A program made the translations under genes and the position numbers. The notes below the pieces were generated by a model, which saw only the letters and a list, made by a program, of their open reading frames with translations, did no database searches and was not told the DNA's origin. From Arthrobacter russicus (GTDB lineage Bacteria; Actinomycetota; Actinomycetes; Actinomycetales; Micrococcaceae): 64,000 nt of DNA. Positions 1 to 64,000 of the stretch are shown here, piece after piece. Location of the stretch: NCBI RefSeq assembly GCF_031454135.1, contig NZ_JAVDQF010000001.1, positions 2,790,001-2,854,000 of the forward strand. Reading direction: 5' to 3'. How positions within the stretch are numbered: the stretch's first letter is position 1; each line of letters opens with the position of its first letter.

Positions 1-1
1 C

Positions 2-1279
2 TTCTCCTTCTATTACGCACTGGTATCCCAGCCCAAGGAACTGGACGAGGCTGCCCGGTTGATGCGGTTGACCAAGTGGCAGCGCTTCTGGAAACTGGAC
101 GTCCCGGCCGGCATGATCCCTTTGGTCTGGAACGGGATGATGAGCTTCGGCGGAGGCTGGTTCTTCCTGGCCGCTTCCGAAGCGATCACGGTGAACAACC
201 AGAGCTACGCGTTGCCCGGGGTGGGCGCCTACGTCGCCAGTGCCGTGGAAAAAGGCGAATTGGGCAACGTCGGCTGGGCGATCCTGGCCATGGCGATCAT
301 GGTGATCGGAGTCAACTTCCTCTTCTGGCGCCCCTTGGTGGCCTGGGCGGAGAAGTTCCGGCAAGAGGAGACCCCGGCCGCGGACAAGCCGCGCAGCGTG
401 GTCTTGGACCTGCTCCGCCGCTCTTCGATCCCCTACGGGTTCGGCCGGGCGCTCAAACCCGTGGCCCGTGGTCTGGAAGTCGCGGCGCGGCCGTTCGGCA
501 TCGCGGAACACCCGTTGCGGGTGCCGGTACTGCGACGCCGGGTGGGCGATGTGCTGCTCTGGGTGCTGGTCGGCGCTGCGATCGGTTACGGCGCATGGCA
601 GGCCGCGCTCTTCATCCAAGCCGGCCCGGGATTCGGGACCTTCGCCGAAGCGGCCGGACTCGGTGCGGTCACCATGATCCGAGTCGCCGTGGTGATGGTG
701 CTGGCCACCCTGATCTGGGTTCCGATCGGGGTTTGGATCGGGATGAACCCGAAGGTCAGCAGACTGGCCCAGCCGGTGGTGCAGCTGCTGGCGAGTTTTC
801 CGGCGAACTTCCTCTTCCCCTTCGTGATCGCCTTCTTCGTGGCCTCTGGAATTTCCCTGGACTATGGCGGGGTGCTGCTGATGGCGCTCGGCGCACAGTG
901 GTACATCCTGTTCAACGTGATTGCCGGGGCATCGGCGATCCCCACCGACTTGAACCAGGCGATGCAGAGTTTCGGCGTCTCCGGCTGGCAACGTTGGCGG
1001 CGGCTGATCCTGCCTGCCGTGTTCCCCGCTTACGTCACCGGAGCGATCACCGCTGCCGGCGGGGCCTGGAACGCTTCGATCGTTTCCGAGATCGTCACCT
1101 ACAACCAGCAGACCCTGACCGCGACCGGTCTGGGCAGCTACATCGCCCAGGCCACCGCCAGCGGAGACATGGCACGGGTGCTGGTCGGAGTGATTCTGAT
1201 GTCGGTGTTCGTGGTCGGCCTCAACCGACTGGTTTGGCGGAGGCTGTACGCGCTCGCCGAATCCCGTTACGCCCTCTGA
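2..1279 (+). CDS. ABC transporter permease, two fused BPD domains (5' end outside window)
   Basis: The reading frame is open from base 2, so the N-terminus lies upstream of the window. About 425 residues are visible. Two membrane domains, each with an inner-membrane permease signature, are arranged in tandem: the first ends near nt 350 (EAA-like loop KELDEAARLMRLTKWQRF), the second spans about nt 540-1260 (loop around LNQAMQSFGVSGWQRW). The duplicated layout and the downstream ATPase match importers of the nitrate/sulfonate/taurine/bicarbonate (SsuC/TauC-like) superfamily. The substrate cannot be told from the sequence. It lies 38 nt before its ATPase gene, so the two are probably co-transcribed. 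Confidence 0.85.
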   Translation, partial: FSFYYALVSQPKELDEAARLMRLTKWQRFWKLDVPAGMIPLVWNGMMSFGGGWFFLAASEAITVNNQSYALPGVGAYVASAVEKGELGNVGWAILAMAIMVIGVNFLFWRPLVAWAEKFRQEETPAADKPRSVVLDLLRRSSIPYGFGRALKPVARGLEVAARPFGIAEHPLRVPVLRRRVGDVLLWVLVGAAIGYGAWQAALFIQAGPGFGTFAEAAGLGAVTMIRVAVVMVLATLIWVPIGVWIGMNPKVSRLAQPVVQLLASFPANFLFPFVIAFFVASGISLDYGGVLLMALGAQWYILFNVIAGASAIPTDLNQAMQSFGVSGWQRWRRLILPAVFPAYVTGAITAAGGAWNASIVSEIVTYNQQTLTATGLGSYIAQATASGDMARVLVGVILMSVFVVGLNRLVWRRLYALAESRYAL

Positions 1280-1317
1280 AACGCTTCGCCCGCCCTTTTC
1301 GAGAATCAGGAGTCCGA

Positions 1318-2655
1318 ATGAGCAATCCGACCTCTCTCATCAGCGTTGCCGGAGTTTCGATGAAATTCGCCACCCCGGGTGGTGAATTGACCGTGTTGGA
1401 AGACATCGATGTGGAACTCGTCGAGGGCGAGATCGTCGCGCTGCTCGGCCGGAGCGGATCCGGCAAGAGCACCCTGCTGCGCTGCATCGCGGGGCTGACC
1501 GCGCCCAGCTCGGGAACCGTGGCCTACCGCGGCAACCGGCTCAACGGCGCCAATGAAGGAACCTCCATGGTCTTCCAGTCTTTCGCGCTGCTGCCCTGGC
1601 TGACCGTTCAGGAGAACGTCGAGCTGGGCCTGGAAGCCCGGTCGGTTCCGCTGGCCGAACGGCATGAACGGGCGCTCAAAGCGATCGACTTGATCGGCCT
1701 GGACGGCTTCGAAACCGCGTACCCGAAGGAGCTCTCCGGCGGCATGCGGCAACGGGTCGGCTTCGCCCGGGCCCTGGTGGTGGAACCTGACGTGCTGCTC
1801 ATGGATGAGCCGTTTTCCGCGCTCGACGTGCTGACCAGCGAAAACCTCCGCGGTGAATTGCTGCGGATGTGGGCCGATGGGACTTTTCCGACGAAGACCG
1901 CGTTGATCGTGACGCACAATATCGAAGAAGCGATCCAACTGGCCGATCGGGTGCTGATTCTGGAATCCAACCCCGGCCGGCTCAAGGCCGAGTTGCTGAT
2001 CGATTTGCCGCAACCGCGGGACAAACGCTCGATCGCCTTCGAAGCCCTGGTCGACCAGGTCTACGAAATCCTCACCGGGCAGCGCAGCCCGGAGCGGAAT
2101 CGTCCGGCCAGTGCCGCAGGTTCGCCGTTCGGCGGCACCGCGACCGAATACGACACGCCATTGCCGGAGGCCAGCACCGATGCCCTGGGCGGCTTGGTTG
2201 ACCTGTTGGCCGAGCTCGGCGGGCAGGAAGGACTGGCCGAGATCGCGGAGGAACTCCGCTACGAGATCGACGATCTGCTGCCCCTGGTCGACGCCGCGCA
2301 ATTGCTCAAACTCGCCTATCCGACCGGGGGGCAGCTCCGGCTCAGCGAGCAGGGCCGGCGCTTCGCCGCGGCCGATACCCTGCGTGCCAAAGAACAGTTC
2401 GCCACGTTGGCGCTGGAGGAGGCCCCGCTCGTGCGCAGCATCGTCCGTGAGTTGCGCAAGCAGGAGAGCGGCAGCCTGCGCGCCGAAACCGTGGTCGAGG
2501 AGCTGCTCAGGAGCTACAGCGACGAAGATGCCCGGCAGCAAGTCGACACTGCGATCGACTGGGGCCGGTACGCGGAGCTGTTCGAATACGACTCGGCCTC
2601 GGATCGGATCCTGATCCCCGGCCACCGGGACGCGGCCGAAGACTCCGGAGCCTGA
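1318..2655 (+). CDS. ABC transporter ATP-binding protein with C-terminal AAA-associated domain
   Basis: 445 residues. The N-terminal half is a standard ABC ATPase: Walker A GRSGSGKST (about residue 43), Q-loop VFQSF, signature LSGGMRQR, Walker B VLLMDEPFSALD and the switch His in VTHNIEEA. Residues from about 285 onward form an extra helical region (FGGTATEYDTPLPEAS onward) of the kind called AAA-associated C-terminal domain, found in nitrate/sulfonate/bicarbonate-family ATPases; the name is from family knowledge. The ATG at 1318 has an AGGAG ribosome site 7 nt upstream. It energises the two-domain permease just upstream. No periplasmic binding protein is in view; it may lie outside the window. 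Confidence 0.88.
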   Translation: MSNPTSLISVAGVSMKFATPGGELTVLEDIDVELVEGEIVALLGRSGSGKSTLLRCIAGLTAPSSGTVAYRGNRLNGANEGTSMVFQSFALLPWLTVQENVELGLEARSVPLAERHERALKAIDLIGLDGFETAYPKELSGGMRQRVGFARALVVEPDVLLMDEPFSALDVLTSENLRGELLRMWADGTFPTKTALIVTHNIEEAIQLADRVLILESNPGRLKAELLIDLPQPRDKRSIAFEALVDQVYEILTGQRSPERNRPASAAGSPFGGTATEYDTPLPEASTDALGGLVDLLAELGGQEGLAEIAEELRYEIDDLLPLVDAAQLLKLAYPTGGQLRLSEQGRRFAAADTLRAKEQFATLALEEAPLVRSIVRELRKQESGSLRAETVVEELLRSYSDEDARQQVDTAIDWGRYAELFEYDSASDRILIPGHRDAAEDSGA

Positions 2656-2685
2656 GCGGCTGCCTGATCGGCGTCGGCCGGCTCG

Positions 2686-2691
2686 TACAAT
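2686..2691 (+). promoter_or_regulatory. -10 box (TACAAT) for a leaderless MOSC transcript
   Basis: TACAAT is followed by exactly six bases (GCAGTG) and then the GTG at 2698. No Shine-Dalgarno sequence precedes this start, so transcription is inferred to begin at the start codon. The same geometry recurs at ten other genes in the window. Confidence 0.6.
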
Positions 2692-2697
2692 GCAGTG

Positions 2698-3342
2698 GTG
2701 AACTCCAAAGGGACCTTGCTCGCCGTCTGCCGTCTGCATGCGCTCACCCCCGACGCCAATGCATTCGGATTGACCGCGATCGACAAACGCCCGGTGGCCG
2801 GCCCGGTCAAGGTGACCAAATACGGGCTCTATGCCGATGTCCAGGTCGACCGCAAAAACCACGGCGGTCGGGACAAAGCGCTCTATGCCTATGCACAGCA
2901 CGACGCCGAGTACTGGCAGGAGATCTTGGGCTATCCGGTGCCGCCGGGCCTGTTCGGCGAAAACCTGCGGATTGCGGGCCTGGACGTCAATCAGGCGCTG
3001 ATCGGCGAACAATGGCGGATCGGCGCCGAAGTGCTCGTTGAAGTCACCATGCCGCGAACGCCCTGCGCCACGTTCCAGCGACGCCTGGACGAGCCGCAAT
3101 GGGTCAAACGGTTCAGCCAAGCCGGAAGGGTCGGGCCGTATTTGCGGGTCCTGGAAACCGGCAGCATCGAAGCCGGCGACGTCGTCGAGGTCGTGCACCG
3201 GCCCGGGCACGGCGTGCGTATCGCGGAGTGGTTCGCACACCCCACGGCAGAGCTGGCGCAGGCGTTGCTGGCGGATCCGGACCTCGACGTCGCGGCAGCT
3301 TTTGAGCCATACTTCGAGAAGGTGTTTCGGCGCGAAGCCTGA
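2698..3342 (+). CDS. MOSC domain protein (YiiM-like)
   Basis: 214 residues. It shows the MOSC pattern: an N-terminal strand region, then KALYAYAQHDAEYW, the turn FGENLRIAGLD, and the conserved cysteine in MPRTPCATFQRR (about residue 122), expected to hold the molybdenum cofactor or a sulfur ligand. YiiM proteins reduce N-hydroxylated compounds with a molybdenum cofactor; whether this one does is not shown. GTG 2698 was chosen over the in-frame GTG 2695 because the -10 box spacing fits transcription starting at 2698. It stands alone, between the ABC importer and the helicase gene. Confidence 0.8.
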   Translation: MNSKGTLLAVCRLHALTPDANAFGLTAIDKRPVAGPVKVTKYGLYADVQVDRKNHGGRDKALYAYAQHDAEYWQEILGYPVPPGLFGENLRIAGLDVNQALIGEQWRIGAEVLVEVTMPRTPCATFQRRLDEPQWVKRFSQAGRVGPYLRVLETGSIEAGDVVEVVHRPGHGVRIAEWFAHPTAELAQALLADPDLDVAAAFEPYFEKVFRREA

Positions 3343-3414
3343 AAGGAGCCGAGGTGTGCGCCATCTCACCCCGCTGTTTTCTTGAGTTCGCGCGGCGGGG
3401 TGCGGCTGATACCT

Positions 3415-3603
3415 TACAATTGAACAGACCCCTTCTTACGGAATCCCTTATTCTTATCTGTTTCTTCCTGCCCAATTCTTGAGGCAGGAGTGTTCGTGTT
3501 GGGCCCCGCATCGTGCGGGCTTGTGCCTAGGGATAGCCGTGAGGTGAATGACTGGAAGCGTGACACACGCGGTCCGGCCCTAGTGCAAATGAGGAATATC
3601 CCC
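3415..3603 (+). promoter_or_regulatory. Promoter -10 (TACAAT, 3415-3420) and long 5' leader of the DEAD-box helicase
   Basis: TACAAT at 3415-3420 implies a leader of about 180 nt before the ATG at 3604. The leader contains a GC hairpin at 3503-3520 (GCCCCGCA / TGCGGGC) and a GAGGA ribosome site at 3591-3595. An in-frame GTG at 3490 would extend the protein by 38 residues, but that stretch has no helicase-like features. Long structured leaders are known for cold-shock mRNAs; applying that here is inference. Confidence 0.5.
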
Positions 3604-5493
3604 ATGTCCGAAAACACCCAGAACAACAGCGCCGAAAATCACAACGGTGCCGCCGAATCCGAAGAGAAAGACATTCTCTTCACCGACTTCGGCCTTGACG
3701 GCCGAGTGCTCGCAGCGCTGAAAGACGTCGGCTACGAAAAGCCTTCGCCGATCCAGGCAGCGACCATCCCGGTGTTGCTGGAAGGCCGCGACGTCGTCGG
3801 CCTGGCCCAGACCGGGACCGGAAAGACCGCAGCCTTCGCGCTGCCGGCGCTGTCCCGGATGGCGGATCTCCCGGCGACCAAAGACACCCAGATCCTGGTG
3901 CTGGCACCGACCCGGGAACTTGCCCTGCAGGTAGCGGAGGCGTTCTCCTCCTACGCCGCGCACATGGACAACTTCACCGTTCTCCCGGTCTACGGCGGAT
4001 CGGCCTACGGCCCGCAGCTCGCCGGCTTGCGCCGGGGCGCTCAGGTCGTGGTCGGCACCCCCGGCCGCGTGATCGACCACCTCTCCAAGGGCTCGCTGGA
4101 CCTGTCCAACCTGCAGTACCTGGTCCTGGATGAAGCTGACGAGATGCTGCGGATGGGCTTCGCCGACGACGTCGAGCAGATCCTGGCCGAAACCCCAGAG
4201 GACAAGCAGGTCGCCTTGTTCTCCGCGACCATGCCCGGCCAGATCCGCCGGATCGCGAAGAAGTACTTGAACAACCCGGCGGAGATTTCGGTAAAGGCCA
4301 AAACCACCACCGGCGAAAACACCCGCCAGCGCTACCTGCAGGTGATGGGCCCGCACAAGCTCGACGCGATGACCCGGATCCTCGAGGTCGAAGAGTACGA
4401 CGGCGTGATCGCCTTCGTGCGCACCAAAATGGCTACCGAAGAGCTGGCCGACAAATTGAAGTCGCGGGGTTACCGTGCCGCAGCGATCAACGGCGACATC
4501 CCGCAGCAGCAGCGTGAGCGCACGGTCGAAGCCCTGCGCTCCGGCAGCATCGACGTCCTCGTCGCCACGGACGTCGCAGCCCGTGGTCTGGACGTCGAGC
4601 GGATCAGCCTGGTGGTCAACTACGACATCCCGCACGACACCGAATCCTACGTGCACCGGATCGGCCGTACCGGCCGTGCCGGCCGCTCCGGCGATGCGAT
4701 CCTGTTCATGACCCCGCGGGAGAAGTACTTGCTCCGGGCCATCGAGAAGGCCACCCGTCAGCCGGTCGAGCAGATGCACCTGCCCAGCGCGGACACCATC
4801 AACAACCTGCGTTTGAACAAATTCGCGGACCAGATCACCGAGACCCTGGGCTCCCAGGAACTTTCGGTCTTCCGGGACCTGGTGACCACGTACGAGCAGG
4901 AGCACGATGTCACCGCTGCCGAGATCGCGGCCGCACTGGCCTATATGGCGCAGGGCGGCGAATCGTTGCTGGTGAAGGATCTGCCGGCCGCTCCGGAGCA
5001 CCAGAAGCGCGAACGTTCCAAGGACGGCTTCGGATCCCGTGGCCCGACCCGTGCACTCACCGAGGGCAATGCGACGTATCGGATCGCGGTCGGCCGCCGG
5101 CAGCGCGTGTTGCCCGGTTCGATCGTCGGCGCCATTGCCAACGAAGGCGGATTGTCCTCCTCGCAGATCGGCGGCATCGACATCCGCGCCGACCACACCT
5201 TGGTGGAACTCCCCGCGGACCTGAGCAAGGATCAGCTCCGGGCGCTGTCCAAAACCCGCATCGGCGGTGAACTGATCCGCTTGGAGTTGGACTCCGGCCG
5301 CAAGCCGCGCGCCGAGCGCGAATCCGAAGGCTACAGCGGCGGCGGGTACAAGGGCCGGCGTGAAGGCGGCGAGCGCGGCTACGGCGCGCGTTCGACCGGT
5401 GGCGGACACACCGGGCACGGTGCCGGCGACCGCAAGCCCCGGCACGGCAAGACCGATGGTTCCAAGGATTTCAACCGCAAGGGCAAGTGGTAG
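3604..5493 (+). CDS. deaD: DEAD-box ATP-dependent RNA helicase, CsdA/DeaD type
   Basis: 629 residues. The motif order is complete: Q-motif around PSPIQ, Walker A AQTGTGKT, APTRELA, GG, TPGR, DEAD, SAT, then the C-terminal RecA domain with TDVAARGLD and HRIGRTGRAGR. After about residue 460 come a dimerisation-like helical segment, a DbpA-like RNA-binding domain (YRIAVGRRQRVLPGSIVGAI) and a basic Gly/Arg-rich tail ending in FNRKGKW. That architecture is the CsdA/DeaD class, which unwinds RNA during ribosome assembly and mRNA decay in the cold. The ATG at 3604 is preceded by GAGGA with an 8-nt spacer. It looks monocistronic. Confidence 0.93.
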   Translation: MSENTQNNSAENHNGAAESEEKDILFTDFGLDGRVLAALKDVGYEKPSPIQAATIPVLLEGRDVVGLAQTGTGKTAAFALPALSRMADLPATKDTQILVLAPTRELALQVAEAFSSYAAHMDNFTVLPVYGGSAYGPQLAGLRRGAQVVVGTPGRVIDHLSKGSLDLSNLQYLVLDEADEMLRMGFADDVEQILAETPEDKQVALFSATMPGQIRRIAKKYLNNPAEISVKAKTTTGENTRQRYLQVMGPHKLDAMTRILEVEEYDGVIAFVRTKMATEELADKLKSRGYRAAAINGDIPQQQRERTVEALRSGSIDVLVATDVAARGLDVERISLVVNYDIPHDTESYVHRIGRTGRAGRSGDAILFMTPREKYLLRAIEKATRQPVEQMHLPSADTINNLRLNKFADQITETLGSQELSVFRDLVTTYEQEHDVTAAEIAAALAYMAQGGESLLVKDLPAAPEHQKRERSKDGFGSRGPTRALTEGNATYRIAVGRRQRVLPGSIVGAIANEGGLSSSQIGGIDIRADHTLVELPADLSKDQLRALSKTRIGGELIRLELDSGRKPRAERESEGYSGGGYKGRREGGERGYGARSTGGGHTGHGAGDRKPRHGKTDGSKDFNRKGKW

Positions 5494-5624
5494 TCCACTG
5501 CGCGGTCCGGCCGGTTCGGGTGAACAATTGCCGAATGCCGGCTTAACGCAAGCTGACGGTTTCCGGAGAAATTCCCCGGGTATGACAGCACCCCTTGGCA
5601 GCGGCATCGCCAGGTCCTAGCATC

Positions 5625-5655
5625 GGTCATGTCATGCTGATTGCATGGCATGACC
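5625..5655. repeat. 31-bp inverted repeat (12 of 13 bp arms)
   Basis: GGTCATGTCATGC at 5625-5637 pairs with GCATGGCATGACC at 5643-5655 around a 5-bp centre, with one mismatch. It sits 56 bp before the LysM gene. There is no T-run, so it is more likely an operator or mRNA leader hairpin than a terminator. Confidence 0.6.
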
Positions 5656-5710
5656 GGCGCGATGACTGGCTATCCGCAGTATCGCGCCCGACGGTTGGAA
5701 GGTGTTTCCT

Positions 5711-6091
5711 ATGGGACTGTTCGATGACATCAAAAAGAATGTCGAAGATGTTGCCAAGAATGTCGGCGACGCAGTAAACGATGCGTTCAATCGCGACCAG
5801 AATCAGAATCAGGATCAGCAGGCCGAACAGCCCGCGGAAGAAGCTCCGGCGGAGCAGCCGGCCGCCGAAGAGGCTGCTCCGGAAGCCGCCCCGGTGGAAG
5901 AAGCTGCTCCGGTAGCCGAAGAAGCCGCGCCGGTGGAGGAAGCCGCCGCGCGCCAGGTGACCGTTGCCGACGGCGACAACCTGTCCGCGATCGCTGCCGC
6001 GAACGGTGTGGATCTGCAGGCGCTGATCGAGGTCAACGGCATTGAGAACCCGGACTTGATTTTCCCGGGCCAGGTGCTGACTCTGCCGTAG
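5711..6091 (+). CDS. LysM domain protein with acidic Ala/Glu/Pro linker
   Basis: 126 residues. The N-terminus (MGLFDDIKKNVEDVAKNV) is an amphipathic helix with no signal peptide. Residues about 28-80 are a low-complexity Glu/Ala/Pro linker. Residues 81-126 are a LysM module (VADGDNLSAIAAANGVD ... FPGQVLTLP), which in other proteins binds N-acetylglucosamine of peptidoglycan. Without a visible export signal its location is unclear; it resembles small BON/LysM-type cytoplasmic or peripheral proteins. The start has GGAAGG at 5697-5702. A GTG 9 nt upstream is in frame but lacks good spacing. Confidence 0.8.
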   Translation: MGLFDDIKKNVEDVAKNVGDAVNDAFNRDQNQNQDQQAEQPAEEAPAEQPAAEEAAPEAAPVEEAAPVAEEAAPVEEAAARQVTVADGDNLSAIAAANGVDLQALIEVNGIENPDLIFPGQVLTLP

Positions 6092-6106
6092 TCGATTCTC
6101 TGGGCA

Positions 6107-6174
6107 CACGCAGCGGACTCGGCTGGGAAACCTGGTGTTTTAGCGGGCTTCCGGCTTGCCGAGTCCGCTGCGTG
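6107..6174. repeat. 17-bp perfect inverted repeat with 34-nt spacer
   Basis: CACGCAGCGGACTCGGC at 6107-6123 is the exact reverse complement of 6158-6174. It lies just after the LysM stop and about 80 bp before tRNA-Thr. No T-tract follows either arm. It could be a transcription-stop hairpin or an operator; the wide loop argues against a simple intrinsic terminator. Confidence 0.7.
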
Positions 6175-6238
6175 CGTCTGGCTTCGGGGTGAAATCGCTC
6201 GGTTGCGAGGTCGATTTCCCCCCAGCTGAATCCGCTGG

Positions 6239-6244
6239 TAAAGT
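6239..6244 (+). promoter_or_regulatory. Likely -10 box (TAAAGT) for the tRNA-Thr/tRNA-Met transcript
   Basis: TAAAGT lies 12 nt before the tRNA-Thr acceptor stem. No convincing -35 is visible at 16-18 bp spacing. Confidence 0.4.
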
Positions 6245-6255
6245 ATTCATCTGTT

Positions 6256-6327
6256 GCCCCCCTAGCTCAGTGGTAGAGCGCGTTCTTGGTAAGAACGAGG
6301 TCACCGGATCGATTCCGGTGGGGGGCT
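6256..6327 (+). tRNA. tRNA-Thr (anticodon GGT)
   Basis: The acceptor stem GCCCCCC (6256-6262) pairs with GGGGGGC (6320-6326). The anticodon arm CGTTC-TTGGTAA-GAACG carries GGT, and the T-arm is ACCGG-ATCGATT-CCGGT. All four arms fold. No CCA is encoded. Confidence 0.96.
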
Positions 6328-6391
6328 CGCAATGGGTAGGCTCGTGTCAAGACGGTTTTGGCCGGCAAAGGCACGGGCCAATCCCATTTAT

Positions 6392-6468
6392 GGCGGTGTA
6401 GCTCAGTTGGTTAGAGCGCACGACTCATAATCGTGAGGTCGGGAGATCGAGCCTCCCCACCGCTACCA
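6392..6468 (+). tRNA. Elongator tRNA-Met (anticodon CAT)
   Basis: The acceptor GGCGGTG (6392-6398) pairs with CACCGCT (6458-6464). The anticodon arm is CACGA-CTCATAA-TCGTG. CCA is encoded at 6466-6468. A paired first base of the acceptor marks it as the elongator rather than the initiator form. Confidence 0.96.
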
Positions 6469-6470
6469 GT

Positions 6471-6500
6471 ACAGGCCCGGAACCAGCGTTCCGGGCCTGT
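6471..6500 (+). terminator. Hairpin terminator after the tRNA pair
   Basis: ACAGGCCCGGAA (6471-6482) pairs perfectly with TTCCGGGCCTGT (6489-6500) around a 6-nt loop. The T-run is weak (TGTTGTG), as is common in high-GC actinobacteria. Confidence 0.75.
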
Positions 6501-7038
6501 TGTGCGCCCGGCTCCCGATGCGGGGCGGCCGCGGCCCCACCGATCGGGTGAGCGCGCCGTTGATCTGCAGCAAGGTGGAAGCCGATGCGATTCACCCGCG
6601 GTGGTGGGCCGGCCTGGACGCCCGAAATGGCGGCGCGTCAGGGCAGGTCCTGGCGCCGCCGGGCGTTGTCGGCCTGCTGTCTGCTGGTGTCGCCGGTGCG
6701 CCTGATTGTCGACAAATTCTTCGCGTTTGAAAAAGCTCAGTGAATCCTTAGCGGACACTTGGCAGTAACTGCCAAGCTGTCAATTCAGCTCAGTTTCCCT
6801 AGTGGAGCCAAAGTGCCGGCCCGGCATCCGTCCTGGATTGGTTCAGCAAGCCAGGTTGGCTGACGAGTCACCGGGCAAAACTGGTGCGCCGCGCAATTGG
6901 GGAAGCGCGGCGCACCAGCAGTGAGGGCGGTTGCGCATTGGGATACGCAGCCTTTATGTAAGGACAGACAGACACGTCCATCCTCCACCCGGTGCCGCTT
7001 TGGGGAGTCGGCACCGAGAGGTTCATGGGATTCCTGGT
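6501..7038. other. Gene-poor stretch with palindromes
   Basis: No open frame here has convincing coding character. It holds a 19-bp palindrome at 6758-6776 (arms CTTGGCAGT / ACTGCCAAG around one base), directly upstream of a short minus-strand frame starting MSAKDSLSFFKREEF that soon turns into low-complexity sequence. It also holds a 14-bp perfect hairpin at 6881-6894 / 6905-6918 (CTGGTGCGCCGCGC) that probably terminates the minus-strand gene ending at 7039. Confidence 0.6.
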
Positions 7039-8193
7039 TCAGGAGACCAGTTCGGCACCCGTCCGGACGGGGCGGATGAAGTTCCGACTGGATGCGGCAG
7101 GCGCTGGCCGGAGGCTCGTTTCGCCGAGTCCGAGCAGTTTGCTGACTGCTGCGGCGCATCGGAGCGAGGCCAAGCCATCGCCGAACGGATCTTCGCTCGG
7201 AGTGCTCAGTGGTGGGCTTTGCAACGCCGATTCGATCTGCCCGGCGATCTTGATCGGGTCTACCGGAGAGGACCCGGGTCCCGCCGAAGCAGCTGGCAAT
7301 ACCGGTTTGCCGAGGGCGCCGGCTTCCGTCAGCACGCTGGAATCGTCGGTGAGCACGAGTTTGCTCCGGGCGAGCAGGCGGCAGTAGCTGCGAAAATCCA
7401 GCGAGCCGCACAGCGTCACGTTGGGCAGGGCCGTGGCCGGTCTGCGCCACCGGAAATTTCCCATTGCCGCTGGTGCAGAGACCAAATAGCTCCGCTCCGG
7501 GTGCTTCGCTGCGGAATCCAACATCGCGTCCACTATGCCGGCTACCGCGGCGTCGTCCTTGCCGCCGCGGAGGATGGCCAGAATCGGAGTTGCAGAGCCG
7601 GTGAGCAGTCGCCGGAGGGGAGCCGGAGTCGAATCCGGACGACGCCCGGCTTGCGCGGAGGAGATCCCGTGCAGCAGCGAGTCGATCGTGGTACTGCCGG
7701 TGAGTTCGATCGAGGCTGCGGGCACACCTTCAGCAAGCAGCTGATCGCACCCGGCGTGGTTCGCTTCGAGATAGAGGTCGGCAGTTCCTCCGGTCGGGTG
7801 CCGATGTCGGATTTTGGTCGCCAAGGCGGCAGCCGAGGTGTCCAGGCTGGCCAAGGGAATCAGCAGGTGTGCTGCTGCCATGGCCAGGGCCGAAGAGTCC
7901 CGCCCGGAGGCGTGGACGAGCACGGCGTCGGGCCGGTTGGCGGCCAAGAACTGACCGGCTTCGGCCAGCAGCTGGCCGAAGCCGAGCCGCGCATGACGGG
8001 ATTTCCGGTTTTGCGGAAAAGCGTGTTCGGGCCGGATGCCGAAAAGCCCTGCTGCCAAGGAAGGCCCCGCCATGTGGTCGTGCGGGGCGACGACCCGGAC
8101 GGCAAGTTGCGATGAATCGGCGAGGCGGGCTGCCACGGGGGCGACCTTGATCGCCTCGGCGTGGGTGCCGAAATAGGCCAGGACCGTTTTCAT
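7039..8193 (-). CDS. Divergent UDP-GlcNAc 2-epimerase-like protein lacking catalytic motifs
   Basis: 384 residues. The start MKTVLAYFGTHAEAIKVAPVAARL aligns with the WecB/MnaA opening (FGTRPEAIKMAPV), and LTGSTTIDSLL and VLTDDSSVLTEAGALGKPVL match later family motifs of the GT-B fold. Several residues needed for catalysis look replaced. The FGTR arginine is His, the VHGDT segment reads VHASGRDSS, the HVEAGLR segment is not recognisable, and HRREN reads ILRGGKDDA. It probably keeps the fold without the epimerase reaction. The ATG at 8193 has GAGGAA upstream. It is divergent from the surface-protein gene, sharing a region with a CRP-like site. No glycan genes adjoin it. Confidence 0.7.
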   Translation of the reverse strand: MKTVLAYFGTHAEAIKVAPVAARLADSSQLAVRVVAPHDHMAGPSLAAGLFGIRPEHAFPQNRKSRHARLGFGQLLAEAGQFLAANRPDAVLVHASGRDSSALAMAAAHLLIPLASLDTSAAALATKIRHRHPTGGTADLYLEANHAGCDQLLAEGVPAASIELTGSTTIDSLLHGISSAQAGRRPDSTPAPLRRLLTGSATPILAILRGGKDDAAVAGIVDAMLDSAAKHPERSYLVSAPAAMGNFRWRRPATALPNVTLCGSLDFRSYCRLLARSKLVLTDDSSVLTEAGALGKPVLPAASAGPGSSPVDPIKIAGQIESALQSPPLSTPSEDPFGDGLASLRCAAAVSKLLGLGETSLRPAPAASSRNFIRPVRTGAELVS

Positions 8194-8307
8194 CGGGCGT
8201 TGAGTTCCTCTTCGTGGATCGTCGGTGTGTGCAGAACCCGGTGGGCCAGGTTCGGGAAGGGGTACCCAGGGTTCGGATCTTATGACGCGGCTTTTCCGGA
8301 AAACACT

Positions 8308-8323
8308 TGTGATCCCCATCACA
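8308..8323. promoter_or_regulatory. CRP/GlxR-type operator (TGTGA-N6-TCACA)
   Basis: TGTGATCCCCATCACA matches the cyclic-AMP receptor protein consensus at all ten half-site bases. It lies 115 bp before the 8193 start and 150 bp before the 8475 start, in the shared intergenic region, so it could serve either gene. Confidence 0.6.
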
Positions 8324-8474
8324 TGCCGTGAATGTCTGTTCATTGTCTCTACGCGTGCGCGACGATGATCTCAGGACGAAAAACATTCGTGCTATCGTCA
8401 ACGTGATTTGAGCTGGAATTAGGTGCTGGCGCGGCAGGATTCTGCCCGCCGGCTGCCGGGGACGAGAAGACGGT

Positions 8475-10325
8475 ATGGCGGGATTGAACAAGCTTCGGGC
8501 GGGGGCGATGCGAAAGGGGTTGGGCATACTGGGCCTAGCGCTGTTCGCTGGCCTGGTCCAAGCGCCAGGTGCGGCCGCGGAGACTGGCGACCAATGGCCG
8601 TTGACGGCAGCCACCGCACCGGTCCAGATCGACCCCGCTGGGCTGTACGGATCCTCGGGAAATCAGATTTTCAAATTCACCGGGCTGCAAAACGGGCAGG
8701 CTGGTACTGAACTGACCGCCCAAACTGCTCCTGGGGCACCGGCCTATTGGTCCTCGAATCTCGGGCTGGGGCGTGATGCGCAAGGAAGCCTCGAGTTCGT
8801 CGGCAGCCGTTACAACACGGGTTATCCTGCGCTCTACAGCCTCAAAAACGGAGCTAGCTCAATCACCGAAATCGGCTCCGCTCCGCAAACCAGCGCCGCA
8901 TGGGGTGGGCTTTCAGTGGCCCCAGACGGCGGCATCTGGCAGGGTACGAATCTGCAGAGCACCGGGAACAGCCGGCTGTCGCGGTTCGATCAGCAAGCCG
9001 GGACTGGTGTGATCAGCGGCCCGCTGACGTCCACGTTGGCCGGGGACCGGATTTGGGACGGGGGAGGCGTGGTCGCCCCGGACTACGCCTTCGATGCCGC
9101 AGGCAACCTTTTCGGTCTGGTGTTCAACCGTGGCGAAGGCTGGATCTACCGCTACAATATCGACTCTTTCTCTGCTTCCGGGATGACGGTGACGCCCTGG
9201 CTGCAGATCTCCGGGCCGGCGCTGACTGCAGGTTCCTCGAACTACGGATTCGCCTGGCTGGGCGGCAATTGGTACGCGGGAAACGGCAACGGCACCTTGT
9301 ACCGGATCAATGCGGAGACCGGCGCGTCGGTGGTCGCCGGGGAGGTCACCACTCCGTCGACGTTCGACTACCGGTTGACCGATCTCGCCTCGGCCGAGTT
9401 GGTGCCCGGTCCGCGCCTTGAGGTGACTAAATCCGCGGATCGCACGGTGGTGGACCCGGGCGGTGTGGTCAGGTTTACGCTGACCGGGACGAATACCGGT
9501 GCTGCGACGTTCGCGGCGGATTTCGCGGACGAGTTGTCCGAGGTGCTCGATGAGGCTGATTACAACGGTGATGCGAGCGCAGACATCGGATCAATTGGGC
9601 TTTCCGGTCAGCGGTTGTTGTGGCGTGGCGAGCTTGCGCCGGGGCAGCGGGTGACCGTGACGTTTTCGGTGACGGTCAAGGCCGTGGTGCCGGGGGACTA
9701 CCGTTTGGTGAACCGGGTGAGCAGTACGGTCCCGGAGGCGGTGCTGCCGCCTCCGGTGACCGTCGACATTTCGGGCTTCGTGTTGACCAAAACCGTGGAC
9801 CGGACAGTTGCAGCTCCCGGCGACCAGGTGAGCTACACCGTGGTCGGCCGGAACGTCGGGCGGACGCCACTGCGGGCGGGCTTCAGCGATGACCTGAGCC
9901 AAGTGCTCGACGACGCCGCGTTCCGCGGTGATGTCGATGCCAACACCGGGCGGGTTTGGAGCTCTGCCGATTCGATCCGTTGGAGCGGTCGGTTACTGCC
10001 CGGCCAAGCGGTCACCGTGACGTATCAGGTGGTGGTCCGGGCCGGTGGAGGCGACGGGATCCTGCGCAATTCAGTGACCAGCAGCACCTCCGGAGGGCAG
10101 GAAACCACGCCGGTGCAGACCACCGTGCGGGAAGTTCCCGGGACGCCGCAGGCTGACCGTGCCGTCCAGCCGGTCGGCCCCGGGGCGCCGGGTCCGACCA
10201 CGGAGACGCTGCCGAACACCGGATCGGCCACCGCCGCGTTGATCTTCTCCGGTGCGCTGGCGGCGCTGCTCGGCTTGGTCTTGTTGGCAGCAGCTCGATT
10301 CCGTCCTGAGGAGGACCGGTCATGA
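8475..10325 (+). CDS. LPXTG-type surface protein with propeller-like domain and two DUF11 repeats
   Basis: 616 residues. A signal peptide (positively charged start, hydrophobic GILGLALFAGLVQ, cleavage near AAAETG) is followed by a beta-propeller-like region (about 45-310) with repeated GxLYRIN / IYRYN strands. Two DUF11-type repeats follow at about 314-430 (LEVTKSADRTVVDPGG) and 433-545 (LTKTVDRTVAAPGD). The C-terminus has a sorting signal: LPNTGS near residue 577, a hydrophobic segment and a basic tail. Sortase should therefore attach it to peptidoglycan. The stop overlaps the start of the sigma-factor gene (ATGA), so the two are translationally coupled. The ligand or role is unknown. Confidence 0.85.
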   Translation: MAGLNKLRAGAMRKGLGILGLALFAGLVQAPGAAAETGDQWPLTAATAPVQIDPAGLYGSSGNQIFKFTGLQNGQAGTELTAQTAPGAPAYWSSNLGLGRDAQGSLEFVGSRYNTGYPALYSLKNGASSITEIGSAPQTSAAWGGLSVAPDGGIWQGTNLQSTGNSRLSRFDQQAGTGVISGPLTSTLAGDRIWDGGGVVAPDYAFDAAGNLFGLVFNRGEGWIYRYNIDSFSASGMTVTPWLQISGPALTAGSSNYGFAWLGGNWYAGNGNGTLYRINAETGASVVAGEVTTPSTFDYRLTDLASAELVPGPRLEVTKSADRTVVDPGGVVRFTLTGTNTGAATFAADFADELSEVLDEADYNGDASADIGSIGLSGQRLLWRGELAPGQRVTVTFSVTVKAVVPGDYRLVNRVSSTVPEAVLPPPVTVDISGFVLTKTVDRTVAAPGDQVSYTVVGRNVGRTPLRAGFSDDLSQVLDDAAFRGDVDANTGRVWSSADSIRWSGRLLPGQAVTVTYQVVVRAGGGDGILRNSVTSSTSGGQETTPVQTTVREVPGTPQADRAVQPVGPGAPGPTTETLPNTGSATAALIFSGALAALLGLVLLAAARFRPEEDRS

Positions 10326-11827
10326 CGAATCCAGTTTCAGTGCGTTCTGACGAGGACCTGATTTCGGCGACCAGGGAAGGCGACGACGATGCCTACGCGG
10401 AGCTCTATCTGCGGCACCGTTCAGTGGCCAAAGGGGTCGCGATGCAGATCGGCGCGAGCCATGACGACGCCGATGATTTCGTCGCCGAAGCTTTTGCGGC
10501 AACGCTCCGCAAGCTCCGCTCCGGTGGCGGGCCCGAGGTCTTCTTCCGGGGCTACATCCTCGGTGCGGTACGGAATCTGGCGAATCGGAATTTCGGCAAG
10601 GCGGCCAAGCTCGAGCTGGTCTCGGAATACACCGGTGATGCCGAACGCTCGGTCGACGACGATCCGGCCGGCCGGTACGAATCCGAGATCGTCCGCGCGG
10701 CCTTCGAGTCGTTGCCGGAGCGCGCGAAAATGGTGCTCTGGCTGACCGAGGTCGAAGACAAGAAGCCGCACGAGATCACCGAAATGATGGGGCTGAACGC
10801 CAATGCGGTAGCGGCGTTGGCTTATCGCTCCCGGGAGACCTTGCGGCAGGCCTATCTGCAGAGTCATCTGCAGCAGACGCCGGAGCCGGGCTGCCGCAAA
10901 TACGCGGAGCAACTGGGCGCCTTGATCCGGCAGAAACTGCCGGCCAACCGGTCCCGCCAGGTGCAGGACCACGTACGCGGATGCATCTACTGCACCACCG
11001 CCTTGCACGACATTTCGGATGTGAACAGCAGTCTGCGTCGCGTGGTCGGCCCGGGACTCATCGGGACGGCCACCGCCGGGCTGTTCCCGGCCGCGCTCGG
11101 TGCGGCTCCCGGTGCGCTGGCCGATCCGACCGGGCCGGCCGCTGCCGAAGCCGCGGATCCGGATGCGCCGGGCCTGGCCGAAGAAGCCTCCGGTTCCGGC
11201 CGGCGCGCTTGGTGGATTGCCGGGGCTGCTGCGCTCTTGTTGCTGTTGTCGGCCGGAATCTGGTTAGGTCTCCGGGCCGATGCCGGATTCAAAGCAGTCG
11301 GCCCGGAGCCGAGCCGCAGCCCGAGCAGTTCCAGCCCGACGGCTTCCGGGAGCGCCAGCCCGAGCACCTCGCCTTCGCCCAGCAGCTCGACTGCGCCGAC
11401 TCCGACGGCGAGCCAGCCGCCGCGGACCTCTCCGGTTGCCCCGCCGCCCACCCCTCCAGTGGCTCCGCAGGCGATCAATACGCTCACGCCGTCGGGCAGT
11501 TTCAGCAGCGACGAATTCGATCCGGCCAGTTCCACGCTCAAAATCGGGCTGACACCGGCCAACGACGGACCGCTGCGCGATGTCCGGGTGAACCTGACGC
11601 TTCCGGCCGGGATGAGTTTCGACTACGTCGACGCCGGCCCCAACGGCTGGCAGTGTTCCGGGTCCGGGCAATCGGTGAATTGTTCCGGGTCGGTGGACAG
11701 CACCGGTCCGAATTACCTGCGGGTCGGCCTGCAAACTGCGGCCGCCGGAAATTACCCGGTGCAGATCTCCGCTTCCGGAGCCGGCTGGGGGCCGGTCTCG
11801 ACCTCGGTATCGCTGAACCGCAATTGA
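10322..11827 (+). CDS. ECF sigma factor fused to zinc-finger-like, membrane and extracellular domains
   Basis: 501 residues. Residues about 10-90 are sigma-70 region 2 and 115-175 region 4 (EITEMMGLNANAVAALAYRSRE). Residues 185-240 resemble an anti-sigma zinc finger (HVRGCIYCTTAL, an HxxxCxxC-like pattern). One membrane helix lies at about 294-316 (WWIAGAAALLLLLSAG), then a Pro/Ser/Thr-rich linker, then an outer DUF11/beta-sandwich-like domain with two cysteines (WQCSGSGQSVNCSG). Sensor, anchor and sigma factor would thus be one polypeptide. AGGAGG precedes the ATG. The gene overlaps the surface-protein stop by 4 nt, which suggests that the two outer domains act together. Confidence 0.85.
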   Translation: MTNPVSVRSDEDLISATREGDDDAYAELYLRHRSVAKGVAMQIGASHDDADDFVAEAFAATLRKLRSGGGPEVFFRGYILGAVRNLANRNFGKAAKLELVSEYTGDAERSVDDDPAGRYESEIVRAAFESLPERAKMVLWLTEVEDKKPHEITEMMGLNANAVAALAYRSRETLRQAYLQSHLQQTPEPGCRKYAEQLGALIRQKLPANRSRQVQDHVRGCIYCTTALHDISDVNSSLRRVVGPGLIGTATAGLFPAALGAAPGALADPTGPAAAEAADPDAPGLAEEASGSGRRAWWIAGAAALLLLLSAGIWLGLRADAGFKAVGPEPSRSPSSSSPTASGSASPSTSPSPSSSTAPTPTASQPPRTSPVAPPPTPPVAPQAINTLTPSGSFSSDEFDPASSTLKIGLTPANDGPLRDVRVNLTLPAGMSFDYVDAGPNGWQCSGSGQSVNCSGSVDSTGPNYLRVGLQTAAAGNYPVQISASGAGWGPVSTSVSLNRN

Positions 11828-11838
11828 TCCGCCGGCGG

Positions 11839-12888
11839 CTATGGTGCTGGCGGCAGGGCGCGGGCAAGCCCGGAAACCCGGGCAACCAGCTCGTCGAAAA
11901 ATGCTTCCGGATCGGTCTGCACGGCGACCCAGGCGTTTTTCGGCCGCTGCCAGAGGCCGTGCCAATCGGCCACGGTAGCGCCGCGGCACAGCGTCCCGCC
12001 GAGTTCGACGTCGACCGTGGCGTGCCGCAGCCGGGCCAGTTCCGGATTCAGGGCCACTGCGGCGGCGAAGGGATCATGCATGTGGCTGAGGTAGCCCTGG
12101 CCCTGCGCGGCATGGAATTCCAGGTAAAACCGGACGGCGTCGACCAGATGGCGAACCAGGGGGTTCGAGGCCTGGGAACGGGTTCCCAGCGGATCCTCGG
12201 CCCGCGGGGTCTCCACGGGGCTGCTTCCGGAGGCTTCGGCCAGTGCGGCGAGGTGCCGCGGCTCCATGATGACGGTTTCCGTGACGTCGAGCGGGCAGAT
12301 GATCGGCTGCCGCGCCGCGGGCAGGCCGCTGAAGGCGTCGAAAACCAGCTTCGCCGCATCGGGGTCCACGGCGATGTTCCATTCGCTGCTGGGCGTGGTG
12401 TTGCCGGGATGGTTGAACGCGCCGCCCATCACCACCAGGCGGTGGAGCAGCCGGGGGAGTTCGGGTTCGAGTTTCACGGCCAGGGCCAGATTGGTCAGCG
12501 GACCGGTCACCAAGCCCAGCACTTCGCCGGGGCGGGCGCGGACCGTATCGATCCAGAGCCGGACCGCGTGTCGGTCCGAAATGGCGTGCCGGGGATCCGG
12601 CAACTCGGCATAGCCGATGCCCTGCGGACCATGGGTTTCCTCGGTGGTCATCAGCGGTGCCAGCAGCGGCACCTCGGCGCCCAAGGCGACCTCGATGCCG
12701 CTGCGCCCGCACAATTCCAGCCAGGCCAAATTGTTTTTCGCCACTTGTCTGGCCGGCACGTTGCCGGCGGTGCAACTGATGCCGAGCAGCTCGGCGTCAG
12801 GGCTGGCCAGCAGGTAGAGCAAGGCAAGCGAATCGTCGATTCCGGTGTCGACGTCGATCAGGACCGGGGTGCGTGCTGAGCTGGGCAT
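11839..12888 (-). CDS. Nucleoside hydrolase (inosine-uridine type)
   Basis: 349 residues. The N-terminal DVDTGIDDSLAL motif supplies the calcium-binding aspartates of the nucleoside hydrolase fold; VMGGAFNHPGN and SEWNIAVDPDAA carry the conserved Asn and Asp of the active site. The family splits ribonucleosides into base and ribose in salvage. Substrate preference cannot be assigned. The start at 12888 has a TAGAAC element six bases upstream, an imperfect leaderless arrangement. It converges with the sigma-factor gene, 11 bp apart. Confidence 0.88.
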   Translation of the reverse strand: MPSSARTPVLIDVDTGIDDSLALLYLLASPDAELLGISCTAGNVPARQVAKNNLAWLELCGRSGIEVALGAEVPLLAPLMTTEETHGPQGIGYAELPDPRHAISDRHAVRLWIDTVRARPGEVLGLVTGPLTNLALAVKLEPELPRLLHRLVVMGGAFNHPGNTTPSSEWNIAVDPDAAKLVFDAFSGLPAARQPIICPLDVTETVIMEPRHLAALAEASGSSPVETPRAEDPLGTRSQASNPLVRHLVDAVRFYLEFHAAQGQGYLSHMHDPFAAAVALNPELARLRHATVDVELGGTLCRGATVADWHGLWQRPKNAWVAVQTDPEAFFDELVARVSGLARALPPAP

Positions 12889-12922
12889 GCCTCAGTTCTA
12901 ACACTGATCCCGGCTGGCGCGC

Positions 12923-13312
12923 TCAGCCTTGTCCGGCGGCGTAGTCCGGGAGTTCTTGGAGCGCCCAGGAATTGCCGTCCGGGTCCGAGAAGTAGACGAA
13001 CCGGCCCCAGTCCATGTCGACCACCTCGCTGGTTTCCACGCCGCGGCTGCGCAGTTGCGCGTAGGCTTCGTCGGCGCTGTCGATGACCATCATCACGCCC
13101 TTCTGGGTGCCGGGCGCCATTTCGACGATGCCTTCGCCGATCACGATCGAGCAAGCGGAGCCGGGCGGCGTGAGCTGGACGAAACGGATCTTCTCGTCGA
13201 CCCGGTGGTCGTGGTCGGGGTTGAACCCGAGCTGGTCCACGTAGAACGCCTTGGCCCGGTCCACATCGGTGACCGGGATCGGAACGACTTCGATTTTCAT
13301 GCTGAAGCTCAT
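12923..13312 (-). CDS. VOC-superfamily (glyoxalase/bleomycin-resistance-like) protein
   Basis: 129 residues, one paired VOC fold: PIPVTDVDRAKAFYVDQLGF at the start, FVQLTPPGSACSIV in the middle, and VYFSDPDGNSWALQEL at the end with the usual Asp-Pro-Asp-Gly-Asn turn. The enzymatic activity is unknown; many such proteins are annotated only as glyoxalase-like. AAAGGAA precedes the ATG. Three tandem 23-bp repeats lie directly upstream, the first reaching into the ribosome site. Confidence 0.85.
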   Translation of the reverse strand: MSFSMKIEVVPIPVTDVDRAKAFYVDQLGFNPDHDHRVDEKIRFVQLTPPGSACSIVIGEGIVEMAPGTQKGVMMVIDSADEAYAQLRSRGVETSEVVDMDWGRFVYFSDPDGNSWALQELPDYAAGQG

Positions 13313-13320
13313 GGCATTTC

Positions 13321-13389
13321 CTTTCGTCGGGTGATGTCACCAGCTTTCGTCGGGTGATGTCACCAGCTTTCGTCGGGTGATGTCACCAG
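13321..13389. repeat. Three perfect tandem 23-bp repeats, each with a GGTGA-TG-TCACC palindrome
   Basis: Copies at 13321-13343, 13344-13366 and 13367-13389 are identical and abut with no spacer. Each holds GGTGATGTCACC, a palindrome apart from its two central bases. The array lies immediately upstream of the minus-strand VOC gene, where its promoter or leader must be. Tandem operators or a recent slippage expansion would both explain it. Confidence 0.9.
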
Positions 13390-13746
13390 CCTAAAAAACA
13401 TTTAGGCCATTTTCTGACCTGATGGAAAAACTTTTTTCACCAGCGATCCGGGGCCCCGCAGCCGCGGTTCACAGCCTGTACCAGGCATTGTGGCGCCTGG
13501 CTCGTAGCCCGCCGGATTGGCTTTGACGGTGTGGATTTCAAGAGGGCTGAGGCAAAAATACCGGACTGCAGAAGTATTCGCGACGCAATGTGCTGAGCTG
13601 GAGGTCCTGAGCCGGAGCCACTTCGTCCAATTGGCGGCGCTCGATGCGGCCGGGAAGGTTTTGGGCAACTCCGAGGTCCGGCCCATTGAGCGTTCCTGAC
13701 CGCGTCATCTGGATCACGGAAATCGCAACCCGGCCAGTTGCGGCGT
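13390..13746. other. Intergenic stretch with no supportable gene
   Basis: Two short overlapping frames exist on opposite strands (plus 13517-13699, minus 13402-13686), but neither shows a domain, a ribosome site or a fitting promoter. No stable terminator is obvious. Confidence 0.5.
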
Positions 13747-13752
13747 TACGGT
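13747..13752 (+). promoter_or_regulatory. -10 box (TACGGT) for a leaderless CitE-like transcript
   Basis: TACGGT is followed by AGAGAC and then the ATG at 13759, the same six-base spacing seen at other leaderless genes here. Confidence 0.55.
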
Positions 13753-13758
13753 AGAGAC

Positions 13759-14664
13759 ATGTCTTCTGCTACCGATGCCTACGGCGATACCGGCCTGTCC
13801 GACCAAGCACATCCGTTGACCTCCCCGTTGCCCCGGATCCGCAATGTGCCGGCCGAAATCGCGCGCTCCTGGCTCCTGGTGCCGGCCACCCAGCCGGAAA
13901 CCTTCGACGCTGCCGTGGCGTCCCGGGCTGACGCCGTGGTGCTGGACATCGAAGACGCCGTCGATCCTTCGCACAAGTCCTCGGCCCGCAACGACGTGAT
14001 CCAGTGGCTGCGCAACGGCGGTGAAGCCTGGGTCCGGATTAACGACGCGAGCAGCGATTTCTGGGCGGACGACGTGGCCGGGCTGCGCGGCACTCCCGGG
14101 TTGCAGGGCGTGATGCTCGCGAAGACCGAAAGCGCGGCCCAGGTCAAGGAGACCTTCCACCGGCTCGACGGCAAAACCCGGGTGCTCGCCCTGGTCGAGT
14201 CCGCGGTCGGCATCGAAGAAGCCAACAACATCGCCCGTGCCGAAGGCGCCTTCCGCTTGGCGTTCGGCTCGGGCGACTTCCGCCGGGATACCGGCATGGC
14301 CGCCGATCGCGAAGCGATGGCCTACCCCCGGGCCAAACTGGTGGTAGCCAGCCGGGTCGGCAATTTGCCGGGCCCGATCGACGGTCCGACGGTCGGCACC
14401 AACCACCCGATCCTGCGCGAACAATCCGCGATCACGGTCGCCATGGGGATGACCGGCAAACTCTGTCTGCAAGCCGATCAGAGCACGGTGATCAACGAAG
14501 TCATTTCGCCGGCCCCTTCGGACGTCGCCTGGGCCACCGACTTCATGGCCGACTTCAATGCCCGCGGCGGCGTGATCCGGGACGGCTCGGACCTGCCCCG
14601 TTTGGGCCGGGCCGAGAAGATCATGAAATTGGCCGTGGCCTTCGGCGTGCAGCCAGCCAGCTGA
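13759..14664 (+). CDS. HpcH/HpaI aldolase / citrate lyase beta-like protein
   Basis: 301 residues. Family features of the CitE/HpcH TIM barrel are clear: RSWLLVPATQPETF at the start, VLDIEDAV (metal-ligand region), AWVRINDASS, and VLALVESAVGIEEANNI. Free-standing CitE-like proteins act on CoA thioesters such as malyl-CoA or citramalyl-CoA; the substrate here is not known, and no citrate lyase alpha or gamma genes adjoin it. The ATG at 13759 fits the -10 box; an upstream in-frame TTG (13738) does not. The next gene starts two bases after the stop. Confidence 0.82.
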   Translation: MSSATDAYGDTGLSDQAHPLTSPLPRIRNVPAEIARSWLLVPATQPETFDAAVASRADAVVLDIEDAVDPSHKSSARNDVIQWLRNGGEAWVRINDASSDFWADDVAGLRGTPGLQGVMLAKTESAAQVKETFHRLDGKTRVLALVESAVGIEEANNIARAEGAFRLAFGSGDFRRDTGMAADREAMAYPRAKLVVASRVGNLPGPIDGPTVGTNHPILREQSAITVAMGMTGKLCLQADQSTVINEVISPAPSDVAWATDFMADFNARGGVIRDGSDLPRLGRAEKIMKLAVAFGVQPAS

Positions 14665-14665
14665 C

Positions 14666-15571
14666 ATGCCGGAAGCCCTCGTCCGCGGTGTCGGCTGGAG
14701 CGCTTCGGCCTCGGTGGTTCTGAGCGTCATGGCCGACGGTGTGGCTGCAGAGTTGCCGTTGCCGCCGGAGGGGGTTTTCGGATTCCGGGTCCGCGATCCG
14801 CGCAAGCATTGCTTGGGCTTCTCCCGGGTGCACGGACGCTCGGCGTCGATGCATCTCCCGTGTCCGGAGGCTTCGCTGGCCGAGCGCGGATACCAATGCG
14901 GACCGTGCTTCGGCCGGGACGAGTTCCGGTTCATGCATGATTTCCACCGTGGCGGTGTGGCTCCGGCCGGTTTGCGGGATTATTTGGCGCAGCCGCATTG
15001 GCTTTACATCGCGACGTTCGCGCACGGTGCGAGCAAGGTAGGCACCGCCTCGGACTTGCGCAAATGGATTCGGCTCGCCGAGCAAGGCGCGGTTGCCGCG
15101 CAGTACGTGGCGCACGCCGACGATGGCCGGATCGTGCGGATCCTCGAAGATTCGGTCAGCTCGGGGCTGGAATTGCCGCAGCAAATCCGTTCCGCGGCGA
15201 AGGCCGCGGCCCTGGTCGCCGCAGACGGGCCGTCGCTCGGTGCCGTCGAAGCGGCCAACGCCGAGGTCGCGCACCGAGTGCGGAACCATCTGGCCGGGGT
15301 GGGCGTCGCCGGCTTCCGCGTCGTCGACGAGCCCTGGACCTTGCCGGAGGCTGCGCGGAAGCTGCTGGCCGTGCGGCCGCGCGAGGCGTATCCGTTGCCG
15401 CTCCTGGAGGGCGCGCACGGTTTGCCGCTGAACGGGGTGCTGGGCAGTTTCGTGCTGAGCAGCCTGGAGGGGCACGATTTCATCGCGGACTTGGCGCAGC
15501 TCAAGGGGCGGATCATCGAAGCAGGCAACTTCCGCTCGGAATTGCCCAGTCTGCAAGACTCCCTGTTCTGA
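14666..15571 (+). CDS. DUF2797 family protein
   Basis: 301 residues. The DUF2797 pattern is present: a cysteine set (KHCLGFSRVHG, then LPCPEASLAERGYQCGPC) that could bind zinc, a central LYIATFAHGASKVGTASDLRKW segment similar in style to GIY-YIG-like folds, and a C-terminal KLLAVRPREAYPLPLLEG region. No function is established for the family. It begins two bases after the CitE-like stop, so it is probably in the same transcript. Confidence 0.78.
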   Translation: MPEALVRGVGWSASASVVLSVMADGVAAELPLPPEGVFGFRVRDPRKHCLGFSRVHGRSASMHLPCPEASLAERGYQCGPCFGRDEFRFMHDFHRGGVAPAGLRDYLAQPHWLYIATFAHGASKVGTASDLRKWIRLAEQGAVAAQYVAHADDGRIVRILEDSVSSGLELPQQIRSAAKAAALVAADGPSLGAVEAANAEVAHRVRNHLAGVGVAGFRVVDEPWTLPEAARKLLAVRPREAYPLPLLEGAHGLPLNGVLGSFVLSSLEGHDFIADLAQLKGRIIEAGNFRSELPSLQDSLF

Positions 15572-15606
15572 GCCAAGGGCGCTGAGCCGGCGGGTAAACT
15601 GTTGGC

Positions 15607-15846
15607 GTGCTCAACGAATTTTGGCAGAACTCTGGCCCTGCGTATCGGATCATCGTGTTCTCCGCCATGGGCTTGATCGCGATCGGGCTGATTCTGACCA
15701 TCATCGGCGGTAGCACCGGCAACAACGGGTTGATGTGGGCAGGCATGCCGTTCCTGGGCCTCGGCGTGGTGCTCAACCTGATCGGCATCGTGGTCCGTGG
15801 CCAGGGCGTGCGCCGGATGCTGCGTGAGCGGCGGAACCAGAGCTAA
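15607..15846 (+). CDS. Small membrane protein, two predicted transmembrane helices
   Basis: 79 residues with hydrophobic segments at about 14-34 (IIVFSAMGLIAIGLILTIIG) and 44-64, and a basic tail (RRMLRERRNQS) that should face the cytoplasm. No known domain was recognised. The GTG start at 15607 is preceded by TAAACT (15595-15600) with a six-base gap, a leaderless arrangement. Confidence 0.7.
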   Translation: MLNEFWQNSGPAYRIIVFSAMGLIAIGLILTIIGGSTGNNGLMWAGMPFLGLGVVLNLIGIVVRGQGVRRMLRERRNQS

Positions 15847-15863
15847 CCCCGGCGTATGCCGGC

Positions 15864-17396
15864 TCAGGATGCTTTGGCTTTGCGCAACGTGACGATTGCC
15901 AGGGCGGCTGCGGCCAACATCAGTATGAAGCCCACCGTGGAGGTCACCACGGCGCCGCTGTCGAAGGCGCTCATCGCGGACTCGCGCAAGGCTTCGCCGA
16001 CGCCCGGGCTCTGCTGCCCGGCCACTTCGAGCGCGCCGCCCAAGGTGCCTTCGGCTTTCTGGGTCGCCGCGCCGTCGAGCCCGGTCGGCAGTTGCAATTG
16101 GGCACGGTAGACCGCAGCCAGCACCGAACCGAGGATCGCGGTACCCAGTACTGAGCCGAGCTCGTAGGCGGTTTCCGAAATCGCGGAGGCCGCGCCGGCT
16201 TTTTCCGCAGGTGCGGAAGCCAGGATCAGATCATTGGAAATGGTCTCCGCAGCGCCGACGCCCATGCCCAGCACCGCGAACGCGATGATCAGCACTGCGA
16301 TCGGCGGCGGGTTGAGCAATGCCACCACGGCATAGCCGACGGCGTTGAGCAGCAATCCGCCGGTCACCAGCCATACCGGCTTGATGAAGCGCGCCAACGG
16401 GACCACCAGCAGCCCGGCGGCGACCGCGACGATCAACCCGGGCAGCAACGCCAGGCCGGCTTGGGTGGGCGCGAGGCCGGCGACCAACTGCAGGTGCTGC
16501 GAGATGAAGAACAAGAAGCCGACCAGGGAGAAGACGCTCAGCAGGTTGGCCAGCACGCCGCCGGTGAACACCGGGTTCCGGAACAGGGTCACGTCCAACA
16601 TCGGCGAGCTTCGCCGCAGCTGGCGTCGGATGAACAGCCAAATGCAGAGCGCTCCGAAGATTGCAGTCACCGCGAACTTGATGCCGAATCCCTCGGTCGC
16701 GAAGGTCTTGATGCTGTAGACGAAAGGCACCATTCCGGCGAAGGAAAGCAGGATGCTCACCGGGTCGATCGGGCCCGGGCGCGGATCGCGCGACTCGGTG
16801 ATGAAGATCGGGCCGAAAATCAGCAACGGGATCAACACCGGAACCGCCAGCAGGAAGACCGACCCCCACCAGAAGTGTTCCAGCAGCAGCCCGCCGACGA
16901 TCGGGCCCAAGGCCGCGCCGCCGGAGAAGCAGGCCGCCCAGATCGCAATCGCGGTCCGCCGTTGCCGGGTGTCCAGGAAGATGTTGCGGATCAAGGAAAG
17001 CGTCGAAGGCATCAGCATTGCGCCGAAGAAGCCCAGCAGGGCACGGGCGGCGATGAGCCAGCCCGCGGTCGGCGCGAAAGCTGCCAGGACCGACACCAAG
17101 GTGAATCCGGCGCCGCCGATCAACAGCATCTTCCGCCGGCCGACCCGGTCGGCGAACGAACCCATCGACACCAGCAATCCGGCCAGGACCAGCGGATAGA
17201 CGTCCACGATCCAGAGCAGGTCCGGGGCGCTCGGCGAGAGCGTGGTGGAAATCTCCGGGATCGCGAACGAAAGCACAGTGTTGTCCACGGCGATCAGCAA
17301 CACGGGCAGCATGAGCACGGCCAGGGCCAGCCAGTCCCTTGTGCTGGCGCGGGGTGGGGCCTGCCCGATGCTGGAAGCGGGCGCGTTTGCGGACAT
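15864..17396 (-). CDS. MFS multidrug exporter, DHA2 family (SmvA/QacA-like)
   Basis: 510 residues with about 14 membrane segments. Family motifs: motif D-like DNTVLSFAIPEISTTL, the loop motif GSFADRVGRRKML, and motif C-like AACFSGGAALGPIVGGLL. These are typical of drug:H+ antiporter-2 proteins such as QacA and SmvA, which export cationic biocides and dyes; the actual substrate is unknown. The ATG at 17396 has AAAGAG upstream; a GTG at 17411 is less well placed. It is divergent from a TetR-type gene, and an operator lies inside its -35 (TTGATT) / -10 (TACAGT) spacer. Confidence 0.88.
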   Translation of the reverse strand: MSANAPASSIGQAPPRASTRDWLALAVLMLPVLLIAVDNTVLSFAIPEISTTLSPSAPDLLWIVDVYPLVLAGLLVSMGSFADRVGRRKMLLIGGAGFTLVSVLAAFAPTAGWLIAARALLGFFGAMLMPSTLSLIRNIFLDTRQRRTAIAIWAACFSGGAALGPIVGGLLLEHFWWGSVFLLAVPVLIPLLIFGPIFITESRDPRPGPIDPVSILLSFAGMVPFVYSIKTFATEGFGIKFAVTAIFGALCIWLFIRRQLRRSSPMLDVTLFRNPVFTGGVLANLLSVFSLVGFLFFISQHLQLVAGLAPTQAGLALLPGLIVAVAAGLLVVPLARFIKPVWLVTGGLLLNAVGYAVVALLNPPPIAVLIIAFAVLGMGVGAAETISNDLILASAPAEKAGAASAISETAYELGSVLGTAILGSVLAAVYRAQLQLPTGLDGAATQKAEGTLGGALEVAGQQSPGVGEALRESAMSAFDSGAVVTSTVGFILMLAAAALAIVTLRKAKAS

Positions 17397-17428
17397 GATC
17401 GGCTCTTTCACTGGGGTTGACGAACTTC

Positions 17429-17459
17429 ATTACTGTACCGTCTGGACGGTATATAATCA
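17429..17459. promoter_or_regulatory. Divergent promoters with a TetR-type operator
   Basis: TACCGTC-TG-GACGGTA (17436-17451) is a palindrome with perfect 7-bp arms. On the minus strand it fills the 17-bp spacer between TTGATT and TACAGT for the MFS gene. On the plus strand it abuts the TATAAT (17452-17457) for the regulator gene. One bound repressor would block both. Confidence 0.7.
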
Positions 17460-17493
17460 ATTCTCCGGCACGATGAAGGGATATATTGACGCC

Positions 17494-18048
17494 ATGGTTC
17501 GAACATCTTCTGCCCGGGACCGGATTCTGTCCGCCTTCGAGGATCTATTGGTCAGCGAAGGCGAACGCGGGGCGACGCTGGAATCCGTGGCCGCCGCGGC
17601 GGGCGTCTCCAAGGGCGGCCTGCTGTACCACTTCGGCAGCAAGGAGGCGCTCGGCGAAGGACTGATCGAAAAGTTCCGGCAGCTGAGCCAGCAGGACCTG
17701 CGCGCGATCCGTGCGGCGCCCGAGGGGGCGGTCAATTACTACCTCCGCACCTCGGGCGAAAGCGATCTTGAGTTCGACCGGGTGCTGATCGCCGCCTTGC
17801 GGTTGCCGCAAACGCAGCAGGAGGCGGCCAAAGCAGCATTCGCCGAATTGCAGCGCAGCTGGTTCGAAGCGATCCAGGAAGAAGTACAGGATCTGGAAGT
17901 AGCCCAGGCGATCATGCTGATGGGCGACGGAATGTATTACAACGCCTCGTTGCACGGGAGTTACCTGGGAATCCCGGGCACCAGCTATGAACAAAACGTC
18001 GCGGCATTGCAGAATGTAGTCAATCGACTGAGGAAGTTGGCGGATTGA
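17494..18048 (+). CDS. TetR/AcrR family repressor of the adjacent MFS exporter
   Basis: 184 residues. The N-terminal helix-turn-helix (RDRILSAFEDLLVSEG ... ATLESVAAAAGVSKGGLLYHF) is a standard TetR DNA-binding domain; the rest is the helical ligand and dimerisation domain, including WFEAIQEEVQDLEVAQAI. Divergent placement next to the exporter and the shared palindrome argue that it represses both genes until a ligand binds. The ATG at 17494 follows AAGGG with a rather long spacer; an upstream ATG at 17473 has no ribosome site. Confidence 0.85.
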   Translation: MVRTSSARDRILSAFEDLLVSEGERGATLESVAAAAGVSKGGLLYHFGSKEALGEGLIEKFRQLSQQDLRAIRAAPEGAVNYYLRTSGESDLEFDRVLIAALRLPQTQQEAAKAAFAELQRSWFEAIQEEVQDLEVAQAIMLMGDGMYYNASLHGSYLGIPGTSYEQNVAALQNVVNRLRKLAD

Positions 18049-18857
18049 TGTTGCTGGACAGCCGTTCGGGTCCCTGGAAATGGGCCGTCATCGTAGTGGC
18101 GCTTTTGGTGGTTCTGGGCCTGGTGGTGGCATTTTTCCTGGGCGGGGCGCTGGCCACCGGCCGGCCGGCCTCGCCCTCGGCCGCGAGCAGCGATTCAGTG
18201 GGTCCGGCGTCGCAAGCGCAACCGAATCCGAGCCTGAACCCGGATCTGGCGGCGTTGCTTCCGGCGAAGCCGCTGCCCGGCGGTTTGACCATGACAAATC
18301 CAGGAGTGCTCAGCAGTGCGGAACAAGCCAGTGCGGTCGCCCTGTACCAGGCACTCAGCGCCGATCCGGTGGCTTGCCTGCCCCTGCTGCCCACTGATCC
18401 GGGATACTTTTTGATCCCGGATGCGCCGGGCCAAGCCAGCTACCGGCTCAGCGGGCCGGGGTTGGACAACACCAATCAGCGCATCGCCTCCGGGACGCTT
18501 TCCGAGTACACCAGTGTTGCGGCTGCCACGGCCCAGTTGCAGAAAGTTGCCGGTGCAGTGCCGCAATGCGGGCAGAATGTCACGGTGGGCGGCAGTCAGA
18601 ATTACCGCGCCGTGGCTTCGGTGGAACCGCTCACGGTGGATACCTCGGGCGTGGAGGCTTCCTGCTACAACATCCGCTCCACGGTCAGTTCCGGCGGTGC
18701 TTCGAACAACGTGTTGGCCTGCCACCTGCGGAGGCAGAACATCGTGATCACCGTGATGGAACTCAGCAGCGGAGTGTCTCCGAGCGCGGAAGTCCTGGCC
18801 CAATGGACGTCGATCGTGCAGGCGCAATCCGCGGCCTTGGCAAAGCTCCCGGCCTGA
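18048..18857 (+). CDS. Membrane-anchored extracellular protein, unknown
   Basis: 269 residues. A short cytoplasmic start (MLLDSRSGPWKW) leads into one membrane helix (about 13-38), a Ser/Pro/Ala-rich linker, then an extracellular domain of about 200 residues with four cysteines (VACLPLL, VPQCGQN, EASCYN, VLACHL) that could form two disulfides. That layout recalls PknH-like sensor domains, but the similarity is not certain. The start overlaps the regulator's stop by one base, so they are probably co-transcribed. Confidence 0.7.
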   Translation: MLLDSRSGPWKWAVIVVALLVVLGLVVAFFLGGALATGRPASPSAASSDSVGPASQAQPNPSLNPDLAALLPAKPLPGGLTMTNPGVLSSAEQASAVALYQALSADPVACLPLLPTDPGYFLIPDAPGQASYRLSGPGLDNTNQRIASGTLSEYTSVAAATAQLQKVAGAVPQCGQNVTVGGSQNYRAVASVEPLTVDTSGVEASCYNIRSTVSSGGASNNVLACHLRRQNIVITVMELSSGVSPSAEVLAQWTSIVQAQSAALAKLPA

Positions 18858-18900
18858 GCCGATAGGCTTGAGCCGAGTATTTCTACCTTCAAGGAGTGAC

Positions 18901-19350
18901 ATGCCAGTCAATCCCGACTTGCCCGGCCGGATCTATCCGGCGGCCGGGATCTACGACGTCGGCCGGGAAAAGATCCGCGAGTTCGCCCAGGCGGTGAAAG
19001 CGGAGAATCCGGCGCATTTCGATGTTGCAGCCGCCCAGGCACTCGGCTACCCGGATCTGGTGGCGCCGCCGACCTTCGCGATCATCGTGGCGCAACGGGC
19101 GGACGCCCAATTGATCAACGACCCGGATTCGGGCATCGATTTCTCCCGAGTGGTGCACGGCGAGCAACGGTTCAGTCTGCATCGTCCGATCTTGGCCGGA
19201 GATGCCCTGCAGGCCGAATTGCACGTCGATTCGGTCCGTGCCATGGGCGGCGGGATCATGATCGCCACCCGGGCCGAAATCAGCACGGTGTCCGGCGAAG
19301 CAGTAGCCACCACGGTGTCCAAAATCGTAGTCAGAGGAGACGAACAATGA
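18901..19350 (+). CDS. MaoC-like dehydratase, N-terminal type (HadA-like)
   Basis: 149 residues. This is the FAS1-dehydratase-like half of a hot-dog hydratase pair (YDVGREKIREFAQAVKAENP ... VAPPTFAIIVAQ). In mycobacteria HadA and HadB form a heterodimeric 3-hydroxyacyl-ACP dehydratase next to secE-nusG, and this pair occupies a related position near murB. In an organism without mycolic acids the substrate is unclear. AAGGAG at 18891-18896 selects the ATG at 18901. It overlaps the next gene by 4 nt. Confidence 0.85.
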   Translation: MPVNPDLPGRIYPAAGIYDVGREKIREFAQAVKAENPAHFDVAAAQALGYPDLVAPPTFAIIVAQRADAQLINDPDSGIDFSRVVHGEQRFSLHRPILAGDALQAELHVDSVRAMGGGIMIATRAEISTVSGEAVATTVSKIVVRGDEQ

Positions 19351-19775
19351 GGGCACCGGTATTGGCCGAGCTGGCTGTCGGCGATGCAGTGGGCAGCCGT
19401 GAGATCAGCTTCAGCCGGGCCGATCTGATCCGCTATGCCGGGGCGTCCGGCGACTTCAACCCGATCCATTGGAATGAGCGCTTTGCCCGGGAGGTCGAAT
19501 TGCCCGGGGTGATCGCACACGGCATGCTGACCATGGGCGCGGCAGTGGAATTGGTCTCCGACTGGCTGGGCGACCCGGGCGCGATCCTGGATTACCAGAC
19601 GCGGTTCACCAAACCGGTGCCGGTGCCGGACCTGGCCGAAGGGGCTGTCATCGAGGTCTCCGGCGCAGTGGGCGCCGTCGACCCGGTGGCCAAGACCGCG
19701 CGCATCGACTTGACCGTGCTCTTCGGCGGGGAGAAAGTCCTGGTCAAGGCGCAGGCCCTGGTGCGGCTGGCCTGA
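19347..19775 (+). CDS. MaoC-like dehydratase, catalytic type (HadB-like)
   Basis: 142 residues. This is a hot-dog fold with the hydratase-2 motif YAGASGDFNPIHW (catalytic Asp and His) and GVIAHGMLTMGA. It is the catalytic partner of the preceding HadA-like subunit, expected to dehydrate a 3-hydroxyacyl thioester. The ATGA overlap with the upstream gene and direct abutment with murB downstream show an operon. Confidence 0.87.
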   Translation: MRAPVLAELAVGDAVGSREISFSRADLIRYAGASGDFNPIHWNERFAREVELPGVIAHGMLTMGAAVELVSDWLGDPGAILDYQTRFTKPVPVPDLAEGAVIEVSGAVGAVDPVAKTARIDLTVLFGGEKVLVKAQALVRLA

Positions 19776-20825
19776 ATGCTGCTTTCGGAACTCACCACCT
19801 TGCAGGTCGGCGGCCCGGCAGCCGGATTCGTCCGGGCGGAAACCGAAGCCGAGGTGATCGATGCGGTGCGCAGCGCCGATGCCGCCGGGACGCCGTTGCT
19901 GGTGATTGGCGGCGGCTCAAATCTGCTGGTCTCGGATTCCGGGTTCCCGGGCACCGTGCTGCAGATCGCTTCGACCGGATTCGAAGCTTCGTCGCAGGAC
20001 AGCTGCGGTGGGGCCGCAGTCCGGGTCCAGGCCGGGCAGAACTGGGATGACTTCGTGCACCAATCGGTGCTGCACGCCTGGAGCGGTTTGGCGGCCCTGT
20101 CCGGCATCCCCGGGCTTGCCGGAGCGACGCCGGTGCAGAACGTGGGCGCTTATGGATCCGACGTTGCGCAGACCATAGCGATGATCCGGACCTGGGACCG
20201 GGAAATCTCGGCCGTGCGCAGCTTCAGCAATTCCGAACTGCAGTTCGGCTATCGGGATTCGCTGCTCAAACGCAGTTCGGTCAACGGTTCGCCGCGCTAC
20301 GTGGTGCTGAGCGTGGAGTTCCAATTGGCTCTGGGCCGGATGAGCCCCCCGGTGCAATACGCCCAATTGGCCGCTGCACTCGGCGTCCAAGTCGGCGACC
20401 GGGCACCGGCCCTGGACGTCCGCGAAGCGGTGCTGGAGCTCAGATCGGCCAAAGGCATGGTCAGCGACGCCGCAGATCGGGACAGCTATTCAACCGGTTC
20501 GTTCTTCACGAATCCGATCGTGCCGGCCGCGCTCGCCGAATCACTGCCGGCCGCGGCGCCGCGGTTCCCAGTGGCCGGCCGCGACGCGGTCAAACTCAGT
20601 GCCGCCTGGCTGATCTCGCAAGCCGGCTTCGACCGTGGCTTCGGTGCCGAGCTCACCGGAGGCCGTTCGACGCTCTCCACCAAGCATTCTCTGGCAATCA
20701 CGAACCGGAGCGGCGCCAGTGCCGAAGACGTGTTGCGGATCGCACGCGTGGTGCGAGCGGGAGTGCAGCAACGGTTCGGCGTCGAATTGGAACCCGAACC
20801 CTTGCTCATCGGCTGCAGTTTGTGA
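19776..20825 (+). CDS. murB: UDP-N-acetylmuramate dehydrogenase
   Basis: 349 residues. FAD-binding features are plain: TTLQVGGPAAGFVRA, the GGGSNLLVSD loop, SGIPGLAGATPVQNVGAYG, and the C-terminal SAAWLISQAGFDRG with KHSLAITNR. It is a type I MurB, reducing UDP-GlcNAc-enolpyruvate to UDP-MurNAc in the cytoplasm with NADPH. The ATG follows the HadB-like stop without a gap. The 3' end overlaps the methyltransferase start (GTGA). Confidence 0.95.
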   Translation: MLLSELTTLQVGGPAAGFVRAETEAEVIDAVRSADAAGTPLLVIGGGSNLLVSDSGFPGTVLQIASTGFEASSQDSCGGAAVRVQAGQNWDDFVHQSVLHAWSGLAALSGIPGLAGATPVQNVGAYGSDVAQTIAMIRTWDREISAVRSFSNSELQFGYRDSLLKRSSVNGSPRYVVLSVEFQLALGRMSPPVQYAQLAAALGVQVGDRAPALDVREAVLELRSAKGMVSDAADRDSYSTGSFFTNPIVPAALAESLPAAAPRFPVAGRDAVKLSAAWLISQAGFDRGFGAELTGGRSTLSTKHSLAITNRSGASAEDVLRIARVVRAGVQQRFGVELEPEPLLIGCSL

Positions 20826-21637
20826 GCTACAGCTATACCGCGTTCTGGACCGCCGCGGCCCGGGCCCGGGAAAGCGAACGGGCCGACGCGTTGTTCGTCG
20901 ATCCGTTTGCCGGTCGACTGTCCGGGCCGCGCGGTCAGGCGGCCTTGGCGGCGAGCGAGGCGGCCTCCGGGATGCCCAACCCGTTCCTGCCGATCCGCAC
21001 CCGATGGTTCGACGACCGGGTGTCTGCCTCGGATGCGAAACAGCTGGTGGTCTTGGGTGCCGGAATGGATGCCAGAGCATTCCGGTTCCGCACTCCGGAG
21101 GCGGTTTTCGAACTGGACCTGGCCGAATCCTTCGACCACAAGGAGCGGGTCCTGGCCGGCGAGCTGCCACTGGCCCGCCGGACCGTGGTGCGGACCGATG
21201 TCACCGGCGAATGGGCGGTGGACCTGCTGGCGGCCGGCTTCGACCGCCGGTTGCCCACACAGTGGGTCGCCGAAGGCTTGTTGTTCTATTTGGACGGCCC
21301 CGCGGTCGGGCGGATGCTGCGGGCTGCAGCCGGGCTTTCGGCACCCGGGTCCGAGTTCCTGGCGGATGTCTTCGGCAGCGGACTGCTCGGGACGCCGGGC
21401 ATGGCGGAATTCATCGCGGCACGGGCCAAGGCTGCGCTGCCGCCACCGTTTTGCACGGACCAACCCGAAGCGCTTTTCCGCGCCGCCGGGTGGCAGGCGC
21501 ACTGCACGCTGGTGGGCTCCGCCGAAGCGAATTTCGGCCGATTGCCGATGCTCCAACCGGACCTGCCAAGCACGGAAAGCTCAGTGCCGGGGATGCGGAC
21601 GTATCTGGTCCGAGCCGGCATCCACGCCGGGGTTTGA
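20822..21637 (+). CDS. SAM-dependent methyltransferase, leucine carboxyl methyltransferase (LCMT/Ppm1) family
   Basis: 271 residues. The family pattern is an N-terminal SYTAFWTAAARARES, RTRWFDDRV, then the SAM-binding VVLGAGMDARAFRF and FELDLAESFDHKERVL, and WVAEGLLFYLDG. Members methylate carboxylates or polyketide oxygens in many pathways. It is coupled to murB by a GTGA overlap and converges with the TOMM cluster, its stop 14 bp from the cluster's last stop. A role in tailoring the peptide is possible but not shown. Confidence 0.85.
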   Translation: MSYSYTAFWTAAARARESERADALFVDPFAGRLSGPRGQAALAASEAASGMPNPFLPIRTRWFDDRVSASDAKQLVVLGAGMDARAFRFRTPEAVFELDLAESFDHKERVLAGELPLARRTVVRTDVTGEWAVDLLAAGFDRRLPTQWVAEGLLFYLDGPAVGRMLRAAAGLSAPGSEFLADVFGSGLLGTPGMAEFIAARAKAALPPPFCTDQPEALFRAAGWQAHCTLVGSAEANFGRLPMLQPDLPSTESSVPGMRTYLVRAGIHAGV

Positions 21638-21650
21638 CCGGCGACGGACC

Positions 21651-22370
21651 TCAGCGGTAAACGGTTTGCTGGACCCGGCGATAGCCGAGCACCGCGATCG
21701 CGGAACACAGCAGCAGGTAGCCGGCGAGGATGAGCAACGCCGGAATCGCCACCGACCCATGCAGTGCTGCCGCGATCAGATCCGACCAGGCGCCGGTCGG
21801 ACTCCACGTGTGCAGGGGCTGCCATGGTCCGAAGTCCACCGGTCCGAACAGCGCGCCCAGGAAGGACAGCGGGAAGTAGATCAAATTGGCAATCGGCAAG
21901 GCACCTCGGGAAGGCAGCCAGTAGCCCAGGGCCAAGCCCAGACAGCCGTGCACCAGAGCTCCGGTCACCAGCGCCGCGGATGCCAGCCCCAGCGCGGTCG
22001 GCGGAATCCCTTGGAACCCGCCGAAAAGCATTCCGATGACCGCAAACGGCGAGGCGAAAAGCACTGCGAAAACCACTCCGGCGAGCAGCTGGGCGAAGAT
22101 TCGTTGCCTGGGGCTGGCCGGCAGCGAAAGCAAATAGAGATTCCAAGGGTCGTTACGGGTGGCGGCAATGCCCACGCCGAATTGAAACATCGCTGCACCG
22201 AGCATCGCGAAGGCGGCGTAGTTGAACAGCGTCTGCCCTGGTGGCCCTCCGGAACGCAGCCCGACGGTCAGATAGAGCAACACCGGAAAGGTGGCCATGG
22301 GGATCAGGAAAGACGGCAATCTGAGCAGCTCGAGCAGTTGCAATCTGACGTAGGCAAGCAGATACCTCAT
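21651..22370 (-). CDS. ABC-2 type exporter permease of the TOMM cluster
   Basis: 239 residues with about six membrane helices (LLAYVRLQLLELLRLPSFLI start, then helices to GYLLLCSAIAVLGYRR). ABC-2 fold exporters of this size pair with a stand-alone ATPase to move peptides or drugs outward. It is the last gene of the cluster, and its ATG overlaps the ATPase stop (ATGA at 22367-22370). It is the expected export channel, and possibly immunity pump, for the modified peptide. Confidence 0.85.
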   Translation of the reverse strand: MRYLLAYVRLQLLELLRLPSFLIPMATFPVLLYLTVGLRSGGPPGQTLFNYAAFAMLGAAMFQFGVGIAATRNDPWNLYLLSLPASPRQRIFAQLLAGVVFAVLFASPFAVIGMLFGGFQGIPPTALGLASAALVTGALVHGCLGLALGYWLPSRGALPIANLIYFPLSFLGALFGPVDFGPWQPLHTWSPTGAWSDLIAAALHGSVAIPALLILAGYLLLCSAIAVLGYRRVQQTVYR

Positions 22371-23251
22371 CGCTGCGGCTCCAGCAGCAATTCGCCGACG
22401 GCCTCTTCCAAGGACGACGGGTTGATCTGCAGCCGGGGACGGTCCAAGGCCTGGAGCAGGATCCTGGCGGCTTGGTCCGGGTACCGCGTGGTCAACCGGA
22501 AGCGGCCGTCGTCGAGGCGTTGCAGCGCGCCCAGCGGAGTCACCCCGGCCGGTGCCTCCGGAGCGTTGAAAACCACGTGGCTCAAGGCCAGGGTACCGCG
22601 GACCGAATCGGTGCTGCCCGAGGCCAGCCGGACGCCGTCCTTGACCAGTGTGACGGTGTCCGCAGTGGATTCGACTTCGGCATAATCGTGCGAGGCCATG
22701 ATGATGCAGCGGCCGGCCGAGCGCTGTGCCAGGATCAAGTGCCGCACCGCGGCCCTGCCCTCGATATCGAGTCCGGCGAGCGGTTCGTCGAGAATCAACA
22801 CGGGTGCATTGGCGATCACCGCGCAGGCGATGCCGAGCCGGCGTCGTTGACCGCCGGAAAGGCCGCCGCAGTGCTTTTCCAGGAAAGCCTGCAGACCCAA
22901 TTCGGTGACGATCCGGCCGAGCGGAACCGGATCCGGATAATGCATCGCCACGAAACCGAGTACCTCGCGCGCGGTGAGCGTGGCCGGAAACGACAAGGAT
23001 TGCGGAACGCTGCCGAGCCAACGGGTTTGTGGTCCGCCGCGCACCACGGTCTTGCCGAGCACCTGGACGGTGCCCCGGCTGGCGGCGCGGACTCCGGTCA
23101 AAATGCCCAGCGCAGTGGATTTGCCGGCGCCGTTGGGCCCGAGCAGGCAATGCACGCCCGGCCCCAGGGCGAGCGAAAATTCGGTCAGCGCAGGAACTCC
23201 GCGGTACTTCTTGCTGACGGATTCCCAGCTGGCCATCGGTTCTCGGCTCAT
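22367..23251 (-). CDS. ABC exporter ATPase of the TOMM cluster
   Basis: 294 residues. Walker A LLGPNGAGKST, signature GLSGGQRRRLGIA, Walker B VLILDEPLAGLD and switch MASHDYAEVE are intact. A C-terminal extension of about 85 residues is typical of drug-export ATPases of the CcmA/DrrA kind. There is no C39 protease domain, so leader removal is not done by this protein. The ATG at 23251 overlaps the dehydrogenase stop by 4 nt. Confidence 0.88.
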   Translation of the reverse strand: MSREPMASWESVSKKYRGVPALTEFSLALGPGVHCLLGPNGAGKSTALGILTGVRAASRGTVQVLGKTVVRGGPQTRWLGSVPQSLSFPATLTAREVLGFVAMHYPDPVPLGRIVTELGLQAFLEKHCGGLSGGQRRRLGIACAVIANAPVLILDEPLAGLDIEGRAAVRHLILAQRSAGRCIIMASHDYAEVESTADTVTLVKDGVRLASGSTDSVRGTLALSHVVFNAPEAPAGVTPLGALQRLDDGRFRLTTRYPDQAARILLQALDRPRLQINPSSLEEAVGELLLEPQR

Positions 23252-24045
23252 GCGGCATCGCGGCGCCGCGCGGTGCCGAAGGCGACGCTGTAGACCACGG
23301 ATTGTTCGACGCCGTCCAAGCAGAGCAAATCGTCGACCTCTTGATCGATGAAGCCGCCGACCGGGCAGCTGGCGATCCCGGATTCCTGTGCGGACATGAT
23401 CATGGCTTGAGCCAGGTGCCCGGCCTCGAGCAAGGTGAACCGGTAGGACCGTTGGCCGTATTTGATTCGTTGCCGGGCGAACGAGGCGATGAAGAAGACG
23501 TGGAATGCGGAACTCTCGGCGAGGTCCTGGAACAGCAAGGTCTCGCTGAGGAAAGTCCGGGGATCCTTGCCGATCCGCAGCCGGTTCAGCTCGGCCGCGA
23601 ACGGATCCAGGGAGTAGATTCCGGAGGCGAGCCCCCGGACCCCGCAGACGCAGAGGTAGACATCGAGCGGGTAGAGCGCCCCGGCCGAAGGCGCACCTCG
23701 ACGGCCGGCAGGGGAGGTGCACGCGGTATCCAACAGGATCCGGCTCAATTGGCCGAAATCCACCTGCGATGGCCCGAAACCGGTGACCGATTGCCGATCG
23801 CGTAGCACCGTGCCGACCGGCGTCGGCTCGGTGGCCGGGGCCAAGGGATGACGTTCGGCGGAACCCACGATCGAGCTCGGCACCCCGAAGCCGGCCAAGG
23901 CTTCGGGGTCGTTGGCGAGCTCGAAGGCGTAGGGTCCGGAAAACGATTCGCTGACCCAGGGGCTGAGTTTGGCGGCGGCGTGGTAATTCTCGGCCGGATC
24001 ATCTGCGGGAATCCAGGGCAGTGACTTCAGCAGGCTATCTTCCAT
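23248..24045 (-). CDS. SagB-type FMN-dependent azoline dehydrogenase (TOMM B protein)
   Basis: 265 residues. It carries the SagB-type nitroreductase features: VLRDRQSVTGFGPSQ, then GRRGAPSAGALYPLDVYLC, and near the end GHLAQAMIMSAQESGIASCPVGGF. Family members oxidise thiazolines and (methyl)oxazolines to aromatic azoles using FMN. Its presence predicts that at least some rings in the product are aromatic. The ATG at 24045 has GAGGAG upstream and follows the YcaO stop by 14 bp. Confidence 0.9.
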   Translation of the reverse strand: MEDSLLKSLPWIPADDPAENYHAAAKLSPWVSESFSGPYAFELANDPEALAGFGVPSSIVGSAERHPLAPATEPTPVGTVLRDRQSVTGFGPSQVDFGQLSRILLDTACTSPAGRRGAPSAGALYPLDVYLCVCGVRGLASGIYSLDPFAAELNRLRIGKDPRTFLSETLLFQDLAESSAFHVFFIASFARQRIKYGQRSYRFTLLEAGHLAQAMIMSAQESGIASCPVGGFIDQEVDDLLCLDGVEQSVVYSVAFGTARRRDAA

Positions 24046-24059
24046 ACGGGGCTCCTCGG

Positions 24060-25307
24060 TCAAGGGAAAGGATGCGGGGTCGGGTTGCGGATCTCGCCGT
24101 GCTGACGCAGATGCGGGAACTCGACGTCGAGCGTCGCCGCTTGCGGGCTCAAGGCCCGGACGACGTGCCAGCCGCTTCTGGCGACGTCCGGCGAACGCAG
24201 ATCGGCCAACCAGACGTCCCAGCCCTGGTCGCGGGTCCGGGCGATCACATCGCCCAGCGGCTGGTTGCCGTTGGCGGTGAAATCCGCTTCCGCGGATTCC
24301 GGCCCGCGGTCCAGAAAAGCGTTGTGCTTCCGGTTCTCCGGCGCGGCATGGAAGGCGATGTGGTCTTCGAGCTCGGCCACGGCGTCGATTTCGGGTGTTC
24401 CGCCGAGCATCCGCAGGCTCCAGTTGTACGTGTGCACCGACTCCAGGAAAGCGGCGGTCATCGCCGAGCGCACCTCCGATTTGGCGGCGCAGCCGACGGC
24501 GAGCCCCACCTTCGCCGAGCGCGCGCAGGCCAGGATCACCGGTACACCGCCGGCGCCTTCGAAGCGGACCAAGGTGACCGTGATGCCGAGCAGTTCGAGT
24601 TGCCGGCAGATCCGGCGCAGCGGCCCGGTGAAATGCATCGGCACCCGCTCCGGGATGCGGAAGCACTGACCGGTTTCGGCTCGGTACCAGGCACGCATGA
24701 AGGCATCGCGTTCGATCAATTCGAAGACCGCGCCGCGAGCGGCCATGCCGAAATTTCGCCCCGCGGCAAGCCCGTTGGAGGTGATTGCGCACCACTGCCG
24801 GGAGCCGGTGGGATGCAGAAAAGCGAGATCGGCCGGCACCGCCCCGAGCCGGCCGTCCGAAGCGCGCATTGCCCGGTGGAACCGGATGTCCCCGGCCGCG
24901 TCGGGATGCGTGAACGGAAAGCCCGGGCTGGCGTACTGCGCGTCGGTGAACTGTTGGAACTCGCGGACCGGGATCTGCTCCGCAGCCGGATACGCTTCGA
25001 ACCGGCGCGGAATGACATTCGCGGAATACCGTTCCACGAACTCGCCGCAGGCGGAGCCGAAGAGCTGCCCGGCAGTCAGGCCGAAACCCATGCTGGACCT
25101 GCGCGAGATGGCAGTCCCGGTGCAGGCGGGGAGATTGGGTGCCTGCACTGCGAACGCCGGTACCTGGACCGAACCCGGGGCCAATCTGACCTCGCGCAGG
25201 GCGGGGATGAGCCCGACGTCGGCCCCGACGAGCCCTTCACTCAGGACGGGGAAGGGAGCCAGGGATAGTTGGTCGAGAATATCCCGCTCTTTGAACAGGT
25301 AGGGCAT
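24060..25307 (-). CDS. YcaO cyclodehydratase (TOMM D protein)
   Basis: 415 residues. YcaO ATP-binding elements are present: SMGFGLTAGQLFGSACGEFVERY and later GAVFELIERDAFMRAWY, then AKSEVRSAMTAAFLESVH. The C-terminus ends IRNPTPHPFP, a proline-rich PxPxP-like tail characteristic of azoline-forming YcaO proteins. With ATP it should activate the amide backbone at Cys, Ser and Thr, using the C protein to hold the leader. The ATG at 25307 follows GGAG; a TTG at 25322 is an alternative. It overlaps the C-protein gene by 67 nt. Confidence 0.92.
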   Translation of the reverse strand: MPYLFKERDILDQLSLAPFPVLSEGLVGADVGLIPALREVRLAPGSVQVPAFAVQAPNLPACTGTAISRRSSMGFGLTAGQLFGSACGEFVERYSANVIPRRFEAYPAAEQIPVREFQQFTDAQYASPGFPFTHPDAAGDIRFHRAMRASDGRLGAVPADLAFLHPTGSRQWCAITSNGLAAGRNFGMAARGAVFELIERDAFMRAWYRAETGQCFRIPERVPMHFTGPLRRICRQLELLGITVTLVRFEGAGGVPVILACARSAKVGLAVGCAAKSEVRSAMTAAFLESVHTYNWSLRMLGGTPEIDAVAELEDHIAFHAAPENRKHNAFLDRGPESAEADFTANGNQPLGDVIARTRDQGWDVWLADLRSPDVARSGWHVVRALSPQAATLDVEFPHLRQHGEIRNPTPHPFP

Positions 25308-26080
25308 CGGGGAACACTCCAAACTCGGGAGCAGTAGGCGGTCAGGGAATCCGGAGTGAACACGAGGCAGGCTCCGATCGACTCGCCGCGCTGCTGGTAA
25401 AACGCGGAGTCGGCGAGGCGCCGGGCCAGATTGAGCCCGAGCAGGAGATCGGCCCGGTCGAATTCCCGGATCGCATCCGCCGAGTTCAGCAAGAGGTATT
25501 CGTCAGGCCATTCGGTCAAAGCCGCGCGGCGGACGAGCAGGCATTCGAAACATGCCGTGATGCCGGGCACCACGGCCGGGCCGATGACGATCTTTTCGCC
25601 GTCGGAAGGGAGCAGCGGAACGTGGCAGAGCCCGGAATCCCAGTACCGCTTGGCGGCTTGCAGCATTTCCGAAACCGATTCGCGGACGAGTACGGCCGGC
25701 AGCGTCGGCGAATTGCTGGTCCGGGCGAATCCGGAGCAGGTCTGCTGGTCCAACAGCTGCTCCGGCGCGTCCAGGCTGAGTTCCCGTGCGGCGCGCCCGG
25801 GGCCGAAGTCCAATTGCCGGATCTGTCCGATCAATCGCGAGGACGCAGTGACCACGCCAGTGTTGGCGAGCGACCGCAAGAGGCGTTCCGGGTCCTGCAG
25901 ATCCGGAACGCCTCCCGCAACCTGCGCCACGGTTCGGGGCTCCGCAAGGAATTCGAACAACCGCCTGGCCAGTTCCTGGTTGTCCCGGAAACGCACCAGT
26001 GAACTGCCCAGCACCAAGGCGAAACAGTCGGTGAAATCGGCCTTCCTGGTTCCTGCGGCCGTGACGTAGGTGACCGGCAT
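25241..26080 (-). CDS. TOMM cyclodehydratase partner (C protein, leader binding)
   Basis: 279 residues. The N-terminal 90 residues (FALVLGSSLVRFRDNQELAR ... LLRSLANTGVV) look like the PqqD-like RRE winged helix that grips leader peptides. The remainder resembles the E1-like ThiF fold of TOMM C proteins, with two CxxC pairs (ACFECLL near residue 185 and RCPTC near 260) that would hold a structural zinc. It is shorter than fused C-D proteins and so acts with the separate YcaO. It begins five bases after the precursor stop and has only a weak ribosome site, so it is probably translationally coupled. Confidence 0.85.
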   Translation of the reverse strand: MPVTYVTAAGTRKADFTDCFALVLGSSLVRFRDNQELARRLFEFLAEPRTVAQVAGGVPDLQDPERLLRSLANTGVVTASSRLIGQIRQLDFGPGRAARELSLDAPEQLLDQQTCSGFARTSNSPTLPAVLVRESVSEMLQAAKRYWDSGLCHVPLLPSDGEKIVIGPAVVPGITACFECLLVRRAALTEWPDEYLLLNSADAIREFDRADLLLGLNLARRLADSAFYQQRGESIGACLVFTPDSLTAYCSRVWSVPRCPTCSKSGIFSTNYPWLPSPS

Positions 26081-26085
26081 GGTGC

Positions 26086-26319
26086 TCAGGGCTGGCTGGG
26101 CTTGGTGGTGCTGGAGCAGGAACACGAAGTGGAGCTGCACAGCGAGACGCCGTCCTGCATGGTCGCGGTGCGCGCCGTGGAACCGGTGAACTCGAACTCG
26201 AGCTCCTTGAGCAGTTCCGGCATCACGGTTCCCGGTCGGGTCTCCGCGGGGTCGAAGGTGATCGCCGGAAGCACTGGAGGCAGATCGATGGCGGGTTGCG
26301 GGGTAGCGATCCGATTCAT
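26086..26319 (-). CDS. TOMM/LAP precursor peptide with Cys/Ser/Thr-rich core
   Basis: 77 residues. An unusually proline-rich leader start (MNRIATPQPAIDLPPVLPAI) leads to an acidic amphipathic segment (PELLKELEFEFTG), then TARTATMQDG, then the core VSLCSSTSCSCSSTTKPSQP. Twelve successive residues, CSSTSCSCSSTT, are all heterocyclisable (3 Cys, 6 Ser, 3 Thr). That pattern resembles linear azole-containing peptides and streptolysin-S-like peptides. The cleavage site is not encoded by any obvious motif; after DG is a guess. AGGAG sits 4 nt before the ATG. It is the first gene of the cluster. Confidence 0.88.
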   Translation of the reverse strand: MNRIATPQPAIDLPPVLPAITFDPAETRPGTVMPELLKELEFEFTGSTARTATMQDGVSLCSSTSCSCSSTTKPSQP

Positions 26320-26364
26320 GGTTCTCCTATCTCGGGATTTGCCGGCGAGCGGTGAAGCGTCCGG

Positions 26365-26424
26365 CATGCCTCCGGGGTCGGAGGCATGGCAGCGACTTTA
26401 TTTCAGCGACTGACGAATCGTCAA
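26365..26424 (-). promoter_or_regulatory. Promoter, operator and 5' hairpin of the TOMM cluster
   Basis: On the minus strand TTGACG (26419-26424), an 18-bp spacer and TAAAGT (26395-26400) form a promoter. A palindrome TGACGA-A-TCGTCA (26411-26423) covers the -35. The predicted transcript start near 26388 falls on a 9-bp hairpin (CATGCCTCC at 26365-26373 with GGAGGCATG at 26380-26388), so the mRNA would begin with a stem-loop. The ribosome site for the precursor follows about 60 nt later. Confidence 0.65.
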
Positions 26425-26500
26425 CCGGTGTTTGACGAGCTTGTGGATATCCCATCCGACGCTCCGGCCTGCCGCAGCGCATTGATGATTTGATGGGGGA

Positions 26501-27577
26501 ATGAAGCTCACGGCGAAGGCGATGACCCGGCTGCGGCTGCATTCGCAACTGCTGCTGGCCGAGAAGGCCGCGGATCCGGTGGCGGCAGCCGGCTGGATGA
26601 CGGCGCTGCAGGGGCAGGACCTTCCCGGGGTGCTCTATTCGCTCGGCCTGCGAACGTCGCGGCCATCCCGGATGGCGGTACGGCAGGCATTCGATTCGGG
26701 AGACCTGGTGCGGACCTGGTTGATGCGCGGCACGCTGCATGTCTGCCGCGCGTCGGACCTGGTCTGGATCCTTTCGCTGACGGCCGGGCGAATGGCGGCA
26801 GCGCTGGCCCCCCGGCTCGATGCGGCGGGCATCGCCGAACCGGACTTGGCCGCTGCCCTGGACGTCGCCCTGGACCGGCTGGGCTCCGGCGCAGCGGGTC
26901 GCGAGGAGCTGTTCGACGCTTTCGAGGCGGCTGGCCAATCGACCGGAGGCCAGCGCGGCGGATATCTGCTCAATGCGCTCAGTATCCGGGGCCAGTTGGT
27001 CCAGGGTCCGTTCCGCGGCGAGCGGCAGCTGTTCGCCGCGGCGGCCGATTGGCTGCCGGCGCCGCGCGAACTCGAACGTGATGCGGCTCTGGCGGAGCTG
27101 GCCTCCCGGTACTTCCGTTCGCATGCTCCGGCGACGCTGCGTGATTTCAGCTGGTGGTGCCAACTGACCTTGACCGACTGCCGGCGCGCGGTGGCCGCGC
27201 TCGGGGATGCGCTGTCGACCGTGGAGTTCGCCGGCCGGGAGTACCTGGTCCCGACGACGGCGGTGAACTCGGCGGAGCCACCCGGCAACTTGGCCGCGGC
27301 GCACCTGTTGCCCGGGTTCGACGAGTACCTGCTGGGTTACGCGGATCGTGGCCTGGCGCTCACTGCGGAAAATGCCGGGCGCATCGTCCCGGGGAACAAC
27401 GGGGTGTTCCTGCCCACGATGCTCCGTTCCGGGCGGGTCGTCGGCACCTGGCGGAAATCCGGGACCGGCCCGGGCGTCGACGAGGTCGAGTTTTCTCCTT
27501 TCGGCGAGCTGTCGGCGAACGGATTGCGGTCGGTGCGGACCGCAGCGCGGAAGCGGCGGGATTACCTGGGCCGGTGA
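26501..27577 (+). CDS. HTH_42 / AlkZ-like winged-helix protein (possible DNA glycosylase)
   Basis: 358 residues. It begins with LTAKAMTRLRLHSQLLLAEK and has GWMTALQGQDLPGVLYSLGLR, where Q-G-Q fits the QxQ catalytic pattern reported for AlkZ-like (as opposed to YcaQ-like QxD) DNA glycosylases. Later parts (MRGTLHVCRASDL, LLPGFDEYLLGYADR) match the HTH_42 family. Such enzymes remove bulky or crosslinked bases, often for antibiotic self-resistance. Activity here is inferred from motif only. It is divergent from the TOMM operon, separated by 181 bp. Confidence 0.75.
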   Translation: MKLTAKAMTRLRLHSQLLLAEKAADPVAAAGWMTALQGQDLPGVLYSLGLRTSRPSRMAVRQAFDSGDLVRTWLMRGTLHVCRASDLVWILSLTAGRMAAALAPRLDAAGIAEPDLAAALDVALDRLGSGAAGREELFDAFEAAGQSTGGQRGGYLLNALSIRGQLVQGPFRGERQLFAAAADWLPAPRELERDAALAELASRYFRSHAPATLRDFSWWCQLTLTDCRRAVAALGDALSTVEFAGREYLVPTTAVNSAEPPGNLAAAHLLPGFDEYLLGYADRGLALTAENAGRIVPGNNGVFLPTMLRSGRVVGTWRKSGTGPGVDEVEFSPFGELSANGLRSVRTAARKRRDYLGR

Positions 27578-27596
27578 CCCCTACCCCGGTAGGGGG
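27577..27596. promoter_or_regulatory. ACCCCTACC-CC-GGTAGGGGGT palindrome before the desaturase gene
   Basis: The inverted repeat lies immediately after the AlkZ-like stop and 90 bp before the desaturase start. Its C-run / TA / G-run shape resembles CsoR/FrmR-family operators. It could equally be a short hairpin terminator for the upstream gene, although no T-run follows. Confidence 0.4.
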
Positions 27597-27685
27597 TGCG
27601 GTCGGCTCTCCAGGGTGATGTGCCGATCGGAATGGGCCTCGTAGCTTGGGAGCCTGGAAGCCGTAGCCCATCGAAAGGCCGAGCC

Positions 27686-28768
27686 GTGACCCTGGCACCG
27701 ACCGAGAACCGCCCCCGCCCCGCCACCAACCGGCAGACGGCGGACTTCATCGAGCTCGCCGAAAAGGTCCGGGCCACCGGACTGATGGAGCGCGACGTCG
27801 GCTGGTACATCTGGCGGATGATCCGGATCGGGCTGGGCTTTGCCGCGGTCGGCGTGATGTTCGTGCTGCTCGGGCAATCTTGGTGGCAACTGCTCACCGC
27901 AGTCGCCTTCAGCGTGATGTGCGGAATGGCCGGGTTCCTGGCCCACGATGCGGCGCACCGGCAGATTTTCGCCAGCTCCAAGGCCAATGAATGGACCGGC
28001 CGGATCGTCGGCAATCTGTTCGTGGGCCTGAGTTATGGCTGGTGGATGAACAAGCATGGCAAGCACCACGCGAATCCCAATAAAATCGGCTCCGACCTGG
28101 ATATCGCCGCCGGCGTCGTGGTCTTCGACCCGGACAGTGCCCTGGAACGCCGCGGCCTGGCCCGATGGTTCGCCGCGCACCAAGGGTGGTTCTTTTTCCC
28201 GCTGTTGACCCTGGTCACCCTGGACCTGCACATCAATGCGACCAAGCGGGTGCTCAACCGCAAGGAGATCGTGCCGAAACGCGGTTGGGAGGCCGCACTG
28301 CTGGCGGTACGACTGATCGGAGTCCCAGTGGCCGTCTTCGCAGTGGCCGGCTGGGGCATCGGTGCTGCGCTGCTGGCCGTGCACATCGCGACGTTCGGAC
28401 TCTACTTCGGCGGTGCTTTCGCACCGAACCACAAGGGCATGCCGTTGGTCCCCAAAGACCTGAAAATCGACTTCCTGCGCCGCCAGGTGCTGATGAGCCG
28501 CAACATCTCCGGCGGCAAACTCGTGGACATTGGAATGGGCGGCTTGAACTATCAGATCGAACACCACTTGTTCCCCACGATGTCTTCGCGGAACCTGGGC
28601 AAGGTCCAGCCGATGGTACGTGAATTCTGCGCCGAAAAAGGCATCACCTACACCGAGACCACATTGCCCGAGTCGTATGGGATCGTGGTCCGCTACCTGA
28701 ACCGGGTGGGTCTGGGCCAGCGGGATCCCTTCGATTGCCCGCTCACCGCGCAGTTCCGCACCCGTTAG
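27686..28768 (+). CDS. Membrane fatty acid desaturase
   Basis: 360 residues. Three histidine boxes bind the di-iron centre: HDAAH (about residue 92), HGKHH (about 128) and QIEHH (about 293). Between them lie pairs of hydrophobic helices. The family introduces a cis double bond into acyl chains with O2 and electrons from a reductase; acyl-CoA desaturase-like proteins in actinobacteria adjust membrane fluidity, often in the cold. The GTG at 27686 has AAAGG upstream; the longer frame back to 27596 has no start signal. A strong terminator follows. Confidence 0.9.
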   Translation: MTLAPTENRPRPATNRQTADFIELAEKVRATGLMERDVGWYIWRMIRIGLGFAAVGVMFVLLGQSWWQLLTAVAFSVMCGMAGFLAHDAAHRQIFASSKANEWTGRIVGNLFVGLSYGWWMNKHGKHHANPNKIGSDLDIAAGVVVFDPDSALERRGLARWFAAHQGWFFFPLLTLVTLDLHINATKRVLNRKEIVPKRGWEAALLAVRLIGVPVAVFAVAGWGIGAALLAVHIATFGLYFGGAFAPNHKGMPLVPKDLKIDFLRRQVLMSRNISGGKLVDIGMGGLNYQIEHHLFPTMSSRNLGKVQPMVREFCAEKGITYTETTLPESYGIVVRYLNRVGLGQRDPFDCPLTAQFRTR

Positions 28769-28800
28769 CCGGCTCCGGCTGCTTGGCCATTGTGCCGAGG

Positions 28801-28840
28801 GGGCGTCCGCGAATCGTCGCGGACGCCCGCTCGGTGTTTT
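28801..28840 (+). terminator. Intrinsic terminator after the desaturase gene
   Basis: GGGCGTCCGCGA (28801-28812) pairs perfectly with TCGCGGACGCCC (28817-28828) around a 4-nt loop, with GTGTTTT downstream. Confidence 0.85.
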
Positions 28841-28887
28841 CGTCATCGACGGCCGGTATGCTCCGGCCGGGTTGCCGTCTTGGCTGG

Positions 28888-28949
28888 TTGACAATCCACG
28901 ATCAAAGTATTTAAATAATTAAATATATTAATACTTTGATCATGGATTG
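28888..28949 (+). promoter_or_regulatory. Strong promoter buried in a 58-bp AT-rich operator
   Basis: TTGACA (28888-28893), 17 bp and TTAAAT (28911-28916) give a near-consensus promoter. It is overlaid by a long inverted repeat: CAATCCACGATCAAAG at 28892-28907 mirrors CTTTGATCATGGATTG at 28934-28949 with one mismatch, and the match continues into the AT-rich centre. This is far more AT-rich than the rest of the window. Confidence 0.75.
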
Positions 28950-28965
28950 AATTCAGGAGGCTCGG

Positions 28966-29838
28966 ATGGCGAAATACGACGTCGGGATATTGGGAGCGGG
29001 TCGGATGGGTGCAGCGTTCGTCCGGCACTTCGCCGCGCAAGGGCTAGACGTGGCGGTATGGAACCGGAGCCCCGACAAGGCCGAGGCGCTCGTTTCGTCG
29101 AAGGTGACCGCGTTGTCGGCGGCCGATGAATTGCTGGACCAGGCTGATCTGGTGATCAACCTGGTCTCCGGTTATGAAAATCTGGAAAAGATCCTGCGCG
29201 GACGGCAAAGCCAATCCCCGATCGACCTGCTGAATTTGTCGACGGGAACTCCGGGCGAAGCACTTGCCATGCTTTCGGCTTTGCCGGAAGGCTCCCGTTA
29301 TTTGGACGGCGCCAACCTGAATTTCCCGCAGGACATCGGCAGCGAGCGCGGTTTCATCGGGTTCGCCGGTTCGGCGCAGCTTTGGCACGAGCATCGGGAA
29401 CTCTTCACCTCGTTGAGCGGCGATACGGCTTATTTGTCGGACGATGCGTCGTCGGCCAACGTCCTGGACGCCGGTTATGTCGGGATCTTCGAGATTCCTA
29501 GCATCGTCGCCTTCCTCGAATCGGCAGACTACTTGGCCGGCAACGGCATCTCCGATGACGTGGTGCAAAAGTTGATCGACGTCCAGGCCCGGAACCTGGG
29601 CGGGGTCCTGCGAGAGGTCTTCGCCGAACGCAGTACAGGTGTTTCGCCAGGCTCCGCGGCGCTCGGCACGTATGGACTCGCTGCGCAGCTGTATCGGGAG
29701 ACGGTCGGCAAGGCGGGGCATTTCCCGAAACAACTGGAAGCTGCCCGGACCGCCCTGGACGGAGCGATCGCGGCTGGGCTGGGCGAGTCGAGCATCGCGG
29801 CGCTAGTCGGCCGAGCGGACTCTGTGCGGAACTGCTGA
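28966..29838 (+). CDS. NAD(P)-dependent oxidoreductase, imine reductase / beta-hydroxyacid dehydrogenase-like
   Basis: 290 residues. The Rossmann start DVGILGAGRMGAAFVRHFAAQG and VAVWNRSPDKAEAL (an NRS turn, favouring NADP) are followed by VINLVSGYENLEKIL and a helical C-terminal domain. In the beta-hydroxyacid dehydrogenase family the catalytic Lys is usually conserved; here the equivalent stretch (SANVLDAGYVGIFE) lacks it and has Asp, as in imine reductases. The substrate is unknown. AGGAGG precedes the ATG. It is controlled by the large palindromic promoter; no regulator gene is adjacent. Confidence 0.8.
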   Translation: MAKYDVGILGAGRMGAAFVRHFAAQGLDVAVWNRSPDKAEALVSSKVTALSAADELLDQADLVINLVSGYENLEKILRGRQSQSPIDLLNLSTGTPGEALAMLSALPEGSRYLDGANLNFPQDIGSERGFIGFAGSAQLWHEHRELFTSLSGDTAYLSDDASSANVLDAGYVGIFEIPSIVAFLESADYLAGNGISDDVVQKLIDVQARNLGGVLREVFAERSTGVSPGSAALGTYGLAAQLYRETVGKAGHFPKQLEAARTALDGAIAAGLGESSIAALVGRADSVRNC

Positions 29839-29891
29839 AGATCCCGGTGCCGGGCCGGTTCCGCCGACCGGTGCCGGTCGCGGAGGACGGC

Positions 29892-31010
29892 TCAGAGTGC
29901 ACCGATTGCGATATTGACCATCCGGCGCAGTGGTTCCGCGGCACCCCAGAGCAACTGGTCGCCGACGGTGAACGCGCTGATGTAACCGGGGCCCATTTCC
30001 AGCGTGCGGATCCGGCCCACCGGAATTTCCAGCGTGCCGGAAGTGGCTACCGGGGTGAGCGCTTTCATCGAGGCGTCTTTGGTATTGGGCACCACGGTGG
30101 CCCACTTATTGTCCGCGTCGAGGATCCGTTCGATCTCCGGGACTGAAAGGTCTTCGCGCAATTTGATGGTCAGCGCCTGGGAATGCGTCCGCATGGCGCC
30201 GATCCGGACACAGAGGCCGTCCATGATGATCCGGTCGGTTCCGCTGCGGCCCAGGATCTTATTGGTCTCCGCGCCGTTCTTCCACTCTTCTTTCGACTGG
30301 CCGTTGCCCAGATCGGCATCGATCCAAGGAATCAGCGAACCGGCCAAGGTCACGCCGAACTGGCTGGCATCGACGTTTTGCTGCGCGGCCAGGACGCCTC
30401 GGTCGATGGCCAAGATCGCCGACGCCGGATCGGCCAGGTCGGCAGCGACCGCACCGTGGATCGCACCGAATTGGCTGAGCAGCTCACGCATGTGCTTGGC
30501 CCCGCCACCGGAGGCGGCCTGGTACGTCATCGAAGTGGCCCACTCGACGAGGCCGTTGCGGAACAGGCCGCCCAGGCCCATCAGCATGCAGGAGACCGTG
30601 CAGTTGCCGCCTATGAAGTCTTTGACGCCGGAGGCCAGGCCGGCATCGATGACCGCCCGGTTGACCGGGTCGAGCACGATGATCGAATCATCGTTCATCC
30701 GGAGCGTGGAAGCGGCATCGATCCATAGTCCGTCCCAGCCGCGGGCCCGCAGCTGCGGGTGCACCGCCGAGGTGTATTCGCCGCCTTGGGCGGTGACGAT
30801 GATCGGCAGGGCTTCGAGCGCCTCGAGGTCGTAGGCGTCTTGGAGGATTCCGGCGTCGCCTTCCGCGAAAGAAGGCGCGGCACCGCCGTGGTTCGAGGTC
30901 GAAAAGAAAGTCGGTTCGATCCGGCTGAAATCGCCTTCCTGCTGCATCCGCTGCATCAGGACCGAACCCACCATGCCACGCCACCCGACGTAGCCAACAT
31001 GTTGACTCAT
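29892..31010 (-). CDS. asd: Aspartate-semialdehyde dehydrogenase
   Basis: 372 residues. It is the longer E. coli-like form: [17 protein letters not shown] at the start, the active-site cysteine in [19 protein letters not shown] (about residue 135), and [13 protein letters not shown]. It reduces aspartyl phosphate to aspartate semialdehyde for lysine/diaminopimelate, threonine and methionine synthesis. The ATG at 31010 has TACCAT six bases upstream, a leaderless layout; GAGGG is too close to act as a ribosome site. No other aspartate-pathway gene adjoins. Confidence 0.95.
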
Positions 31011-31071
31011 CCCTCAATGGTACGGGCGTTCCCTGGCCGTCGCGAAGCTCATGACGTGCGCTGCTGGAAGT

Positions 31072-31587
31072 TCAGCGGCGCCATTTGGTGAAGCGGTATC
31101 GCTCGCCCCGGGAAGACTCATGCCAACCGGACGCCGGGTCCATTCCTTCCAGCGTCCAGCTGGCGTCCAGTTCCGGTGCGAAAGTGTCACCGGCCACCGC
31201 GGAATCTATCAGCGTGATCGCGGCGGTGTCGGCCAATTCCATAGCCTGGGTGTAGACGTTTCCGCCGCCGATGATCCAGATTTCCTCGGCCCCGGGAGCT
31301 GACTTCGCGACCGCAAGCGCCTGGGCCAGGGAGGCCACTGCAGTGGCACCGGCGGCTTCCTCGGTGCCGCCCCACCCGGGGTCCGAGGTCAACACGATGT
31401 TGGTCCGGCCCGGCAGCGGACGAAACTTCGCGGGAAACGACAGCCAGGTGCGGCGGCCCATGATGACCGGGTGGCCCGAGGTCACGGCGCGAAAATATGC
31501 CATGTCCTCGGGGACGTGCCACGGCATGGTGCCGGCTGCACCGATCACGCCGCTCGGAGTCTGGGCCCAAATGACGCCGATGGTCAT
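31072..31587 (-). CDS. folA: Dihydrofolate reductase
   Basis: 171 residues. Motifs: [30 protein letters not shown] at the N-terminus (written in part: [10 protein letters not shown]), [12 protein letters not shown], and [12 protein letters not shown]. It reduces dihydrofolate with NADPH and so regenerates the cofactor consumed by ThyA. The ATG overlaps the thyA stop by 4 nt (31584-31587), the usual thyA-folA coupling. Confidence 0.95.
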
Positions 31588-32387
31588 ACCGCGATCGGCG
31601 CTTTGATCGTCGGGTGGTGCTGGTAATCGAGCAGCTCGAAGTCTTCGAAGGCGTAGTCGAAAATCGACTCGGGTTTCCGGGTGATCCGCAGCTTCGGGTA
31701 GGCATAAGGCTCGCGGCCCAGCTGCTCGTTGACCTGATCCAGATGGTCGTCGTAGATGTGCGTATCGCCGCCGGTCCAGATGAATTCGCCGGGCGCCAGA
31801 CCGACCTGCTGCGCGACCATCAGGGTCAAGAGCGCATAGGAGGCGATGTTGAACGGAACGCCCAGGAACATGTCGGCGCTGCGCTGGTACAGCTGGCAGG
31901 AGAGCTTGCCGTCCGCCACATAGAACTGGAAGAAGGCGTGGCACGGCGGCAGTGCCATCTTGGACAGTTCCGAGACGTTCCAGGCCGAGACGATGTGCCG
32001 GCGGGAATCGGGGTTGGCCTTGAGGCCCTCGACCACGGCTGCGATCTGGTCGATGTGCTCGCCGTCCGGAGTGGGCCAGGAACGCCACTGGACGCCGTAC
32101 ACCGGGCCGAGCTCGCCGTCGTCGTCGGCCCATTCGTTCCAAATTTTGACGCCGTTCTCCTGCAGCCAACGGACATTGGAATCGCCGCGGAGGAACCAGA
32201 GCAACTCCATCGCGACGGATTTGAAGTGCACCCGTTTGGTGGTGATCAGGGGGAACGATTCCGCCAGGTCGAAGCGGATCTGCCGCCCGAACACGCTGCG
32301 GGTGCCAGTGCCGGTGCGGTCCGATTTCGCGGTGCCATTGGCCAGCACATCGCGCAGCAGGTCCTCGTACGGAGTCTGAATCGTCAT
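31584..32387 (-). CDS. thyA: Thymidylate synthase
   Basis: 267 residues, near the 264-residue E. coli length. [27 protein letters not shown], the catalytic cysteine in [12 protein letters not shown] and [21 protein letters not shown] are all present. It methylates dUMP with methylene-tetrahydrofolate. The ATG at 32387 follows TAAGAT with a 7-base gap (leaderless). It is coupled to folA. Confidence 0.97.
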
Positions 32388-32424
32388 GCTTGGAATCTTA
32401 TCCGCTGCGGCCGGCAAAGTGCGT

Positions 32425-33144
32425 TCAGCGCGGCATGGCCGCCCAGAGCGCGATCCCGACCGCGACCACCGGGATCGCGAGTACGCCGAGGAGCAGGGCC
32501 TTGCCGCCGGGACGGCCCCAATTCACGGTGTAACCGAGTCCGGAACGCTTGGGCACGATGACCGAACGGTCATCCGGATTGTGGTACACGAATCCGGCGG
32601 CCCAGAAGCGTTCGTCCTCGCGTGGATCGGGTGCCGGCTCAGCCGGATCACGGGGTGGCAGTTTTCCGAGCTCGGCCCGGTACCGGCGGTTGGCGAAGAT
32701 CGCCGCGATGGCCAGGCCCACGGCGATCAGCAGCACCAGGAGCAGCGGATTCGTGGTCTTTTCGGAAACCGCCCAGACCTGCTGATTGACCAGCCAGAAA
32801 ACCAGGGCCAGCACGATCGAGAGCACACCGAGGAAGCGCTGCGTGGCCGCGAGATGGGGAATGGGCCGGATTCCTTGGCGCTGGGCCGCCCGGCCGAGGA
32901 GCCACGCGATCACCAGGAAGAGCAACAGGACTCCGAGCCCGATGAAGACCCCGAAAAATGCCGTCCCGATGCTTTTGCCGGCATAGCCGTCGGCGAACCC
33001 TGCGGCGTTCCAATGGATCGGGAACCGTTCTGGCAGGTTCGGATAGCGCAGCGCACCGTAGCCCGCCGATGCCGCCAGGATCAGGAAGGCGACGGCGTAC
33101 AGCAGCCAATCTGGCCGGGCCAGGCGGATCGAGGTCTCAGGCAT
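32425..33144 (-). CDS. DUF1648 / DUF5808 membrane protein
   Basis: 239 residues. The N-terminal part has DUF1648 character ([23 protein letters not shown]) between membrane helices. After a Pro/Asp-rich loop comes [28 protein letters not shown], the DUF5808 signature, then a final helix. About five membrane segments in total. Homologues occur near sugar or peptidase genes in Firmicutes, but no function is established. TAGGTT precedes the ATG by six bases (leaderless). Confidence 0.8.
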
Positions 33145-33185
33145 GTCTTCAACCTAGCCGATGCCAGGCTGCCGGAGCCATGGGT

Positions 33186-34133
33186 TCAGTCTTCAAAGGG
33201 CTTGTACCGCTCCACCGAGACGATGTGTTCGCCGACCACTTGGCAGACCAAGACCTCGCCGGGGCTCAAATACGGGTCTTCGCGCGGCAGGGCTCTGCGC
33301 AGACCGGAATCCATGTGTTTCGCCAACTGGCCGAAAACCGTCGGCAGGGCCGGTCGATGGGTGCACAGGACCACGTCCCGGCGCTTGTCGAACAAGGCCT
33401 CCAGGGCGAGTCCGGTTTTGGCCGGTTTGCGGTGGTGGTTGGCTTCGGTGAGTGCGTCCACGAGCTTCACCTTGGCGTTGCTGGCTTTGGCGTACGGTGA
33501 GATCGTGGCCACGCACCGAGCCCAGGGGCTGCTCACCACCCGGCTGGGCCACCAGGCCATCAGCAACCGCTTCACCGCAGCCGCCTGGCGTTGCCCGGTG
33601 GCGGCCAGCGGCCGGTCGCCCTCCGCGCGGCTCCAGGAGGAACGCGGTTTCGCCTTGGCATGGCGCAGCACCAAGAGCGACCAGGTGCGCAGCGCCTTCT
33701 CCTGATGCGCCCGCACCAGCGCGTCGAGCGGTTCGATGTCGGTGGCATTGCTGAGCAGTTCACGGGCCCGGTCCGGCGTGCACCAGAGCACATCGTCGAC
33801 TTCCTTGCCGTCCGGCAACGGTTTTTGCTCGGCCACCTCGCAAGCCCAGTAATAGACCCGTTTCAAACCGGCGGACACCTGGTAATCGGTGTGCGGCAGC
33901 GGAATGCCCAATGTCGCTTGGACGCCGATTTCTTCGTCGACTTCGCGGACCGCGGTTTCCGGAAGGGTTTCGCCTTCGTCGTGTTTGCCCTTCGGCCAGG
34001 ACCAATCGTTGTACCGCGGGCGGTGGATCAGCAGAACCCAGAGTTGTTTCTGCTGGATTCGCCAGCAGATCGCGCCGGCGGCCAAAACTGCGGGAACCTG
34101 CTCCGGGGCCGGGGGAGTGACCGGATTGCCCAT
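33186..34133 (-). CDS. NUDIX hydrolase fused to histidine phosphatase (MutT1-like)
   Basis: 315 residues. The NUDIX box GKHDEGETLPETAVREVDEEIG is complete (key residues Gly, the Glu of GE, and REVDEE). From about residue 152 a histidine phosphatase domain begins with LLVLRHAKAKPRSSW and later DVVLCTHRPALPTV. This fusion matches mycobacterial MutT1, which degrades 8-oxo-dGTP and diadenosine polyphosphates. It overlaps the ppk1 stop by one base, so it is co-translated with polyphosphate kinase; both deal in phosphoanhydrides. Confidence 0.9.
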   Translation of the reverse strand: MGNPVTPPAPEQVPAVLAAGAICWRIQQKQLWVLLIHRPRYNDWSWPKGKHDEGETLPETAVREVDEEIGVQATLGIPLPHTDYQVSAGLKRVYYWACEVAEQKPLPDGKEVDDVLWCTPDRARELLSNATDIEPLDALVRAHQEKALRTWSLLVLRHAKAKPRSSWSRAEGDRPLAATGQRQAAAVKRLLMAWWPSRVVSSPWARCVATISPYAKASNAKVKLVDALTEANHHRKPAKTGLALEALFDKRRDVVLCTHRPALPTVFGQLAKHMDSGLRRALPREDPYLSPGEVLVCQVVGEHIVSVERYKPFED

Positions 34134-36373
34134 TACCGCCGGGACGCCGATCGTTGCCGGGCGCGGCTGGCCAAAAGCCAGGACTGCACATCGGTCAAAG
34201 CGGCGCCTTCGGCATCCAGGTGGTGCCGGGTCCAGATCCCTTGGTTGTCCAGATGCCAGCTCGACGTGCCCTCGTCCACGTAACGGTTGAGCAGGGCGAC
34301 CATGTCGCTGATGTCTTCCTGGTTCGAAAGTTGCACCAGGGCTTCGACCCGGCGGTCCAGGTTGCGGTGCATCATGTCGGCCGAGCCGATGAACACCACC
34401 GGCTGGCCGCCATTGGCGAAGGTGAAAACCCGGGAGTGCTCCAGGAACCGGCCCAGTACCGAGCGCACCGTGATGTTCTCGCTCAGCCCGGGTACCCCGG
34501 GGCGCAATGAACAGATGCCACGGACGATCACGTCGACCCGGACGCCGGCCTGCGAGGCCCGGTACAGCGAATCGATGATCGCTTCGTCGACCATCGAGTT
34601 GACCTTGATCTGGACCCGGGCGGCCAGACCTGCCCGGGCATTGACGATTTCGCGTTCGATCCGGTCGATCAGTCCGGAACGCACCGACCGCGGTGCCACC
34701 AGGAGGCGTTTGAAGGTCGACTTCGGCGCGTAGCCGGAGAGCTGGTTGAACAACCGGGTCAAATCTTCGCCGACCTGTTCATCGGCGGTGAGCAGGCCCA
34801 GATCCTCGTAGTAACGGGCGGTTCGCGGGTGATAGTTCCCCGTGCCGATATGGCAGTAGCGGCGCAAACCGTCCTGCTCCTGCCGGACCACCAGGGAAAG
34901 CTTGCAGTGCGTCTTCAGTCCGACGATGCCGTAAACCACGTGCACGCCGGCCTGTTCGAGTTTGCGCGCCCAGGAGATGTTCGCCTGCTCGTCGAACCGG
35001 GCCTTGATCTCGACCAGGGCCAGCACTTGTTTGCCGGCTTCGGCGGCATCGACCAGGGCATCGACGATCGGCGAATCACCGCTGGTGCGGTAAAGCGTCT
35101 GCTTGATCGCCTGCACTTTGGGGTCCGCTGCAGCCTGTTCCAGGAACGCCTGCACCGAGGTGGAGAAGGAATCGTAGGGGTGGTGCAGCAGAATGTCCCT
35201 GCGGCGCATCGCGGCGAAGACGTTGGCCGCTTTCGAGGTCTCCGATTCGTTCAAATACCGCGAGGTGTGCGGAACCTGCTTCGGATAGCGCAGATCCGGC
35301 CGGTCGATATTGGCGATCACGCTCAGCCCGCGCAAGTCCAGCGGTGCCGGGAGGGCATAGACCTCGGACTCTTCGACGTCCAGCTCGCGCACCAGCAGCG
35401 CCCTGATGTTCGGATTGATATCGGTGGTGACTTCCAGACGCACCGGCGGGCCGAAGCGGCGCCGCAGTAACTCCTTCTCCAGAGCCTGCAGCAGGTTCTC
35501 GGCGTCGTCTTCTTCGACTTCCAGGTCTTCGTTGCGGGTCACCCGGAAGGTGTGGTGCTCCAAGACCTCCATTCCCGGGAACAACTGGTCCAGGTGGACT
35601 GCGATGACTTCTTCGAGCGGAATGAAGCGGGCCACCCGGCCGGGCACGGTGCCGGCCCGGGGACCGTCGACGGCGACCATCCGGGGCAGCTGGTCCGGAA
35701 CCTTCACCCGGGCGAAGAGTTCTTTGTCGCTGACCGGATTGCGCACCACCACGGCGAGATTGAGTGAAAGGCCCGAAATATAGGGGAACGGGTGCGCCGG
35801 ATCGACGGCCAGCGGAGTCAGGATCGGGAAGACTTTTTCCGCGAACATGTTGCTCAACCGGGTTTTCGCGGCATCGTCGAGTTCATCCCAGCGCACCAGG
35901 TGGAAATGCTCATAGGCCAAGGCGGGCCGGATCTGGTCCGCGAAGACATGTGCGTGCCGGGCTTGCAACCGGTGCGCCTCCTCGCTGATCTGCTCCAGCA
36001 CTTCGATCGGGCTGAGCCCGGCCGGCGAGGGCACCGCCAGACCGGTGGCGATGCGCCGCTTCAGCCCGGCCACCCGGACCATGAAGAACTCGTCCAGGTT
36101 GGAGGCGAAGATGGACAGGAAGTTGATTCGTTCGAGCAGCTGCAAGTCCGGGTCTTCAGCCAGCTCCAATACCCTGGCGTTGAAGGCCAGCCAGCTCAAT
36201 TCGCGGTCCAGGAACCGGTCCGCGCTGATTTCGCCGTCCGGGATCAGACTCGGGGCGAATTCCGGGATGTCGATGCGGTCCTGGGTGGCGCGGGCAGCGG
36301 GCACCTCGGAACTGCCGAATCGCTCGGATCCGGTCCGTAAAGTGATTGCTGTTCCGGTGGGTTCGGCCTGCAT
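34133..36373 (-). CDS. ppk1: Polyphosphate kinase 1
   Basis: 746 residues. The four-domain PPK1 is recognisable: [19 protein letters not shown] at the start, [13 protein letters not shown], the autophosphorylated histidine region [13 protein letters not shown], and the second catalytic histidine segment [16 protein letters not shown]. It transfers gamma-phosphate from ATP to inorganic polyphosphate at the membrane. AGAGGAA lies before the ATG at 36373; the frame extends further up without a start signal. It forms an operon with the MutT1-like gene. Confidence 0.96.
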
Positions 36374-36425
36374 GGTTCCTCTGCTTTCGTTGCTCAGTAC
36401 CAAGCCTACAAGCGGCGGGCCGCAA

Positions 36426-37457
36426 CTACTCCACTGTTGCGCCGGCAGCGGCGTCCGGAAGCCCGTACATGACATCGGCGTCCCATGGGCTGAAGCCCAA
36501 TTTCCGGTACAACGCCACCGCTGCGGTGTTGTCCGCGTCGACGTACAGCATGATCGCGGCCAAACCACGGCGGTGCAGGTAATCGATGCCGGCCAAGGTC
36601 AGCGCTTTGCCCAGGCCTGTTCCCTGGGCCTGGGGGGCGATGCCGACGACATAGACCTCGCCCAGATCGGCGTGGCCGTTGGCCCCGGCGTGGACTTTGG
36701 TCCAATGGAAGCCCAGGACCTGGTCCGCGTCGTCCACGGCCAGCAGGAAGCCGTCCGGATCGAACCAATCCTCGGCCATCCGGGCCTGCAGATCGCTCAG
36801 CGTCATGGCTCCTTGTTCCGGGTGGTGGGCGAAGGCTGCGGCGTTGACCGCCAGCCAAGCCTGCTCGTCCTGGCCCGGCACGAAGCTCCGCAGCCGTACT
36901 CCGTCCGGCCAGACCGGTGCCTGGTCGGTCCCGGCGCTGGTGGCCAGGCGGAGACGCAGCAGCTCGCGGACCGGTTGGAAGCCGAAGCGTCCGGCGAGCC
37001 GCTCGGCCGCGGCGTGGTTGCCGTGCGACCACGCCCGGAGGCCGGCGAATCCGCGCTCCTCACGGAGCTGTTCCAGCAGAGCGGTTCCGATCCCCTGGTT
37101 GCGGAAAACCGGATGGACGGTGAGTTCCAAGGTTGCGCCAACCCCGTCGGCGTCGGCGAGCAGCACGGCGACGCCGGCCAACGGGCCCGGAGTTTCGACC
37201 GGCACCGACTGGGGTTCGTCCGGCACGAAGCCGAGCAGCAGCCACGGTCGGACCTGATCAGCGGTCGGCTGCTGGCGCAGCCGGACCAAGGTCTGTTCCG
37301 AAAACGGCGGATGGCCGTCGGTTTCCTCGGCGGCGTCGGCCAGCGCGCGGAACTCCGCGAACCCGCCGGGCTCCGGAAGGCCGTCGGCAGAACTGATCCT
37401 GGCGGCGGGACGGTTCGGTGGGATGGCTTGTGCACTCTGGGCTGGCCCATTCGTCAT
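36426..37457 (-). CDS. mshD: Mycothiol synthase
   Basis: 343 residues with two GNAT domains: the first centred on [22 protein letters not shown], the second on [22 protein letters not shown]. MshD acetylates Cys-GlcN-Ins to give mycothiol, the main actinobacterial thiol. In mycobacteria mshD is next to glnR, as here, which supports the call. TAGGCT lies six bases before the ATG (leaderless). Confidence 0.92.
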
Positions 37458-37520
37458 GCCGCAAGCCTAGTGCCCGGACGAATCAGGCGACCAGCGGAAT
37501 CCGGCAACGAGGATTTCGGG

Positions 37521-37526
37521 TATAGT
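37521..37526 (+). promoter_or_regulatory. Isolated plus-strand TATAGT element in the mshD-glnR gap
   Basis: TATAGT is a good -10 match on the strand opposite to both neighbours. A transcript from it would run antisense into the 3' end of glnR. There is no clear -35 and no supportable gene; a hairpin (GGCCGC / GCGGCT) follows at about 37534-37548. Confidence 0.3.
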
Positions 37527-37622
37527 AGTCGGACGGCCGCAAGCGGCTGCCAGGGGGATGCGTCACTGGGACGCCTTCGATACGTTCGACCCGTATGTCC
37601 TCCACCAAAGGGATCCGGGCGT

Positions 37623-38321
37623 TCAGGCCTCGGACAACTCTTCCTCCGGAATCCGTTGCAGGGTCAACCGATAACCGACATTGCGCACGGTGCTGATCAG
37701 GTTTTCGTGGTCCGAACCCAGTTTCGCCCGGAGCCGCCGCACGTGCACATCGACGGTCCGGGTGCCGCCGTAATAGTCGTAGCCCCACACTTCGTGCAGC
37801 AATTGGGCCCGGGTGAAGACCCGGCCGGGGTGTTGCGCCAAGTACTTCAACAGCTCGAATTCCTTATAGGTCAAATTCAAGGCTGCACCGTTCACCCTTG
37901 CTGTGTAAGAGGTCTCGTCGATCACCACGCCGGCGGCCCGGATCTCATGCCCGGTGTCCTCGGTCTCCTCGTGGGTCCGCGCGATGGCCAGCCGGAACCG
38001 GGCTTCGACTTCCGCGGGTCCAGCGGATTCCAAAACGATGTCGTCGGCGGCCCAGGTCGCGGAAATCGCTGCCATTCCGCCTTCGGTGAGAACCAGCAGC
38101 AGCGGTGCGCCCGGACCGGTGGCGCGGAGCAATTGGGTCAGCGAGCGGGCGCCGACCAGGTCCTTGCGCGCATCCAGCAAAATGATGTCCGCCGGCTCCG
38201 CATCAAGCAAAGCCGAAGGCTCGGCAGGAAGGATGTGCACGCGGTGATTGAGCAATTCCAGCGCAGGCAGGATGTCCACCGAAGAACCGGTGCTATTGGT
38301 CAGTATCAGGATGTGGGACAT
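37623..38321 (-). CDS. glnR: Nitrogen regulator GlnR (OmpR-family, orphan)
   Basis: 232 residues. The receiver-like half ([48 protein letters not shown]) and the winged helix ([40 protein letters not shown]) closely follow streptomycete GlnR. GlnR proteins lack a partner kinase and control glnA, amtB and nir genes in actinobacteria. Adjacency to mshD matches mycobacteria. GGAGGAAAGC precedes the ATG at 38321. Confidence 0.92.
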
Positions 38322-38500
38322 GCTTTCCTCCAATGTGCTCAGGCGCGCATCTTCGGGCGTCTTCGGCTTCTGCGTGGCGCTTGCAGCGCTTGACCGACGA
38401 AACCGATTGCCTTCGAGTATAGCCTCAGCGCTCGCGGCCGCCGGGTCGGTTACGAGCGTCGGGGAGGACACACCGGGCGCGGATAAGGCAGGATGAGTAT

Positions 38501-39235
38501 GTGAAAACTTGGAGTGTGGGCATGGCGGGGCTGCTCGGCTTGGTCACCATCGTCGCCGCCTCCTATGGGCCTTCCGGATTGTCCGTGTTCGTCGGCGTGC
38601 TCTTCTCCGTGTTGTTCGGTTATGGCTGGCCGCACTATTTGGGTGTCCCGGCGAAGAAGACCCTGGGCGTAGTGATCGCACTCTGCGGTTCATTGTCGGT
38701 GCTCGTGGCCAGATTCGCCCCGGGGCCGGACATCCTGTCCGGGTTGCCGGTGATCATGGCTTTGGGGATCATCGCGGTTTTCGTGATCCAACTGATCCGC
38801 GGCACCGGGCAGAGCCACCGGCTCGAATCGACGTTCGGCTGCGTAGTGGGGGTGTTCATCGCCTCGGTGGGTTCAGGTTGGATCGCCGCCCACCGGTTCA
38901 CCCAAGAGAGCGCGATGACCTGGATCGCCGGGATCTGCGCCGTCGTGGTGTTGTTGCTGAGCATGATCCCCTGGCCGGACCGGATCATTGCGCCGCTGGG
39001 CTTGCTGCTCGGCGCGCTGGCCGGCCCGCTCGCCGCATTGCTGTTCTCCGATCTGCACATCCTGCCCGCTGCGGTGATCGGTGCAGTGATTGCCGCGGTA
39101 CTTCTCAGTTTCCGCAGGCTGGCCAATATCGCAACCCCATTGGGCCATGTCGCCGGTGCCGTGGCGATGGGTCTGGCGCCGGTGCTTTCGCTCGGTGCGA
39201 TGGTTTATTTCATCGACAAACTGCTGGTGACTTGA
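38501..39235 (+). CDS. Polytopic membrane protein, unknown
   Basis: 244 residues with seven or so hydrophobic segments and few charged residues between them ([49 protein letters not shown] and others). No domain was recognised. GTG 38501 is preceded by AGGA nine bases away; ATG 38522 is the alternative. It is divergent from glnR, leaving about 180 bp for both promoters. Confidence 0.7.
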
Positions 39236-39252
39236 GCGTCATCCGACCGCGA

Positions 39253-39258
39253 TAAGAT
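39253..39258 (+). promoter_or_regulatory. -10 box (TAAGAT) for a leaderless small-protein transcript
   Basis: TAAGAT is followed by six bases (GAAGCC) and then the ATG at 39265. Confidence 0.6.
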
Positions 39259-39264
39259 GAAGCC

Positions 39265-39378
39265 ATGTCGATACTCGCTCTGGAAATCTTCTTCATTGTT
39301 CTGCTGGTGATTGCCGGTCTGACAATTGCCTGGTTCGCGGGTCTGGTCGTCTGGCGGTTGTTCAAAGGTCAGAAGTAG
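39265..39378 (+). CDS. 37-residue single-pass membrane protein
   Basis: The frame encodes 37 residues: a short start (MSILALEIFF), one long hydrophobic helix (IVLLVIAGLTIAWFAGLVVW) and a basic end (RLFKGQK), so Nout-Cin topology is likely. It has its own TAAGAT -10 in leaderless position and is followed after 5 bp by the nitrobindin gene, to which it is probably coupled. The coding call rests on composition and context rather than homology. Confidence 0.65.
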   Translation: MSILALEIFFIVLLVIAGLTIAWFAGLVVWRLFKGQK

Positions 39379-39383
39379 CCACT

Positions 39384-40001
39384 ATGCCGATCGAGATTCC
39401 CACGGATCTGACCCCGGAATTGGTTCCGCTCTCCTGGCTCATCGGCCAGTGGGAAGGCCGCGGCAGATTGGGCAGCGGTGAAGCGGACTCGGAACACTTC
39501 TTCCAACGCGTGAGCTTCCGGTCCAACGGGTTGCCTTACCTCGAATACGTCGCGGAAAGCTGGCTGACCGACGAGGACGGCATGACGCTGCGCCCGTTGA
39601 GCGTGGAGATGGGGTTCTGGGCGCTGGACCGCAAGCTCGGCGACGCCGATGGCGGCCCCGGGCTGATCCCGGCGGACATCGTCCCCGCGCTGACCACGGC
39701 AGACGACGTCGAAGCGCTGCGCAACGATTCCGGCGGTTTCGACATCACCGCCACGATCGTGCATCCCGGTGGCATTTCCGAGCTTTATTACGGCACCATC
39801 ACCGGCCCGCAGATCCAATTGGCCACCGACGCGGTGATGCGCCGGGAGGGAGCCAAGGACTACACTGCGGCAACCCGGATCTTCGGCCTGGTCAATGGGG
39901 ATCTGTTCTGGCGGTGGGACGTCGCGGCAGAAGGCAATTCGCTCGAAGCCCATGCCTCGGCGATTCTGAAGAAGCTTCCAGCCCCCGACGCGGCGGAATA
40001 G
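39384..40001 (+). CDS. Nitrobindin-family heme-binding beta-barrel protein
   Basis: 205 residues. The signature GQWEGRG (residues about 22-28) and the C-terminal LEAHASAILKK, whose histidine would bind heme, fit the nitrobindin/FABP-like group. Nitrobindins bind heme and scavenge peroxynitrite or interact with NO. An insertion around LGDADGGPGLIPAD is longer than in minimal members. It has no ribosome site of its own and likely depends on translation of the small protein upstream. Confidence 0.85.
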   Translation: MPIEIPTDLTPELVPLSWLIGQWEGRGRLGSGEADSEHFFQRVSFRSNGLPYLEYVAESWLTDEDGMTLRPLSVEMGFWALDRKLGDADGGPGLIPADIVPALTTADDVEALRNDSGGFDITATIVHPGGISELYYGTITGPQIQLATDAVMRREGAKDYTAATRIFGLVNGDLFWRWDVAAEGNSLEAHASAILKKLPAPDAAE

Positions 40002-40029
40002 TGCGCCAGACGGCGGGGTTGGCACTGGT

Positions 40030-41112
40030 ATGAGTTATCAGAGCGCGTTATTGTCCCGGCCCGGTGCGGTTGAAGCTGCCGGCCTGGATGCCGGTGTCGC
40101 CGCCCACTACGGCGACCCGATGCGCGAGCAACGAGCGTTGGCCGAAGGCCGCGCGGTCGTGGACCTTTCGCAGCGCGGCGTGGTCACGGTCGGCGGCGCG
40201 GACCGGCTGAGTTGGTTGACCACGCTTTCCTCGCAGGATGTTTCCCGACTGGCTCCGGGCGATTCCGCGGAACTTTTGCTGCTGAGCGTGCAGGGCCGGA
40301 TCGAGTTCGACGCCCGGATCATCGACGACGGCGCGACTGCCTGGTTGTTGGTCGAGGCACCGGAGGCGGCCGGGCTGGCCGCGTGGTTGACCTCGATGAA
40401 GTTCATGCTGCGTGTGGAGGTCGCGGACGTTTCGGCGGATTGGGGCGTGTTGGCGGCAACGGCCCCCTTGCTCCAGGGCGTCGAGCCGGCGCTGCTGGTT
40501 TGGCGGGATCCTTGGCCGGAAGTCGCGGTCGGAGGCTATTCGTATTCGATTGAGGCGGGCCATCCCGGTGCGGACCGGCCGTGGGTCGAATACTTGGTGC
40601 CGTTGCCCTTGCTGGATGCTGTGGCCGCCGATCTGCCCTTGGCTGGAAGCCTGGCTGCGGAAGCGCTGCGGATTGCCGCCTGGCGGCCGCGCTGGGGCGC
40701 CGAGACCGATGAAAAAACGATCCCGCACGAGCTCGATTTGCTGCGTACCGCGGTGCATCTGGCCAAAGGCTGCTACAAGGGGCAGGAGACCGTCGCCCGG
40801 GTGCACAACCTGGGCCACCCCCCGCGCCGTCTGGTCTTTTTGCAACTCGACGGATCGCAGCACACGATGCCGGTAGCGGGGTCCCCGGTGCAACTCGGTG
40901 AACGTCAAGTCGGAACACTCACTTCAGTGGCACAGCATTATGAAATGGGGCCGATCGGCCTGGCCGTGGTGAAACGAAATGTCGACCCGGCCGCGGAGCT
41001 GACCGTGCTCGACGGCACCGAGGCCTACGTTGCCGCGCAGGAACTGATCGTGACGACCGATGCCGGCCAAGTGGTCGGCCGGCAGAAGGGCTTCCTGAAG
41101 CCGGTGCGCTAA
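40030..41112 (+). CDS. ygfZ: Folate-dependent YgfZ/GcvT-like protein
   Basis: 360 residues. The family motif KGCYKGQETVARVHNLG (K-G-C-Y-x-G-Q-E) is intact, including the cysteine needed for function. N-terminal VDLSQRGVVTVGGADRLSWL and the central LRIAAWRPRWGAETDEKTIP are GcvT-like. YgfZ assists iron-sulfur enzymes in a tetrahydrofolate-dependent way. It follows nitrobindin by 28 bp on the same strand, so they may share a transcript. Confidence 0.9.
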   Translation: MSYQSALLSRPGAVEAAGLDAGVAAHYGDPMREQRALAEGRAVVDLSQRGVVTVGGADRLSWLTTLSSQDVSRLAPGDSAELLLLSVQGRIEFDARIIDDGATAWLLVEAPEAAGLAAWLTSMKFMLRVEVADVSADWGVLAATAPLLQGVEPALLVWRDPWPEVAVGGYSYSIEAGHPGADRPWVEYLVPLPLLDAVAADLPLAGSLAAEALRIAAWRPRWGAETDEKTIPHELDLLRTAVHLAKGCYKGQETVARVHNLGHPPRRLVFLQLDGSQHTMPVAGSPVQLGERQVGTLTSVAQHYEMGPIGLAVVKRNVDPAAELTVLDGTEAYVAAQELIVTTDAGQVVGRQKGFLKPVR

Positions 41113-41168
41113 CCGCGCCCCGTTGGGTCCGTGCCTTTGACCTGTTTTTGCATCGGTGCCAGGCGGGC

Positions 41169-42191
41169 TCAGCCAAACAGGAGCGCTGCTTCGTCGTACC
41201 GGCTCTGCGGCACGGTTTTGAGGTTGCCCAGGGCAGCTTCAAAACCGACGTGCTTGATTTCGGTGCCGCTCAAGGACACCATGGTGCCCCATCGGCCGTC
41301 CACGACGGAATCGATCGCGGCCATGCCCAACCGGGTGGCCAGCACCCGGTCGAAAGCACTCGGCACCCCGCCGCGTTGGATGTGGCCCAGGATCGTGGCC
41401 CGGGTCTCGATGCCGGTCCGCGCTTCGAGCTCCGGAGCCAGCTGGTCCGCGATGCCGCCGAGCCGGGGCCGGCCGAAGGTGTCCAAGCCGCGGACCGAAT
41501 GCGGCGTCTCCAAATGGTCCGGCACGAAGCCCTCCGCCACCACGACCAGGGGCGCCCGGCCGCGTTCGTGGGCTTCATTGACCCAGTCGGCAATCTGCTC
41601 GATGCTGACCTTCTGTTCCGGGATCAGAATCGCATGCGCTCCGGATGCCATGCCCGCGTGCAGCGCGATCCAGCCGACATGCCGGCCCATCACCTCGGCG
41701 ATCATGCAGCGGTGGTGCGATTCCCCGGTGGTGCGCAGCCGGTCGATGGCTTCGGTAGCGATTTGCACTGCGGTGTCGAAACCGAAGGTGTAGTCGGTGG
41801 CGTCCAAATCGTTGTCGACGGTTTTGGGCACGCCGACGATTTTCAGCCCGACGTCGGTCAATCGTTTTGCCGCGGCCAGGGTGCCTTCGCCGCCGATCGC
41901 GATGATCGCATCGATGCCCAGCCGCTCCAAGTGCGCTTTGATGACTTCCGGTCCGCCCTCGTCGAAGGGGTTGGTCCGGGACGTGCCCAGGATCGTGCCG
42001 CCCTGTTTCGAGATTCCACGCACGTTGTGCCGGGGCAAATCCATGATGTCGCCCTCGACGACGCCGCGCCAGCCATCGCGGAAGCCCACGAATTCCTGGC
42101 CGTGGACTTTGATGCCTTTGAGCACTGCGCCGCGGATCACTGCGTTGAGTCCGGGGCAGTCGCCGCCGCTGGTCAGGATTCCGATCTTCAT
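41169..42191 (-). CDS. pfkA: 6-phosphofructokinase
   Basis: 340 residues. It opens with KIGILTSGGDCPGLNAVIRG. The phosphoryl-donor site reads GGEGTLAAAKRL and VPKTVDNDL: Gly after GGE favours ATP, while Lys in PKT is seen in group III actinobacterial enzymes, some of which are pyrophosphate dependent. MGRHVGWIA and GHIQRGGVPSAFDR are also conserved. By analogy with the Streptomyces enzyme it is probably ATP dependent. GAGG lies 12 bases before the ATG. Confidence 0.93.
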   Translation of the reverse strand: MKIGILTSGGDCPGLNAVIRGAVLKGIKVHGQEFVGFRDGWRGVVEGDIMDLPRHNVRGISKQGGTILGTSRTNPFDEGGPEVIKAHLERLGIDAIIAIGGEGTLAAAKRLTDVGLKIVGVPKTVDNDLDATDYTFGFDTAVQIATEAIDRLRTTGESHHRCMIAEVMGRHVGWIALHAGMASGAHAILIPEQKVSIEQIADWVNEAHERGRAPLVVVAEGFVPDHLETPHSVRGLDTFGRPRLGGIADQLAPELEARTGIETRATILGHIQRGGVPSAFDRVLATRLGMAAIDSVVDGRWGTMVSLSGTEIKHVGFEAALGNLKTVPQSRYDEAALLFG

Positions 42192-42401
42192 TAAGGCTCA
42201 ATCCTCGAGTGGAGTGTGGTCAGGAGCGGAGCGCTCCATTGAGCTCTGTGAAGATTCTAGACAATTCTCCGGCAGGATGTGATCTGGGCAACTTTTGTTG
42301 CGCAATCGCGGCCTGAAATGCCTGGGAACACAGGGGATTTCGGTTATCTTCGAGACTGGGGGGGATTTGCGGAGATCCCTAAAGAGAGAACGGAGACTTC
42401 A

Positions 42402-43178
42402 ATGGCTAAGCACGAAGAAGTCGAAATTGCAGTAGCGAGTCCGAGCGCGACCGTGGAAAGCACGCTGGGCGCACGTTGGGGTGCCGAAGTCTTCGGCACT
42501 TTCCTCCTCGTCTTCGGCGGCGCTGGTACCGCGATTTTCGCGGCGAAATTCGGCGGCGACGGGAATCCGCTCGGGGTCGGCTTCCTGGGCGTCGCGCTGG
42601 CCTTCGGCCTGACCGTGCTGGCGGGCGCCTATGCGGTCGGTTCGATTTCCGGCGGCCACTTCAACCCGGCGGTGACATTAGGCCTTGCGGCCTCCGGCCG
42701 GTTCGCGTGGAAAGACGTCTTGGGCTACATCGTGGCGCAGCTGGTCGGCGGTGTCATCGCCTCGGCGTTGCTTGCCGCGATCGTCGCCGGAGCCCCGGGT
42801 GGATTCCAGTCCTCGGTATTCGCCGGCGCTTCCAACGGCTACGGCGAAGGTTCGCCCAATGGATTCAATCTGGTTTCGGTGCTCTTGATCGAAATCATCC
42901 TGACCGCGGTCTTCGTCTATGTGATCCTCGGTGTCACCAGTGCCCGGGCGCCGTCCGGATTCGCACCGTTGACGATCGGCCTGACCTTGACCTTGATCCA
43001 CCTGATCAGCATCCCGGTGGACAACACCTCGGTGAACCCGGCGCGTTCGATCGCGACCGCGATTTTCGGCGGCAGCGTGCCGATCTCCCAAGTCTGGGTT
43101 TTTATTGTGGCTCCGATCGCCGGTGCCTTGCTGGCCGGGTTCACCTTCAAGCTGTTGTTCGATTCGGTCAAGAAATAA
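42402..43178 (+). CDS. aqpZ: Aquaporin Z-like channel
   Basis: 258 residues. Both NPA boxes are present ([11 protein letters not shown] and [10 protein letters not shown]), with the selectivity-filter arginine after the second. Six membrane helices in two repeats; an N-terminal cytoplasmic tail of about 25 residues precedes the first helix ([19 protein letters not shown]). The His/Arg pattern favours a water channel over glycerol transport. GGAG precedes the ATG at 42402; the longer upstream frame has no start signal. Confidence 0.92.
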
Positions 43179-43199
43179 CCGTCGTCCCGCAGCTTCGGC

Positions 43200-43448
43200 T
43201 CAGGCCCGTTTCCGGGCCAAGAGCTTCGCGATGACGATTCCGCCATCCTGGTCCGGCACGATTGCCCACGCCGCAAGGTAGAGCAAGAAGGCCGGGCCAG
43301 GAAGCAGGCAGAAGAGCAAGAAGCCGATGCGCACCCAGGCGACATCGATGTTCATCGCCGCGGCCAGTCCGCCCAGCACCCCGCCGAGCAGCCGTTTGGG
43401 GCCGCGGCGCAGTCGTTGTGATCGCATCGTCCGGTAAAAGGATTCCAT
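43200..43448 (-). CDS. Small PspC-domain membrane protein
   Basis: 82 residues. RLRRGPKRLLGGVLGGLAAAMNIDVAWVR is the PspC signature, followed by one membrane helix (IGFLLFCLLPGPAFLLYLAAW). PspC proteins sense envelope damage or switch phage-shock responses. TAGGCT lies six bases before the ATG and overlaps the upstream gene's TAG stop, so it may be read both from its own leaderless transcript and from the operon. Confidence 0.85.
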   Translation of the reverse strand: MESFYRTMRSQRLRRGPKRLLGGVLGGLAAAMNIDVAWVRIGFLLFCLLPGPAFLLYLAAWAIVPDQDGGIVIAKLLARKRA

Positions 43449-43457
43449 GCCGCCAGC

Positions 43458-43745
43458 CTAGCTTTCTTCGTTGGGCAGGGTCAGCGGTTCCGCGGACGGT
43501 TCTGCGTTCCGGCTGCGTTCCCGGGATTTGGCGGCTCCGCTGAGCACCCCGCCGACGAGCAGGGCGAGCCCGGCCAGCAGCAGCAGGGCGATCAGCACCA
43601 GGCGCGGATCAAGCTCGACGGCGGTGTAGCGGCCGACCATGATCAGGGTGGCGACGGCGATCAAAACCACCCCCCAGACCAGGGTCCCCACCCGCACCGA
43701 TCGGCGCTGCCCGCTCAGGGGGTCGGAATTCAACTCGGTGCTCAT
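43458..43745 (-). CDS. Two-helix membrane protein of the PspC cluster
   Basis: 95 residues: polar start (STELNSDPLSGQRRSVRVG), two membrane helices (LVWGVVLIAVATLIMVGRY and LVLIALLLLAGLALLVGGV) and an acidic, Ser/Pro-rich tail. No family was recognised; its position suggests a role in the envelope-stress module. The ATG at 43745 follows AAAGAG; an ATG at 43763 overlapping the upstream stop is a real alternative. Confidence 0.7.
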   Translation of the reverse strand: MSTELNSDPLSGQRRSVRVGTLVWGVVLIAVATLIMVGRYTAVELDPRLVLIALLLLAGLALLVGGVLSGAAKSRERSRNAEPSAEPLTLPNEES

Positions 43746-43759
43746 CTGAATCATCTCTT

Positions 43760-45154
43760 TCATCTCGGGTTCGTGGTGGTGACGCTGACATCGCCCACCG
43801 TGCCGCGCACTTGCAAGGTGACGGTGCCGCCGGTGGCGGCCGGATTGACGACCGTGTTCTGGACTGAGTTGTTCAGCTTCTGGCCGTTCACGTAGAGCGA
43901 GCGGATCCACATCTGCTCATTGATCACGACCCGGAGGTCGCTGGGCACGCTGATCTTGGCGCTGCCGGCGTTGACGTAGACTGGGATGCTGACATCGCTG
44001 CCCGGTTTGCCCAGGTCTGCCAAGTCCAGGCTGCCGGTCGCGGCAGTCATGCTGTAACCCTGCTCGGCCTGTTCGGCCGACGTCGGGCTCCAGGTCGCGG
44101 AACGGGCGAAGACCCAGCTACCGCTGGAAGGCAGTACCGCGAAAGCTGCGGAGACCGCGATGGCCAGTACCGCGAAGAATCCCAGAACCCCGGAGCTGCG
44201 TCCGCGGACCGCGCAGACCACGATGCCCAAGGCGCAGACCACTGCGGCCGTGCCCCAAGCCAAAGTCGCCACCGATCCATTGGAATCCGGGAACCAGCCG
44301 GCAACGTCTGCCAGGAAGATGGCGCCGGCCAGCAGGATCGCCGCCCCGGAGGTGATGCCGATCGTGGCGGCACCCGGACCGGGCGCCCGCGGTACCACGC
44401 GCTCCGGGCGGAAGACCGGCGCAGTATGCTGCGGCACCGGTTGGAACGTCTGATAGGGCTGAGTCGGCGGAGCATAGGCGGCCCCTGGATCCGCCGGCCG
44501 GTAGGGTTGTGCCGGCGCGGTCATCGGAGCAGCCCCGCTCGCGGCCGCCGGCGCCGGCGTCGGGGACCCTGTTTGGCCGGAACGGTTCTTCCGGCCCGAG
44601 TTGACCGCCCAGACGATGACGCCGACGATGCCGCCGACCCAGAGTAGCGGCCAAGGGAACCACCAGTCCCGGGCACCGAAGACCAGGGACAGCGCGCCGC
44701 GCCATAGCGGGGTCATGCCGAGCACGGTGAAAATTGCCGCTCCGGTCATGCCCGAACTCCACCGGCCGTAACTGACTTCTTGGGCATGGATCCGGCCATC
44801 CGGTTCGGGCAGCAAGGCCCAGGCCACGCCATAGGCGAAGACGCCGAGGCCGAAGAAGAGGGTCAAGACGACCAGCAGGCCTCTGACAATGATCGGGTCG
44901 ACGCCGAGCCGGTGCGCCAGGCCGCTGGCCACCCCGCCGAACCAACGGTCCTGGCCGCGAGTGATTTGCAGACCGCGAATCCAATCGAAGAACCGGTCGG
45001 CCTGTTCCCTGGCCTGGCCGCCGGAGGGAACTCCGGGACGCGGGTCGCCGGGCGGAGTGCCGCCGAGCGGTTCCGTGGGCTGGCCCGGGCCGGAATCGGC
45101 AGGACGGTAATTCCTCGAAGGGGGGCCGTAATGGCCCGGTTGCTGTTCGCTCAT
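43760..45154 (-). CDS. PspC-domain protein with LiaF/toast-rack-like C-terminus
   Basis: 464 residues. A Pro/Gly-rich cytoplasmic start leads to a PspC domain (TRGQDRWFGGVASGLAHRLG, about 64-120), several membrane helices, a second Pro/Gln-rich loop (about 195-255), more helices, and a C-terminal extracellular beta-rich domain (SVPSDLRVVINEQMWIRSL). The last part resembles the adhesin-like toast-rack domain of LiaF/PspC partners. It is divergent from the sensor kinase gene and probably controls or reports to it. Confidence 0.8.
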   Translation of the reverse strand: MSEQQPGHYGPPSRNYRPADSGPGQPTEPLGGTPPGDPRPGVPSGGQAREQADRFFDWIRGLQITRGQDRWFGGVASGLAHRLGVDPIIVRGLLVVLTLFFGLGVFAYGVAWALLPEPDGRIHAQEVSYGRWSSGMTGAAIFTVLGMTPLWRGALSLVFGARDWWFPWPLLWVGGIVGVIVWAVNSGRKNRSGQTGSPTPAPAAASGAAPMTAPAQPYRPADPGAAYAPPTQPYQTFQPVPQHTAPVFRPERVVPRAPGPGAATIGITSGAAILLAGAIFLADVAGWFPDSNGSVATLAWGTAAVVCALGIVVCAVRGRSSGVLGFFAVLAIAVSAAFAVLPSSGSWVFARSATWSPTSAEQAEQGYSMTAATGSLDLADLGKPGSDVSIPVYVNAGSAKISVPSDLRVVINEQMWIRSLYVNGQKLNNSVQNTVVNPAATGGTVTLQVRGTVGDVSVTTTNPR

Positions 45155-45268
45155 GCTTCAATCCTGCTCGGCACCGGTGTCCGGGGGTATCCGGGGATCC
45201 CCTGATTCAACCCTGAAGACACCCCCAGAGACAGCTCCTCGGGGCCCTGAACGTGCTTGAATCGAACT

Positions 45269-46522
45269 ATGGAAGCCAGGATGTACCGCAGCAAGGACCG
45301 CATCCTTGCGGGCGTTTGCGCGGGGCTGGCCCAGCATCTCGGCTGGCGGGTCGGTTTGATCCGGGCCGCGTTCGTCTTGAGCACGCTGTTTTTCGGCGCC
45401 GGCGCGCTCTTTTACGCCTGGTTGTGGGCGTTGGTCCCGGAGCGCTCCGCAGCGGATCAGCCCGGTCCGGAAGCTGCATCGGCTCCGCAGCAGGCCGGGG
45501 CGGAGTTCTTCCAACGGCTGAGCACGGATCCTGGATCCTGGTGGCGCCGGCGTGGGGTGAAAGAAATCCTGACCGGGGCCGGGCTGTTGTTCGTCGCCGG
45601 GTTGATCGTGGCGCAAATCGCCGGTTTCGATCTGCAGCTCGGCGTGGTCTTGCCGGTGTTCGTGATCGTGGTGGGTGCCGTCCTGGTCTGGTTGCAGCTG
45701 GATGCTTCACGACGTTCGCTGCTTTTGGACCGGGCGCAGGCGAACAATTCCTTGGGATTGCTGCGCTTGGCCGCCGGGCTGCTGCTCCTGGTGCTGGGGT
45801 TGCTGGTTTTGGTGGTCGGCGGCGGAGGTTGGGACCGGGTAGTGCCGGCCGTGGCCGCGGCCTTAGCAGTGCTGGCCGGCGTCGGGCTCGTGCTGGCTCC
45901 TTGGGGGCTGCGGATCTGGCGTGATCTGCAAGATGAACGGGCGGCCCGGGTCCGGGAGACCGAACGGGCCGAGATCGCCGCGCATCTGCATGATTCGGTA
46001 TTGCAGACTCTGGCATTGATCCAGCGGCGGGCTGGCTCGGAGCAGGATGTCACCTCGCTGGCGCGGGCCCAGGAGCGGGAGTTGCGCGAGTGGATCTACC
46101 AGGACGCCAGCCGGAATCCGGACAATCTGGTGGCCCGGATGCGGGCTGTCGCAGCCGAATTGGAGGACGCCCACGGCGTGGGCATCGAACTCATCGCGGT
46201 CGGCGATGCGACGGTGGACAGCCGGGTCGATGCCCTGGTCCAGGCGAGCCGGGAAGCCATGCTCAATGCGGTGCGGCATGCCGGGACCAGCGTCTCGGTC
46301 TATGTCGAGGCGAGCAAGGAACTCGTTGAGGTTTTCGTCCGGGACCGAGGTCCCGGATTCGACCTGGATCAGGTACCGGAGGACCGTCTGGGGTTGCGCG
46401 AATCGATTCTCGGCCGGATGGGCCGGCACGGCGGATCGGCCAAAATATCCTCGTCCGGCTCCGGCACCGAGATCCAATTGCGCTTGCCCTTGTTGGAGAC
46501 CAATCAGAAAGACGAAACATGA
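45269..46522 (+). CDS. PspC-domain sensor histidine kinase (LiaS/DesK-like)
   Basis: 417 residues. A PspC domain (YRSKDRILAGVCAGLAQHLG) comes first, then membrane helices (about 100-210), then a HisKA_3-type box with the phosphorylated histidine (AEIAAHLHDSVLQTLALIQ) and an HATPase domain (EAMLNAVRHAGTS; DRGPGFDLDQ). Fusing PspC to the kinase puts membrane-stress sensing and signalling in one protein. The ATG at 45269 was chosen; ATG 45281 is possible. It overlaps the response regulator by 4 nt. Confidence 0.87.
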   Translation: MEARMYRSKDRILAGVCAGLAQHLGWRVGLIRAAFVLSTLFFGAGALFYAWLWALVPERSAADQPGPEAASAPQQAGAEFFQRLSTDPGSWWRRRGVKEILTGAGLLFVAGLIVAQIAGFDLQLGVVLPVFVIVVGAVLVWLQLDASRRSLLLDRAQANNSLGLLRLAAGLLLLVLGLLVLVVGGGGWDRVVPAVAAALAVLAGVGLVLAPWGLRIWRDLQDERAARVRETERAEIAAHLHDSVLQTLALIQRRAGSEQDVTSLARAQERELREWIYQDASRNPDNLVARMRAVAAELEDAHGVGIELIAVGDATVDSRVDALVQASREAMLNAVRHAGTSVSVYVEASKELVEVFVRDRGPGFDLDQVPEDRLGLRESILGRMGRHGGSAKISSSGSGTEIQLRLPLLETNQKDET

Positions 46523-47154
46523 TCCCGGTACTGGTGGTCGACGACCACGCGATTTTCCGCTCCGGCCTGCGCGCTGATTTGGCCGCCGATCTGGAAGTTC
46601 TGGCGGAAGCGGCTTCGGTGGATGAAGCCGTGTCGCTGATCGCCCAGCACAAGCCTGCGGTGGTGCTCCTCGACGTGCATCTGCCTGGCGGGAACGGCGG
46701 CGGTGGGCGGGAAGTCATCGAACGGTCCAATGCGTTGCTCGGCGAAGTGAAGTTCTTGGCGCTGAGTGTTTCGGATGCGGCGGAGGACGTGGTGTCGGTG
46801 ATCCGGGCCGGTGCCCGAGGTTATGTCACCAAGGCCAGCTCGGGCGCTGAAATTTCGGCTGCGGTGCGGACCGTGGCCGGCGGCGATGCGGTCTTCTCCC
46901 CGCGGTTGGCCGGATTCGTCTTGGACGCCTTCGGCGGCAGCGGTCCCGTGGAAGACGAGTTGGACCGGCTGTCCGCGAGGGAGCGGGAGGTGATGCGGTT
47001 GATCGCCCGGGGCTACAGCTACAAGGAGACCGCCAAGGAACTCTTCATCTCGGTCAAAACCGTGGAAACCCATGTTTCGGCGGTGCTCAGGAAGTTGCAA
47101 CTGTCCAACCGGCACGAACTCACCCGCTGGGCAGCCAGCCGCAGACTGCTCTAG
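46519..47154 (+). CDS. NarL/LuxR-family response regulator
   Basis: 211 residues. The receiver has VLVVDDHAIFRSGL and the phospho-acceptor in VVLLDVHLPGG (about residue 55); the output domain is a LuxR-type helix-turn-helix (LSAREREVMRLIARGYSYKE ... VSVKTVETHVSA style). ATGA overlap with the kinase makes them a cognate pair. The divergent PspC operon is the obvious target. Confidence 0.93.
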   Translation: MIPVLVVDDHAIFRSGLRADLAADLEVLAEAASVDEAVSLIAQHKPAVVLLDVHLPGGNGGGGREVIERSNALLGEVKFLALSVSDAAEDVVSVIRAGARGYVTKASSGAEISAAVRTVAGGDAVFSPRLAGFVLDAFGGSGPVEDELDRLSAREREVMRLIARGYSYKETAKELFISVKTVETHVSAVLRKLQLSNRHELTRWAASRRLL

Positions 47155-47325
47155 TCGCCATCCAGTACGTTTTGCGTTGCATGTGGTGTTGGAGTGTCAG
47201 GTGTGACGCCAAAATCCGGGATTTCTGGCTCAAAATGTATTGCTTGAGGACTAAGTTATCCACATCTTCCTCAGAATCTTCCTCGGAACCCGTTTCTGCC
47301 TCGGCATTCGGGGTAGAAATTTGCT

Positions 47326-48138
47326 GTGGAATCGGTGCAAGCACTCCAGGCTCTTGGCGGGGTGGGCCGCTGGGCGGAACTGCAGCGAGTCGGAGTCACC
47401 CGGTTCGAACTCAATCAAGCGCTGGCGCGGCGAGATGTGCACCGGCCGTTCCGAGCCATCTACCAACTTCCCGGAGCTGACCCGCAAGACCTGCTCCGGG
47501 CCGAGTTCTCGGCGTCTTTCGGCTGTATCAGCGCGGCAGGGGTACATGGTTTGTGGGTGTGGAAAAAGCCGGTCAAACCCCATCTTTCGGCGTCCCGGGC
47601 ATTGTGTTCAGACGGTAGGTTCGTGGTTCACCGGAGCCGCGACCGGCAGCCCCGAGTCGTCGAAGTCGCGGAGTGCGTGCGTCAAGCGATTGGCTGCCTG
47701 CCGGAGTTGGAGGCTCTTGTGGTTGCTGAATCCGCCTTGGTTTTGGGCAAGATGAGTCCGGCTGAGCTCCGGGATATCGCCCAGAAGACGAAAAGCGCGA
47801 AAGCGCGTCGGGTGACCCGCCAGGTCGAACTCACCTCGCAGTCCTTGATCGAGACCATCGCCCGGCAGAGCCTTCGTGCTGCGGGCTTTCAGGTGGAATG
47901 CCAATACCGTATCGAGGGGGTGGGCCGGGTGGACCTTTGGCTGGAGGGCAAACTGGCAATCGAACTCGACGGCAGGCAGTTCCATAGCGGGGAGGCTGAA
48001 TTTCTGGAGGATCGCAGACGGTGGAACGAACTCACGCTGCGTGGAATCCCACTGCTCCGATTTCCCGCAAAACTGGTCTTGAACTCGCCGGAGAGACTCG
48101 TCAGCATAGTGACCTCCTGGTTGGCGAACCAGGGTTAG
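47326..48138 (+). CDS. AbiEi-like HTH / DUF559 endonuclease-fold protein
   Basis: 270 residues. The first 60 residues (GGVGRWAELQRVGVTRFELNQAL, then PFRAIYQLPGA) look like the winged-helix start of AbiEi-type antitoxins. The C-terminal 100 residues form a DUF559/Vsr-like nuclease fold: QYRIEGVGRVDLWLEGKLAIELDG with acidic residues and RRRWNELTLRGIPLLRF. Such two-part proteins are numerous in Actinobacteria and have no proven role. GTG 47326 follows TAGAAA by six bases, an imperfect leaderless start. No toxin gene adjoins. Confidence 0.72.
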   Translation: MESVQALQALGGVGRWAELQRVGVTRFELNQALARRDVHRPFRAIYQLPGADPQDLLRAEFSASFGCISAAGVHGLWVWKKPVKPHLSASRALCSDGRFVVHRSRDRQPRVVEVAECVRQAIGCLPELEALVVAESALVLGKMSPAELRDIAQKTKSAKARRVTRQVELTSQSLIETIARQSLRAAGFQVECQYRIEGVGRVDLWLEGKLAIELDGRQFHSGEAEFLEDRRRWNELTLRGIPLLRFPAKLVLNSPERLVSIVTSWLANQG

Positions 48139-48236
48139 TTACCGGCCAAAACTTTTTGAGTTGCTCATGGTGCCAAAGTGAAAGCTGAGCAGATCATTGA
48201 CCCAAAGCGGAGCTGAAAACGTTGCGGATGGAAACT

Positions 48237-49421
48237 CTAGCTCAGGAATTCCTGCAAGCGCCGCACGCCTTCGGCCAAATCGTCGTCGCCCAAAGCGTAG
48301 GACAAACGCAGATACCCGCTAGGTCCGAAGGCTTCTCCGGGAACTACGGCAACCTCGGTCTTTTCCAGGATCAAATTTGCCAATTCGGCCGAGGTGGCAA
48401 CGTTGAGGCGGGGCAACAGCCCGCGGACATCGGCGTAGACGTAGAACGCCCCGTGCGGAGTGGGGCATTCCAGCCCCGGGATCTGGTTCAACCCGGCCAC
48501 GATGGCTTTCCTGCGCCGGTCGAAAGCCACGCCCATCTCGTGCACCGCGTCCAAGGGTCCGGAAACCGCGGCCAAAGCAGCGCGCTGCGAGACGTTGGAA
48601 ACATTCGACGTCGCATGGGACTGCAGATTGGTCGCCGCCTTGATCACGTCTTTCGGGCCGATCATCCAGCCCACTCGCCAACCGGTCATCGCATAGGTTT
48701 TGGCCACGCCGTTCACCAATACCACTTTGTCGCCCAACTCCGGGGCCGCCGTGGCGATCGAAGTGAACGGCACGCCGTCGTAGGTCAGGTGCTGGTAGAT
48801 TTCGTCGCTGACCACCCAGAGCCCCTTGGCCGCAGCCCACTGGCCGATTTCCCGAGTCTGTTCCGGAGAATACACGGCACCGGTCGGGTTGGACGGTGAA
48901 ACAAAAAGCAGCACCTTGGTTTTGGGCGTCAGAGCCGCTTCTAACTGTTCCACGGTCACCAGGTAACCCTGATCGGTTCCGGCGAAAACGTCCACCGGAA
49001 TACCGCCGGCAAGCCTGATCGCCTCTGGGTAGGTCGTCCAGAACGGGCTGGGCACGAGCACCTCGTCACCGGGATCGAGCAGCGTGGCGAAGGCCTGATA
49101 CACGGCTTGTTTTCCGCCGTTGGTCACCAGCACCTGCGCGGCGTCGACCGGGTAGCCGGAATCCCGCAGGGTCTGTGCGGCAATCGCCTCGCGCAGTTCC
49201 GGCAGTCCGCCGGCGGGGGAGTACCGGTGGTTTTTGGGATCCCGCGCCGCCTCGACTGCGGCTTCCACGATGTAGCCCGGAGTGGGGAAGTCGGGCTCGC
49301 CCGCGCCGAAGCTGATCACTGGCCGGCCGGCCGCCTTGAGCGCCTTGGCTTTGGCATCGACGGCAAGGGTTGCGGATTCGGCGATCGCGGCAATGCGCTG
49401 CGAGATACGGCTGGAAGTCAT
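48237..49421 (-). CDS. Pyridoxal-phosphate aminotransferase (aspartate aminotransferase type)
   Basis: 394 residues, class I aminotransferase. It has [18 protein letters not shown], the substrate loop [16 protein letters not shown], the PLP-binding lysine in [19 protein letters not shown] and the C-terminal [12 protein letters not shown]. In actinobacteria an aspC-like gene commonly precedes tRNA-Trp and secE, as here. Aspartate/2-oxoglutarate specificity is likely but not certain. Confidence 0.92.
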
Positions 49422-49530
49422 GGCATTCCTTCGGGTGCGTGGGCGATACAGCCCACTTTAGGCCCAAAACAACCGGGGTTTAAAGCGAGTTCGACGTTGG
49501 CGCGCAGATTGCGTAGACTTGTACCTCGGT

Positions 49531-49587
49531 GTTGAAATCACCATAATGGTTTGCGCCTTCATGGCGGTCCGAAAGGGCGATTTCAAC
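49531..49587. repeat. Inverted repeat in the tRNA-Trp leader
   Basis: GTTGAAATCACC (49531-49542) mirrors GGCGATTTCAAC (49576-49587) with one mismatch, with a small ACCAT-A-ATGGT palindrome inside. It sits between a TAGACT -10-like box (49513-49518) and the tRNA, so the primary transcript could fold into a stem before processing. Confidence 0.45.
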
Positions 49588-49597
49588 GCACCAACCT

Positions 49598-49670
49598 AGG
49601 GTAGTGGCGCAATTGGTAGCGCAGCGGTCTCCAAAACCGCAGGTTGCAGGTTCGAGTCCTGTCTGCCCTG
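49598..49670 (+). tRNA. tRNA-Trp (anticodon CCA)
   Basis: The acceptor AGGGTAG (49598-49604) pairs with CTGCCCT (49663-49669). The anticodon arm is GCGGT-CTCCAAA-ACCGC, the T-arm GCAGG-TTCGAGT-CCTGT. No CCA is encoded. It precedes secE, the usual actinobacterial order. Confidence 0.97.
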
Positions 49671-49723
49671 CGCAATATGCAATCCGCAGAGTCAAGTCGA
49701 ATTTCAAATCGAGTGAGGCACAG

Positions 49724-50020
49724 TTGACCGAAACAGCTGCCAGTAGCTCCCAGGACCGTCCTGCCAAGAAGTCTGGCAATGACGCCAAGGGTGCCAAGTC
49801 CGGCAAGCCGGGATTCTTTGGGCGCATTGCGCTCTTCGTCCGGCAGGTTATCGGCGAATTGCGCAAGGTGGTCACCCCCACCCGCAAAGAGCTGATCCGC
49901 TTCACCATTGTGGTTCTGATTTTCGTGATTCTCATGATGGCGATCGTGACCGTCCTCGATACGGCCTTCGGCATTGGCATCGGCTGGGTCTTCGGCGGCA
50001 CCGGATCGGTTGAACGGTAG
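49724..50020 (+). CDS. secE: Preprotein translocase subunit SecE
   Basis: 98 residues. A basic, Lys/Gly-rich N-terminal stretch precedes FVRQVIGELRKVVTPTRKELIRF, the conserved amphipathic helix, then a single membrane helix (TIVVLIFVILMMAIVTVL). It clamps the SecYEG channel in the cytoplasmic membrane. The start is taken as TTG 49724 with GTGAGG five bases upstream; no ATG fits. nusG follows. Confidence 0.92.
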   Translation: MTETAASSSQDRPAKKSGNDAKGAKSGKPGFFGRIALFVRQVIGELRKVVTPTRKELIRFTIVVLIFVILMMAIVTVLDTAFGIGIGWVFGGTGSVER

Positions 50021-50088
50021 CCGTCCCGGACGCGGGCCCAGCTGGGCCCGGCGCAATAGGTTTACCGCACTAAGAAAGCAGGAAATAC

Positions 50089-50910
50089 GTGTCTGAGCAG
50101 GAGCTCGATATGACGGAACAGAGCGAAGAGCCCGGTGCCGAGCAGGATGCTGCCCAGGACGAACTCGTCGATGCTGTAGCGCCGGCCGGGGAAGTCGCAG
50201 AGACTGAAGCCGAGGCGGAAGCCACCGAATCCGAAGACGCTGATTCCGCCGACGATTCCGAGGCCGCTGCTGGCGAGGAGCCGGCAGACGCCGTCCCCGC
50301 AGTGGATCCGGTGGAAGAATTCAAAGCCAAACTCCGCCGCCAAGAGGGCGACTGGTACGTCATCCACTCCTACGCCGGTTACGAAAACCGGGTGAAGGCG
50401 AACCTGGAGACCCGGAGCCAGTCGCTCAACATGGAAGAGCACATCTTCGAAATCCAGGTCCCGATGGAAGAAGTCGTCGAGATCAAGAATGCGCAGCGCA
50501 AGGTGGTCAACCGCGTGCGCATCCCCGGCTACGTGCTGGTGCGGATGGAATTGACCGATGCTTCCTGGGGCGTCGTGCGGCACACTCCCGGCGTCACCGG
50601 ATTCGTGGGCAATGCGCACAACCCGGTGCCCTTGCGCCTGGACGAAGTTTTCTCGATGCTCGCCCCGGTCTTCGAAGAAGAGCAAGCGGCCGAGAACGGC
50701 AAGGGCTCGGCGACCAAGGCCGCCCAGGCGCCGATCGCAGTCGACTTCGAAATCGGCGAATCCGTGATCGTCAAGGAAGGCCCGTTCGAGACCCTCCCGG
50801 CCACGATCTCGGAGATCAAACCCGAGTCGCAGACCCTGGTGGTTCTGGTCTCCCTGTTCGAGCGCGAGACCCCGGTGACGCTCTCGTTCGGCCAAGTCAC
50901 CAAGATCTAG
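50089..50910 (+). CDS. nusG: Transcription termination/antitermination factor NusG
   Basis: 273 residues. An acidic N-terminal extension of about 85 residues, typical of actinobacterial NusG, comes before the NGN domain ([19 protein letters not shown] ... [22 protein letters not shown]) and the KOW domain ([19 protein letters not shown]). It binds RNA polymerase and links it to the ribosome or Rho. GTG 50089 has AGGAAA upstream; an ATG at 50110 lies in the acidic stretch. Confidence 0.95.
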
Positions 50911-50937
50911 TAGACTTAATAGGTTCCAAAAGACTTA

Positions 50938-50995
50938 GTCGTCTCCTGCCATGCTTTAGGCAGGGGGCGACGTCGGTCGTCTTGCCATGACGACC
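50938..50995 (+). promoter_or_regulatory. Tandem hairpins in the nusG-rplK leader
   Basis: A 13-bp stem (50938-50950 with 50959-50971, two non-Watson-Crick steps) is followed by GGTCGTC (50975-50981) pairing with GACGACC (50989-50995). They lie upstream of the rplK ribosome site and could act in attenuation or as an L1 autoregulatory target; neither is proven. Confidence 0.5.
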
Positions 50996-51051
50996 ACCGC
51001 CTCGGATGCGCTCCGGCAGCCGAGGAAACATGTACAAGAGAAGGACCTGAA

Positions 51052-51483
51052 GTGGCTCCCAAAAAGAAAGTCACCGGCCTCATCAAGTTGCAGATCCAGG
51101 CAGGCGCCGCCAATCCGGCACCGCCTATCGGTCCTGCACTTGGTCAGCACGGTGTCAACATCATGGAATTCTGCAAGGCGTACAACGCTGCGACCGAATC
51201 CCAGCGTGGAAACGTCATCCCGGTGGAAATCACGGTTTACGAAGACCGTTCCTTCACCTTCATCACCAAGACCCCGCCGGCCGCCGAGCTGATCAAAAAG
51301 GCTGCCGGCGTCGCCAAGGGTTCGGCTACCCCGCACACCGTGAAGGTTGCCAAGCTGACCCAGGCCCAGGTGAATGAAATCGCAACCCAGAAGCTCGTGG
51401 ACTTGAACGCCAACGACGTCGAGGCTGCGGCCAAGATCATCGCCGGCACCGCCCGCTCGATGGGCATCACCGTAGAGGGCTGA
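51052..51483 (+). CDS. rplK: 50S ribosomal protein L11
   Basis: 143 residues. [28 protein letters not shown] is the L11 N-terminal signature with the proline-rich hinge, then [15 protein letters not shown] and the RNA-binding C-terminal half ([17 protein letters not shown]). GTG 51052 has AGAAGGA upstream. Co-transcribed with rplA. Confidence 0.98.
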
Positions 51484-51583
51484 CCCCTTCACGGAACACA
51501 ATCATTAGCGTCTTCCGAGCGAAGACAGTGGCAGGGCCCAGCGCGGTCCGACAGACCACAACTGCACAAGGAGAAACAGCAGC

Positions 51584-52291
51584 ATGGCAAAGCGCAGCAA
51601 AGCATATGAGGCAGCAGTAGCCAAGATCGAAGAGGGCAAGCAGTACGCCCCCGTCGACGCGGTCAAGCTGGCCAAAGACACCAACCCGTCCAAGTTCGAC
51701 GCCACCGTCGAGGTCGCGTTCCGTTTGGGCGTCGACCCGCGCAAGGCGGACCAGATGGTCCGCGGCACGGTCATCCTGCCGCACGGCACCGGCAAGACCG
51801 CCCGCGTCCTGGTTTTCGCAACCGGCGACCGGGCTGAGGCCGCAATCGCAGCCGGCGCCGACTTCGTCGGTTCGGACGATCTGATCGAAAAGATCGCCGG
51901 CGGTTGGACCGATTTCGACGCCGCTGTGGCGACCCCGGACCTGATGGGCAAGGTCGGCCGTTTGGGCAAGGTCCTCGGACCGCGCAACTTGATGCCGAAC
52001 CCGAAGACCGGCACGGTGACCGTTGACGTCGCGAAGGCCGTCAACGAAATCAAGGGCGGCAAGATCGACTTCCGCGTCGACAAGCACTCCAACCTGCACT
52101 TCATCATCGGCAAGGTGTCCTTCGACGCCAAGCAGCTCGCGGAGAACTACGCAGCCGCGCTCGACGAAGTGCTCCGTTTGAAGCCGTCCACGTCCAAAGG
52201 CCGCTACTTGCAGAAGGCAACCGTGACTACCACGTTCGGCCCGGGCATCTCGGTCGACCCGAACGTCACCAAGGTCCTCACCGAGGCCTAA
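51584..52291 (+). CDS. rplA: 50S ribosomal protein L1
   Basis: 235 residues. [23 protein letters not shown], then [16 protein letters not shown] and [15 protein letters not shown]-type segments identify L1. It binds 23S rRNA at the L1 stalk and, in many bacteria, its own mRNA leader. AAGGAG lies upstream of the ATG. A strong terminator follows, so rplJL form a separate unit here. Confidence 0.98.
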
Positions 52292-52310
52292 AATGCACTG
52301 AACCAAACAG

Positions 52311-52350
52311 AAGCGGGTCGGGAAGCCATGGCTTCCCGACCCGCTTTTCT
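52311..52350 (+). terminator. Intrinsic terminator after rplKA
   Basis: AAGCGGGTCGGGAAGCC (52311-52327) pairs perfectly with 52330-52346 around two bases, and a T-run (TTTTCTGGTTTTT) follows. The stem ends only 14 bp before the next -10 box. Confidence 0.93.
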
Positions 52351-52360
52351 GGTTTTTGAC

Positions 52361-52366
52361 TACAAT
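52361..52366 (+). promoter_or_regulatory. -10 box (TACAAT) for a leaderless GNAT transcript
   Basis: TACAAT, seven bases (CGGTTGC), then ATG 52374. The promoter lies right behind the rplA terminator, so the GNAT block has its own transcription. Confidence 0.6.
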
Positions 52367-52373
52367 CGGTTGC

Positions 52374-52901
52374 ATGCCCGTTTTCCGCCCTGCAGAACCC
52401 GCCGACCTCGACGCCGTCGTCGAACTCGCCGCAGCGACTTTCCCCTATTCCGCGCCGGCCGGTGCCGATCCGGAGAACATCGCAGCGCACATCCACCGGT
52501 ATCTCAGAGGCGAGGTTTTCACCGGATACCTGAACAATCCGGCGGCCCGGCTCTTGCTCGCCGAGGGCCCGGGCGGACTGCAGGGCTACAGTTTGCTGCT
52601 GGTCGAAGCACCCTCGGACCCGGAGGTCGCGGCGGCGGTCCAGGGGCGGCCCACCGCGGAACTGAGCAAATGCTACGTCCGGTCGGAATGCTTCGGCTCC
52701 GGCTTGGCCGCCGAACTGATGCGGGAAACCTTGGACCGGGCCAGGGAAACCGGCCTCGCCTCAATCTGGCTCGGCGTGAGCAATGTCAACGAACGGGCCA
52801 AAAAATTCTATCGGAAACACGGTTTCGAAGCCGTGGGTACAAAGCATTTCATGTTCGGCGGAGTTGCCGAACGCGATGATGTGCTGGAACTCGGGCTGTG
52901 A
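52374..52901 (+). CDS. GNAT family N-acetyltransferase
   Basis: 175 residues. A single GNAT domain: FRPAEPADLDAVVELAAATF at the start, LSKCYVRSECFGSGLAAELM (acetyl-CoA loop; the usual Q/RxxGxG/A is weakly kept as CFGSGLA), and WLGVSNVNERAKKFYRKHGF. Substrate unknown. It starts leaderless and overlaps the next GNAT gene (GTGA). Confidence 0.85.
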   Translation: MPVFRPAEPADLDAVVELAAATFPYSAPAGADPENIAAHIHRYLRGEVFTGYLNNPAARLLLAEGPGGLQGYSLLLVEAPSDPEVAAAVQGRPTAELSKCYVRSECFGSGLAAELMRETLDRARETGLASIWLGVSNVNERAKKFYRKHGFEAVGTKHFMFGGVAERDDVLELGL

Positions 52902-53461
52902 CCGATCCGGCGGAAGCAAAGGCGACGGCCGAGCGGACGGTGCTGCTGCGGCCCAGAACCGATGCCGATCTACCGGGGCTTTTGGCGATCCTGGCGGCCT
53001 GTGCTGAGGATTCCGGATATTTCGCCGACGATGCCGGCAGGCTGGTGCCGCATGCGCTCGAATCGCTGGCTGATCCGAGGTTCAGCGCATCGTGGGTCGC
53101 TGAAGACCAGCACGGACTGCTCGGCCAGGTTTCGATCATGCCCTTGTCGGCGAGCGAGGACCTGGCCTATCTGCCGTTCTGGTTGGCCGCGACCGGTGCG
53201 CCGATCGAACGGCATTGCCTGATCAAACGGCTCTTCGTCGATCCGCAGCAGCAAGGGCGCGGCGTGGCCCGTTCCTTGATGTCCGCCGCAATGGCCGTGA
53301 TCTCGGCGAACGGAATGATCGGCGTGCTGGATACGGCGTCGGTGGCCGAGTCGGCGATGGCGCTGTACCGCAGGTCCGGCTGGCGCGAAGTGGCGCGCTG
53401 CAAGCCGACCTGGAGCGATGGGGCTTTCGACGCAGTGCTCTTCGTGCAGCCCGGAAGCTGA
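52898..53461 (+). CDS. GNAT family N-acetyltransferase
   Basis: 187 residues. The acetyl-CoA loop is LFVDPQQQGRGVARSLM (QQGRGVA matches Q/RxxGxG/A). GVLDTASVAESAMALYRRSGW follows. Its N-terminal part (LRPRTDADLPGLLAILAACA) fits the same fold. Substrate unknown. The GTG overlaps the preceding GNAT stop by 4 nt, so the two are translationally coupled. Confidence 0.86.
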   Translation: MTDPAEAKATAERTVLLRPRTDADLPGLLAILAACAEDSGYFADDAGRLVPHALESLADPRFSASWVAEDQHGLLGQVSIMPLSASEDLAYLPFWLAATGAPIERHCLIKRLFVDPQQQGRGVARSLMSAAMAVISANGMIGVLDTASVAESAMALYRRSGWREVARCKPTWSDGAFDAVLFVQPGS

Positions 53462-53557
53462 GCGGTTTTCCGGACCGGCAGGCAGATCATCGATTTAATG
53501 GCCAATTGCGGCAAATGAGACATGTTGTCAACAACGTCCGGCCAGTAGGCTGGTTTC

Positions 53558-54673
53558 ATGAGCAACGACTTGGTGATCACTGCGCTGCGTTTGCCGGCGA
53601 CGCTGGACGCCCCGGATGCGGCCGACTTCCATTCGCTCAGTGCGGCCGTCGATCAGATCAAACGGGACATCTGGCACAACGATGACCGGCTTGCCACGCC
53701 CTTGGCGCGCTTGGTTTCCTCCCGTTCGGACGAATACTGCGAGCGGCTGATCTTCCTGGGCCAGGTGGCCGGGGAGACTGTCGGGTATTGCTGGGCGATG
53801 CGGTATTTGAAGGACAATCCGAATTCGGCTTACCTGTTCGCCGCAGTGCTGCCGCAGTTCCGGCGTCGCGGCTACGGCCGGGCGATGCTCGAACACGTCG
53901 AGCGACTCGCCCTGCACAACGGCCGTACGGTTTTCCAGAGCAGCACGGAACACCCCGCGGACTTCGATCTGCAGGGGACCGGCGTCCTGGTTCCGAAATC
54001 CGGCAGCGGCGCGGTGCCCCTGGACTCGGCAGCGGTGCAATTCGCCAGGCAAGCCGGCTACGAGTTGGAACTGGTCGAGCGGTTCAGCGAATTGCCGCTG
54101 CCGCTGCCGCCGGAAAAGTTGCAAGCCTTCGTGACGGCTGCCCGGGCGAAATCCGGTGACGGCTACCGATTGGTTTTCTGGAAAGACCGGGTTCCCGAGG
54201 AAATCGTGGAAAGCTTCACCACCGCGTTGACCCAGATGAGCATCGACATCCCCACTGCGGGGCTGGATTCCGAGGCCGAATATTGGGACGTGGCACGGCT
54301 TCGGAAGGACGAAGCCGATCGCGTGGCGGCTGGCCAGGGCAATTACGGCTGCGCTGCCGTGGACCGGGCATCCGGGGAAGTGGCAGCATACAGCTACTTC
54401 GGTTACCACCCGGAGAAGCCCGGAGTGCTCAGCCAGGAAGACACTTTCGTCAGCGGGGCGCACCGCGGGAAGCGGCTCGGCATGTTGATCAAGGCGGCCA
54501 ATTTGCAACGCATGGCCGAGCTCGTGCCGCAGGCCGAAAAAGTGATCACCTGGAATGCCGCGGAAAACGAGCACATGTTGGCGATCAATGTCGACTTGGG
54601 CTTCACCCCGGTCGGCTACGACGGCGAATGGCAGAAGATCAGCAGCGAAACACAGAACGGATCAGCGCAGTGA
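53558..54673 (+). CDS. Double-GNAT acetyltransferase, first of three tandem paralogues
   Basis: 371 residues with two GNAT-like halves: the first with AVLPQFRRRGYGRAMLEHVERL (about 95-115), the second with DTFVSGAHRGKRLGMLIKAANL and then ITWNAAENEHMLAINVDLGF. The layout resembles mycothiol synthase but the sequence differs from the MshD in this window. TAGGCT precedes the ATG by six bases (leaderless). GTGA overlap with the next paralogue. Confidence 0.85.
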   Translation: MSNDLVITALRLPATLDAPDAADFHSLSAAVDQIKRDIWHNDDRLATPLARLVSSRSDEYCERLIFLGQVAGETVGYCWAMRYLKDNPNSAYLFAAVLPQFRRRGYGRAMLEHVERLALHNGRTVFQSSTEHPADFDLQGTGVLVPKSGSGAVPLDSAAVQFARQAGYELELVERFSELPLPLPPEKLQAFVTAARAKSGDGYRLVFWKDRVPEEIVESFTTALTQMSIDIPTAGLDSEAEYWDVARLRKDEADRVAAGQGNYGCAAVDRASGEVAAYSYFGYHPEKPGVLSQEDTFVSGAHRGKRLGMLIKAANLQRMAELVPQAEKVITWNAAENEHMLAINVDLGFTPVGYDGEWQKISSETQNGSAQ

Positions 54674-55767
54674 CCCAAGCAGCATCGTTGGAGATCGAAG
54701 AACTCCGGCTCCCGGAGAGCCTGGACAGCCCGGCGGCCGCCGACTTCCTGGCCGCGGTAGAGGTCGTCCGGCAGGAGCGGCTGGACACCTGGGGAAACGA
54801 CGACCTCGCCTACACCCCGGACGAGGTCCTGGTGATGGCTTCGGACCCCTACGAGCGGCATGTCTACCTGATCGCCAAGCTCGACGGCGTGGTCCGCGGG
54901 CAGAGCGAGATCATCCTGCCGCTCGAGGACAACCAGCACCTTGCCTGGGTCTGGCTCTCCACCGATCCGGGGACCCGGGGCGAAGGCATAGGCAAGGCTC
55001 TGCTGCTGGCTTCCGAGGCGTACATCAAGGCGCAAGGCCGAACCACCGTGGTGGTGGAAACGTCGCACCCGGCAGACACCGTGGCCGAAGCCGGCGCGGC
55101 CACGCTCAAGCCGGCGACCGGGGTGGGGGAGTTGCCGGTGAGCAGCCGGGAAGTCCGGTTCGCCCAGAACGCCGGATACACCTTGGAGCAGGTCGAACGG
55201 TTTTCCGGCTGCGACCTCCCGGTGGATCCGGAGGCGTTGTCCAGCCATTTGCGGATCGCCGAGTCAGCAGCCGCTGCTGACTACCGCTTGCACACCTGGA
55301 CGGACCGCTGCCCGGAGGAGTGGGTCGACGACTTCGCCTGGCTGGAGTCCCGGATGTCCACCGACGCGCCGCATGCCGGAGTGGACCTCGACGAGGAACC
55401 CTGGGACGCGGACCGGGTGCGCGAAGGCGAGTCGATCGCGTTGGCACAGGGACGGACTACGCTGGTCACCGCCGTCGAACATCTGGCTACCGGGAAGTTG
55501 GCCGGATTCACCGTGATCACCGTTCTGGGGCACCGTTCCGATGTGGTTTTCCAGGATGACACATTGGTGATCCGCGAACACCGCGGGCACAAACTCGGCC
55601 TATGGGTGAAGGTCGCGAATTTGGCCCGGATCGCCGCGGAGCAACCGGCTGCGCGGCGGATCTATACCTGGAACGCTGCGGAAAACGAGCACATGCTCGC
55701 GGTCAATGTGTCGTTGGGCTTCGTACCCACCGGGTTCACCGGGCAATGGCAGAAGGTGCTGGATTGA
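54670..55767 (+). CDS. Double-GNAT acetyltransferase, second paralogue
   Basis: 365 residues. First half: VWLSTDPGTRGEGIGKALLLAS; second half: DDTLVIREHRGHKLGLWVKVANL and YTWNAAENEHMLAVNVSLGF. Those segments align closely with the upstream gene, which points to tandem duplication. GTG 54670 overlaps the previous stop, and its own stop overlaps the next start (TTGA). Substrate unknown. Confidence 0.85.
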   Translation: MTQAASLEIEELRLPESLDSPAAADFLAAVEVVRQERLDTWGNDDLAYTPDEVLVMASDPYERHVYLIAKLDGVVRGQSEIILPLEDNQHLAWVWLSTDPGTRGEGIGKALLLASEAYIKAQGRTTVVVETSHPADTVAEAGAATLKPATGVGELPVSSREVRFAQNAGYTLEQVERFSGCDLPVDPEALSSHLRIAESAAAADYRLHTWTDRCPEEWVDDFAWLESRMSTDAPHAGVDLDEEPWDADRVREGESIALAQGRTTLVTAVEHLATGKLAGFTVITVLGHRSDVVFQDDTLVIREHRGHKLGLWVKVANLARIAAEQPAARRIYTWNAAENEHMLAVNVSLGFVPTGFTGQWQKVLD

Positions 55768-56726
55768 GCTTTTTCGGACTCGACGGCGACTCGTCGGCCG
55801 AATCGCTGGCGGCTTGGCTCGAACTCGGCAATTCCGCGGTCGCCGAGATTTCCGGCAACCATGACGAAGACCGGGTCTCGAACAACCCGGCGGCCTTCTT
55901 CGAGGCGAATGTCTTCCGTGCGATCGAAGTCTTCGGCGTCGGGCAGCCGAGCCGGCCGGTAGGCATTGCGGAGATCGCCTACTCGCTCAAGGAAGACCTC
56001 GCAATGGCGAGCTTCCAGATTTTCCTGCCTCGGGGCAGCGGGCACGGCCCGCGGCTGTTCGAGGAGGTACGGCGCCGGGCCGGCCAGGCCGGCCGGCAGC
56101 GGCTGCGGACCTTCGTCGACGAGCGCGACGCCGGATTGCTCGACCTGTACCGGCGCCGCGGATTCGTCGAGACCCAGCGGGCGAAGGTCAGCGTGCTGCC
56201 CGTGGAACCGGATCGGCAGGTCGAGGCACCGGCCGATCCGGACTATGAACTGCGCAGCTGGCAGGATCATTGCCCGGAGGAATTGGTCGCGGCGTTCGCT
56301 GTGCTCCGATCGATGATGAGCACCGATGCACCGCAAGGCGAAGCGAAAATGGACGAACAGGTATGGGACGCTGCCCGCGTCCGCAGGATCGAAGCATTCC
56401 GGTCTGGCCAAGGGGCTTCGGTCCAAGTGACCGCAGCCCGCCACCGGGGCACCGGCGAGTTGGTCGGCTATACCGAGCTCAGCTGGCACCCCGGACGCCC
56501 GGTGTCGGCACTGCAGAGCGACACCCTGGTGGTCCGGGCGCATCGCGGCCATGGCCTCGGGATCTGGATCAAAACCGCGAATCTGCGGGCCGCTTGCCAG
56601 CGTTGGCCTTCGGTCGAACGGATCTATACCGGCAATGCCGAAGAGAACGCGCCGATGCTCCGGATCAACCAAGCCATGGGCTTCGTCCCGGACAAGACGT
56701 TCCTGACCCTCGACCTGGACATTTGA
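55764..56726 (+). CDS. GNAT acetyltransferase, third paralogue with shortened first domain
   Basis: 320 residues, about 45-50 fewer than its two neighbours; the N-terminal half lacks the RxxGxG/A loop seen in them (LPRGSGHGPRLFEEVRRR instead), so the first domain is probably inactive. The second half keeps DTLVVRAHRGHGLGIWIKTANL and IYTGNAEENAPMLRINQAMGF. The start is a TTG (55764) overlapping the upstream TGA. It completes a translationally coupled trio. Confidence 0.8.
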   Translation: MSFFGLDGDSSAESLAAWLELGNSAVAEISGNHDEDRVSNNPAAFFEANVFRAIEVFGVGQPSRPVGIAEIAYSLKEDLAMASFQIFLPRGSGHGPRLFEEVRRRAGQAGRQRLRTFVDERDAGLLDLYRRRGFVETQRAKVSVLPVEPDRQVEAPADPDYELRSWQDHCPEELVAAFAVLRSMMSTDAPQGEAKMDEQVWDAARVRRIEAFRSGQGASVQVTAARHRGTGELVGYTELSWHPGRPVSALQSDTLVVRAHRGHGLGIWIKTANLRAACQRWPSVERIYTGNAEENAPMLRINQAMGFVPDKTFLTLDLDI

Positions 56727-56767
56727 ACCATTGCACATCTGAACTATTCGACGAAGGAGGAGCGACC

Positions 56768-58216
56768 GTGTTGGAAGACCAGCGGTGGGCAGCGAAGATC
56801 TTCAGTTCCGGCTGGCAGCCGGGCAGCGGGACGCTCGACGTCGTCGAGCCGGCCACCGGGGCATTGTTGGGCCGCACCGGCCTGGCCGACGCCGCGGACG
56901 TGGCTGCGGCGTCGGCCGCAGCTGCCGCCGCGCAGCCGGCCTGGGCGGCGGCGTCGATCCTGGAACGCGCCGCGGTACTGCGCCGGGCTGCCGGGATCCT
57001 GGAGCAGCATCTCGCGGAAATCACCGAGCAGCTGATCCGGGAAACCGGTTCGGTGCCGGGCAAGGCGGGCTTCGAACTCGGCTTGGCCCTGCGCACTCTG
57101 CTGGAAGCCGCCGGGCTGCCCGGCCTCGCGCAGGGTGAAGTGCTGCCCACGGCCGGTGACCGATGGTCGTTCGCCCGCCGGATTCCGATCGGGGTGGTCG
57201 GGGTCATCTCGCCGTTCAATTCGCCGATCGTGCTCGGCTTGCGGTCGGTGGCGCCGGCTTTGGCCCTGGGCAACGCCGTGCTGCTCAAACCCGACCCGCG
57301 CACCCCGATTGCGGGTGGGGTCATTCTGGCTCGCCTGTTCGAAGAGGCCGGATTGCCGGAGGGACTGTTGCACGTGCTGCCGGGCGGGGCGGAAACCGGA
57401 CAGGCCGTCGTGCGGGCGGCCGAAGTGCAGATGATTTCCTTCACCGGTTCGGCGGCCACCGGTCGGCAGGTCGGCGAACTGGCCGCAGCCCAGTTGAAAA
57501 AGACCCATCTGGAACTCGGCGGCAAGAACTCGGTGCTGGTGCTGCCCGGCGCGGATTTGGCCAGAGCGGCTTCGGCAGCTGCTTTCGCGAGCTTTTTCCA
57601 CCAGGGCCAGGTATGCATGTCGGCCGGCCGGATTCTGGTTCCGGAAGCGCAGCACGACGAGTTCGTGGAACTGCTCTGCGCGGCGGCCGATCGGCTCAAG
57701 GCCGGTGACCCGAGGTTGGCCGATTCTGATCTCGGCCCCTTGATCGATGCCCGGCAACTGGCCAGGATCGAATCCATCGTGTCGGATTCGGTGGCCGATG
57801 GCGCCCGGATCCGGACCGGTGGCGAGACCGCCGGTTTGTTCATGCAGCCTCTGGTGCTCAGTGGATTGCGTCCGGAGCACCGCGCCTGGCAGGCGGAAAT
57901 CTTCGGACCGGTGGCGCCGGTCATGGAGTACCGCGACCTGGATCAGGCGGTGGAGTTGGTGAATGCGACCGAGTACGGGCTGAGCACGGCGATCCTGGGC
58001 GACGTCGGTACCGCCATGCGGCTCGCGGACCGGATCCGTTCCGGCATCGTGCATATCAATGAGCAGACCATCGACGACGAACCGAATGTGCCCTTCGGTG
58101 GCACCGGGGCATCCGGGAACGGCACCCGGTTCGGCGGAGCAGCAGCAAATCTCGAGGCTTATACCGAAACCCAATGGCTTACCGTGCGGTCGGAGATCGC
58201 AGACTATCCGTTCTGA
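56768..58216 (+). CDS. Aldehyde dehydrogenase (benzaldehyde/aromatic aldehyde type)
   Basis: 482 residues. The ALDH features are IGVVGVISPFNSPIVLGLRS, the glycine motif FTGSAATGRQVGELAA, the catalytic glutamate in HLELGGKNSVLVLPG and the nucleophilic cysteine in FFHQGQVCMSAGRIL. The FHQGQVCM form is typical of XylC-like benzaldehyde/vanillin dehydrogenases. Substrate not proven. GTG 56768 has AAGGAGGAG upstream. It may be co-transcribed with the GNAT trio (41-bp gap). Confidence 0.88.
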   Translation: MLEDQRWAAKIFSSGWQPGSGTLDVVEPATGALLGRTGLADAADVAAASAAAAAAQPAWAAASILERAAVLRRAAGILEQHLAEITEQLIRETGSVPGKAGFELGLALRTLLEAAGLPGLAQGEVLPTAGDRWSFARRIPIGVVGVISPFNSPIVLGLRSVAPALALGNAVLLKPDPRTPIAGGVILARLFEEAGLPEGLLHVLPGGAETGQAVVRAAEVQMISFTGSAATGRQVGELAAAQLKKTHLELGGKNSVLVLPGADLARAASAAAFASFFHQGQVCMSAGRILVPEAQHDEFVELLCAAADRLKAGDPRLADSDLGPLIDARQLARIESIVSDSVADGARIRTGGETAGLFMQPLVLSGLRPEHRAWQAEIFGPVAPVMEYRDLDQAVELVNATEYGLSTAILGDVGTAMRLADRIRSGIVHINEQTIDDEPNVPFGGTGASGNGTRFGGAAANLEAYTETQWLTVRSEIADYPF

Positions 58217-58420
58217 GCCCCGGTTCCCCGGCGGCATTGCCCGGTCGGCCGGATTTGGTCTGCCTCGCCCCGATGCCGTAAGCTTGAACTACCAAAGACC
58301 GCCGGTCGATCACCTGTGTGCGCTGAATCCTCAGTAATCGCGATGATCCGAAAGTCCTCTGACGAGAACGGCCTGCGCAGGTGAACGAAGCAACGCTCTC
58401 TGGCATGCTGTGTGCAGACC
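58217..58420. other. Intergenic region before the L10 leader
   Basis: No gene is seen. A GTAAGCTTGAA stretch near 58279-58289 could be part of the rplJL promoter, but no -35/-10 pair is convincing. Confidence 0.4.
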
Positions 58421-58477
58421 GGATCGAGCCAAGCCCCGTGCATCTGCGCGGGGCATTGTTGTTGCTGGACCCGATCC
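58421..58477 (+). promoter_or_regulatory. Ribosomal L10 leader (autoregulatory structure)
   Basis: GGATCG (58421-58426) pairs with CGATCC (58472-58477), enclosing a strong hairpin GCCCCGTGC (58433-58441) with GCGCGGGGC (58446-58454) followed by a T-rich stretch. The position 30 nt before rplJ and the nested shape fit the known L10 leader that binds L10-L12 to repress translation. The match is by shape, not by covariance model. Confidence 0.6.
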
Positions 58478-58506
58478 ACCGGCATTGAAATCCCGGAAGG
58501 AGGGTT

Positions 58507-59139
58507 ATGGCAACGCCGAACAAGGTGGCCGCCGTGGATGAGATCACCACTGATTTCAAAGAATCCACCGCAGCAGTCCTGACCGAATACCGTGGGCTCA
58601 CCGTTGCGAAGCTCAAAGAGCTGCGCGTATCCCTGGGCACCGAGACCAAGTTCTCGGTCGTCAAGAATACGTTGACCGCAATTGCCGCGAAGGAAGCTGG
58701 TGTTGACGCTTTCGAAGGTCAGCTCGCCGGCCCGACCGCAATCGCGTTCATCAAGGGCGACGCAGTCGCCGCAGCGAAGAGCCTGACGGATTTTGCCAAG
58801 ACCAACAAAGAACTGGTCATCAAGACCGGTATCTTCGAGGGCAAGGCATTGAACGCCGCTGAGGTTGCCGCACTGGCAGCACTCGAATCCCGTGAACTGC
58901 AGCTCACCAAGGTTGCCAGTATCCTCAAGGCTCCGATTGCCGCAGCCGCGCGTTCCATCGACGCGCTGCGCATCAAGCTTGCCGAGGGCGCTCCGGCTGC
59001 CCCCGCTGAAGAGGCTGCTCCCGCAGAGGCCCCGGCCGCTGAGGAAGCTCCGGCTGAAGCAGCTCCGGTAGCTGAAGAAGCCGCGGCCGAGGCTCCGGCC
59101 GAAGCTGCTGCCGAGACCGAGACTCCTGCCGAGGCTTAG
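58507..59139 (+). CDS. rplJ: 50S ribosomal protein L10
   Basis: 210 residues. The L10 core is clear: [53 protein letters not shown]. After about residue 160 there is a long Ala/Glu/Pro repeat tail, an extension seen in several actinobacterial L10 proteins. It anchors the L7/L12 stalk. GGAAGGAGGG precedes the ATG. Confidence 0.97.
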
Positions 59140-59237
59140 TCACGCGGGCGCAAGCCCTGGAACCAACCTGGTCCGCAACGGAATCAGGATTCAGACCCGG
59201 CCCTCGTGGCCAAAGAAGAAAAGAAGGAGCGCCAACC

Positions 59238-59618
59238 ATGGCAAAGCTCACCAACGACGAGCTCATTGAAGCTTTCAAGGAACTGACCATCATCGAACTC
59301 TCCGAGTTCGTGAAGCAGTTCGAGGAGACCTTCGAGGTCACCGCTGCTGCGGTTGCAGTTGCCGGCCCCGCCGGTGGCGGCGGCGAAGCTGCTGCTGAGG
59401 AAGAGAAGGATTCCTTCGACGTCATCCTCGAATCCGCTGGCGACAAGAAGATTGCAGTCATCAAGGAGGTGCGCGCGCTGACCTCCTTGGGCCTGAAAGA
59501 AGCCAAGGACGTTGTCGACGCTGCTCCGAAGGCTGTCCTCGAAGGCGCCACCAAGGAAGCTGCCGAGAAGGCCAAGGCTCAGCTCGAAGAAGCCGGCGCT
59601 ACCGTTACCCTCAAGTAA
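59238..59618 (+). CDS. rplL: 50S ribosomal protein L7/L12
   Basis: 126 residues. N-terminal dimerisation domain ([20 protein letters not shown]), Gly/Ala/Glu hinge, and C-terminal factor-binding domain ([20 protein letters not shown]). AAGGAG precedes the ATG. A terminator follows. Confidence 0.98.
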
Positions 59619-59634
59619 CCCAACGTCGCTTCAG

Positions 59635-59676
59635 AAGGGCCCCGACTCGCACCGCGAGTCGGGGCCCTTCCGTTTA
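59635..59676 (+). terminator. Intrinsic terminator after rplJL
   Basis: AAGGGCCCCGACTCGC (59635-59650) pairs perfectly with 59654-59669 around ACC; CCGTTTAATT follows. Confidence 0.92.
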
Positions 59677-59683
59677 ATTGCAC

Positions 59684-59744
59684 GCTGAGCGTTGACGTAT
59701 GGCGGGTATGCGGCTGCGAAACCAGCCATACGTCAACGCTCAGC
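59684..59744. repeat. 20-bp perfect inverted repeat between rplL and the endoglycosidase gene
   Basis: 59684-59703 is the exact reverse complement of 59725-59744, with a 21-bp spacer. The right arm ends on the first base of the endoglycosidase stop codon triplet. It lies between convergent genes. Neither side has a T-tract. Confidence 0.85.
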
Positions 59745-61981
59745 TAGAGCAGCAGCGATGCCTTGGCCGGGGCGGAACGAGTGCCATCGGGGGAAATCGC
59801 AACCAGTTCGAAGTTCATCGTCTTATTGGCCGGAATCGCAACGTTCTCCGCGAAGAAGCAATCCCGGTGGCAACGGCCCAGCCAGGTCTTGGCCCCCGCG
59901 GTGTCGACGTTGAAAACGTCGTAGGCATAGGCATCGGCCGCCTTGGTCCAATCGAGGAAGACGTTCTCGCCATTGCTGCCCGCGGTGCCGGCGGTGACGC
60001 TGAATCCGTTCGGTTTGGCCGGCGTCGTGCCGTTTCCGGCAATCCGGACGCTGCCCAGGTTGAGGTCGAAACTACCCGCCGCCGCGACCTTGAGGCTGAT
60101 CTTGGCGATCTGGCCGGTGGTCGGTGCGAGATTCGCGGTATAGGCGGTCCAGCCGTTGACGGCCGCTCCGCTCGGCGTCAGGGCCACGGTGCTGACCGAG
60201 GCCGGGGCGGCTTTCGGTGCCAGGACCAAGGACAAGGCCGGCGCCGAGGAGGTCTTCACCATGACCGTTGCGGTGACCGAGCTGCCGATCGTGAGGTCGG
60301 TCTTGAACAGATGCACCGTGCTCTCCGGGTTGGCGCCGGCGCTGCTCTTGATCCGCAACGAATGCGAACCTTCCCACGCGGTGGATTCGTCCAAGGTCAC
60401 GCTGCTCTGCGTGCCGGCCGCATTGCTGACCCAGAACTGCCAGCTGAGCACCGGATCGGCGATGCCGGCGTTGTTCCAGGCCTTCGTGCTGGCCGTGGCG
60501 CCTTGCAGATTGAAATAGGAGCCGACGCCGATCGTGAAGTTGGTATTGATCGGCAGCGCCGAATAGGGCGACTTTTCCACCACGGAATGCGCGACGCCGT
60601 CGAACCCGCTGGTGTTCCAGATGTTCTGCCGGTAGGGCTGGGTGGGCTCGGTGATCCGCCCGCTCTGCGAGGGGTCGCCCTTGGGCCCGGACCAGAACTT
60701 CTGCTCCAGATCCCGGAAGATCGACCGGCCCAGCACCGTGCGGGTGGTGCCGTCGCTGCAGCCGCGGTTCCAGAATTCGCTCGGCACGAACATGCCCCAG
60801 CTGACCGGGGGATTCTTGCCGGGCGCGGCCAGGCCGCCGAAGATCTCCGAGGGGTTGAAACCGCCTTGTTGGAACTCGGTGGTGCCGTAGGCGACCTTCT
60901 TCGGGTTGAAACCCAGGTCCGAGACCGTTTTCGCGCTCTTGGTCAGATCCGGGTCGGGCCCGCCGGTGCCGCTCACGCCCCAGCCGCGGAGCCAGCCGTA
61001 GTTCATGAAGATCGAGTCCATCAGCGGCTTCTGCGCGGTGCCCAACCAGCCGACGTTCTTCGAGTTGATCATGTTCTGATAGGACAGCGATCCGCTCTCC
61101 AGCATCGCGTCGTAGTACTGCAGGTAGCACTCGGGGTCGCGTGATTTCAGGTACGCGACCATGGCCTTGAAGGCTTTGGCGTCCGTCGCCGAGACTTGGG
61201 CCTCCTGGTTCAGGAAGTAGCCGTCGAAGCCGAAGTATTTGCGGATCTCGATCATCTTGTCGGCAACCGGGTAACTGCCGTCGGGGTTCTTTTTGACGAA
61301 ATCGCTGAAGCTCGCACCATTCCGGGGCCAGAACCAGCAGCCGATCGACATGGCGCCGTTCTTGTGCGCGGCTTCGGTCCAGCCGGCATTGGGCACCTCG
61401 AGCACGCCATAGGTTCGCCCGGAGGCATTTTTGTCCGCGACTTTGTCCGCGGGCACATTCGGGGTCAATTGGCCGTGCCAGCTGGAAAAGACGTCCAGGT
61501 ACTGCCAGTAGCGGAAGGTGTAGACATAGGATTCGTCGCCGATTGCCCGGGCGCGTTCGTCGTAGATGCTGCCGCGGTAGTCGCCGTCGATGGTCAGCAC
61601 TTGGGTGCTCGGATCCAGGTTGGGCCGGGCTTGGGTCGCCGCGAACGGCGCGATCCGGGCGGCCCGCGGGATATGGCAGACGAAGTGCTTGGCGTTGGGG
61701 TCGAGCCCGGGGCTCCAGCCAGTGATGTCGCTCGCCCAGAACCCGTACGACGCCGGTCCCGCCGGGATCCCGCCGCCTTGGTTGCCCGGCAGCACGGGTC
61801 CCGGGGCGCTGGGGTCTTTGGGCTGTGGAACGTCTGCGGCGAAGGCGGCGGTGGCTCCGGCGCTGAGCAGGCTCGGTGCCGCGACTGCGGCAGCGGCGCC
61901 GAGGGTTCCGTAGCGGATGAACATCGCCCGGCTCAGACCGGTTTTCTCCGGAACGGGAGGACTTTGCTTTTTCTTTCGCAT
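59744..61981 (-). CDS. Endo-beta-N-acetylglucosaminidase, GH85 (Endo-A-like), secreted
   Basis: 745 residues. Signal region MRKKK ... GLSRAMFIRYGTLGAAAAVAAP with cleavage near AFAADV; it looks like a Tat signal except that the twin arginine reads RA. The GH85 barrel contains YFGFDGYFLNQEAQ, with the catalytic Asn258 and Glu260 equivalent to the Asn/Glu pair of Arthrobacter Endo-A. C-terminal beta-sandwich and FN3-like modules follow. It should cut the chitobiose core of N-glycans outside the cell. AAGGAG precedes the ATG at 61981. Likely in one unit with the sugar ABC transporter genes upstream. Confidence 0.9.
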   Translation of the reverse strand: MRKKKQSPPVPEKTGLSRAMFIRYGTLGAAAAVAAPSLLSAGATAAFAADVPQPKDPSAPGPVLPGNQGGGIPAGPASYGFWASDITGWSPGLDPNAKHFVCHIPRAARIAPFAATQARPNLDPSTQVLTIDGDYRGSIYDERARAIGDESYVYTFRYWQYLDVFSSWHGQLTPNVPADKVADKNASGRTYGVLEVPNAGWTEAAHKNGAMSIGCWFWPRNGASFSDFVKKNPDGSYPVADKMIEIRKYFGFDGYFLNQEAQVSATDAKAFKAMVAYLKSRDPECYLQYYDAMLESGSLSYQNMINSKNVGWLGTAQKPLMDSIFMNYGWLRGWGVSGTGGPDPDLTKSAKTVSDLGFNPKKVAYGTTEFQQGGFNPSEIFGGLAAPGKNPPVSWGMFVPSEFWNRGCSDGTTRTVLGRSIFRDLEQKFWSGPKGDPSQSGRITEPTQPYRQNIWNTSGFDGVAHSVVEKSPYSALPINTNFTIGVGSYFNLQGATASTKAWNNAGIADPVLSWQFWVSNAAGTQSSVTLDESTAWEGSHSLRIKSSAGANPESTVHLFKTDLTIGSSVTATVMVKTSSAPALSLVLAPKAAPASVSTVALTPSGAAVNGWTAYTANLAPTTGQIAKISLKVAAAGSFDLNLGSVRIAGNGTTPAKPNGFSVTAGTAGSNGENVFLDWTKAADAYAYDVFNVDTAGAKTWLGRCHRDCFFAENVAIPANKTMNFELVAISPDGTRSAPAKASLLL

Positions 61982-62040
61982 GACACTCTCCTTGCTGGTA
62001 GATGCTAAACCCCGACGCTGGGACTCAGCAGTGTAGTTGC

Positions 62041-62961
62041 TCAACCTTTGACGGCGCCCTCACCGACTCCGCGGAAGAACCAGCGCTGGGCGAGGATGAA
62101 GACGATCGCAATCGGGATGAAGGCGATCGTCGCCCCGGCAGCGATCAACCGCGGATCGTTGCTGAACGTGCCCTTGAGATACTGCAAGCCCATGGTGAGC
62201 GTGAAATTGTCCGGATTGGTCAACACGATCAACGGCCAGAGGAAATCGTCCCAGGCGCCGATGAAGGCGAAGATCAGCACGATCGCGAGGGTGCCCTTCA
62301 CCGCGGGGAAACCGATGTAGCGAATCCGCTGCCAGACGTTGGCGCCGTCCACGATCGCGGCCTGGTCGATTTCCTCCGGGATGCCGCGGAAAGCGTTCCA
62401 CATCAACAACACGTTGATCATGCCGAGCATGCCGGGCAGGGCGACGCCGAGCAGGGTGTCTGCCAGGCCCAAGTCTTTGACCGTGACGAATTGCGCGATG
62501 ATCGTCGCTTCGCCGGGCAGCACCATGGTGACCAGGATCAAGCCGATCACCAGGTTCCGGCAGCGGAAGGCGAGCCGGGCCAGCGCGAAGCCGGCCATGG
62601 TGCAGCCGATGACATTGCCGGCCACCACCAGGAAGGCGACGATGACCGAGTTGCCGATGTATTTGAAGACCGGGATGGCGTCATTGACATTGGCGAAATT
62701 CTGCCCGGTGGGGTTTTGCGGGATCAATCCGCTCGCCGCGCCGTAGATGTCCTCCGACGGCGACTTCAGGGCAGTGGAGAGCTGCCAGAGGAATGGGCCG
62801 ATGCTGATGGCCAGGACCAGCAGCAGCAGAATGTACCGGATCGCCAATTCGCGCGGCGAGGAGCTGTTGAAGCCCCTGCTGCGTGCTCGTTTCGGGGTTT
62901 TTCCGGCCGGCTTTGCGGTCGGGAGGGAGCTGCGGGACTCCGCTGCCGGAAGCGCGGTCAT
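62041..62961 (-). CDS. Carbohydrate ABC transporter permease, MalG type (CUT1)
   Basis: 306 residues, six membrane helices after a basic N-terminal tail. The EAA loop reads GIPEEIDQAAIVDGANVWQR. It pairs with the MalF-type protein encoded just upstream. The gene starts one base before the MalF-type stop region (ATG 62961, stop 62963-62965), so they are tightly linked. With the GH85 enzyme downstream, the cargo is probably a released N-glycan or its fragments. Confidence 0.9.
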   Translation of the reverse strand: MTALPAAESRSSLPTAKPAGKTPKRARSRGFNSSSPRELAIRYILLLLVLAISIGPFLWQLSTALKSPSEDIYGAASGLIPQNPTGQNFANVNDAIPVFKYIGNSVIVAFLVVAGNVIGCTMAGFALARLAFRCRNLVIGLILVTMVLPGEATIIAQFVTVKDLGLADTLLGVALPGMLGMINVLLMWNAFRGIPEEIDQAAIVDGANVWQRIRYIGFPAVKGTLAIVLIFAFIGAWDDFLWPLIVLTNPDNFTLTMGLQYLKGTFSNDPRLIAAGATIAFIPIAIVFILAQRWFFRGVGEGAVKG

Positions 62962-62962
62962 G

Positions 62963-63838
62963 TCAACTTTCCTTACGGTTCTGCCGGGCCAGGATCAGCA
63001 TCGGGATGAGGCAAATGAAGAACAGCACCACGGAGAGCGCGGAGGCGTAACCGAGGTTGCCGAGCAGGCCGCGGGCGTATTGCTGGATGATCATCACGAA
63101 GCTGGAGGCGAAGCCGCCGGGGCCGCCCGTGGTGCCGGTGAGGAAGTAGGGTTCGGTGAAGATCCGCAGTGCGGAAACGCAGATCATGATCGCCACCAGG
63201 ATCATCGCGCCGCGCACGCCGGGCACGGTGACCGACCAGAAACGCCGCCAGGCGCCCGCGCCGTCCAGTGCGGCGGCCTCGTGCAGGTCATTGGAGACGT
63301 TGCCGAGCGCGGCGATGTAAATCACCATGTAGTAGCCGAGGCCTTTCCACACGGTGAGGCTGATCGAACTGAACACCACGAGCCACCGGTCGGTCAGGAA
63401 CGGGATCGGCCCCTGCACCCATTTCAGCGATTGGGCGATGTTGTTGACCACGCCGCCGTCGTCCAGGACCAGGTTCCAAAGCAGGGCCACGACCACCGCA
63501 CTGGCGATCACCGGAAGGTAGAACGAGGTGCGGAAGAAGGTGATGCCGGGGATTTTCTTTTCCACCAGGATCGCGATGCCGAGCGGGAGCAAGGTCAGCA
63601 GGGGCAGGCAGACGGCCATGTAGACCACCGAGTTCAGCAGCGCATTGCCCACTTGGGGGTCGCTGAACAGGTTCGTGTAGTTTTGCAGGCCGACCCAGCG
63701 TTCGGTTCCGCCCAACGGCTTGGCGTTGGTGAAGGACATCCGGACCGTGTTGATGGCCGGCCAAAAACTGAAGGCACCCAACCACAGCAGGGCCGGTGCC
63801 ACCAATAGCCAGGGCGTGAACCAACGATGTGAACGCAT
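62963..63838 (-). CDS. Carbohydrate ABC transporter permease, MalF type (CUT1)
   Basis: 291 residues, six membrane helices (FTPWLLVAPALLWLGAFSFW first). The EAA-type loop is NDLHEAAALDGAGAWRRFW. The ATG at 63838 has GAGGAA upstream; the upstream extension to 63883 has no start signal. It follows the substrate-binding protein gene after a hairpin. Confidence 0.9.
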   Translation of the reverse strand: MRSHRWFTPWLLVAPALLWLGAFSFWPAINTVRMSFTNAKPLGGTERWVGLQNYTNLFSDPQVGNALLNSVVYMAVCLPLLTLLPLGIAILVEKKIPGITFFRTSFYLPVIASAVVVALLWNLVLDDGGVVNNIAQSLKWVQGPIPFLTDRWLVVFSSISLTVWKGLGYYMVIYIAALGNVSNDLHEAAALDGAGAWRRFWSVTVPGVRGAMILVAIMICVSALRIFTEPYFLTGTTGGPGGFASSFVMIIQQYARGLLGNLGYASALSVVLFFICLIPMLILARQNRKES

Positions 63839-63900
63839 GGATTTGTTTCCTCGTGCTTGCTCTCGGGCGGATCGGCGGATCAATAGTGCTGCGAAATGGG

Positions 63901-63935
63901 CAGTGCGGGCGATCGGATCAGGATCGCCCGCACTG
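63901..63935. promoter_or_regulatory. Intercistronic hairpin between binding-protein and permease genes
   Basis: CAGTGCGGGCGATC (63901-63914) pairs perfectly with 63922-63935 around 7 nt. It lies just after the binding-protein stop on the minus strand. Such stems often protect or attenuate mRNA so that the binding protein is made in excess over the membrane proteins. Confidence 0.7.
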
Positions 63936-63938
63936 GGC

Positions 63939-64000
63939 CTATTGGCTCGCCAAGAGCTTGTCGATTTGCGAAGCGGCGTCGTCGAGCGCCTTTTTCGGTG
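63939..64000 (-). CDS. Sugar ABC transporter substrate-binding protein (C-terminal end only)
   Basis: Only the last 19 complete codons are in view, ending KALDDAASQIDKLLASQ and a TAG. That ending is typical of extracellular solute-binding proteins of CUT1 importers, where an amphipathic helix closes the protein. Identity rests mainly on its place directly before two CUT1 permeases. The rest lies beyond the window. Confidence 0.65.
   Translation of the reverse strand, partial: PKKALDDAASQIDKLLASQ

Follow-up and report, generated by a model that had tools for sequence, protein, structure and literature searches.

What does the six-gene cluster on the minus strand of this stretch of Arthrobacter russicus DNA make, and is it a new kind of system or a variant of a known one? 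The window (the whole stretch analysed, 64,000 nucleotides long) holds, reading down its minus strand from 26319 to 21651, open reading frames for a precursor, A (26086..26319; 77 aa), a C protein of probable E1-like, leader-binding type (25241..26080; 279 aa), a YcaO cyclodehydratase, D (24060..25307; 415 aa), a SagB-type dehydrogenase, B (23248..24045; 265 aa), an ABC transporter ATPase (22367..23251; 294 aa) and a probable ABC-2 type permease (21651..22370; 239 aa). All six are present in the order given in the preliminary description, and its statement that four of the five junctions overlap or stay within 5 bp also stands: A and C are separated by 5 bp, C and D overlap by 67 bp, B overlaps the ATPase gene and the latter the permease gene by 4 bp each, and the 14-bp gap between D and B is the sole exception. 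Since D, B and the ATPase exceed the cut-offs of their families, the cluster is not a chance array. A promoter-like sequence 5' of the precursor gene (TTGACG-18-TAAAGT; 26395..26424, minus strand) is weak (one site observed, 0.3 expected in shuffles), and a search for a terminator-like site at the cluster found none.

The gene kinds point to a linear azol(in)e peptide (LAP, or TOMM) cluster. D matches PF02624 with 138.8 bits (cut-off 25.7) and ends in PTPHPFP; the PHPFP ending is found at eight of nine loci of the family described below. Its motifs E89xxER and E196xxER, which we take to be the ATP/Mg-binding residues, align with those of TruD, LynD and MJ1094. The check proposed in the preliminary description, conservation of the YcaO residues for ATP binding, did not refute the assignment: E89, E92, R93, E196, E199 and R200 are invariant in eight D proteins, as is the PHPF tail. 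The ATP pocket was judged by sequence alone because the AlphaFold model of D reaches a pLDDT of only 35. B scores 121.5 bits against TIGR03605 (cut-off 78.4), has BmdC and McbC as PDB matches by sequence, and carries a K195-Y196 pair that is invariant in the seven proteins aligned. The ATPase scores 79 bits against PF00005 (cut-off 25). The permease falls below cut-off against the ABC-2 models (best, PF12698, E 7e-4); its assignment draws also on its position, directly after the ATPase at all eight relatives.

C stands 1.2 bits short of the TIGR03882 cut-off (35.7 against 36.9), and its probable identity as an E1-like protein, which is supported, comes mainly from a structure match: a Foldseek search with its model retrieves LynD (1.2e-11), TruD (8.8e-11) and a chain of the McbBCD complex (6e-10). 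The predicted fold thus resembles that of the E1-like leader-binding proteins LynD, TruD and McbB (10-16% identity, TM-scores about 0.4-0.5), from which C differs in being a stand-alone protein. Secondary structure in the first 80 residues of the model would fit a winged-helix-like (RRE-like) part. The sequence alignments are weak (TruD, E 0.47; LynD, E 0.017); in the weak TruD alignment the CxxC pairs of the two proteins align, and the two pairs of C (C177 and C180, C259 and C262) are invariant in nine C proteins. The last CxxC and the start of D are both encoded within the 67-bp overlap (25241..25307, minus strand). This overlap measures 67-121 bp across the eight loci for which it was computed and, by coordinates, about 76-79 bp in L023.

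The leader of A reaches to about residue 57, a predicted boundary, and is followed in translation by the core region SLCSSTSCSCSSTTKPSQP, in which residues 61-72 form a run of 12 contiguous Cys/Ser/Thr codons (26104..26139, minus strand), the candidate ring-forming positions. The run is identical in a second genome of the same species. Seven aligned precursors have in common the leader motif ETxPGxxMPxxLxxL[DE]F, while their Cys/Ser/Thr-rich cores vary. The number of rings is uncertain, because the cores of the relatives (L018-L024) have only 5 to 9 contiguous heterocyclisable residues and little Cys. Pfam and NCBIfam gave nothing for A at E<=1. A precursor profile recovered nine genomes of two genera at E<=8.5e-20 among the 395 searched; the two weak matches outside these genera were judged to be chance, that in G244 (E 1.2e-4) having an internal stop and that in G150 (E 9.5e-4) lying, by translation, in a uvrA-like reading frame. 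In the 3-kb stretches around these two, neither A nor C, D or B was matched at E<=0.01; the sole hits, a permease segment and an ATPase segment, were weak.

At each of eight further loci fetched (with the window, eight genomes of two genera) the six genes occur in unchanged order, the D gene of L024 being split over two frames. The six genes can be taken as the unit, because the 14-kb loci of the two genera share no adjoining gene; an MFS-transporter-like ORF 2-3 kb beyond the cluster is common to L024 and L020-L022 only. The YcaO proteins of the family form one clade (support 100/100), far from the D proteins compared, among them those of L025-L028 and L041. Outside the window's genus, no YcaO relative at E<=1e-40 appeared in partial samples of the order, class and phylum, where the best few first-look candidates per genome were scored and absence is accordingly not proof. 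The window's YcaO protein had no match in phages, none confirmed in viral contigs, and 18 plasmid records as matches, the best at 30% identity.

In one of the two genera the cluster sits at a single chromosomal place, beside murB, where one genome of the same genus has a transposase-interrupted remnant and another an empty site. An 82-kb contig carries one copy, close to a transposase-like ORF; the DNA of this copy matched no plasmid. Within the species, the six genes compared have no internal stops, and synonymous substitutions make up the majority of codon changes in D (9 of 12), the ATPase (10 of 12), the permease (15 of 22), B (9 of 14) and C (11 of 20); both changes in the precursor are non-synonymous, and both fall in the leader.

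How far is the set "apparently complete", as first described? The six genes look intact. Completeness as such is unproven, because the cluster has no leader protease and TldD/E gave no match in the genome searched. Family scans of eight proteins (the six of the cluster and one flank on each side; for the ATPase, the best 25 of 199 matches) bore out the reported absence of a LanB-type dehydratase, a pyridine synthase, a protease and a regulator; the lack of the first two sets aside a thiopeptide or goadsporin assignment and keeps the set distinct from those clusters. A TIGR00027-type methyltransferase gene lies next to the cluster (20822-21637, plus strand). It was set aside as a tailoring enzyme: it pairs with murB, overlapping it by 4 bp on the same strand, has no counterpart next to the cluster at L018, L019 and L024, and persists in the genome with the interrupted cluster. 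In this species it may nevertheless serve as one.

Family models, structure search, conserved residues and synteny thus agree with the LAP reading of the preliminary description, and the assignment to a compact C + D + B type is supported. The winged-helix-like domain of C would bind the leader of A; D, held by C, would use ATP to cyclise Cys, Ser and Thr of the core to azolines, some or all of which B would oxidise to thiazoles and (methyl)oxazoles; a protease encoded elsewhere would cut off the leader; and the ABC pair would export the product, perhaps providing self-protection as well. The strain presumably makes such a peptide, most likely a narrow-spectrum antibacterial with a species-specific core. 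We give this scheme a probability of about 0.8.

The reading that comes nearest to it keeps the enzymes and the rings and changes only the role: the peptide would serve as a signal or as a metabolite with metal or redox activity. The confinement to two genera in the samples, the location beside murB in one of them and the lack of a separate immunity gene would suit such a role; the variation of cores between species and the 82-kb-contig copy near a transposase-like ORF fit bacteriocins better, and we regard the alternative as rather unlikely. A change of the chemistry itself, with YcaO making a thioamide or amidine in the backbone in place of rings, is hardly to be expected. YcaO enzymes do this together with TfuA (PMC8120280); the eight proteins scanned include no TfuA-like match, and the YcaO here is accompanied by a C partner and a SagB dehydrogenase, both parts of azole chemistry.

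Two known LAP types invite closer comparison. Streptolysin-S-like cytolysin clusters are built from genes of the same kinds (C, D, B and ABC). Their cores, as characterised by Cox et al. (PMC4603692), have 10 or more contiguous Cys/Ser/Thr after a Gly, to which the 12-residue run of this species can be compared. That run is not family-wide, as the 5 to 9 residues at L018-L024 make plain; D scores 145 bits where the SagD subfamily needs 219.25, C scores 23.5 where SagC needs 187.65, and the CaaX-type protease that is a streptolysin-S trait had no match in the cluster or its two flanking genes (the genome does have three Rce1-family genes, but the nearest is about 0.17 Mb away). A cytolysin of this kind is improbable. 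A plantazolicin-type LAP would have a leader ending in FEPxAARC, a methyltransferase and two ring blocks, the core, as described in PMC4603692, starting with Arg and having about five heterocyclisable residues in each of two blocks. The same bacterial family does have such clusters with C, D and B genes (L026-L028), as does a Corynebacterium tuberculostearicum plasmid (L041); L027, L028 and L041 hold ABC genes too, upstream where seen. Their leader and core are of another (FEPxAARC) kind, the precursor ORFs of the same-family loci ending in AARCSCTTVPCCCCCGG (L026), AARCTTTTLISTTCTWA (L027) and AARCTTTTIISSSSSCW (L028), whereas the window core has neither the initial Arg nor FEPxAARC; D is 26-29% identical to theirs and that of L041, and against L025-L028 gives 27-32% identity with blastp E-values of 5e-28 to 2e-36, short of the grouping threshold of 1e-54 used by Cox et al., with the proviso that E-values vary with database size. 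With the adjacent methyltransferase gene pairing with murB, the plantazolicin type is largely refuted and very improbable.

The azole-peptide reading makes this a lineage-restricted LAP family of a compact C-D-B-ABC sort that is already known, and no new type of system. Like the LAP/TOMM clusters outlined in PMC4603692, it has discrete C and D proteins, a SagB-type B, an ABC transporter and an adjoining Cys/Ser/Thr-rich core; it differs from them generally in lacking a protease or tailoring enzyme within the cluster and in having its own leader motif. Among the papers listed in the open-licence literature, none could be tied to the six-gene cluster, and no description of a product of this family came to light. 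Only tentatively, and with more doubt than confidence, one can think of it as a new LAP family limited to two genera within a single actinobacterial family, whose peptides would be short and Ser-rich, carry poly-oxazole/thiazole stretches and a Pro-rich tail, mature with no dedicated protease, and act through species-specific cores against cluster-less close relatives.

Ribosome inhibitors, cytolysins and narrow antibacterials are all found among LAPs. How the leader comes off is a question in its own right, given the apparent absence of a dedicated protease. The operon is compact, six genes with a 77-residue precursor, and its reconstitution should be easy; natural core variants behind one leader offer a ready test of the Ser/Thr/Cys patterns that the enzymes accept. 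As a lineage-restricted LAP family, the cluster is a good target for discovery.

Six minus-strand open reading frames, each with a possible ATG start, make up the cluster at 26319-21651 of the window (positions 2790001-2854000 of a genome assembled as one contig of 3,818,559 bases): in order, precursor A (77 aa), the E1-like leader-binding protein C (279 aa), the YcaO cyclodehydratase D (415 aa), the SagB-type dehydrogenase B (265 aa), an ABC ATPase (294 aa) and an ABC permease (239 aa). The preliminary description was right that four of the five junctions overlap or lie within 5 bp: the computed values are +5 (A-C), -67 (C-D), +14 (D-B), -4 (B-ATPase) and -4 bp (ATPase-permease). The C/D overlap is 67-121 bp in the eight loci computed and ~76-79 bp at L023, a locus of the second genus that carries the cluster. 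Against PF00005 the ATPase scores 79 bits; the permease reaches ABC-2 models below cut-off only. A TIGR00027-type SAM methyltransferase gene (20822-21637, plus strand), overlapping murB by 4 bp, converges on the permease gene; within the genus, the loci compared show it in the window's species and genome G129 only.

D, the sole YcaO match that a search of the genome gave, scores 138.8 bits against PF02624 (cut-off 25.7), and its acidic motifs align with those of TruD, LynD and MJ1094. Conservation of the YcaO ATP-binding residues had been proposed as a check, and it holds: E89, E92, R93, E196, E199 and R200, which we take to be ATP/Mg ligands, are invariant in eight aligned D proteins, as is D201. 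D ends in PHPFP at eight of nine loci, the exception being L024, a relative of the window's genus, where the gene lies in two frames; this split (L024:5977-7292, in the draft genome G077) stems from either gene breakage or faulty sequencing. B is of the SagB type (TIGR03605, 121.5 against a cut-off of 78.4), and its presumably catalytic K195-Y196 is kept in all seven aligned proteins.

C is identified less directly. Its 35.7 bits fall below the TIGR03882 cut-off of 36.9, and its AlphaFold model (mean pLDDT 72.9) retrieves from the PDB LynD (E 1.2e-11), TruD (8.8e-11) and a chain of the McbBCD complex (6e-10), taken to be McbB, with moderate TM-scores of ~0.4-0.5. All nine aligned C proteins keep C177, C180, C259 and C262, and these CxxC pairs align with TruD, though the alignment is weak (E 0.47). 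The first 80 modelled residues run strands, three helices, strand, a predicted order that fits the winged helix as which RRE domains are described in PMC10634744.

Seven aligned precursors keep E26, T27, P29, G30, M33, P34, L37, L40, F42, G46, A52 and M54; they share the leader pattern ETxPGxxMPxxLxxL[DE]F and diverge beyond it. The cores are SLCSSTSCSCSSTTKPSQP (window), TLSSSCTGRPQQPTRP (L018), TLCSSTSIQTRPTKD (L019), TLSSSCSSARPTSPKAP (L020-L022), TVSSSCSSSGRPKNPKQQ (L023) and SCCSSSSCTLPPTRN (L024). Residues 61-72, in the window's core, are 12 contiguous Cys/Ser/Thr; in the cores at L018-L024 the number is 5 to 9. Such a constant leader followed by a variable core is the look of a RiPP precursor family. 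Searched with the precursor profile, the window's genome gives one credible copy, and 11 of 395 genomes of the bacterial family match at E<=0.001: nine from the two genera, at E<=8.5e-20 and including the remnant in G129, and two weak matches outside them, judged to be chance.

The same 395 genomes yield 12 with a D match at E<=1e-20. Eight (the window's own counted) have the six-gene cluster, G019 in two copies. The remaining four genomes (L025-L028) carry other LAP clusters, whose D proteins are 27-32% identical. By tblastn, the gene order is kept at all eight relative loci (L017-L024), and a second genome of the window's species, G097, has the cluster at 97-99% protein identity. At E<=1e-40, D is found in 5/7 genomes of the window's genus and 3/4 of the second; partial samples of the order (396 genomes), class (394) and phylum (246) return the window's genome alone, plus, in the order sample, G026, also of the window's genus. 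Comparison of ORFs of at least 50 aa over 14-kb loci finds no adjoining gene common to both genera. An MFS-transporter-like ORF (L024:12409-13983) matches ORFs ~2-3 kb past the permease at L020-L022 and is not seen at the other loci compared; it runs counter to a unit of exactly six genes and is probably an accidental neighbor from a large family, unrelated to the cluster. Upstream of the cluster in two genomes only are genes that read as regulator-like and FAD-dependent oxidoreductase-like (L018:3324-4892 and L019:3279-4861).

What kind of cluster is this? The features tested are those of a LAP/TOMM cluster, as the preliminary description had it, and no dehydratase is seen in the cluster, which bears out its statement that a LanB-type enzyme is lacking. 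The plantazolicin type fails on the core; a streptolysin-S-like cytolysin fails on the SagC and SagD cut-offs and on the protease. We regard the cluster as a distinct, lineage-restricted six-gene LAP family of known kind. In a 15-row tree, all eight of its D proteins group together with 100/100 support on a branch 2.08 long; long branches meet there (L042 with this group), so the deeper order is disregarded. The family may border that of hakacin, mobilisin, heterocycloanthracin or goadsporin; no product described for it came up in the open-licence papers searched. Plantazolicin-like precursor ORFs occur at three of the four other family LAP loci (L026, L027 and L028, in other genera; L025 is the fourth), making these plantazolicin-like clusters; at L027 there is a tandem pair of similar precursor ORFs (9384-9509 and 9618-9752). 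A Corynebacterium tuberculostearicum plasmid (L041) bears a compact LAP cluster whose plantazolicin-like ORF ends FEPTAARCSCSSSTCCVLCVKK.

Within the window's genus, murB is found near the cluster in the window and at L017, L018, L019 and L024. In G054 (L045:9893-12121) murB and an alkZ-like gene are direct neighbors, their ORFs ~30 bases apart: this is an empty site, lacking the methyltransferase gene and the cluster that lie there in the window. The same place in G129, of the same genus, holds a remnant (L044:10825-14734): precursor, part of B, ATPase and permease are recognizable, the permease frame is interrupted, C and D give no match better than E 0.19, and the stretch from precursor to B, where C and D would be expected, holds two ORFs that read as transposase-like. 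The cluster has different flanks in the second genus. The extra copy in G019 (L023) is on an 82,744-base contig, maybe a plasmid, with a transposase-like ORF ~2 kb past the permease. Differing flanks, empty site and remnant thus point to a cassette whose location varies and which was lost or disrupted on more than one occasion.

The known roles of the C, D and B families suggest how the product would be made: C would bind the precursor's leader, D, with C and ATP, would form azolines on core Cys, Ser and Thr, and B would oxidize them. The leader would then be cut by a protease encoded elsewhere and the peptide exported by the ABC pair. The genome gives no match to TldD/E, which PMC10885120 describes as cutting the leader of microcin B17; three Rce1-type matches, far from the cluster, are candidates only. 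As a first guess, the product may be antibacterial, acting against relatives.
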